A stretch of 36,503 nucleotides of DNA from Bryobacterales bacterium (GTDB taxonomy: Bacteria; Acidobacteriota; Terriglobia; Bryobacterales; Bryobacteraceae): positions 1 to 36,503 of the forward strand of contig SHUI01000010.1 of NCBI GenBank assembly GCA_009697455.1, given 5' to 3'. This document shows positions 1 through 36,503 of this stretch, piece by piece (within the stretch, counting starts at the first letter, position 1; each line of letters begins with the position of its first letter). The notes under the pieces were generated by a model that worked only from the letters and a program-made list of their open reading frames with translations, had not been told where the DNA came from and made no database searches. The translations under genes were made by a program, and so were the position numbers.

Positions 1-683
1 TAACCTTCGACCACGGCGCCAGCCGGTGTTGTGTCACCCGGAACACAGGCGCGGAACGTCCCCATGGCTACCCCGAGCGACGACGACTTCGGTCCGGATT
101 CGTCCTGCTTTACCGTGATCGCGCCGCCGGGTGCAAGCGACGACGGGGCGACCGGCCTCTGCGCCTGTTCCGAGGGCGTAGGCAACGTTCGGTCCATCAG
201 CTCTTCGAGCTTCCTTCGCACTTCCTTGCCGTCCCACTCGAATACGACTTCCCGGCTGTTCGCGGCCAGCAGCTTGAACTCTCCCGTCTTCTCGCCCACG
301 CGGAGACCCCGCTGCGTCGCGCCAGGCCTGTCCGCCACAATCAGCGTCGCGGCATCGCCCAGGGCCAACACACCGTAGACTACGGGCAGCTTCGGCATCG
401 GTTTCGGAGGCGGCGGAGGCGTAACGACCACCACCACCGGATTCCTGTCCTTCACGAAGAGCATTTTTTGCGCGATGTCCGCGTAGTTCGCGGCGGTCAG
501 GGGTTGAGGCGCCGGCGCCGGAACCGCGGGAGGCGCCGTGGCCGACGCTTTCTTGGCGGCGGCCGCCGGATTGACGCGAAGCGCCGCGCCGCGGGCATCC
601 GCGCGAAGCCAACTTTCTCGAATCTGCCAGCCGACTGCGACGCACGCGGCGAGCAACGCGAAATTGAGCAGCCACAGTTTCAT
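1..683 (-). CDS. GspC-like type II secretion protein (partial, runs off the left edge)
   Basis: Hand translation from ATG at 683-681 stays open to base 1: MKLWLLNFALLAACVAVGWQIRESWLRADARG...AAKKASATAPPAVPAPAPQPLTAANYADIAQKMLFVKDRNPVVVVVTPPPPPKPMPKLPVVYGVLALGDAATLIVADRPGATQRGLRVGEKTGEFKLLAANSREVVFEWDGKEV. N-terminal TM segment, Pro-rich linker and HR-like domain, at the end of the gsp operon. Absent from the ORF track because it has no stop inside the window. Confidence 0.75.
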   Translation of the reverse strand, partial: MKLWLLNFALLAACVAVGWQIRESWLRADARGAALRVNPAAAAKKASATAPPAVPAPAPQPLTAANYADIAQKMLFVKDRNPVVVVVTPPPPPKPMPKLPVVYGVLALGDAATLIVADRPGATQRGLRVGEKTGEFKLLAANSREVVFEWDGKEVRRKLEELMDRTLPTPSEQAQRPVAPSSLAPGGAITVKQDESGPKSSSLGVAMGTFRACVPGDTTPAGAVVEG

Positions 684-685
684 TT

Positions 686-1288
686 TCAAAACGACGACGC
701 TCCTTTTTTTACAGGCGCCAGTTGCTTCGAAACCAGGCCAGCGAGTCCAAGCCGGACGTTCACCGTCTTCTCCTTCGGGTTCGCAAGATTGATTCGGATG
801 TCATTCGTCGAAATCGCCTCCGGTTCCCGCGCGAGCGCGGCCAGGAAGTTGACCAGTTGCTCGATGCGGCATTCGAAGGAAACGGCCAGGAGAACCGTTC
901 CGTAGTCTTCGCCGAAGGCTTTCACTTCTCCAATCTCCGCGCCGCGAACATCGATGCCTTCCGTTTTACCCATCGCGCGCACCGTCTGCATCATGCGGGC
1001 TTGCGCCTGCGCGCCCGTCGCGCCTTGAATGAGGCCTTTTTCGCTCTCGGCCAGTACCCTTCTCGCCTCCTTCAAAGCTTCTTCACGAGCGGGAACGCCG
1101 GCGGCGATACGCCGCATGTTCTGGAGACGCTTTTCCGCTACCGCGGCCGTATCCGGAGCTGCGACAACGGCTGGCGCGCTTTCCCCGTAGACTCCATAGC
1201 GGACAATCAGGGCCGCGATCACTGCCAGGCCCAGCAGCAGGAGCGCGCGCCGGTCACGCTCTTCGATCCGGATGGATCCGATCGTCAC
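686..1288 (-). CDS. GspM/PilO-like type II secretion assembly protein
   Basis: 200 aa, single N-terminal TM followed by coiled coil and a PilO/GspM-like domain; 4-bp overlap with the upstream PilM/GspL-like gene. Confidence 0.7.
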   Translation of the reverse strand: MTIGSIRIEERDRRALLLLGLAVIAALIVRYGVYGESAPAVVAAPDTAAVAEKRLQNMRRIAAGVPAREEALKEARRVLAESEKGLIQGATGAQAQARMMQTVRAMGKTEGIDVRGAEIGEVKAFGEDYGTVLLAVSFECRIEQLVNFLAALAREPEAISTNDIRINLANPKEKTVNVRLGLAGLVSKQLAPVKKGASSF

Positions 1289-2589
1289 TTGCGCGCCGCC
1301 TCACGGAGCGTCCGGATACGGAACACGTCGGTATTCGCCACGCGCGTCACGGAAGCGAACTCCGAATTCCGGAATTCGGGAGAGGCGTCCAACACTTCGA
1401 GTAGCGGTGCGGCCGAATCCGAGTCGCCCGTGATGAGAGCGGCGTCGCGGGAAATTTCGACCGAGCCCGCAAAGGAAGAGGCTGGCAAAATGCGCGAGAG
1501 TTCGTCGAGCGCGCTGAGGTCCTTCCTGACCTGGTCCCTGAACTCACGAATGGCGCGGACGCGACCGGCGGTCTTTTCGATTTCGCGATCGAGCGCCCCT
1601 GACTTCCGCGCCTCGGGCTCCACCTTGGCGATCTCGCCTTCGAGCGTTTTCAAGTAGCGCTTCTGCTCGAACGCCGCCGAAACGAACCACACCACGGCAA
1701 GCACCAACGCAAGAGCCGAAAGCGCGGCGGCGGGCACGAGCATCGCCCGCGAATGCGAACTGCGCCGGCCTTCGGGCAGCAGGTTGGCGGTGGCCGCGAG
1801 ACGGGGGCACGCGCACGTCAGCGCGGCTGCATAGCTCAACGCATTTCGAGAAGGGTCGTTCCCGGCGGGGTTTGCGCGAGGAACGGGCAGTATTCGCTCC
1901 ATCGGCAAGCTCTCCGTCTCGGCCGGGAGCCGCAACTCGGCGGCAGCCAGAGCGACTGCGCGTTCAAGCGGCAGGTCGAACTCCGCGAAAAAGACCGGTT
2001 TGGCGGGACTTTCACCGTAGATCTCAATTTCGCCGGTGTCGTGCGTGCGGCAGGCAAGGAATCCGGCCGGGGGCGTTTGAAACAAGCGGATCGCGCCATG
2101 AATCGCCGACGCCGGAAACGTGAACGAAGAAACAGCCACGCCGGCTTCACTGAAGAGTTCGACGTACTTTTCAAGAACAGAGCGGAGCGCGACTCCCAGC
2201 AGCAAGCCACCTCCACTGGCCGCTCCCACGCGGGTCCAGGCTGACGCCACGTCCGCGTCTCCAAAGGGATGCAGTCCGTCGAGTTGGAATCCGATCGCGC
2301 CGGGAAGATCCTTGCCCGCGATGCCTGGCATGGCGAGGCTTCGCACCACTACTTCGCGCCGCGGCAGCGTAACGGCCGCGGTGAGGTGCGAAACGCCGTG
2401 CTTCTTGAGAAAAGCCGCGTATTCGCTCCCCCAGTCGGTTGCTTTGCGCTCGCGGAAGCGAGTGATCGCGCCGTGAGCCGTAACCTCGGCCCCGTGCGGG
2501 CGGACTCGCGCGACCGTGATGTCGAGATCGGTGTCGCGGATCTCGATGCCGACGCCCATGCCGAACGCGAATAGATTGCTCAGTACCAA
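1285..2589 (-). CDS. PilM/GspL-like type II secretion cytoplasmic/inner-membrane protein
   Basis: 434 aa; actin-like PilM-type N-terminal half (GVGIEIRDTDLDITVARV), then TM near LVPAAALSALALVLAVVWFVSA and a periplasmic coiled coil; syntenic position. Confidence 0.72.
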   Translation of the reverse strand: MVLSNLFAFGMGVGIEIRDTDLDITVARVRPHGAEVTAHGAITRFRERKATDWGSEYAAFLKKHGVSHLTAAVTLPRREVVVRSLAMPGIAGKDLPGAIGFQLDGLHPFGDADVASAWTRVGAASGGGLLLGVALRSVLEKYVELFSEAGVAVSSFTFPASAIHGAIRLFQTPPAGFLACRTHDTGEIEIYGESPAKPVFFAEFDLPLERAVALAAAELRLPAETESLPMERILPVPRANPAGNDPSRNALSYAAALTCACPRLAATANLLPEGRRSSHSRAMLVPAAALSALALVLAVVWFVSAAFEQKRYLKTLEGEIAKVEPEARKSGALDREIEKTAGRVRAIREFRDQVRKDLSALDELSRILPASSFAGSVEISRDAALITGDSDSAAPLLEVLDASPEFRNSEFASVTRVANTDVFRIRTLREAARK

Positions 2590-2591
2590 GA

Positions 2592-3764
2592 TCAGTTACT
2601 CCATTCCAGGGTCGTAGTCGAGCGATCGTACCAGCGGAGGATGCGGTAGACCGCGCCGTCAAGCTTCGGCGTCGTTAGGGCAACCACAGCCGCGACCGTG
2701 CGTCGCATGTCGGAAAGCTTTCCATCGGGAAGCCGAAGACGCGCAGTGGCGCGGATGGTGTAGATGGGGCCTCCGCCGATGCGCAACCCCTGCGCGCCGG
2801 GACCTGCTCCGCCAACAAACGGGGAGAGTTCCTCGGGCCTGCGAAACGGCGCGACCCGGCGGCGCGCCACGACACCGGCGATCACGTCCGGGCTAAGACC
2901 GGTCAGAGCGAGCACGGCCGGGTGCGCCGTATTGATGTCGAATCCGGAATAGGTTCCGTAAATCGACACGCATTCGATGAGTCCACCGCGCGGCCGGAGG
3001 CGACCCTGCCCATCCCTGGCCCAGGTTCCGTAAAAAATATCCGCGGTCATTCCTTTTACCAGCATCAATTCCTCGATCTCTTCAAATGACGCATGGCGGG
3101 CCTGAAAAGACGGGTTGAGGGACGAATAGAACAAATCGAAGCCGCTCGGTACGCCGGGCACTGCCGGGGAACGCCAGTTGGCGATTGCCGCGGCTATCTC
3201 CTCCGCGCGCGGAGGTTCAGCGCCGAAAGAAAGGAGAAGAGCTGCCAGGTCTTGCGGCCGGGCGCTGTTGATGTTGACCTTGGCGCTTTCCGGGATGATC
3301 TCGACAAGGGCCTCACCGGTAGGAAAATGTAGGGAAATCAGAGGTTGCCCTTGAGTGTAGTAGCGGGAGGTTCCGTCCGGCAGCAGGGCGAAAGGGCCCC
3401 ATTGCATGTAGGCGATGGCCCGTTCAACCGCGCCCGCGGCCAAGTAGTAGCTTCGCAGGCCCTCGACCGAAGTTGCGGTGCGCTCGGTTTCGCCTCGTAC
3501 GGTGTGCGCGAGCGAAAATGCGATGGCGGAAAGGGCAGCTGAAAGCCAGAGCACCGCGAGCAGCGCGCCGCCACGGCGGGAGGTGGGACGGGCGTCTCTG
3601 GCCGATCCCCACGCGTAAGCAACCGGCGCCAAATGCCTCAGAGACGGAACACCAGAGATGAATCCGTGGTGTATTCGAGGCTTCACCACCGCCTGCTCAC
3701 GCGCGCGGCTCGGCTCGGGGAAGTAGCGAAGCGATCGGGTGTTCGCGAATAGTGAGAACGGCAT
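2592..3764 (-). CDS. gspK: GspK-like minor pseudopilin / general secretion protein K
   Basis: ORF 2592-3821; RRGGALLAVLWLSAALSAIAFSLAHTVRGE N-terminal helix; KVNINSARPQDLAALLLSFG helix-hairpin-helix motif and FDINTAHPAVLALTGLSPDVI are typical of GspK. ATG at 3764 chosen tentatively; the true start is uncertain. Confidence 0.78.
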   Translation of the reverse strand: MPFSLFANTRSLRYFPEPSRAREQAVVKPRIHHGFISGVPSLRHLAPVAYAWGSARDARPTSRRGGALLAVLWLSAALSAIAFSLAHTVRGETERTATSVEGLRSYYLAAGAVERAIAYMQWGPFALLPDGTSRYYTQGQPLISLHFPTGEALVEIIPESAKVNINSARPQDLAALLLSFGAEPPRAEEIAAAIANWRSPAVPGVPSGFDLFYSSLNPSFQARHASFEEIEELMLVKGMTADIFYGTWARDGQGRLRPRGGLIECVSIYGTYSGFDINTAHPAVLALTGLSPDVIAGVVARRRVAPFRRPEELSPFVGGAGPGAQGLRIGGGPIYTIRATARLRLPDGKLSDMRRTVAAVVALTTPKLDGAVYRILRWYDRSTTTLEWSN

Positions 3765-3798
3765 GTTCCCGAGGATTTTCAATTCTTTCTCACGTTTC

Positions 3799-4563
3799 CT
3801 ACGGCCCGTTGTAATCCACATTAGGTAATCGATCCACGTGCAGACGGGTCGTGACGCTCAGGGGCTGCAAGCCCGCCGCGCCTGGTTCCAACGGACGCAG
3901 TTCGATGCGAACGGCTTGAGGCAACGCCGTTGCGATCCAGCGATCCACCCAGCGGTCAATATCGGGCGGCGGCAACATCTCCTGGTAAGAGAAGCGGCAG
4001 GACGCCAGGCGGTCCGCAAGCACAAATGACGCGGGCCCCGCTTCGATGGGGCGATACTGCGGCGAGGGCGAGACGCCCAGGCAGAAAAAGGCGGCGGTCT
4101 GGGGTCCTCCGTACGGGTGCTCATTCACCACCAAACGTAGTCCGCGGCCGTCTTCCCTTGGGATAACCTGAAATTCCAGGAGGCGGGGGTAGCCGCGCGC
4201 GGCTTCCTCGATCGAATACGTGGACACGAAGCGCATCGATTGAGGCTCTCCCTGAAAAAGGGGGATCAGCAGTTGGGACGGCGTCCCAGCCGCGCAGAGC
4301 GCCTTCGCAGGCATGAAAGCGCCAAGCTGTTGTTCGAGGATTCTTTGCGCGCCGGTCACTCGGCGGTTGTCCATCAGTTTCTTGTTCGCCTTGTCGAGAC
4401 CGTTCAGCCCCACTCTCAAGGCGAACAGCATCCCAACCGAAAGCAGGCTCAGAAGCGAGACCGCGATCAGGACCTCGATGAGCGTCACGCCCGCCCGCTT
4501 GGAACCCCGCGCATGAAACTGTGGCAGCGGTGGGGCAGGCCATCGCCTCTTGTGGCCTGCCAT
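3799..4563 (-). CDS. gspJ: GspJ-like minor pseudopilin
   Basis: Prepilin motif KRAG^VTLIEVLIAVSLLSLLSVGMLFALRVG; start set at the only nearby upstream ATG (4563). Confidence 0.75.
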   Translation of the reverse strand: MAGHKRRWPAPPLPQFHARGSKRAGVTLIEVLIAVSLLSLLSVGMLFALRVGLNGLDKANKKLMDNRRVTGAQRILEQQLGAFMPAKALCAAGTPSQLLIPLFQGEPQSMRFVSTYSIEEAARGYPRLLEFQVIPREDGRGLRLVVNEHPYGGPQTAAFFCLGVSPSPQYRPIEAGPASFVLADRLASCRFSYQEMLPPPDIDRWVDRWIATALPQAVRIELRPLEPGAAGLQPLSVTTRLHVDRLPNVDYNGP

Positions 4564-4615
4564 GTGCGCGAAAAAAGGCCGGCGGCAAAAAGCGATCGTC
4601 CGCCTCACCGGCACG

Positions 4616-5071
4616 CTACTGCCCGGCTGCACCAGCGCCCCCTATCAAGTCTTGCGGACGCAGCACCGACCGTCGAAATCCATCCAACGCAAAAGACCGG
4701 CGCGTCGAGCCCGACATCCACCAGATCTCGAGTTCCATCCGGTCGATCACGGCCGCGCCCGGCTGCGCCTGCGGCTGCGTCTCGAACGTTGTGAGCACGG
4801 CGCGCCAGCCGGATCGCGTGCCCAGAGACACTGCGGCGTCAAACTGCCCTTCGATCGGCTGCCCCTTGGCAAGCCGGGGGTTGGCCAGCAGTTCGTCCAT
4901 CTTCGACCGCGCGATCATCGCAACACGGTCGTAATCGGTGAGTCGGGCGGCATTGCGCATGGATGTGGACATCGCCGAAAGCAACCCGACTACGGCGATG
5001 GCCATGATCGTGGTGGCGACCAGAACTTCGAGAAGCGTGAAGCCGCGCTGCTTCGAGCGGTTGCGTTTCAT
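4616..5071 (-). CDS. gspI: GspI-like minor pseudopilin
   Basis: MKRNRSKQRGFTLLEVLVATTIMAIAVVGLLSAM prepilin signature; overlaps gspH by 4 bp. Confidence 0.75.
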   Translation of the reverse strand: MKRNRSKQRGFTLLEVLVATTIMAIAVVGLLSAMSTSMRNAARLTDYDRVAMIARSKMDELLANPRLAKGQPIEGQFDAAVSLGTRSGWRAVLTTFETQPQAQPGAAVIDRMELEIWWMSGSTRRSFALDGFRRSVLRPQDLIGGAGAAGQ

Positions 5072-5556
5072 GAGTTTGGAAGCCGTTCGACGATCGGCAC
5101 TCCGGTTCGCGGATCGACGCTTACACGCCTGCGCGCGCCTCGCCGGTTTGACATTTCGACTGAAATTCTTGGAGACGAAGCTCCGGGCAAGAGAATGAAT
5201 CGCCGCGGATCTACCGCGTCGCCGGGGGGCTTCGGCAGCACCGCGTAAATCGAAACACCCAGGGGCATTTCCAGCCGGCGCGTGTAGGCAGCGCCGGATG
5301 ATAGCACCGACACCGCGTTCTCCTTGATCGAAATCGTGACTTCGACCGCCTCCTGCCGCCGCTCAGCGCGGTTCGCCGCCGAATTAAGGAGCGCGGCGAG
5401 TGAATCGGACGCGGAGGAAAGACGCAGCGTATCCACTCCGGACGATACCGACGGATACGAGATCCCTGCCATAAGTCCGATCAGCGTGACGACGATCAGC
5501 ATTTCGATCAGCGTCACGCCGGCGCTTGTGCGGCTGCGATTCACTGGCTCTTCCAA
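5068..5556 (-). CDS. gspH: GspH-like minor pseudopilin
   Basis: AGVTLIEMLIVVTLIGLMAGISYPSVSSGVDTLRLSSASDSLAALLNSAANRAERRQEAVEV; GspH-type fold signature. Confidence 0.75.
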   Translation of the reverse strand: MEEPVNRSRTSAGVTLIEMLIVVTLIGLMAGISYPSVSSGVDTLRLSSASDSLAALLNSAANRAERRQEAVEVTISIKENAVSVLSSGAAYTRRLEMPLGVSIYAVLPKPPGDAVDPRRFILLPGASSPRISVEMSNRRGARRRVSVDPRTGVPIVERLPNS

Positions 5557-5987
5557 CTCATGATGTCCGCGTTAATACCCTCGCCTCCGGGCTGCCCGTC
5601 CGCGCCGAGCGACACGATGTCCGGTTCGTCGCCGTGTTCACCTGGGAACTTGTAGGTATATGGCCGGCCCCACGGATCAACCGGGATGTCCTGCGGCAGA
5701 TACGGCCCTTGCCATTGGTTCAATTCGGCGGGCTTGATGCGCAGTGCGTTGAGACCTTGTTCCGTGCTCGGAAAAAGACCGGTGTCGAGCTTGTATGCGC
5801 CGATCGCCGTCATGAAGGAGTTGATCTGCGCGCGGGCCGCCGTCACCCGCGCCGTGTCGCTCTTCTTGAGCATGCGAGGCGCTACCAGCGCGGCGAATAG
5901 CGCGATGATCGTCACGACCACCAGCATTTCAATTAGAGTTACGCCCGAACTGCTTCTTCTTCGCCGTTCGCTCACTTGCCGTCCCAT
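5541..5987 (-). CDS. gspG: Type II secretion system major pseudopilin GspG
   Basis: SGVTLIEMLVVVTIIALFAALVAPRML...TGLFPSTEQGLNAL...GPYLPQDIPVDPWGRPYTYKFPGEHG..DIVSLGADGQPGGEGINADI is canonical GspG. Confidence 0.95.
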   Translation of the reverse strand: MGRQVSERRRRSSSGVTLIEMLVVVTIIALFAALVAPRMLKKSDTARVTAARAQINSFMTAIGAYKLDTGLFPSTEQGLNALRIKPAELNQWQGPYLPQDIPVDPWGRPYTYKFPGEHGDEPDIVSLGADGQPGGEGINADIMSWKSQ

Positions 5988-6005
5988 GAATCCTCCCTAG
6001 TACCG

Positions 6006-7214
6006 CTAAACAGCCACTTCGTTGATACTCGTGATGGCAAGCAGCATGCTCAGAATCAACGCGCCCACCATCAGACCCATTACCAGAATCACCAGCGGTT
6101 CGAACAAAGACGTGAACCGTTTGATGGCCGATTTCGTCTCTGCTTCATAGATATCCGCCATCTGCGCAAACATCTGATCCAATCGCCCCGTCTCCTCACC
6201 CACGCTAAGTAGATGGCCGGCGAGTGCCGGGAAGACTGCCGCGCGGCGCAGCGGAGCCGCAATGCCCTCGCCTCGCTTGACCCCAGTGGAAACGGCTTCA
6301 AGCGCGCCCGCGATCTTTTTGTTGTTCAGAATGGCCGAGGCGATCCCGAGCGACTGCACAAGTGGCACGCTGTTCGCCACAAGCGTCGCCATGGCGCGCG
6401 CGAACCGCGCCGTCTCGGCTTTCCGGAGCGCGTCGCCAAGCAGGGGGACGCGCAGGCGGAAGGTGTCCCACCACATGCGACCCGTGGTGGTACGGATGTA
6501 AGTCCGTAGCGCGAGCGCCGCCGTAGCCATGCCGCCCGCCGCCATCCACCAGTAGTTCTGCACAATGCGGCTTGCTTCGAGCATGATCTGGGTCGGAAGC
6601 GGTATTTTCATGCGCGATTCTTCGAAAACCGAGGCAAAACGCGGAACCACGAAGTTCAGCAGCACGAAAATCGAACCTGCTCCCACCAGAGCGAGCAGCC
6701 CCGGATAGATCATCGAAGAAATGATGTAGCCCCGCAGTTCGTCGCGCGAGCGCTCGAACTGGGCGAGGCGGTCGAACACCGAGGCGAGTGTTCCGCTGGC
6801 CTCACCGGCCCGCACCATGTTCACGAACAGATCGCTGAAATAATCCGGATGCGTGGCGAGGCTTTCAGCGAGCGACTTGCCGCCCTTTAGTACGCGCAAC
6901 AGGTCCAGAATCACGGCGCGAAACACAGGCTTTTCGCTGAGCTCGCTTGTGATCGTGATCGCGCGGTCGAGCGGCACGCCGGCATTGAGCAGCGTGGAAA
7001 GTTCCTGAGTAAAGAACAGGACGTCTTTCTTCCTGCTGGCGGAAAAACCAGGCAGCTTGAGGTCGAACGTCTTCCTTTCCTCCGTGCCGACGTAGACCGG
7101 CGTAAGGCCCTGCTTCCGTAGTTCCTTCGCGACGGATTTCTCGGACTCGCCCGCGAGGCTGCCGCTTCTCGGTTTGCCGTCGGCTGCCACCGCGCGAAAA
7201 AAATAGGTCGTCAT
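6006..7214 (-). CDS. gspF: Type II secretion system inner-membrane protein GspF
   Basis: 402 aa, two T2SSF domains (FTQELSTLLNAGVPLDRAI; FARAMATLVANSVPLVQSL; LLSVGEETGRLDQMF). Confidence 0.95.
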   Translation of the reverse strand: MTTYFFRAVAADGKPRSGSLAGESEKSVAKELRKQGLTPVYVGTEERKTFDLKLPGFSASRKKDVLFFTQELSTLLNAGVPLDRAITITSELSEKPVFRAVILDLLRVLKGGKSLAESLATHPDYFSDLFVNMVRAGEASGTLASVFDRLAQFERSRDELRGYIISSMIYPGLLALVGAGSIFVLLNFVVPRFASVFEESRMKIPLPTQIMLEASRIVQNYWWMAAGGMATAALALRTYIRTTTGRMWWDTFRLRVPLLGDALRKAETARFARAMATLVANSVPLVQSLGIASAILNNKKIAGALEAVSTGVKRGEGIAAPLRRAAVFPALAGHLLSVGEETGRLDQMFAQMADIYEAETKSAIKRFTSLFEPLVILVMGLMVGALILSMLLAITSINEVAV

Positions 7215-7217
7215 GGC

Positions 7218-8858
7218 CTAGAATTCCTGCGTCACGCGCATCACTTCTTCGGCCGTGCTCGTGCCCGCGCGCACCTTCATCCAGCCGTCGTCCCGCAAGC
7301 TTCGCATGCCGTTTCGTCTCGCGGCACTGGTTATCTGAGAGGCGTCCGCGTTCGCCATGATCAGCTTCCGGATCTCGTCGTTCAACTCCATCAGCTCGAA
7401 GATGCCGACCCGCGAGGTATAGCCCGTCCCGCCGCAGCGTTCGCATCCCGCGCCCTTCCAGCAATCGACCAGGCTGCCATCGGGCGCGGTTCGTGTTCCC
7501 GCCGGCAACTTACAATGCAGACAAATCACACGCACCAGCCGCTGCGCCAGCACGGAGACCAGCGAAGACGTGATCAGGTAGTTTTCGACTCCCATGTCGG
7601 TCAGGCGCGTGATGGCGCTGGGCGCGTCGTTCGTATGCAGCGTCGAGAAGACGAAGTGCCCCGTAAGCGCGGCCCGGATTGCAATGTCCGCCGTTTCGCG
7701 GTCGCGGATTTCGCCAATCATGATGACGTCCGGGTCCTGCCGCACGATATGACGAAGGCCCGACGAAAACGTAAGCCCGATCTGCGTGTTGACGTGAAGC
7801 TGATTGATTCCGTCCATCTGGTATTCGACGGGATCTTCGATGGTGATGATTTTCTTGTCCGGCAAATTGATCCGCTTGAGCGCTGAGTAGAGCGTGGTGG
7901 ATTTCCCGGAGCCTGTCGGCCCTGTAACAAGAAAAATTCCGTGCGGCAGCGACGTGTAGAATTCCATGCGCGACAGCATGTGATCGTCGAAGCCAAGCCG
8001 GCGCAGGTCGTAGAAATCGCCCGCCGAGCGGTCGAGCAGGCGCATGACGACGCTCTCTCCGTAAAGCGTGGGGAGCGTCGAAACGCGGAGGTCCACTTCG
8101 CGGCCCAGAATCTTAAGCTTGATGCGCCCGTCCTGTGGCAACCGGCGCTCGGCGATATTCAATTTCGCCATCAGCTTCAGGCGTGAAATGATCGCGGCCT
8201 TCAACTCGCGCGGCGGCTGTTCCTGACTAAAGAGCACGCCATCGATGCGGTAGCGGATCCGGAATTCCTTCTCGAAGGGCTCGATGTGGATATCGCTCGC
8301 GCGCCTTTCGACGGCCTGAGCGATCATGGCGTTGACCAGGCGTATGACCGGAGCTTCGCTTGCCATGTCGCGCAAGTGTTCCAGATCTTCACCCGCCTGC
8401 GCGGAATCGGCCGCCGGGTCGAGGGCTTCCTTCTCCGCTTCCCCATAAAGCCGGTCGATCGCTTCGAGAATTTCCGGCTCAGCTCCGAACACGGCGCGAA
8501 CCTTGAAGCCGCAGACGCCCCGCACGGCGGCGATGGTCTCGAAATCCAGCGGATCGGCCATCGCGACCGTGAGGGTGGAATCGGAGAGCGCGTAAGGTAT
8601 GACACGGGCTTGCCGCATGAACCGCGGGGCGAGACCCTCGATCTCCGGCGACACCGGCGGATCGAATCCCGCGAGCGTCACGAGTTCGATATCCAACTGT
8701 TCAGACAGCGCCGAGATCACGTCGCGCATAGCGACAAAGCCCAGGTCCGCGAGAATCTTCCCGAGCTTGTCTCCGCGCCCCTTCTGGATCTCAAGCGCCT
8801 GATCCAGATCTTCCCGCTCGATGAGGCGGCGCGCAATCAGCATCTCGCCGAGACGCAT
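7218..8858 (-). CDS. gspE: Type II secretion system ATPase GspE
   Basis: Walker A VTGPTGSGKSTTLYSAL, Asp box PDVIMIGEIRDRETADIAIRAALTGH, FSTLHTNDA, C-terminal CxxC pairs CLHCK..CERCGGTGY. Start trimmed to ATG 8858, which overlaps the upstream stop (TGATG). Confidence 0.95.
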   Translation of the reverse strand: MRLGEMLIARRLIEREDLDQALEIQKGRGDKLGKILADLGFVAMRDVISALSEQLDIELVTLAGFDPPVSPEIEGLAPRFMRQARVIPYALSDSTLTVAMADPLDFETIAAVRGVCGFKVRAVFGAEPEILEAIDRLYGEAEKEALDPAADSAQAGEDLEHLRDMASEAPVIRLVNAMIAQAVERRASDIHIEPFEKEFRIRYRIDGVLFSQEQPPRELKAAIISRLKLMAKLNIAERRLPQDGRIKLKILGREVDLRVSTLPTLYGESVVMRLLDRSAGDFYDLRRLGFDDHMLSRMEFYTSLPHGIFLVTGPTGSGKSTTLYSALKRINLPDKKIITIEDPVEYQMDGINQLHVNTQIGLTFSSGLRHIVRQDPDVIMIGEIRDRETADIAIRAALTGHFVFSTLHTNDAPSAITRLTDMGVENYLITSSLVSVLAQRLVRVICLHCKLPAGTRTAPDGSLVDCWKGAGCERCGGTGYTSRVGIFELMELNDEIRKLIMANADASQITSAARRNGMRSLRDDGWMKVRAGTSTAEEVMRVTQEF

Positions 8859-9388
8859 CAAAATTCCGTGACCTCGACGTAAGACTCGGGATTGATCGTG
8901 CGGTCGAGCAGTTTCGCCTTTTCCGCATGCATGAGAATCTGGCGCGGCAACCCGGCCATGTCCTCCCACGAATAGTAAAACAACGAGACCCCGAGAGCGA
9001 TGCGCTCGTTCGATGGGACCGTATCGAGCGACGCGGCGGAATCCGCAAGCATATCCCGCATCTTGCGCTTCAATCCCGGCAGTTGCTGCATTTTTCGCGC
9101 ATGCACCCGGCTCACGTCGTCTTTCGAAATGGATTGCCGGAACGGCGTAATCGATGGACCCTGAAAAAGATTCACCTCGGCCGTGAACACGGCTCCGTAA
9201 CCTTCCAGATAAACGCCGCGCGTATTGCCTAGCAACATGAACGAATCTTCCGCGCCCAATTTTTCAAGCTTGCCGTCGAAGCTCTTCTCCATCGCGGCTA
9301 AAGCCGCGCGCTTCACGCGCGGCACGGCGGCGAAGCCGGTCCAGATCGCTATCGCGGACAACGCCGCGATCCACAAGACCCGCTTCAT
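8858..9388 (-). CDS. Hypothetical exported/membrane-anchored protein in the T2SS operon
   Basis: 176 aa, N-terminal hydrophobic segment MKRVLWIAALSAIAIWTGFAAVP; overlaps both neighbours by a few bases. Confidence 0.7.
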   Translation of the reverse strand: MKRVLWIAALSAIAIWTGFAAVPRVKRAALAAMEKSFDGKLEKLGAEDSFMLLGNTRGVYLEGYGAVFTAEVNLFQGPSITPFRQSISKDDVSRVHARKMQQLPGLKRKMRDMLADSAASLDTVPSNERIALGVSLFYYSWEDMAGLPRQILMHAEKAKLLDRTINPESYVEVTEF

Positions 9389-9963
9389 CGCCCGCCTCCG
9401 TCGTTGCTCGCGATGAGTTGCACGTTCAGACGTTTTTGAAGCACCTCGAGCGATTCCCGGTAGGAAACCAGATTCGCCATCCGTTCCAGGTTCTCTCGTT
9501 TTTCCAGTTCCTTCAGAAGGGCGGCCGTCTTCGCCTCGCTACGCGACATCGCGGCATCCACGACGGCGGCGATTTCGGCCGCGCTCATGGCGCTGGCCGT
9601 CGTCGCTACCGCCGGCGCAGGCGGCGAAACGGCAACCGGCGGGGGCCTGTAGAACGCCGAAACCAACAGCGCGGCGGAAAGCATTGCCGCGGAGGCGAAG
9701 CCCAGGCGCGGCCCCGAGTTCCAGAACATGGACCAGGCACGCCGCAACACCGAAGGCTCGAAGACCTTGTCCGAGACAAACCCGATGCGTTGGGGGATCT
9801 CCTCGTCCCGCAGGGAGAGCAGAGCGGCCTGCGTGTACCTCAAACTCTCCAACTGTTCGCGGCAACGAGCGCAACCGGAGAGATGGCCCTCCACTTCGGC
9901 TGCTTCCTCCGGGCCGAGTTCGTGCAGAAAATAATCGCGCAAATCAAATGGCGGGCAGTTCAT
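9385..9963 (-). CDS. Anti-sigma factor with N-terminal zinc-finger (zf-HC2-like)
   Basis: MNCPPFDLRDYFLHELGPEEAAEVEGHLSGCARCREQLESLR (H-x3-C-x2-C ZAS motif) followed by one TM; immediately downstream of an ECF sigma gene. Confidence 0.88.
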   Translation of the reverse strand: MNCPPFDLRDYFLHELGPEEAAEVEGHLSGCARCREQLESLRYTQAALLSLRDEEIPQRIGFVSDKVFEPSVLRRAWSMFWNSGPRLGFASAAMLSAALLVSAFYRPPPVAVSPPAPAVATTASAMSAAEIAAVVDAAMSRSEAKTAALLKELEKRENLERMANLVSYRESLEVLQKRLNVQLIASNDGGGR

Positions 9964-10543
9964 TTTCACCTCGCGTCCCAAGCGGAGCCAGTTCCCGTTT
10001 CAAAATCTCCAGCGCGGCGTATACACGCGATTTCACCGTGGAGACCGGGCAGGAAAGGATCTCCGCCATTTCCTCAAACTTGAAGCCTTGATAGATCTTC
10101 AGGACGACCGCTTCCCGCTGCTCCGGACCCAGCCGGTCCAGCGCGCCGCGTACCGCGATTCCCAATTCGATCGGGAAGGCGGACCCGGCCCGGTCGGCGA
10201 CGGGAAAGTCCGCCGCGGCCGTCTCCGCTTCCGGCTTCCTTTTCCGGAACAGCGAATAGGCCTCATTGTGCGCGATGCGGAACAACCAGGCCGCAAAACG
10301 GGCGGAATCTTCGAGTTTGCGAAGGTTCTGATACGCTTTCAAAAACACGTCCTGGCTGAGGTCGAGCGCGTCTTCGCGATTGCCGGTGATCCTGAGCAGG
10401 TAATTATAGACGCGCTTTTCCCATCGGGAGATGAGAAGGTTATAGGCCTCCACGTCTCCCCGGCGCGCCTTCGGAATCAGGTCGGCATCCTCAATCGCCC
10501 GGAAGATCAAATCAAGGGCTCCTTTCAAGGGCTCCTTGTTCAT
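9944..10543 (-). CDS. ECF-family RNA polymerase sigma factor
   Basis: Sigma-2 region DALDLSQDVFLKAYQNLRKLEDSARFAAWLFRIAHNEAYSLFRKRK and sigma-4 region LGPEQREAVVLKIYQGFKFEEMAEILSCPVSTVKSRVYAALEILKREL. Confidence 0.93.
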   Translation of the reverse strand: MNKEPLKGALDLIFRAIEDADLIPKARRGDVEAYNLLISRWEKRVYNYLLRITGNREDALDLSQDVFLKAYQNLRKLEDSARFAAWLFRIAHNEAYSLFRKRKPEAETAAADFPVADRAGSAFPIELGIAVRGALDRLGPEQREAVVLKIYQGFKFEEMAEILSCPVSTVKSRVYAALEILKRELAPLGTRGENELPAI

Positions 10544-10573
10544 GGACGCGACAGGCGTCTAAAAAGTCTGAAC

Positions 10574-10858
10574 CTATGTTCCCGGCGGATGCGGCGGGTC
10601 CGGTTCGGGCGGGTCCGGTTCGGGCGGCTCCAGTTCGGGCGGCTCCAGTTCCGGCGGGTCCGGTTCGGGCGGCTCCAGTTCGGGCGGCTCCAGTTCCGGC
10701 GGCGCCGCGTGGTCCGGCGGGGTCAACCGCACCTCGCACGTGCAACAATCGCTACACCGCCGGCAGCGCTCGCAGATATGGTTATCGCAGGCGTCCTTCG
10801 TGCACCGGACGCAAATCCGCAGCGACGGCTCTTCGCAAATGCTGCAAGTAAAACTCAT
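10574..10858 (-). CDS. Small Cys-rich (B-box/RING-like) protein with a Pro-Glu pentapeptide repeat tail
   Basis: MSFTCSICEEPSLRICVRCTKDACDNHICERCRRCSDCCTCEVRLTPP then (ELEPP/EPDPP)n; start overlaps the upstream stop by 4 bp. Confidence 0.6.
   Translation of the reverse strand: MSFTCSICEEPSLRICVRCTKDACDNHICERCRRCSDCCTCEVRLTPPDHAAPPELEPPELEPPEPDPPELEPPELEPPEPDPPEPDPPHPPGT
10582..10705. repeat. 15-bp tandem repeat encoding ELEPP/EPDPP
   Basis: Plus-strand unit roughly GGCGGSTCCRGTTCS repeated about 7 times in frame with the minus-strand ORF. Confidence 0.9.
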
Positions 10859-11433
10859 TTCTTCGCCCCCGCGGCGCGAGCCTTCTCGGCCTCGTTCGGC
10901 TGTTTCGATAGGAAACCTCGGCAGCGCTGCGCTTCCTGATCGACAACTTTGAACTCGAGTTCCTTGGTTTTGGCCAGGTCGACCATGTGCTCGCGCAGGC
11001 GCGCGGCGTTCGTATCGTTCTCGGCCATGACGCCGCGCAACAGTTCGGCGAGCGCTGGATTCTGGTAGGTGTGGACGGCGTCGGCAACCGAATTCAGGAC
11101 GCCGTCAAGCGCCTGCAGGCGAAAGAACGCCTCGAGCGCGTAGGTGAGACGCTCGGGATCTTGAGAGAGCGCCTGGGAGGCGCGCACCAGATCGAGCGTG
11201 CGCGACCGTCCGGCGTTCCACTGCTCCACGTAGGTTTGCGGCGCCCCCTTCCTCACCCATTCCTGGGGAGTAAGCTTGTCGAGCAGTTCGGTCAGCCGCT
11301 TCGCGTGCGCGGCGACGGCATCGGACATCTTGCGGACGTCCCAAACCGCGCCGATGCCGTTCTGGGCGGAGGCGGGCGCTGCGAGGCCGGCGATAAGGAG
11401 ACAGAATGCCGGTAAGGGCGATCGATGAGCCAT
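10855..11433 (-). CDS. Hypothetical exported helical protein
   Basis: Signal peptide MAHRSPLPAFCLLIAGLAAPASAQNG; start trimmed from ORF start 11496. Confidence 0.65.
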   Translation of the reverse strand: MAHRSPLPAFCLLIAGLAAPASAQNGIGAVWDVRKMSDAVAAHAKRLTELLDKLTPQEWVRKGAPQTYVEQWNAGRSRTLDLVRASQALSQDPERLTYALEAFFRLQALDGVLNSVADAVHTYQNPALAELLRGVMAENDTNAARLREHMVDLAKTKELEFKVVDQEAQRCRGFLSKQPNEAEKARAAGAKK

Positions 11434-11733
11434 GCACTTCAATTCTACAACCTGGAAGAAGCTGAGGATTGACCGCAGCGGGCGGAATTTGCGCACGGCA
11501 TTGAACGGATAACCGGGTGAACTCCTTGTCTGTTGCGTCTGGGGTGGATAGCGGCAATGAAGCGAGACATCCCCTTCTGAGTCGCGATGTGCGGGTCCCG
11601 AATTTCACATCTCAAACGGCGAGGACCGGCGGAAAACGGGTGTCCGGGTTCTTGGCTGCTTACCGCTGGGGACAATCGCGCCATGCTCCATTGAGAGCCG
11701 CCGAGGCGCTATCTGATAAGCTGGTTTTCCCCG

Positions 11734-13728
11734 ATGCCCGCCAAGTCACCACCCGAAATGACCGTAAAGGCCGTGGCTCTCGGCCTTCTTCTTGCGCTGA
11801 TTTTCGGAGCGGCGAACGCATACCTTGGCATGAAGGCCGGCCAAACCGTGGCTGCCACCATTCCCGCGGCAGTTATCGCGATAGCTCTGTTCCGCCTTCC
11901 CGCAATGCGCGGTGGAGTGCTCGAACAGAATATCGCTCGCACCGCTGCGTCGGTTGGCGAAGCGCTCGTCTCCGGCGCGATCTTCACCATTCCCGCTTTC
12001 GTAATGGTCGAGATTAATGGCGTTCGCCTCTGGACGGGACTCCGCGAACATTACTGGCAGGCCTGCCTGATTCTTCTTGTCGGCGGTTTGCTCGGCATCT
12101 TTTACATCATCGTTCTCCGCCGTCCCCTTGTCACTGAACCCGGCCTCCCGTGGCCCGAGAGCGTGGCGAGCGCCGAGATCGTCAAGGCCGGGGAACAAGG
12201 CAGCGACGCCCCTAAATACGTTTTTGGGGCCATGGCCTTCGGCGGTCTGATCCAGGTTCTAAAAAGTGATAAGGGGATCCAGGTATTCCGCGAGTACATC
12301 GACGGATTTCTCCCTTTTCCGCGCTCAGTCATCCAGCACTTCAACTTGCGACGCGAGCCGACCGCGGCCATCACGCACTCGGGCGGCATCCCGTGGTCCA
12401 CGCCCGCGTTATCCCCGGCGCTGATTGGAATCGGCTATATCATCGGTCCGCGTCTTGCTTCGATCAACGTGGCGGGCGGGATCATCGCATGGTGGATGCT
12501 CATCCCCTTGCTGCTTTTCTTCGATCCGGATCTTCCGCGTCGTCTCGGTGGTGCGGCGGGGAACACACCCGATGTCCTCGCGTTCACCGTTTGGTACAAC
12601 GTCGTCCGTCCCATCGCCGTAGGAGCCATGCTCGTGTCCGCCGGCCATACGCTCTTCTCGATGCGCCACTCGATCGCGAAATCGCTCAAGGGCGCAATAG
12701 CGTCCTCGGCCTCGGCTTCATTTGGTGCGGCCGCCGAAACTCCCCGCACGGAGCGCGATATACCCATCCGTTGGTGGGCCTTCGGAACCGCTTCGCTTAC
12801 GGCCGCTACGCTCGCCCTCTATTTCGCCTTCACGGGAAACTGGACCGCGGCGATCGTCGCAACGGTCGTCATGACCGTCACCGGCTTCTTGCTCTCCGCC
12901 GTCGGCGGCTATCTGGTTGGCCTGGTGGGAAGCTCGAACCAGCCGCTCTCCGGCCTAACGGTATCGGCGCTCGTCATCTCCGCGTTGGTCATGGTCGCGA
13001 TCGGCGCTACCGGACCGTCGGGAGTGATGGCCGTGCTCGGCGTCGCGTCCATCGTCTCGCTGGCATGCTCCGTCTCGGGATCTCTCATCCAGGACCTTAA
13101 GGCAGGCCACATCCTCGGCGGCACTCCGTGGAAGATGCAAATTGTCGAAATACTCGCCGTCGTAGTGCTCTCGCTTTTCCTGATGCTCCCGATCATCGCT
13201 CTGGATGAAGCGAATCGCGCGACGGGCGGCATCGGCGGCCGCGCGCTTCCGGCGCCGCAAGCCGGCCTGATGGCGCAACTCGCGAAGGGGATCGTCGGCG
13301 GCCAGATGGCATGGGGCCTGATCGGCGCCGGAGCCGCCTTCGGCATCGCGCTGCTGCTTTGCGGCGCCCGCGCGCCCATGCTTGTCGCGGTCGGAATGTA
13401 TCTGCCATTCGACACGACTTCGTCCATCTTCATCGGCGGTGTCCTGAAATGGCTGGTTGATCTCCGGGTGGCGCGGCTCAGTCCCGAAAGCAAGGTCGCG
13501 GTCGAAGAAAGAGGGACTTTGCTCGCTTCCGGCCTGATCGCGGGCGAGGCTGTCGTCGGCATTCTCCTCGCCGTCACTTTCGTTGCGGGGATCAGTTCCA
13601 TTACGCGCATGTTCACGGGTTCGGATGAACTGGGCTTCTTCCCCCAATGGGGCGGATGGCTATCGCTGCTTGCTTTCGCTGCGATCGCCTGGGTGCTCGT
13701 GCGTATTCCCACGCGGCGTGAGCTGTAA
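11734..13728 (+). CDS. OPT family oligopeptide transporter
   Basis: 664 aa multi-TM; MTVKAVALGLLLALIFGAANAYLGMKAGQTVAATIPAAVIAIALFR and LPWPESVASAEIVKAGEQG are typical of OPT transporters. Confidence 0.92.
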   Translation: MPAKSPPEMTVKAVALGLLLALIFGAANAYLGMKAGQTVAATIPAAVIAIALFRLPAMRGGVLEQNIARTAASVGEALVSGAIFTIPAFVMVEINGVRLWTGLREHYWQACLILLVGGLLGIFYIIVLRRPLVTEPGLPWPESVASAEIVKAGEQGSDAPKYVFGAMAFGGLIQVLKSDKGIQVFREYIDGFLPFPRSVIQHFNLRREPTAAITHSGGIPWSTPALSPALIGIGYIIGPRLASINVAGGIIAWWMLIPLLLFFDPDLPRRLGGAAGNTPDVLAFTVWYNVVRPIAVGAMLVSAGHTLFSMRHSIAKSLKGAIASSASASFGAAAETPRTERDIPIRWWAFGTASLTAATLALYFAFTGNWTAAIVATVVMTVTGFLLSAVGGYLVGLVGSSNQPLSGLTVSALVISALVMVAIGATGPSGVMAVLGVASIVSLACSVSGSLIQDLKAGHILGGTPWKMQIVEILAVVVLSLFLMLPIIALDEANRATGGIGGRALPAPQAGLMAQLAKGIVGGQMAWGLIGAGAAFGIALLLCGARAPMLVAVGMYLPFDTTSSIFIGGVLKWLVDLRVARLSPESKVAVEERGTLLASGLIAGEAVVGILLAVTFVAGISSITRMFTGSDELGFFPQWGGWLSLLAFAAIAWVLVRIPTRREL

Positions 13729-13933
13729 GTGCCGGTCAAGGCACGGACGCATCAAGGCACCGCGATCTACCTTGGATAGACGGACCGCCGCGACAACCTG
13801 GCGCTGACTTCGGCGCGACGCCACTCTTCAGCGCACCGGCGCACCCGACAGGGTCACGGGCCGCCAGGTGTTTGTGAAGGTGAGCTATCTGCTGCTTTAT
13901 TGATCCATTGCGCCGCCTGGCCGCCGTTAAATC

Positions 13934-15307
13934 CTATTCGATCGGGTCGGCAATTCCGTTGCCGTTCGAATCGGGGAAGTCCGCGAGGAAGATCTGGCGG
14001 AAGTCGTTCCCGCCGGCATCCTTCACCAGATTCCCTTTCGCATCGTACGTTGGCACGCGGCGGTTGAAAGCCAGGCGGCTTCCATCGCGCGACCAAACCA
14101 ATGCGTCGGCGGCCGGTACCTGCGGACCGCGAGCCGCGAGCCAGTGCGTCTTGCCGAACAGCGGTCCCGGCTTTACGCACACGGACACAACGCCGTTGTC
14201 GCTGATCACCGCAATCGAATTGCCCGAAGGGTGCCACCGCAATCCGCCGCTCGCCGGCCGTTCCAATTGCGTGGCCTGAACGGGCCGCATCTCGGGACTC
14301 GTATGCTGGTCCGATCCCTGCGAGTTAATGATGAACACCTGCCGGATACCGCCGGGAGGCGTCGCAAAGTAACCGATGCGAGTACCATCAAGAGATCCCC
14401 GAACAATGCCCGCGGCAGGCGTGTTCGTAAGGCGGCGGATACGGGTCCCCTTGGGCGGCGCCATGTAGCGCGTCCTGCTTCCCGAATCGGAGGTCGTGAT
14501 GTCCACGTTTGCGGGCACGTCCACCACGAAAAGCGAACTCATCACGGTGCTATCCTCCTATTTGACGTTGCCGATAAAGGCGCGCATCAACGCGTCGGCG
14601 CCGACCCAGGAATCGTCGGCCGCCCGCTCGATATCTCCCGGTCTCGAGACTGCGGCGGGAACCACCGGAACCAGCAGCGCGGTCCAGTGCGAAACGCCGC
14701 AGGGAGCCTTCGCGTTGGGCAACATGAACCCGATCGTGCGGCCATACTGCGGCAGAAGCTGGTCGTCATAGGTGAAACCGATGCGCTTGCCGTCGACGCT
14801 ATACTCGTGCCTGTGAGACCCGCCGCGGTGCGCTCCCGGCGGGGTGATTTCCGACGTCACGTCGCGGCAATCGAAGAAACGAATGTCTCCCGACCCGTCG
14901 GCGGGCGCCACGCCTCCCCGGCGGTTCGTGGCCCCGTAGAAACCGAGGCTTCGTGTTTCGCTCAGAAGCGGCCCATGGATGAAGGCAACCTCGTCCGCCA
15001 GCGGATTGTACGAAGCCGCTCCAAGACCGGGCGCGCTGGTCGCGCCGAACACTGACGCGGGAGCGTAGACAAGATTCTCCAGCCCGGTGGTGATCGAAAC
15101 TTTCATGATGCTGGTCGAGTTCCCGATACCGGTTCCGAACGTGTCGCGCGTGTCGTAGATCAGAAACCGCCCGTCGCGCGAAAAATTGTCGTTGTTATCC
15201 AGAAGCTTGCTGATGGGCGAGTCGGTGAGTTGCCATTCGGCGGCGCCGCCCTCTTCGAAACCGCTCAGGATCAATAGCGCCACGCCGGCTGTTTTTCCAA
15301 GTTGCAC
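13934..15307 (-). pseudogene. YidR/DUF3748-like beta-propeller protein interrupted by one in-frame TAG stop (ORFs 14558-15307 and 13934-14545)
   Basis: Both ORFs are in the same frame, separated by TAG at 14560-14558. The joined product AFIGNVK*EDSTVMMSSLFVVDVP aligns by eye with the E. coli YidR segment AFIG...ELFIVELP (recalled, not searched). Upstream ORF has a signal-like N-terminus and QLTDSPISKLLDNNDNFSRDGRFLIYDTRDT. Confidence 0.75.
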
Positions 15308-15371
15308 GAGGTCCTTCCTCCGGGGTCAGTATACCGGAAATGGAACACGCGGCAATCCGGTCAGTCTGGCG

Positions 15372-15890
15372 TTACACGAAAAGCCGGCAGACGGCCCATC
15401 CGATAAGCGATCCCATCGCGGAGCCGACAATCACGTCGCTCAGAAAGTGCATTCCCAAAATCATGCGCGATACAGCTATGCTTACCGCCGCGAATAGCAG
15501 CGCACCCGTCATCGGAGGGTAGAAGGACGCGAGCGGAAAAGCTACGCCGAATGCGACGATCGAATGCCCGCTCGGGAAGGAGAACTGGTCGGGCGGCAGC
15601 AGCGTTGCCCAAATATGCGGCTCAATGGCGCAGGGGCGTTCCCGGCGCAACGCCGGTTTCAGGGTCAGATAGAGGGCCATTCCAATTCCCGCCGACATTC
15701 CTGCCGCGCTCAGCGCCGCGTATCGCTCTTCACCGCCGAACTGGAGGATTCCCAAACCGGCCGCTACCCACAGCCATCCATCGCCGCCGCGCGTGGCCCA
15801 CAACATCCAGACTCGAACCCATTGCGGCGCCCTCCACCGCTGGAGCCGTCGCATTAACCTATGATCGCGACTTGAAATGAAGGTCAGCAC
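15372..15890 (-). CDS. PAP2-family membrane phosphatase
   Basis: PAP2 motifs: KPALRRERPC, FPSGHS, SRMILGMHFLSDVIVGSAMG. Confidence 0.9.
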   Translation of the reverse strand: MLTFISSRDHRLMRRLQRWRAPQWVRVWMLWATRGGDGWLWVAAGLGILQFGGEERYAALSAAGMSAGIGMALYLTLKPALRRERPCAIEPHIWATLLPPDQFSFPSGHSIVAFGVAFPLASFYPPMTGALLFAAVSIAVSRMILGMHFLSDVIVGSAMGSLIGWAVCRLFV

Positions 15891-15944
15891 TGTTGTCTAC
15901 TCTCAATGTACCAGGGACCCGCTACAGCCGGATGCAATATCGCT

Positions 15945-18800
15945 TCATGTCGAAAACACATGGTCGATTTTGGCGATGCCGCCGCACGCTGCTCGCAGAA
16001 ACCGGCCCGTGTGCGATTCCGCGTTCGCCGCGATGTTCTCCGGCGTGCCGCTCGCGACGATGCGGCCGCCGCCGGCTCCGCCTTCCGGTCCAAGGTCGAT
16101 GACCCAGTCCGCAGCCTTGATCACATCCATATTGTGCTCAATCACCAGCAGACTGCCGCCGTTCGCGATCAGCCGCTGAAACGCCCCGAGCAGTTTCGAA
16201 ATATCGTCGAAGTGCAGGCCTGTCGTGGGCTCGTCGAAAATGAAGAGCGTCCCCGAGCAGGAAGCCTGCGAAAGATGCGCGGCAAGCTTGACACGCTGCG
16301 CCTCGCCTCCGGAAAGCGTTGTAGCGGACTGGCCAAGACGGAGATAGCCCAGGCCGACGTCGTCCAGTACGCGCAGCTTCGCGGCCAGGCGCGGCGTCCC
16401 GGCGAAGAAGCCAAGCGCCTCCCGTACCGTAAGTTGCAGTATCTGGTGGATATTCAGATCGCGGTACCGGATTTCCAACACGCCGCTCTTGAAGCGCGTT
16501 CCGTTGCACTCGTCGCAAATCAGAGCGACATCGGCGAGGAACTGCATTTCGACAGTCACGGTGCCATCGCCCTGGCACGTCTCGCAGCGCCCGCCCGGAA
16601 CGTTGAAAGAGAAATGCCCCGCGCTATAGCTGCGGCGTTCCGCTTCCGCGGTGGACGCGAAGAGAGTCCGGATGATGTCGAACGCCTTGATATAGGTGAC
16701 CGGATTTGAGCGGGGCGTGCGCCCGATGGGCGACTGGTCGATCATGACGGCCTGCTGTATCCGGCCCGCGCCCTCCATGGAGCGGCATGCCACCGGCGGT
16801 GTGGCGTTAGTCGACGGACTGTCGTGGATGCCGGTGTCGAGTGACTGCGTGGCGTCCTCATCCGTCTGCGCCTTGTGCGCGTTCTGAAGCGAGCGGTAAA
16901 TCACATCGTGCACCAGCGTCGATTTTCCGGAACCCGAGACTCCGGTGACCACCACCATCATGCCGAGTGGAATCTCCACATCGACGTTCTTCAGGTTGTG
17001 AGCGCGCGCGCCCTTGAACCGGAGTATCTTGTACGGGTTCACCTCCCGCCGCCGTGCAAGGCCCGTGGCCTTCAATTCTCCTCGAAGATACTTCCCGGTC
17101 AGCGACTCAGGCTCGTTACCCAACAACCGCGAGTACGACCCCTGGTAGATCACGTAGCCGCCGGATTCGCCCGCGCCCGGCCCCAGGTCGACGATGTGGT
17201 CCGCGGCACGCATCACATCCGCGTCGTGCTCCACCACAATGATGGTGTTGCCCAGATCGCGAAGCTCGTGCAGGATGCGGATCAGCCGGCCGGTATCGCG
17301 GCTGTGCAGGCCGATCGAAGGCTCGTCCAAAACGTAGCAGGCGCCCACGAGGCGCGAACCAAGACAGGTGGCGAGTTGAATGCGCTGCGCCTCGCCGCCG
17401 GAAAGAGTGGCGGAAACGCGGTCAAGCGTGAGGTATTCAAGGCCCACGTCGTTCAGAAAGTGAAGACGCTGCCGGATTTCAACCAGGATCTTTTCCGCGA
17501 TCGCCGCGCGCTCGGGCGTCAGTTCGAGCGATTGGAAAAACGCCAGAGCCTCGGCGATGTTCATTTTCGCGACACCGGCCATCGTCATGCCGCCCACGCG
17601 AATGTACAGGGCCTCCTTCCGCAGCCGCGAGCCTTTGCAATCGAGGCACGGAGCGTAGCCACGGTAACGGCTCAGAAACACGCGTACGTGGAGCTTGTAT
17701 TTCTTCTTCTCGAGGAAGTCGAAAAACTCCCGGATTCCGTCGATGGCCGTCTCCTGCTCCGCCGCCGTCAGATCCGCGAACGGCGTGTCAAGCCTCACCT
17801 TGCCTTTTGCGAACTTATGAAAGTGAGGAAGCCAGCCGCGGTACTTCGGCTTGGTCCAAGGGTCGACGGCGCCTTCGTTGATGGACAGGCCGCGGTCGGG
17901 AATCACCAGATCCATGTTGAAATCGACAATATTTCCGAAGCCCTGGCAGCGGGGGCAGGCGCCGGCGGGGCTGTTAAAGCTGAATAGGTTCGGCTCTGCG
18001 TCCAGGAATTCGAGACCGCAGGTCTTGCAGGAAAACTTCTCGCTGAAGCGCAGACGCCGAGGCTCGCCGTCTCTCGGGGCTTCCTCGAAGACGATCTCGC
18101 CGGTCTCGCGGTAGCAGATTTCAACCGTATCGACAATGCGGGCGTGAAGGTCAGGCGCGACGGCCAGCCGGTCGGCCAGGATGAACACCGGCTGTGTGAA
18201 ATCGACATCGAGCAGCGATTCGGGCGTGGAGAACTCGAAGATGCGTCCGGCTTGAAACAGCCGGTTGAAGCCTCTGGCACGCAGGTCCGCGAGGTGATCG
18301 CGCAGCACGGCGTCACCAGCCTCCGCGGGATGGTGAATCGGGAAAAGCGCGAACCATCGCGAGCCGGCCGGCAGAGCGAGGAACTGCGCCGCTACCTGAT
18401 CCACGGTGTCGCGGAGGGCTTCGGTCGAGCAGTTCGGGCAATAGGTGCGGCCGGCGCGCGCGAACAACAACCGCAGAAAATCGTAGCACTCCGTGGACGT
18501 GGCGACGGTCGAGCGCGGGTTCCGCGTCGTGTTTTTCTGACGGATGGCGACTGCCGGCGCGATGCCTAAAATCTCATCGACGGCAGGCTTTTCCATCCGC
18601 TCCAGGAACTGCCGCGCATAGGACGAGAGCGACTCGACGTACCGGCGCTGGCCCTCGGCGTAGATGGTATCGAAGGCGAGCGAGGACTTCCCGGAGCCGG
18701 ATACGCCGGTGATCACGGTCATTTGGTTATGGGGGATGGAAAGCGAGACGTTCTTGAGGTTGTGAACCCGCGCCCCGCGGACATGAATGAACTCTTCCAC
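15945..18800 (-). CDS. uvrA: Excinuclease ABC subunit UvrA
   Basis: 951 aa; two ABC ATPase domains ([58 protein letters not shown]), [38 protein letters not shown]. Confidence 0.96.
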
Positions 18801-18930
18801 GGCTTCCGATGAGATTTCAGTATAGCGTGCGCCTGCCGGTGGAGCGCGGCAATATCCCTTACAAGATATCCGGCGTCGGCCGCCGATGCATCGCTACCGA
18901 ATGGCCAAGGTACGCGACGGCGTTCGACAC

Positions 18931-20997
18931 CTAGATTTGGTACCCCTCTCCCTCGACTCGTGTCTTGATTTCCAGGAGTTTGGCGCACTGCTTTGAGTTC
19001 GGGAGCCTTTTTGGCATCCCGGCTGCGATTGTGACGACTGAGTCCTCTGTCTCGCTGAGGAGTTGCCGCTGTCGTGCCCACGTCTGGAGTGCTCGCCAAT
19101 ACGCTGGCCCGAGTTCGACAACCAGCATCTCCATTTGAATGCCGGTCATGACACTTTGTTCTGCTTGCGCGTCTTTTTTCGCGAGGTGTTCCTCTTCGCG
19201 TCCGGTGAGTTCTTTGCTGAGTCCTGGCAGAAGTATTATCTCGGTGTCACGTGCGCGTTGCCAGCACAGTTCCTTCTTGCACCATTCCGTGACGTTCTGG
19301 AATCCTCCCTCGGGTGCGACGATGATTTCGAACATGCGTTGAGCGATCAGAAGGAGTTGCTGCTCGATAGCGGGGGTGAGGCTCTGTCGGTTCCAGAGGC
19401 CTTTGAAGTCGAGCAGGCCGCCCCTGCCGCGGAACTGGACGAGATTCGCGAGCTTTGCGACGGTGTATGCAACGATGTTTGCGCGATACCCTCCTTGATA
19501 CCAGGGCTGTTTGCCGACGAGCTCTTCGGTGCGCCGGAAGAGCAATGCTTTCACCACGATGCACTTATAGAAGTATTCATTGAACTGGTCCGGGTTTTTC
19601 TCCCATTCCGCCGACGCGTAGTTGCTGAAGTTAATGAAGTTCTTCTGTGCACCCTGGCTGACAATGTGTGGAAAGTAGCGCCACGCGTTCTCGTACTTGG
19701 CCAAGTCGGTTTTAGTGATGAGTTGCTTTCGTGGGTTCTGCAGGAGGAACTGGTTGCGTTGAGCGGCGGTAAGGCGTGACTGTTCATTCACGTACTGCCC
19801 GCGGGCTCGCTCGTACCGCCAATGAGTCCCATACTGAGCGCCACCGGCGGCGGGCGCGCGTAATGCTTTGGCGATCTGCTCCATGCGGCGATGAAAGTCG
19901 TGGTTCGAGAAGAAATCCGCGTCGCTGACCTTGTTCTGGCTATTCGCGTAGCGCGCAATGAGCGGAATGTACTTGCCCGAGGTCTCCGCCGGGAGCACGG
20001 AGAGCTTCATTTGCACAAAGGTCTGCCCGAGACCGCTTTCCTTGTCGGTCATTGCCCCGGCGAGTGTCGCAGTCGTTTGTCCACCATTCACAATCTGCAG
20101 GTCGGTTACATGTGTCAGCCGCAGGCCGGACGCGTCAGCACTCACCGTCGCCGCCGACGCGGTCGCCGCGATGCCATTGTTGTACGCGAAGAACATCGTT
20201 GGCTCAAGCGTCACGGTTTTGCGGATTTCTTTGTTGATTCGTCCGCGCGCGCCAAGAAATGATCGGACGTTCCCCTCCAGCAACCGACTCCCAAAACGGT
20301 CGTAAAGTTCCGCGAGCACGTTACCGGGAATAACGCAGAGGTATGCGCCATACGCATCCGACGGGACACTTGCGTGCAGGCATGGCAGACCGCCAGGCAC
20401 CACGGCCGTGAAGTCCACTTCCAACTCATCACGCCCGGTCTTGCTCTCCTGGACTTGGTGAAACCGATTGATGTCCCAGATGTGCGACTCCGTCGGAATT
20501 CCGGAGACTTCACCTTCCGGCCAATCACGCACCCGCGTGCTGAGCACGCCATCAGTGACCAGGAACAAGCGGATGCGGGCGACGCTCTTCCGGCGTTCGT
20601 ACAAGTTGAGTGCGAGCGAGTATCCTGGTGCGCTATCCTCAAGCTCCCCATGCAGACGGCCACTGAGCGCATCCTCACAGAAAGCCAGCAACCGGGAGAA
20701 GCATGCCTTCGCATTGGTCTGCGTCAACGTGGTCGGCTCCGGCTCGCCGCCATATTCCGCGATCACCAGGCGCACCGACCCATCAAGGTCATCCATGGCA
20801 TAACCGTCCACGCCCAGCGACCGGTTGCGGGAACCCGTCCCCCGGAAGTAGCACGCCTCAAAATCGGCGAGCTCTTCCGCATCACCAAGTAGCTCCGCGC
20901 AGACATCGACGAACTCAGCGTGCGTGAAATTCGCGCCTGCACTCGCGCGTGCTCGCACTTGGTCTAAGAACTCTTCTCGAAACTCCGTCAGGTCCAT
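18931..20997 (-). CDS. AIPR family (abortive infection phage resistance) protein
   Basis: FFAYNNGIAATASAATV...LTHVTDLQIVNGGQTTATLAGAM...FVQMKLSVLP...LIARYANSQNKVSDADFFSNHDFHRRME is the AIPR signature. Start trimmed to ATG 20997 (MDLTEFREEFL); ORF opens at 21039. Confidence 0.92.
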   Translation of the reverse strand: MDLTEFREEFLDQVRARASAGANFTHAEFVDVCAELLGDAEELADFEACYFRGTGSRNRSLGVDGYAMDDLDGSVRLVIAEYGGEPEPTTLTQTNAKACFSRLLAFCEDALSGRLHGELEDSAPGYSLALNLYERRKSVARIRLFLVTDGVLSTRVRDWPEGEVSGIPTESHIWDINRFHQVQESKTGRDELEVDFTAVVPGGLPCLHASVPSDAYGAYLCVIPGNVLAELYDRFGSRLLEGNVRSFLGARGRINKEIRKTVTLEPTMFFAYNNGIAATASAATVSADASGLRLTHVTDLQIVNGGQTTATLAGAMTDKESGLGQTFVQMKLSVLPAETSGKYIPLIARYANSQNKVSDADFFSNHDFHRRMEQIAKALRAPAAGGAQYGTHWRYERARGQYVNEQSRLTAAQRNQFLLQNPRKQLITKTDLAKYENAWRYFPHIVSQGAQKNFINFSNYASAEWEKNPDQFNEYFYKCIVVKALLFRRTEELVGKQPWYQGGYRANIVAYTVAKLANLVQFRGRGGLLDFKGLWNRQSLTPAIEQQLLLIAQRMFEIIVAPEGGFQNVTEWCKKELCWQRARDTEIILLPGLSKELTGREEEHLAKKDAQAEQSVMTGIQMEMLVVELGPAYWRALQTWARQRQLLSETEDSVVTIAAGMPKRLPNSKQCAKLLEIKTRVEGEGYQI

Positions 20998-21013
20998 CGC
21001 CTTCTTGCCTCGT

Positions 21014-21952
21014 CTAGAACTCGACCTCGAACTCCGCACACGAGCGCAGTTCGATGACGTACGTCACGTCTCGGACGCCCTCAGGAACCCCCGTGCGGAT
21101 CAATCGCGGGAAGTCATTGCGCACGTGAAAGTACCGCATACCAGAGACGTGGTACCACGCACGAGCGTATTCCTCGCCGTCAGCATAGCCCGCATCGGCC
21201 AATCGCAACTCGAACTCGGTACTCGCCGCTTGGCTCGTTTCGATATACTGACGGATTCGTGTGACGAGCGCTGCTGTGGTGAACGCATCGGGTGTAGTGC
21301 TCGTGGCAGGGGCGAGCCGGACAACACCCAAGTAGAGCGGTTCGCCTCCGGCGTCAAGCTGCTGGAGTGAGGCAATCGTGACGTCGTCGCTCCCTGGGAC
21401 GCACGTCTTGATCTCGACGAGCGAGGCGTCCAGGAGAAAGTCGTGGGGTGCCGTGAGTGGTCCGAGCCATCCTTTCACGGCGGCGGCCGCGCCGACACGC
21501 GGCAGTGCGACGGTCTGCAGGAACCAGAGCTCACCGATCAGGCCGCGCAGTTCGGCCTCGGAGAGTGTGCGGCCATGACCGACTTCGAGTAGTCTGCGCC
21601 AGCGTCCCAAACGGCGCAGCAGGACATCACCGCCATGCTCCGGTGTTGCTTCGCGCGTGCTATCGATAAGATCCTGGCAGAGTCGTCCGAAGAGCTCGTC
21701 GAAATCCGGTCGCGCCAGTTGGACAATGATTGCCCATTCCTGGTCGTCGCGCTGATTGCACGCGACTTCGACGATGCCAGGCGGCGGAAGAATTGGTGGC
21801 GTGTCTTTGGTCACGAGCAGCAAGACACGCTTGCCCTGGTGATCAATGCCTGCGTACAGGTCGAGCGGGTGCGTTTCGTCGATGCGACGGAAGAGCCCGG
21901 TGCGGCTTGATTGTGTGGCGATCTCCCGCCAGAATTCCTCAACTCTCGTCAT
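21014..21952 (-). CDS. PD-(D/E)XK motif protein (DUF4420-like)
   Basis: APHDFLLDASLVEIKT nuclease-like core, GLIGELWFL, between Z1 and AIPR genes. ORF opens at 21979; ATG 21952 preferred. Confidence 0.85.
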   Translation of the reverse strand: MTRVEEFWREIATQSSRTGLFRRIDETHPLDLYAGIDHQGKRVLLLVTKDTPPILPPPGIVEVACNQRDDQEWAIIVQLARPDFDELFGRLCQDLIDSTREATPEHGGDVLLRRLGRWRRLLEVGHGRTLSEAELRGLIGELWFLQTVALPRVGAAAAVKGWLGPLTAPHDFLLDASLVEIKTCVPGSDDVTIASLQQLDAGGEPLYLGVVRLAPATSTTPDAFTTAALVTRIRQYIETSQAASTEFELRLADAGYADGEEYARAWYHVSGMRYFHVRNDFPRLIRTGVPEGVRDVTYVIELRSCAEFEVEF

Positions 21953-24629
21953 CGTCGTCCATCTCGTCGATGTCTTCATCGATTTCGTTTTCGAGCATGG
22001 CGCGCAACTCGACGAGGTTCACCCTGTACTTGACGCGCCGCGCGACATCATCGTCGTTGAAGTCGGGGAAGCTCAGGCCCAGCGCGATCAGCCCGTCGGG
22101 TGGTTGCTTTTCGCCCGCCTCCGCTTTCGCTTCGATCACGTGGATCAAGAGGAGTGGTCGTGTCCGCGCGACGCGATACACGCTATCTGGCACACTCTTG
22201 GTTCTGTTCTCTGGTTTCTCTTTGAATTGCCGCGTGATCCGTTCGACCAGGTCGGGTTCCATGCCTTCGCGTTCGATGCCGCGCGACGCGACCCTGGCGC
22301 TGCGTCCGGAGACGAGGACGCTATTCTCGTCCACGCGCACTTTGCGCTTATTGCGTCGAACGCTGACGCCTGCCACGTTATCGGGCGTACCTTCTCCTTG
22401 GGGGAAGACGATGTCCCAGTGGCGCAGGCGTTCTTCGGTGGTGCTTTCGATGAAGTTGGCGAGGTCTGCGGCCTGGAAGGAGATGTTGAGTGGGTGGACG
22501 TCGAAGCCGCGCAGCAGTTGCGCGATGAACTGGTTCGGTACCACGCGCCAGAAAGGATTCCCCAGTCCAGATGTTGTTTGTTTGCACCCCTCCTCGCGCA
22601 GTGACGTGATGAAGCGCTCGACGGTGATCCTGTTCGCGCTAATAATGTTCTCATTGCTGCGCAGGCGAGCCGTCTCGGGGCTTTGTCCGCGCATCGAGAT
22701 CACACGTTCCACGGTCTGGGAGTTGCGCATTTTGTTGCGCGCCGTGACCATCAGGGCGTCGGGGTGCGCGCGCACCTTAAGCCCGAAGTCCTGTGGCGTG
22801 CGATCCTGAGCACGCATGCGCTTGAACTCCGTGCGCAGCTCCTCCGTTGCCATGCTGATATACGCGTACCAGTGCACAGCATCATCCGTGAGCCAGAGCC
22901 GACACAGATCAGCGTACCCGTCACGGTACCCGAACCAACGACCCATCTGCAGAAGCGTGTCGTACATCTGCGAGTTACGGAAGAAGTAGCTGGTGCTCAG
23001 TCCTTCAAGGGTCAAGCCGCGCGAGAGGCTGTTCCCGCCGATCGCGATGACGCGCAACCCGTTCTCCCGGTGCTTGGCGTAGTCAAGGCTTGCTGCGCCT
23101 GTGCGTTGGTTCACGGCCTGGATCACGACAGGGAGCGCACCGGCAACGAGCGCGGTCTGCACCGAAGCCCAGGGAATACCCAAGCCGTCATACTCTGCCT
23201 GCCAAGTCGCGTGGAGTGCCGCAATCGTCTCGTTTTTGAGCGCTTCCGTTGGCGGGAGCTGGCTGTAATTGCGAATGTCCTGTTGTACCTGGGAGAGCCA
23301 CGCGTGCAGGAGCGTGCGGACTTGTTCCTGGACGTTCGTCCAGGCGCTCACGTTGACGAGCATGGAGCGATGTGTTGGTCCTTCCTCGCGCAAATCACGG
23401 AGGGTGTTGGACAGGAGAAACGCTCGCGCTGCGTCAAGGAGCGTGCGCGGGAGGTCGTCGATGATGAGAGTGTTCTTGTGCTTTGGCGGGAAGATCGCGT
23501 CAGCATCTTCGATGCCGCGCAGCATGTTGACCCTTGGCTCCTCGCCGAACACGGCTTGTGGCCCCATGTAGTTAGTGGGTGCTTCGAGGCTGTAGATGAA
23601 GTCGCACGGGAACAGGTCGCTCCCGAGCATGTCATCGACATTGTCCGGGTCGATGAAGACGTTCGCGAACGGTGTTGCCGTAAATCCGACGTAGCTTGAG
23701 TGCGTGAACAGGCGCAGGAGCGCGCGGATGCGCGTATTGATCGCGGTCGGGTCTTCGGCGGCTGAGCGCGTGTTGACGCTCGCGCTATCCGCCTCATCGT
23801 CAATGACGAGGACGGGAGCGTCGATAAACCCTCCGGCCCCCGCGTTGAACTCGGTGAGCCATCGCTCCAGGTGCTCCAGAATCTTCTTGTTCTTCTTCAC
23901 GACGACGAGGACGGGGATCTTGAAGCTGTCTAGGCGGAACCCGAGCGCGTTCAAGAGGGCCTTCTTGAAATCGTGCTCACGCGACGTGAACACTCCAGCA
24001 TCTTTTCGCCCATCGATCAGGCCGACGCCGATGGCTGCACGGCTGCGGATCTTACGGAGTTCGCCCGAGCTATCAAGGCCGACAAATCCCTCATCCAAAC
24101 GCTCTTGGGTCTGGCGGCGCAAACTCTCCAGGGTGCCGGTCAAGAGAATAATCAGGCGGTACCCGACGTCCCCGGCTTTACAGCAGAGCGCGGTGTACGT
24201 TGCGGTCTTGCCGGATTGCACGTCGCCAACCACGAGTCTCCGGCGCTTCCACGGAGTTGTCTGAGTGGGATTTCCGAGCAGATCGAGGATATCGTCGGTA
24301 ACACGGTCGAGCGTGGACACCACTCGAGGTGGCCAGTCTTTTTTTTGGAGAAACTTATGGAAGCGGTCCCAGTAGAAGGGATCAATGCTTGGCTTGAGCG
24401 CATTGAGCCATGGGGTGTGCTCCGCGACGAGTGCGACACCCGTATCCATCTCGATGGACAGTTTCGCGTGCAGTTGGCGCAGTAGCGTGTCGAACTCCTC
24501 GTCAGCGACGGTGAACACGGCGCGCAATCGTGTGGCGAGGTCCCTGATCTCTTGCTCGGTCGGTGGACGATCATTGGGGAGCGATACGATGATGGTCCGC
24601 TCCAGGGACCGAAAATTGTCACTGGTCAT
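21939..24629 (-). CDS. Z1 domain protein (superfamily II helicase-like, Z1 endonuclease family)
   Basis: Walker A RRRLVVGDVQSGKTATYTALCCKA, Walker B PVLVIDDEADSASVNT, GFTATPFANVFID, VIAIGGNSLSRGLTLEGLSTSYFFRNSQMYDTLLQMGRWFGYRDGY are diagnostic Z1 motifs. Confidence 0.95.
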   Translation of the reverse strand: MTSDNFRSLERTIIVSLPNDRPPTEQEIRDLATRLRAVFTVADEEFDTLLRQLHAKLSIEMDTGVALVAEHTPWLNALKPSIDPFYWDRFHKFLQKKDWPPRVVSTLDRVTDDILDLLGNPTQTTPWKRRRLVVGDVQSGKTATYTALCCKAGDVGYRLIILLTGTLESLRRQTQERLDEGFVGLDSSGELRKIRSRAAIGVGLIDGRKDAGVFTSREHDFKKALLNALGFRLDSFKIPVLVVVKKNKKILEHLERWLTEFNAGAGGFIDAPVLVIDDEADSASVNTRSAAEDPTAINTRIRALLRLFTHSSYVGFTATPFANVFIDPDNVDDMLGSDLFPCDFIYSLEAPTNYMGPQAVFGEEPRVNMLRGIEDADAIFPPKHKNTLIIDDLPRTLLDAARAFLLSNTLRDLREEGPTHRSMLVNVSAWTNVQEQVRTLLHAWLSQVQQDIRNYSQLPPTEALKNETIAALHATWQAEYDGLGIPWASVQTALVAGALPVVIQAVNQRTGAASLDYAKHRENGLRVIAIGGNSLSRGLTLEGLSTSYFFRNSQMYDTLLQMGRWFGYRDGYADLCRLWLTDDAVHWYAYISMATEELRTEFKRMRAQDRTPQDFGLKVRAHPDALMVTARNKMRNSQTVERVISMRGQSPETARLRSNENIISANRITVERFITSLREEGCKQTTSGLGNPFWRVVPNQFIAQLLRGFDVHPLNISFQAADLANFIESTTEERLRHWDIVFPQGEGTPDNVAGVSVRRNKRKVRVDENSVLVSGRSARVASRGIEREGMEPDLVERITRQFKEKPENRTKSVPDSVYRVARTRPLLLIHVIEAKAEAGEKQPPDGLIALGLSFPDFNDDDVARRVKYRVNLVELRAMLENEIDEDIDEMDDDDES

Positions 24630-26219
24630 AAGTTCAGTGTCCGTGCTATAGCCCGCGCCTCTTCGACCGCACCGCTAAAGGGTTCAATGGACGGCAGCGC
24701 AGCGAGGAATCGCTTCCCCTCCTCCGTCTCGCGGCCACCGAGAATTGCTAGCAGACGCTGCGCAAGCGTGAGCAGGGTTTGTCGCGCGTCGTCCGCCGGT
24801 TCTTCTGTTGCGGGACGCAATTCTGAGGCTAGGTCCGCATACAACGCATCGAACGGAAGCGTCTGCTCCAACACACGGAGAAATGCCTCAAACAGCGGCA
24901 GTTCGTCGTCCCCGATACCGGCTTCCACCGCAGCAACAAGCGGGTGCGTCCGGTTGATCGTGTAGGAGATGCCATCGCGCACGACGGTCCGGTCCCAGGT
25001 GTGCGTGATCGCATCCGACGATTTCCTTCCGCGATACGTGTACACCCGGCGGCTGCTCTCCGTGATTCGGCTAATGATCTGTTTCAGTCCTTCTCGCAGT
25101 GATGCGGGGGGATACGTTGTTGACTTCTTGATGTCGAGTTGCCACAAATGATCCAGGCGATTGGAGATGTCCACTTGCACCCGCGCGAGCTTCGTCAGTT
25201 CTTCTTGTCGCACGAGGCGAAACCAAGACCCCCAACTGATGAGGCGCCGATTCCGGTAGATGTAGAACCCCTGATTTCCACGCAGTCCGTCTTCTCCCCC
25301 GGCAAGCTGGAGGTCCGCAACGCTGAGCTTAGAAATGTGCGGCAGAATGAACGGGGCAACAACGACGCGTTCATGCTCCACGACAAAGTCTTGTATCGGC
25401 AGTGCTTGGGTTGCTTTGTGAGTTATGAGAAACGGGTCGACGGAGCGAAGCGAGTTGCGGTTGATGCTCATCGCGACCGGTCGCGTTCCAAGCGGCGGAT
25501 TGAGAAACCGGTGGAAGACCAGTGAGAGATGGTCGCGCGCAAGATCCATGCGAATCCCAAATGCTCGCTCAAGGGAAGGCTCGCCCGCCGCAAGCCGGTC
25601 AAACTCTTGCCAGAGCACTACAGTCCCATGGCTCTGCGCGCGTAGCTCGTCAACTAACGGCAGCTTGTTCGCCTCGGCGTCCGTGAGTTGGAGGAGCATC
25701 CAATCCTGCCGCCTAGCGACATGATCGAGGTCCCACCGACGCGCGCTCAACACTCCTTAGCTTGAGCGAGATAACGGTCAGCCGACGGCATTGGGAGAGC
25801 GATGCAGTTTTCAGGCCAAGGCCGAACCGTCCCAGATCCTTCGCGTCCCGCGCAAGTCGTGGATCACGGCTCCCGTGGCGCATCGCAGCAGTGGTTTCGT
25901 CGGGTGTCATCCCCCAACCATCGTCGAGAATCGCAACGTACGGGGACTCGTAGGGTGAGAACTGCACCTCTACGCGGTGCGCATCGGCGGAGAGACTGTT
26001 GTCGATCAGGTCTGCGAGTGCGGCCTCGAAGGAGTACCCGAGTGCACGCATGGATTCGAGCAGGTCCGAGGACGACGGGGGCAGACAAATCTCCGCGATC
26101 TCCCGGACCAGGCTCGTAGCTTGTGTGGACTCCGGCACACTCCATATCGTATTCCGAACAGAGCGCCGGTGCACGTGGCACCAACCATTGAAGTTACGAG
26201 AAGGCTGGTCGATTTCCAC
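24626..26219 (-). pseudogene. MutL/MORC-like GHKL ATPase, split by an apparent 1-nt frameshift (ORFs 25713-26219 and 24626-25753)
   Basis: N-terminal part: ALADLIDNSLSA, AILDDGWGMTPDET, DLGRFGLGLKTASLSQCRRLTVISLK. C-terminal part: SARRWDLDHVARRQDWMLLQL...INRNSLRSVDPFL...NQGFYIYRNRRLISWGSWFRL. Removing one base in CTCAAGCTAAGGAGTG (about 25757-25766) restores ...LTVISLKQGVLSARRWDLDHV.... Confidence 0.85.
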
Positions 26220-26289
26220 GGTGCTATGCCGAAAGCAGCTTGTGTTTCTCCGCTAGCGCGGCAGTGCTAAGAGAAGCTTCGTGGAGTCA

Positions 26290-27879
26290 TCACTGGTATC
26301 GAGGGTCATCACGGAGCCGTGGCGTTGTTGCGTTCGCGGGCGTAAGGATGCCCAGTACGAGGTGCGCGATCTGTTGCGCGAGCAGGGGTGGTACGGCGTT
26401 CCCGACCTGGCGATACTGTGCGGTACGCGTGCCGCAAAACAGGTAGTTGTCGGGAAAGGTTTGTACGCGCGCCGCTTCTCTCACAGTCAGGCTGCGACAT
26501 TGGGCCGGGTCATAGTGAATGTAGTAGTGCCCGTCCTTGGACATGTGGCATGTTATGGTCGTTGATGGGCGGTCGGGGACTTGGACGCGGAAGCGATCAT
26601 CGAAGTACAGTTCTTTGCCCACCTCGCTCACGTTACGGTGTCGTGGGAGCAGCGTAACCGGAAAATCTCGTAGTTCCGGTGATCGCCCGACGACCTTTGC
26701 GTATGCGGTCGCGAACAAGTACCGATGTAGATCGGACGCCATGTGGGGTCGAGAGGCATGATTGACGACCCCACCAATCCGGGAATCAAGGAACCAATCG
26801 GGCCGGTACCCGATGCTCGCCTCGCACGGCACGAATTCGCCGCCGCGATCCGCTCGATAGTTTCTGATGGCAGCAAGCCCATCGATCACAGCACGCCGCA
26901 CTTCCGGGTAGTGCCCGTTCGGGAGCGTCTTGAGCAGGTCGGAATTTGCCAGATCCTGAAGCGCCGCACGCCACTCCTCAGGGCCGTCAGTCGTGCGCGA
27001 GAGCCCACTACGCAGCTTCGGCAAGCCCTGCAATACCTGCGAGACCGGGACCTGACGCGGTGCGGGATTCAGTATCGGTACGCTGGCGGTCCACAAATCC
27101 TCCCGCACGCCAAGCAAAATCACCCGGTGGCGCGATTGCGGCACGCCGAACCGTTCGCTGCGGATGACAAATTCCTGTGGGTCAAACTGAGGATTCCCCT
27201 CAGCATCGAACCGCCGGGGCGCGTGCACAAGCGAGAGTACGCGATACTGCGCGGCACTCCGTTTGTTCCCCACGGAAGCCCCCGGAATATGGAGATCGGC
27301 GAGAATCTGCGCAAACAGCCCACTCCCCGCGATTCGCGACGACAACAATCCCTTGACGTTCTCCATGATGAATACGGACGGCTCGTGCTCGGCGAGAATA
27401 CGGAGGTATTCCCGGTACAAATAGACGCGATTGTCGTTATGATCGATCCCTCCACGACGGGATCGGCCTACGGTCGAGTATGCCTGGCATGGTGGCCCGC
27501 CACACAGGACCCACTGGGGAATACACCCGACCGCTTGCGCGATGCGTTCGTGCAACTCGTTCGCTGGCACCTTGCCCAGTTCTGCTAGCCACGCTTCCGC
27601 ACTGGCACGCTTGGCCTGCACCGGGTGCAGTGCGAAGAGTTTCTCCGTCTTGATGTTTCCGCGCAACCGTTCATAGTAGTCTTTAGGAGCCGTCCCGGGC
27701 GGGAACTGGCGAAAGAAGCTCCGCAACTCCAGCGTGGTGTGCGCGTCCGGGTCCATCTCTATTGATAAGCGGACCTGAAACGCGGGTTGCTGCGCGTCTG
27801 TCAGGCACGACGCAAATCCTTCACCGAGCCCTCCCGGGCCAGCGAAGAGATCAACGACGGGGATAGGCTGTCCGCTCAT
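26290..27879 (-). CDS. DNA (cytosine-5) methyltransferase
   Basis: VVDLFAGPGGLGEGF (motif I), VLCGGPPCQAYSTVGRSRRGG (motif IV), FIMENVKGLLSS (motif VI), LTVREAARVQTFPDNYLF...YRQVGNAVPPLLA (motifs IX-X). Confidence 0.96.
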   Translation of the reverse strand: MSGQPIPVVDLFAGPGGLGEGFASCLTDAQQPAFQVRLSIEMDPDAHTTLELRSFFRQFPPGTAPKDYYERLRGNIKTEKLFALHPVQAKRASAEAWLAELGKVPANELHERIAQAVGCIPQWVLCGGPPCQAYSTVGRSRRGGIDHNDNRVYLYREYLRILAEHEPSVFIMENVKGLLSSRIAGSGLFAQILADLHIPGASVGNKRSAAQYRVLSLVHAPRRFDAEGNPQFDPQEFVIRSERFGVPQSRHRVILLGVREDLWTASVPILNPAPRQVPVSQVLQGLPKLRSGLSRTTDGPEEWRAALQDLANSDLLKTLPNGHYPEVRRAVIDGLAAIRNYRADRGGEFVPCEASIGYRPDWFLDSRIGGVVNHASRPHMASDLHRYLFATAYAKVVGRSPELRDFPVTLLPRHRNVSEVGKELYFDDRFRVQVPDRPSTTITCHMSKDGHYYIHYDPAQCRSLTVREAARVQTFPDNYLFCGTRTAQYRQVGNAVPPLLAQQIAHLVLGILTPANATTPRLRDDPRYQ

Positions 27880-28295
27880 GCATGCCGTTCCCTGGTGAGC
27901 GCTCGCACCAGCCGCCGGGCGACGCGGTTTTCATCGGCGAGTTCACATTCCCACACCGTCATGACCCGCCAGCCCAGTGACCGAAGTTCTTCACCGATGC
28001 GTCCATCACGCGCGGCATTGCCCTTCAACTTTGCTTCCCAAAAAGGGCGCCTCGATGTTGGCATGGAAGCATTCCGGCAACCCTTGTGCTGATGCCAGAA
28101 GCAACCGTGCACGAAAACTACCGCGTGACGCGCAGGCAACACAATATCAGGCTTTCCTGGCAAATCCTTTCGGCGAAGCGAAAAACGAAATCCCAAACGG
28201 TGCAGCAAGGAACGGACACACTTCTCCGGGACAGTATCGCGACCGCGAATGCGGCTCATATTCCAACTGCGGTGTTCTGGCGTAATGCGATCCAT
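27876..28295 (-). CDS. vsr: Very short patch repair (Vsr) endonuclease
   Basis: MDRITPEHRSWNMSRIRGRDTVPEKCVRSLLHRLGFRFSLRRKDLPGKPDIVLPARHAVVFVHGCFWHQHKGCRNASMPTSRRPFWEAKLKGNAARD; ATGA overlap with the methyltransferase gene. Confidence 0.95.
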   Translation of the reverse strand: MDRITPEHRSWNMSRIRGRDTVPEKCVRSLLHRLGFRFSLRRKDLPGKPDIVLPARHAVVFVHGCFWHQHKGCRNASMPTSRRPFWEAKLKGNAARDGRIGEELRSLGWRVMTVWECELADENRVARRLVRALTRERHA

Positions 28296-28638
28296 GGAGA
28301 AACGCCGCAAGACCGAATAATCTACTCTAGCATCCGATCTTGGCCGCGGCTTGGCAAGTCCGACCAATGCTCTAACTACCAAAGGCTTTGGCTTGTTTCC
28401 CGTCAGGCAAGGTACGATGCCAGGAGAAATTTGTTAACGGTGCCGCACACATGGTGCACACAAATCCTCGCTGATCTCGTTGCGACGCAACAAAACAAGA
28501 AGCAGCCAGTACGGCAAACGCTGAAGCGAATCAGGGAGGAATCCACGGCAACCTAAGGTGCCCTCCCAGGTGCCCCCCCTGTTTGCGCGCTCCTGTTCGG
28601 CAGACAACCGCTGAGATGCATGTGGATGGACCAAATGC

Positions 28639-28827
28639 CTAGCACTTGTGATTTCGTTTTTCGGCCCTCTCAACCGTCATAGCGCCGCACGTACAGCGGA
28701 GCTTCGTTCGCGGCCTGCCCGGTCCAGGGGTCGCGGTCACGCGCAAGGACGCGCGGAAGCGTCCCCATAGGGACCTAATCTGGTCAGAAGTCAGGTTGTG
28801 CCCGCAGTGCGGACAGGGGATATTCAC
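28639..28827 (-). CDS. Small zinc-ribbon-like protein
   Basis: VNIPCPHCGHNLTSDQIRSLWGRFRASLRV...GRPRTKLRCTCGAMTVERAEKRNHKC, two CxxC/CxC pairs. GTG at 28827 overlaps the stop of the next upstream ORF (GTGA). Confidence 0.6.
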   Translation of the reverse strand: MNIPCPHCGHNLTSDQIRSLWGRFRASLRVTATPGPGRPRTKLRCTCGAMTVERAEKRNHKC

Positions 28828-29072
28828 GACCTCAACCCCCGTGCCTTGATCCAAGCGTCAACGGCATCCTGCACGGCGTTCCAGAAATCCGTCTCTTCGT
28901 TGTCGAAATCATGCTCGAATGCGCCGCCGTATCCGTTGGCGTCGACGTGGTCGTGCAACTCACTGTAAGAGGCACAAGTCGCGGGGACGGTCCCTTCGGC
29001 AACGTCGCCAAGAATCTCGGATTTGGACCGCTCGATAGCCTGTTCGAGTGTCGTCCACGTCGGTTTAACCAT
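28824..29072 (-). CDS. Small acidic hypothetical protein, coupled to the zinc-ribbon ORF
   Basis: 82 aa: MVKPTWTTLEQAIERSKSEILGDVAEGTVPATCASYSELHDHVDANGYGGAFEHDFDNEETDFWNAVQDAVDAWIKARGLRS; stop overlaps the downstream start. Confidence 0.6.
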   Translation of the reverse strand: MVKPTWTTLEQAIERSKSEILGDVAEGTVPATCASYSELHDHVDANGYGGAFEHDFDNEETDFWNAVQDAVDAWIKARGLRS

Positions 29073-29215
29073 GAGCTGACCATAAACAACAAGACGTTTA
29101 ATGTCAAGATGTGTTTTAAGTGTTTTACCTTGCCCTTAAAATCGAACTCAACGGTGCACCGCCTGTTCTTCCGGTTTGACGCTATCTTCGAACGGTTTTT
29201 GTTGACCAGGGAACC

Positions 29216-29815
29216 TTGGCGGGGCAACCGGTTCCGGCTGCCTGCCGTGCGAAGCGCGGCCCCGCTCTCGCTATCTCTGCGGCATGCTGCTCAGATCCCG
29301 CCGTCTCCCGGGTCACAACACTTGAAATATTTTCCACACGGAGCCCAAAGCCTCTAGCCGAATCCCAACCAGCCTCCCCGACCCGGACGTATATAATTCG
29401 AACGGGGAAACCAGTGACCGGCCTTCGCGAACGCCCTGCGGAAAAACGAAAATAAATTCTCTGCGTCACCCCCCTTTCAAGTGTATGATAAAACAAAACT
29501 TACAAACCAGCGTGAGTGGGGTTGGTGGGGTAGCCGGTTTCCGGCTGCATGCCGTGCGAAGCGCGGTTCTGCTCTCGCTATTTCTCGCGGTACGCCGCTC
29601 AGCTCCAGCCGTCTCCCGTCACAACACTTGAAATATTTTCCACATGAATCCCAAAGCCTTAGTCGAATCCCAACCAGCCTCCCGGACCCGGGCGTATATA
29701 ATCCGAACCGAGGAACCAGTGACCGGACTTTGCGAACGCCCCGCGGAAAAAGCGAAAATAAATTCTCCGCGTAACCCCCCTTTCAAGTGCATGATAAAAC
29801 AAAACTTACAGGCGG
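29216..29815. repeat. Two tandem imperfect copies of a ~306-bp non-coding element
   Basis: Matched landmarks: GTGCGAAGCGCGG at 29247 and 29554; CACTTGAAATATTTTCCACA at 29319 and 29625; CAACCAGCCTCCC...GTATATAAT...ACCAGTGACCGG; TTTCAAGTG at 29475 and 29781; AAACAAAACTTACA at 29491 and 29797. Offsets are 306-307 bp. Confidence 0.92.
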
Positions 29816-29870
29816 ATGCGCTACCTGCCTGCCGTGCGAAGCGCGGCCTGCCGACAGGTTTCGATTGAGG
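29816..29870. repeat. Partial third copy (5' end) of the ~306-bp element
   Basis: CTGCCTGCCGTGCGAAGCGCGGCC repeated with GTGCGAAGCGCGG at 29834; similarity stops soon after. Confidence 0.65.
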
Positions 29871-30018
29871 CGCCGGACAAGCGTTTCAACGAGCGGCACA
29901 TCGCTTCGGAGGGCACGGAAATCGGCAAGGAACGGCACCTGCCACGGACACTCCCCCACTTCGGTTAAGTACCCGCGCGTCACTCGTCACCGCGCCCCTC
30001 TGTGCTAACCTGAGCCTG

Positions 30019-30483
30019 ATGCAACTTTCGGATGTCTTCCTCGCTCTGGGGCAGGATTCCTTCGCTCGGCTAATAGGCTCAATCTCCATCGGCAAGCTCA
30101 AGACCTATCAAGTCTACGAGCGATTCAAGACCCGTTGCCATCTCGCAAAGCTCAACACCGAGACCTTGCAAAAAGCCGTTCCCCGTTTGTGGGCGCGCAT
30201 CGGTGAGCGTGACGACGAGTTCGCCACCGATCTCGCGCAGGCCGTGCTTATTTCGCGCATGGACATGATTGTCGCCGTTCTCGATTTTCTCGGCGTGCCG
30301 CACCAGAACGGATTCTTCGACAAAGACATGGACGCGAAACAGCATTTCACCGAAGGTTGGGAGCGTCGTTGTGTCGAGAAGTTTCGCGGCGAATTTCCGG
30401 AAGCCGCTCTCGTGTTTTACCTCAATCATCTCGGTTGGGAGCTCGGCGTGACGGCGGAAGCGTTCGTGCCCGCCACAGCCTAG
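30019..30483 (+). CDS. Conserved hypothetical protein upstream of pheS
   Basis: 154 aa ORF, 6 bp upstream of pheS and co-directional; antisense ORFs here are less plausible. Confidence 0.75.
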   Translation: MQLSDVFLALGQDSFARLIGSISIGKLKTYQVYERFKTRCHLAKLNTETLQKAVPRLWARIGERDDEFATDLAQAVLISRMDMIVAVLDFLGVPHQNGFFDKDMDAKQHFTEGWERRCVEKFRGEFPEAALVFYLNHLGWELGVTAEAFVPATA

Positions 30484-30489
30484 GCCCCC

Positions 30490-31512
30490 ATGCTCGAAGC
30501 CACGCTATCGGCGCTCGAACAGAGCGCGCGCCTGAGGATTGCCGGGGCTCAATCCCTTGAAGAGTTGGAAGCGGTCCGCGTGGACGCGCTCGGCCGTAAG
30601 GGGACGCTCGCGCAAGCCAGCAAGGAGATGGGCAAGGTCCCTGCGGAGGAACGCGGCCGTATCGGCAAGCTCCTGAACGCCGTTAAGCAGCAACTTGAGG
30701 AGGCGCTCGACGCGAAGAAACGCCATTTCGAGGAGGCCGCGCTCAAAGCCCGCCTGGATTCGGAGTGGATCGATCTCACGCTGCCAGCGGCCGGCGTGCC
30801 GCGCGGGCACCTGCATCCAATTTCGAAGATCCAGGCCGAAATTGAGGACCTGTTCATTTCGATGGGGTTCGTCGTGCTCGACGGGCCTGAGGTCGAGACG
30901 GAATATCACAATTTCGACGCACTGAACATACCCGCCGACCACCCGGCGCGCGACATGCAGGACACGTTTTGGGTCGAGGGCGGGCACGTCCTCAGGACAC
31001 ACACCTCGCCCGTCCAGGTGCGCGGCATGGAGAAACTCGGCCCGCCGCTGCGCATGATCGCGCCGGGGCGCGTGTTCCGTAACGAGAGCGTGGACGCTTC
31101 CCACGACCACACGTTCTACCAGCTTGAAGGGATGATGATCGACCGCGACGTCTCGGTCGGGAACCTGACCTACTTCATGAAGACGCTGCTCGGCAGCATC
31201 TTCGGCCGCGAGGTTACAGTGCGGCTGCGGCCTGGCTTCTTCCCGTTTGTCGAGCCGGGTTTTGAACTCGACATCCAGTGCCTCCTCTGCGGCGGTCCGG
31301 GGTGCGCCGTTTGCAAGCAAAGCGGATGGGTGGAATTGTTACCATGCGGGCTGGTGAATCCGAATGTGCTGCGGATGAGCGGCATTGATCCGGAAGAGTG
31401 GAACGGCTTCGCCTTCGGCCTGGGCATGACGCGCCTCGTGATGATGCGCTATGGGATTGACGACATCCGGCAGCTCCAAAGCGGCAGCTTGCGTTTCTTG
31501 AATCAATTTTAG
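30490..31512 (+). CDS. pheS: Phenylalanyl-tRNA synthetase alpha subunit
   Basis: HPISKIQAEIEDLFISMGFVVLDGPEVETEYHNFDALNIPADHPARDMQDTFWV...LLRTHTSPVQVR-like...GRVFRNESVDASHDHTFYQLEGMMID...GFAFGLGMTRLVMMRYGIDDIRQL. Confidence 0.98.
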   Translation: MLEATLSALEQSARLRIAGAQSLEELEAVRVDALGRKGTLAQASKEMGKVPAEERGRIGKLLNAVKQQLEEALDAKKRHFEEAALKARLDSEWIDLTLPAAGVPRGHLHPISKIQAEIEDLFISMGFVVLDGPEVETEYHNFDALNIPADHPARDMQDTFWVEGGHVLRTHTSPVQVRGMEKLGPPLRMIAPGRVFRNESVDASHDHTFYQLEGMMIDRDVSVGNLTYFMKTLLGSIFGREVTVRLRPGFFPFVEPGFELDIQCLLCGGPGCAVCKQSGWVELLPCGLVNPNVLRMSGIDPEEWNGFAFGLGMTRLVMMRYGIDDIRQLQSGSLRFLNQF

Positions 31513-31535
31513 CAACAATAGGATAGGGTTCTGTT

Positions 31536-33839
31536 TTGAAGTTTTCTTTCAATTGGATACGCGAGTTTACGGACGTCCCTCAATCGACCTCGGCGCGAGA
31601 CCTTGAGCGCCTGATCACGATGAAAACGGCCGAATGCGAAGGCATCGAACCGGTGGGCGATCTCCTGGCAACGGCCTGCCTCGCAACAGTGGTATCGGTT
31701 GAAGAAATGCCCGGTGGACATCACCGGAAAGCCGTTGTCGAAACGGAGCGCTACGGGCTGAAAACCGTTGTCTGCGGCGCGCCCAATTGCCGGGCCGGAA
31801 TGAAAACGGTGTACGTGCCTCTGGGAACGAAAACCATCGGCGGCGTCGAGAGCGACGGCATGCTGGCGAGCGGGGCGGAACTCAGCATCAATCGGGACGC
31901 CGCTGGAATCGTCGACCTGGCCGCCGGCGAGACGCTCGACCGGTGCGCGCCGGATGGTGTGATCGAGATCGACAACAAGTCGATCACCCACCGTCCGGAC
32001 CTGTGGGGGCACTACGGGATGGCCCGGGAAGTAGCGGCGATCCTCGGTTCGGAACTGCGCGATCCCGTCAGCATGGACCTGCTGCCAGCCGGGAACGCCG
32101 CTATAGGCGTCTCGATCGTGGATTTCAGCCTCTGCGCACGTTACAGCGCGCTTGTTTTCGAAAACGTGACCGTGAGGCCCTCACCGCTCTGGCTTCAGTA
32201 CCGCCTTGAGGCGATCGGCCTGAATCCGATCAACAACATCGTCGACTTCACCAACTTCATCATGGCGGAGTTGGGTCAGCCGACGCATGCTTTCGACCGG
32301 GATTTGATCGAGGGCGGCACGATTTTCGTCCGTCCCGCCAAGACCGGGGAAAGCATCCGCGCACTGAACGGCGAAGACTACGATCTTTCCGAAACGAATC
32401 TCGTGATCGCGGACGCGAGCGGGCCCGTTGCGATCGCGGGCGTCATCGGCGGCGAGGCGACCGCGATCGGCGGCCGCACCACGTCCATCATTCTCGAGAG
32501 CGCCAACTTCCTGGCTGCGAGCGTCCGCAAAACTTCCGCGCAGTTGAAGCTCCGGACCGACGCTTCCATGCGCTTCGAAAAGGCTCAGGACCCCGAGAAT
32601 ACGACGCGGGCGTTGGCGCGCGCCGTGGCGCTGCTCGAAGAGCTCTCGCCGGGGATTCGGCTTGTAGGCGGCGTTGCGGACGAGCGGAAACCTGCCGTGC
32701 CGCAGCCCGTGATTCAACTGCCGCTGGACTGGTTGGCGCGAAAGCTTGGGCGCTCGCTCGAAGTGGCGGAAGTGCGCCAGATCCTGGAACGCCTGCAGTT
32801 TGGCGTGTCGGAGAGTTCGCCCGGCGTGCTCGCGGTGACGGTCCCTTCCTGGCGCGCGACGAAGGACATCGCAGTCAAGGACGATCTGGTGGAAGAAGTA
32901 GGCCGGATGATTGGATACTCTTCGATTGATCCGCGTCCGCCCGCGTTGCTGGCTTCGCCGCCGAAACCCGATCCCACGCGATTGTTTCACCGCGAGCTTC
33001 GCGCGCTGTTGACAGGCATCGGCTTCACGGAAGTGTACAACTATTCCTTCGTCAGCGAAGAAGAGATCGGACGATTCGGCTTCACCGCGGCAGAACACGT
33101 GGCGGTCTTGAATCCGATTGCGTCCGGTCAAGAGCTGCTGCGAACATCGTTGTTGCCGGGAATCCGGCGGAACGTAGTCGAAAACACCAAGTATTTCGAC
33201 AGTTTCCGGCTATTCGAAATTGGGCGCGAGATTCACAGGCAACCGGCGGGTCTGCCCGGCGAACCCGCGCATCTGGTGGCCGTGGTGCATGCGCGGGATG
33301 ACGGCGCGCGGGGGCTTTTCGAACTGAAGCATGCGGCGGAAGCCATCCTGCCCGGAGCGGAAATCCGTCCGGTGGAGGCGCGAAGTTTCGAGCATCCAGC
33401 GAGAGCCGCGGAGGTCGTGTGGCGCGGCGAAACGGTGGGCCGGTTATTCGAATTCGGACCGTCGATGGAGATCGATGGGCGCGCCGCCGTGCTCGACCTC
33501 GATTTGAGAAAAGTGGGCCGGCGAATGGGCGGTGAGTCGAAGTACAGGCCACCCGGAAAGTACCCGTCAAGCGAGTTCGACTTGTCGGTGCTGGCCGGGC
33601 TGCGCGAGTATGTGGGTGACCTGCGGGCCAAGGTTGAGGGCTTCGCAGGCAGCTTGGCCGAGAGCGTCGAATACGTGCGGCAGTACTCGGGACCGCCGTT
33701 TTCGGAGGGCGTGAAGTCCGTTACGTTCCGGCTGCGCGTGGGGTCGCCCGAGCGGACCCTCGCATCGGAAGAGGTAGGCGCGGTTCGCGCCGCGATCATC
33801 GAAGGCATGCAGGGGCTGGGCTACGAACTGCGCGTGTGA
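31536..33839 (+). CDS. pheT: Phenylalanyl-tRNA synthetase beta subunit
   Basis: 767 aa; MKFSFNWIREFTD start (TTG), NNIVDFTNFIMAELGQPTHAFD, IAGVIGGEATAI, YPSSEFDLSVLAGLREYVGDLRAKVEG, C-terminal anticodon-binding-like domain. Confidence 0.97.
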   Translation: MKFSFNWIREFTDVPQSTSARDLERLITMKTAECEGIEPVGDLLATACLATVVSVEEMPGGHHRKAVVETERYGLKTVVCGAPNCRAGMKTVYVPLGTKTIGGVESDGMLASGAELSINRDAAGIVDLAAGETLDRCAPDGVIEIDNKSITHRPDLWGHYGMAREVAAILGSELRDPVSMDLLPAGNAAIGVSIVDFSLCARYSALVFENVTVRPSPLWLQYRLEAIGLNPINNIVDFTNFIMAELGQPTHAFDRDLIEGGTIFVRPAKTGESIRALNGEDYDLSETNLVIADASGPVAIAGVIGGEATAIGGRTTSIILESANFLAASVRKTSAQLKLRTDASMRFEKAQDPENTTRALARAVALLEELSPGIRLVGGVADERKPAVPQPVIQLPLDWLARKLGRSLEVAEVRQILERLQFGVSESSPGVLAVTVPSWRATKDIAVKDDLVEEVGRMIGYSSIDPRPPALLASPPKPDPTRLFHRELRALLTGIGFTEVYNYSFVSEEEIGRFGFTAAEHVAVLNPIASGQELLRTSLLPGIRRNVVENTKYFDSFRLFEIGREIHRQPAGLPGEPAHLVAVVHARDDGARGLFELKHAAEAILPGAEIRPVEARSFEHPARAAEVVWRGETVGRLFEFGPSMEIDGRAAVLDLDLRKVGRRMGGESKYRPPGKYPSSEFDLSVLAGLREYVGDLRAKVEGFAGSLAESVEYVRQYSGPPFSEGVKSVTFRLRVGSPERTLASEEVGAVRAAIIEGMQGLGYELRV

Positions 33840-33867
33840 GGCGCGGCCTTGATACGCTGAGGAGCAG

Positions 33868-34215
33868 ATGGACGTCGAGAAAACCATTGAATTCCTCCTG
33901 GACGAACAGGCGAAGATGTTCGCCGGGATGGAAGAATTGCGCGTCCGAATGGATGAATCCCACGAGCGGCAGAAGCAGATAAACGTCTCGCTTGCCCAAG
34001 CGGTGCTTAGTCTAACCGGGAGCATGGAGAAGCTCGCGATTGCGCAGGCGGAGTCCGAAAAAAGCCTCGCCGCGCTTGCAGCGGAGCAGACCGCCGCGCA
34101 CACGAAGATCGACACACGGCTCGAAGCCCTTGCAGCCCTCAACGCCGAAGGCGCCGGGCGCATGAACGCACTCATCGCCGTGGTGGACGGTTTGGTACGG
34201 CGCACCCAGCAGTAG
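33868..34215 (+). CDS. Small coiled-coil hypothetical protein
   Basis: 115 aa: MDVEKTIEFLLDEQAKMFAGMEELRVRMDESHERQKQINVSLAQAVLSLTGSMEKLAIAQAESEKSLAALAAEQ; downstream of and co-directional with pheT. Confidence 0.65.
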   Translation: MDVEKTIEFLLDEQAKMFAGMEELRVRMDESHERQKQINVSLAQAVLSLTGSMEKLAIAQAESEKSLAALAAEQTAAHTKIDTRLEALAALNAEGAGRMNALIAVVDGLVRRTQQ

Positions 34216-34254
34216 CGGGACCACTTCTGCCTTCGGGCTCCCGATTTTTCCCGA

Positions 34255-35871
34255 TCACGCCGTCTTGATCGACGCAGCCGCTTCGAGTCCCCGCGCCTCG
34301 ATCTCTCTTTCGCGAATGCGGTACTTCTGAATTTTCCCGGTAACCGTCATCGGGAACGAATCGACGAATGAGATGTATTGCGGAATCTTGAAGTGCGCGA
34401 TTCTGCCCTTGCAGAAATCGCGAATCTCGTCTTCGGTGGACGTTTCACCCGCTTTCAATCGAATCGCCGCCAGCACTGCTTCTCCCAGCCGCACATCCGG
34501 CAATCCCACGACGTAAACGTCGGCGATCTTCGGATGGGTATATAGAAATTCTTCAATCTCGCGCGGGTAGATATTCTCGCCGCCGCGAATGATCATCTCC
34601 TTCGCGCGGCCGGTGATGCGGAAGTAGCCGTCGGCGCGCATTGTCGCCAAATCTCCCGTGTGCAGCCAGCCCTGGGAATCAATGGCGCGCGCCGTTGCCT
34701 CAGGCTCCTGGTCGTACCCCTTCATCACCAGATAACCACGCGTGCAAAGTTCGCCCTGCTCGCCCACCTCGACCGGCTCGCCGCTTCCGGGCGCGGCGAT
34801 CTTGACTTCGGTGTTTGGAAGGGCGCGACCCACCGTCGACACTCGTAGTTCCAGGCTGTCTTCCGTCAGCGATCCCGTAATCACTGGCGACGACTCCGTC
34901 TGTCCATAGCCGATCGTCATCTCGCGGCATCCCATGTCGTTTACTACACGCTTCATCACTTCAATAGGGCAGGGGGCACCCGCCATAATGCCGGTGCGGA
35001 GCGAACTCAGGTTGAAGCGGCGGAACTCGGGGTGATCCAGTTCCGCGATGAACATAGTTGGCACGCCGTAGACTACCGTGCAGCGCTCAGCCTCCACCGC
35101 TTCAAGCGTCGCCAGCGGCTCAAATTGCGGAGAAGGCAGCACCAGCGCCGCGCCGTAGACGGTAGCGCAGATCGACCCCAACACGCATCCGAAGCAGTGA
35201 TAGAGCGGGACGGGAACGCAGATGCGGTCCTTTTCGGTAAGCTTCAAAGTCCAGCCCATCACCCATCCGTTGTTCACCAGATTGCGGTGTGTGAGCAGCA
35301 CGCCCTTAGGCGAGCCCGTGGTTCCCGACGTGTATTGGATATTCACCGTATCGTTCGGGTCCACGGTGAGCGAGGGCGGGTCGACGCCCCTTTCCAACAT
35401 GCCGTTCCAGGAATCCGCTCCCAGAAGAACGACGTGCTCGAGCGGACATTCGAGCCCGGTCCGGGCCTGGTTCAGAATGTCGAGGTAGTTCGACCGGGCG
35501 TCAGCTTCGTGCAGGAACAGCGCTTTCATTCGCGACTTTCGCAGTACGAAGGCGAGTTCGTGAGAGCGGTAGGCGGGATTGACGTTCACGAGAACGGCGC
35601 CGATGCGTGCGGTCGCATGCTGAAGCAAGACCCACTCGACGCAATTGGACGCCCACACGCCGATACGGTCTCCCGGCCGCAGTCCGAGTCCCCATAATCC
35701 GCGCGCCACCCGTTCGGTTTCCGACTTCAACTGGAGATACGTCAGCCGCGTACCCTGACGGCGGACGACGACGGCGTCGGATTGCGGAAACCGCGCGGCG
35801 GCCCCGTCGAGTGCCTGTCCGATCGTCGTTTCGAGTATTGGATATTCGGGTCCGCGGGAATAGCTTTTCAT
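34255..35871 (-). CDS. AMP-binding enzyme, medium/long-chain acyl-CoA synthetase-like
   Basis: IQYTSGTTGSPKGVLLTHRNLVNNG, GYGQTESSPVITGS, GWLHTGDLATMRADGYFRITGRAKEMIIRGGENIYPREIEEFLYTHP, PMTVTGKIQKYRIRE. Start trimmed to ATG 35871. Confidence 0.95.
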   Translation of the reverse strand: MKSYSRGPEYPILETTIGQALDGAAARFPQSDAVVVRRQGTRLTYLQLKSETERVARGLWGLGLRPGDRIGVWASNCVEWVLLQHATARIGAVLVNVNPAYRSHELAFVLRKSRMKALFLHEADARSNYLDILNQARTGLECPLEHVVLLGADSWNGMLERGVDPPSLTVDPNDTVNIQYTSGTTGSPKGVLLTHRNLVNNGWVMGWTLKLTEKDRICVPVPLYHCFGCVLGSICATVYGAALVLPSPQFEPLATLEAVEAERCTVVYGVPTMFIAELDHPEFRRFNLSSLRTGIMAGAPCPIEVMKRVVNDMGCREMTIGYGQTESSPVITGSLTEDSLELRVSTVGRALPNTEVKIAAPGSGEPVEVGEQGELCTRGYLVMKGYDQEPEATARAIDSQGWLHTGDLATMRADGYFRITGRAKEMIIRGGENIYPREIEEFLYTHPKIADVYVVGLPDVRLGEAVLAAIRLKAGETSTEDEIRDFCKGRIAHFKIPQYISFVDSFPMTVTGKIQKYRIREREIEARGLEAAASIKTA

Positions 35872-35896
35872 CGAAATTATCTCTCGCAGGCGGCTT

Positions 35897-36244
35897 CTAA
35901 CGGCGCAAATAGGCGTCGTCGCCGCGAATCCAATCCTCGCGCACCGGCGAGAATAGATCCGTCGCGACGCTGTCCTCAAGCGCCTCCACCAGATGCGGCG
36001 CGTTTGGGCGTATCTGCATCATTTCGCCGCCCCGGATTTCTGACTCAACGCCCTCGATGACAAATCGCAGCCGGCCTTCCTCGAGCATCGTGATCTGCTC
36101 GTTGACGTGATGATGCAGGGGAACGACCGCTCCCTTCTTCATGGAGATTCGCGCCAAAGTCATGCTCTCCGTGTGCAGGACCTGACGAGAAACGAGCGGG
36201 CTCATCCGCTCGACGGGGATGCTCATCCATGCGTGCTGGGCCAT
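35897..36244 (-). CDS. Cupin domain protein
   Basis: ISMKKGAVVPLHHHVNEQITMLEEGRLRFVIEGVESEIRGGEMMQIRPNAPHLVEALEDSVATDLFSPVREDW; ATG 36244 (MAQHAWMSIPVERM). Confidence 0.88.
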   Translation of the reverse strand: MAQHAWMSIPVERMSPLVSRQVLHTESMTLARISMKKGAVVPLHHHVNEQITMLEEGRLRFVIEGVESEIRGGEMMQIRPNAPHLVEALEDSVATDLFSPVREDWIRGDDAYLRR

Positions 36245-36306
36245 TTGAGTGAGTATATCAAGCGCTGACGGGCGCGGGCTGGAGTCTAGTCCCACAAGCC
36301 GTGCCG

Positions 36307-36356
36307 GCTACGCCCGTGGACGCCCGACACGCCCGTGACGCCCGTGCCGTCCCGTG
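36307..36356. repeat. Degenerate 9-10-bp tandem repeat (ACGCCCGTG-like)
   Basis: tACGCCCGTGgACGCCCGacACGCCCGTGACGCCCGTGCCGTCCCGTG. Confidence 0.75.
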
Positions 36357-36360
36357 TCAC

Positions 36361-36503
36361 CGCAAAGTGATAATGTCCCCTTAGCGCAAAGTAGAAATGT
36401 CCCCTTGACAACTCCAAACTTGGAGGATGAAAGAGGGACAACTACTAATGACGCAGGCCGATAGAGACCGGCTGGTTGCCTTGAAGAAGGCCAAGAAGGG
36501 ATT
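36361..36503 (+). mobile_element. Left end of an insertion sequence (ISNCY-like), truncated by the window edge
   Basis: Two direct copies, 24 bp apart, of CGCAAAGTRRWAATGTCCCCTT (36361-36382 and 36385-36406), then a transposase-like ORF start. Confidence 0.65.
36427..36503 (+). CDS. N-terminus of an ISNCY-like/integrase-core transposase (partial)
   Basis: Hand translation from ATG 36427: MKEGQLLMTQADRDRLVALKKAKKG..., open to the window end; resembles the N-terminus of ISNCY-type transposases (recalled). ATG 36448 is an alternative start. Not in the ORF track because it is truncated. Confidence 0.65.
   Translation, partial: MKEGQLLMTQADRDRLVALKKAKKG

What the first reader, a model, noticed from the sequence alone, without database searches (positions are those of the whole stretch)
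18931..28295. Six-gene MZA-like defence operon with an added Vsr endonuclease
Seen: six co-directional, mostly overlapping minus-strand genes encoding Vsr, 5mC methyltransferase, GHKL/MutL-like ATPase, Z1, DUF4420 PD-(D/E)XK and AIPR, placed between uvrA and the pheST locus. Known: MutL/MORC-like ATPases linked to Z1, PD-(D/E)XK and AIPR proteins in restriction-modification contexts have been described, and the methylase+MutL+Z1+DUF+AIPR set is the MZA antiviral system. The core is therefore not novel. Worth a look: Vsr is translationally coupled to the methylase (ATGA) and sits at the head of the operon, so T:G repair of deaminated 5mC and the MutL-like ATPase may form one functional unit. 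Two potential nucleases (DUF4420, Vsr) and a helicase-like Z1 give several possible effectors.
Basis: partly seen in the sequence, partly recalled or inferred. Interest (0 to 1): 0.72.

Follow-up and report, generated by a model that had tools for sequence, protein, structure and literature searches.

The report
Methylase-linked MORC/Z1 defence island, ATPase broken
This is an 11-kb bacterial immunity island of an already described restriction-like kind, whose mismatch-repair gene is a usual companion of its DNA methylase and whose key ATPase gene is interrupted by a frameshift in this assembly.

Summary
Three points change the picture.

(1) The GHKL gene (mzaB) is not intact. It is split into two ORFs by a one-base shift at about 25736-25759. 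All 12 relatives aligned there read through.

(2) Vsr is not an unusual addition. Of 35 other loci with the BCDE core and a methylase, 28 also carry vsr. Seven of these have the order vsr-dcm-BCDE on one strand (one with two extra genes inserted, one with its AIPR gene split). Vsr in MORC-type operons was reported in 2008, and a methylase+Z1+PD-(D/E)XK+AIPR+MORC system was predicted in 2022.

MzaA of the validated system is a sigma factor. No MzaA match lies on this contig, and NCBI's MzaB-E equivalog cut-offs are not reached.

The locus is a discrete ~11.1-kb insertion; a same-genus genome has the empty site. BCDE evolve as a block; Dcm and Vsr are looser satellites. Most likely a restriction-like system whose methylase protects self DNA and whose Vsr repairs deaminated 5mC; as assembled probably inactive, unless the frameshift is an assembly error.

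The parts
27876..28295 (-). vsr, very short patch repair endonuclease, 139 aa from ATG 28295; catalytic and zinc residues kept
   Evidence: PF03852 4.7e-28; TIGR00632 139 bits over cut-off 97.85; aligned to E. coli Vsr structure 1cw0
26290..27879 (-). C5-cytosine DNA methyltransferase, 529 aa; start overlaps the vsr stop (ATGA)
   Evidence: PF00145 2.9e-43; TIGR00675 over cut-off; ATGA overlap
25713..26219 (-). mzaB N-terminal fragment: GHKL ATP-binding half, ends in about 15 out-of-frame residues and a TAG
   Evidence: HATPase_c_3 3.3e-27; MzaB profile 8-115
25736..25759 (-). frameshift interval: fits one extra base relative to all relatives; not a homopolymer
24626..25753 (-). mzaB C-terminal fragment: S5-like half and C-terminal region in another frame, still open over 375 codons
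   Evidence: MzaB profile 122-433, 1.4e-47; 44-49% identity to L003-L005
21939..24629 (-). mzaC: Z1-domain SF2 helicase-like ATPase, 896 aa; Walker A GDVQSGKT invariant, IDDEAD kept
   Evidence: Z1 6.8e-76; MzaC 3.4e-129; alignment
21014..21979 (-). mzaD: DUF4420 PD-(D/E)XK nuclease-like protein (HD..VEIK motif kept)
   Evidence: PF14390 5.8e-70; MzaD 9.2e-20
18931..20997 (-). mzaE: AIPR protein, 688 aa from the likely ATG (ORF runs to 21039)
   Evidence: AIPR 1.9e-93, AIPR_N 9.2e-42; MzaE 1.1e-77; starts of relatives
18833..29970 (.). whole inserted island, about 11.1 kb, between uvrA and the gene before pheS; ends known to about 10 bases
   Evidence: empty site in same-genus genome G002, locus L066

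Best explanation
A horizontally acquired, restriction-modification-like immunity island. Its fixed core is a MORC-type GHKL ATPase (MzaB), a Z1 helicase-like ATPase (MzaC), a PD-(D/E)XK nuclease (MzaD) and an AIPR protein (MzaE). Most likely the 5mC methylase marks host DNA as self. The core then acts on unmarked invading DNA: MzaB clamps or loops DNA, MzaC moves along or unwinds it, and MzaD cuts; the role of MzaE is unknown. Vsr is the methylase's companion: it nicks T:G mismatches left when its 5mC deaminates, so it prevents mutation at the modified sites and may also make loss of the methylase costly. In this genome as assembled, mzaB carries a one-base frameshift just after its ATP-binding motifs, so the restriction arm is probably dead while methylase and Vsr can still be made. 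Shown here: gene content, insertion, frameshift, Vsr frequency, core co-evolution. Inferred: every biochemical step.
For: Domains. Core order B>C>D>E, one strand, in all 37 surveyed loci; 36 of 37 have a C5 methylase within the survey range, 29 have Vsr. Core proteins share distance patterns (r 0.88-0.94); Dcm-core 0.66-0.72, Vsr-core 0.53-0.57. Vsr lies next to Dcm in 27 of 29. Phylum-wide, 54 of 68 Vsr genes have a C5 methylase within 5 kb. The MzaB model of a full-length relative matches MORC2 bound to DNA at 5.9e-14. Empty site. Frameshift. Iyer 2008 proposed DNA looping by the GHKL protein and unwinding by the helicase in such operons.
Against: No activity has been shown for this locus or, as far as the held papers tell, for the methylase-linked branch. 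The validated MZA works with a sigma factor instead of a methylase, so self-marking may not be how the core works. The MzaE model has no significant structural match. The frameshift may be an assembly error (MAG of 320 contigs, 74% complete).
Confidence: 0.6

Rival explanations
1. One reading: Vsr and the GHKL ATPase form one functional unit, Vsr being a MutL-style nuclease partner or an effector of the defence system.
For: MutL binds and stimulates Vsr in Neisseria, and E. coli MutL stimulates the same enzymes (PMC6116569). Vsr is more frequent at MZA-type loci (28/35) than at other C5 methylases of the window's phylum (54/113; Fisher p = 0.0009 over mixed taxa, 8/9 and p = 0.03 within the phylum). 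In L003 and L035 Vsr sits at the other end of the core from Dcm.
Against: Vsr correlates with MzaB about as with the other core proteins (0.57 versus 0.53-0.57) and best with Dcm (0.60). 7 of 35 loci have the core and a methylase but no Vsr. MzaB is structurally closer to MORC than to MutL. The host has its own MutL.
Confidence: 0.1
2. Vsr works mainly as an addiction element: it makes loss of the methylase, and so of the whole island, costly.
For: In Caulobacter, loss of the methylase ScmA triggers VsrA-dependent DNA damage (PMC12907096). vsr and dcm overlap by ATGA here and in a Rhizobium leguminosarum locus.
Against: Not tested for any MZA-type locus; in Caulobacter vsr and the methylase are unlinked. 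Compatible with the best explanation rather than opposed to it.
Confidence: 0.2
3. The mzaB frameshift is an assembly or sequencing error and the system is intact and active.
For: Both fragments keep 44-66% identity to relatives L003-L005 with no other damage. The genome is a fragmented MAG.
Against: The site is not a homopolymer. uvrA, pheS and pheT in the same contig are unbroken. Other loci of this family also decay: AIPR split in L053, several genes broken in L056.
Confidence: 0.4
4. Split MzaB works as two polypeptides or through programmed frameshifting.
For: Both halves remain open and an AAGGAG sequence lies at the junction.
Against: None of 12 relatives shares it. No stop codon sits at the shift point, and the in-frame GTG/TTG starts there overlap or nearly touch the AAGGAG, too close for normal initiation.
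Confidence: 0.03

Closest known systems
Candidate defence system 'Type II' of Miller, Stern and Burstein 2022 (PMC9523054)
   Same: Z1 protein, PD-(D/E)XK protein, cytosine methyltransferase, AIPR protein, MORC-family ATPase; the paper calls it reminiscent of MZA.
   Different: mzaB is frameshifted here; Vsr is part of the operon (the paper notes DNA repair endonucleases for its Type I).
MORC/paraMORC restriction-modification operons, Iyer, Abhiman and Aravind 2008 (PMC2292703)
   Same: GHKL ATPase with S5 domain plus SF2 helicases, C5 methylase, Vsr-family and other RE-fold nucleases, AIPR.
   Different: The sub-family (MORC or paraMORC1-5) was not assigned here; the gene is broken.
MZA (mzaABCDE), Gao et al. 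2020
   Same: Homologues of MzaB, C, D and E in the same order.
   Different: No sigma-factor MzaA; methylase plus Vsr instead; all four NCBI equivalog cut-offs missed.
Rhizobium leguminosarum RCAM1365 plasmid p_1 (CP050515.1), vsr-dcm-GHKL-Z1-PD(D/E)XK-AIPR
   Same: Same order and strand, same ATGA overlap of vsr and dcm.
   Different: Distant (34% identity in Z1); its AIPR gene rather than mzaB is split.
E. coli Vsr/Dcm short-patch repair
   Same: Vsr 1.9e-27 to the solved E. coli enzyme, catalytic residues kept.
   Different: Sits in a defence island; target motif of the methylase unknown.

Membership tests
MZA (mzaABCDE, Gao 2020) | MzaA sigma factor | tested here: not met
   MzaA profile PDLC02203 has no match on the window contig; MzaA is a sigma factor
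MZA (mzaABCDE, Gao 2020) | MzaB-C-D-E homologues in order | tested here: met
   PADLOC PDLC02204-02207 all hit, with mzaB in two pieces
MZA (mzaABCDE, Gao 2020) | NCBI equivalog cut-offs for MzaB-E | tested here: not met
   MzaC 520/1500, MzaD 130/420, MzaE 326/1050 bits; MzaB fragments 116 and 210 of 850
MZA (mzaABCDE, Gao 2020) | anti-phage activity | not testable with these tools
   needs an experiment
Candidate Type II system (Miller 2022) | Z1 + PD-(D/E)XK + C5 methylase core plus AIPR | tested here: met
   composition
Candidate Type II system (Miller 2022) | associated MORC-family ATPase | tested here: met
   full-length relative L003 models as MORC-like; the window copy is frameshifted
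MORC/paraMORC R-M operons (Iyer 2008) | GHKL motifs plus S5 domain in one open protein | tested here: not met
   motifs present but split over two frames
MORC/paraMORC R-M operons (Iyer 2008) | neighbouring methylase, helicase, RE-fold/Vsr nucleases | tested here: met
MutL mismatch-repair protein | MutL C-terminal domain | tested here: not met
   no Pfam match in the C-terminal fragment; host MutL_C is on contig C117
Vsr | TIGR00632 cut-off and catalytic residues | tested here: met
   139.2 against 97.85 bits; alignment to 1cw0

The most novel reading that the evidence does not exclude
Vsr is a selected part of these loci beyond serving the methylase, either as an addiction element that locks in the methylase or as a partner of the MORC-type ATPase. 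It is enriched at MZA-type loci over other C5 methylases of the window's phylum (28/35 versus 54/113) and in two loci lies across the core from Dcm.
Probability: 0.15. Interest if true: 0.5.

Novelty: new member of a known kind. Interest (0 to 1): 0.22.

Why it matters
It corrects the description of this family. The methylase-linked branch differs from validated MZA by having a methylase (usually with Vsr) where MZA has a sigma factor. The survey gives numbers: an invariant BCDE block with movable Dcm and Vsr satellites, which makes the roles of the satellites testable. This particular copy matters little because its ATPase gene is interrupted.

Tried and rejected
Programmed frameshift or split protein: no relative shares the break. 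Vsr as a special companion of the window's methylase type: 10/10 versus 18/25 for other types, p = 0.08, too weak. MzaE as a known nuclease by fold: best PDB match E = 0.43 (weak Can2/NucC resemblance), inconclusive. Target-site duplication at the island ends: none clear. RNA genes in the island: none. Promoter and terminator scans: no more than chance. An automatic check of core order was faulty because it also counted Dcm; the order was read from the tables.

Full report
Observation. The window holds, on the minus strand between uvrA and the pheS/pheT genes, vsr (27876-28295), a C5 methylase (26290-27879), a GHKL ATPase, a Z1 protein (21939-24629), a DUF4420 protein (21014-21979) and an AIPR protein (18931-20997). 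The vsr stop and methylase start overlap as ATGA. Active-site motifs are in place in Vsr and Z1 (Walker A GDVQSGKT, IDDEAD); by inspection of the translations also in the methylase (PPC, ENV) and DUF4420 (VEIK).

The GHKL gene is in two ORFs in different frames, 25713-26219 and 24626-25753, matching consecutive parts of the MzaB profile. The text around the junction fits one extra base within 25736-25759, in a place that is not a homopolymer. Twelve relatives have one open frame across it. The break falls just behind the ATP-binding motifs and separates them from the S5-like half. The downstream fragment is still open and 44-49% identical to relatives L003-L005, so the change is recent or an assembly error. 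Neighbouring housekeeping genes are unbroken. The genome is a 320-contig MAG, 74% complete, and reads are not available to decide.

The island. In a same-genus genome (G002, locus L066; pheS 96% identical) the uvrA start is joined directly to the gene before pheS. Window 18662-18836 and 29972-33855 align to adjacent bases of L066, and the junction lies near 18833 and 29970. The island is therefore about 11.1 kb and also contains two small ORFs (28824-29072, 28639-28827) and two copies of a 306-base repeat that occurs elsewhere in the genome.

Survey. MzaC relatives were collected from GTDB contigs, phylum and closer relatives, viral contigs and plasmids, and their neighbourhoods were scanned with profiles built from the loci. 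Of 37 loci with all of B, C, D and E, every one has them in that order and on one strand. 36 have a C5 methylase and 29 a Vsr. Excluding the window, 28 of 35 with a methylase carry Vsr. The layout vsr-dcm-BCDE on one strand occurs in L006, L007, L009, L060 and L061, and with small changes in L052 (extra genes between dcm and mzaB) and L053 (AIPR split); L053 also shares the ATGA overlap. Elsewhere Dcm and Vsr lie on either side and in either direction. Sequence distances within the core correlate at 0.88-0.94, Dcm with core at 0.66-0.72, Vsr with core at 0.53-0.57 and Vsr with Dcm at 0.60. The core is inherited as a block; Dcm and Vsr are swapped more often or evolve less in step.

Is Vsr more than a methylase companion? 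In 199 genomes of the phylum, 54 of 68 Vsr genes have a C5 methylase within 5 kb, and 54 of 113 non-MZA methylases have a Vsr within 10 kb. MZA-type loci exceed that (28/35; within the phylum 8/9; p = 0.0009 and 0.03). The first comparison mixes taxa and slightly different distance limits, and neither corrects for relatedness. So the linkage is not random, but it is mostly what the methylase alone would bring.

Known systems. Iyer et al. 2008 described such operons with Vsr. Miller et al. 2022 predicted a defence system of Z1, PD-(D/E)XK, cytosine methylase, AIPR and MORC, and state that MzaA of the validated MZA system is a sigma factor. Sigma-factor genes do stand before mzaB in L048 and L057. 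The window has no MzaA match and misses the NCBI equivalog cut-offs for MzaB-E. So it works like, but is not, MZA in the strict sense. It belongs to the methylase-linked branch.

Mechanism. A full-length MzaB relative models best on MORC2/3/4 ATPase modules, one of them with DNA bound, with MutL further down the list (mean pLDDT 73). Together with Z1 and a PD-(D/E)XK protein this fits a clamp-translocase-nuclease machine that spares methylated DNA, with Vsr for T:G repair at methylated sites. These steps are inference. MzaE has no significant structural match. With mzaB split, the restriction arm of this copy is probably inactive.

Noticed in passing
window 29216-29810: Two tandem copies (88%) of a 306-base repeat at the island's upstream end; further near-full copies, also in pairs, on contigs C29 and C119 and many partial copies across the genome: a dispersed non-coding repeat family.
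   Followed up: partly
window 28824-29072 and 28639-28827, minus strand: Two overlapping small ORFs (82 aa, and 62 aa with a CxxC...CxC zinc-ribbon look) inside the island, upstream of vsr; the 82-aa protein has no Pfam match and one weak plasmid match (Cupriavidus, conjugative).
   Followed up: partly
G000 contig C59:100-926 (locus L001): A second vsr next to another C5 methylase elsewhere in the same genome.
   Followed up: no
L053 13608-15552 and L056 8539-15692: Other loci of this family are decaying too: AIPR split in Rhizobium leguminosarum, and methylase, MzaB, Z1 and AIPR broken in Devosia sp.
   Followed up: no
L048 6064-8316 and L057 6476-8359: Sigma-70 family genes directly before mzaB: loci that look like true MzaA-bearing MZA; L057 has in addition a vsr-dcm-type II restriction enzyme cassette beside it.
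   Followed up: no
L063, L052, L074: Z1 loci with DUF3883 proteins nearby; L063 and L073 have the B-C-D part without a detectable AIPR.
   Followed up: no
window 10593-10703: A 15-base tandem repeat (7.4 copies, GGCGGCTCCAGTTCG), a multiple of three, possibly a Gly/Ser-rich linker in a neighbouring gene.
   Followed up: no
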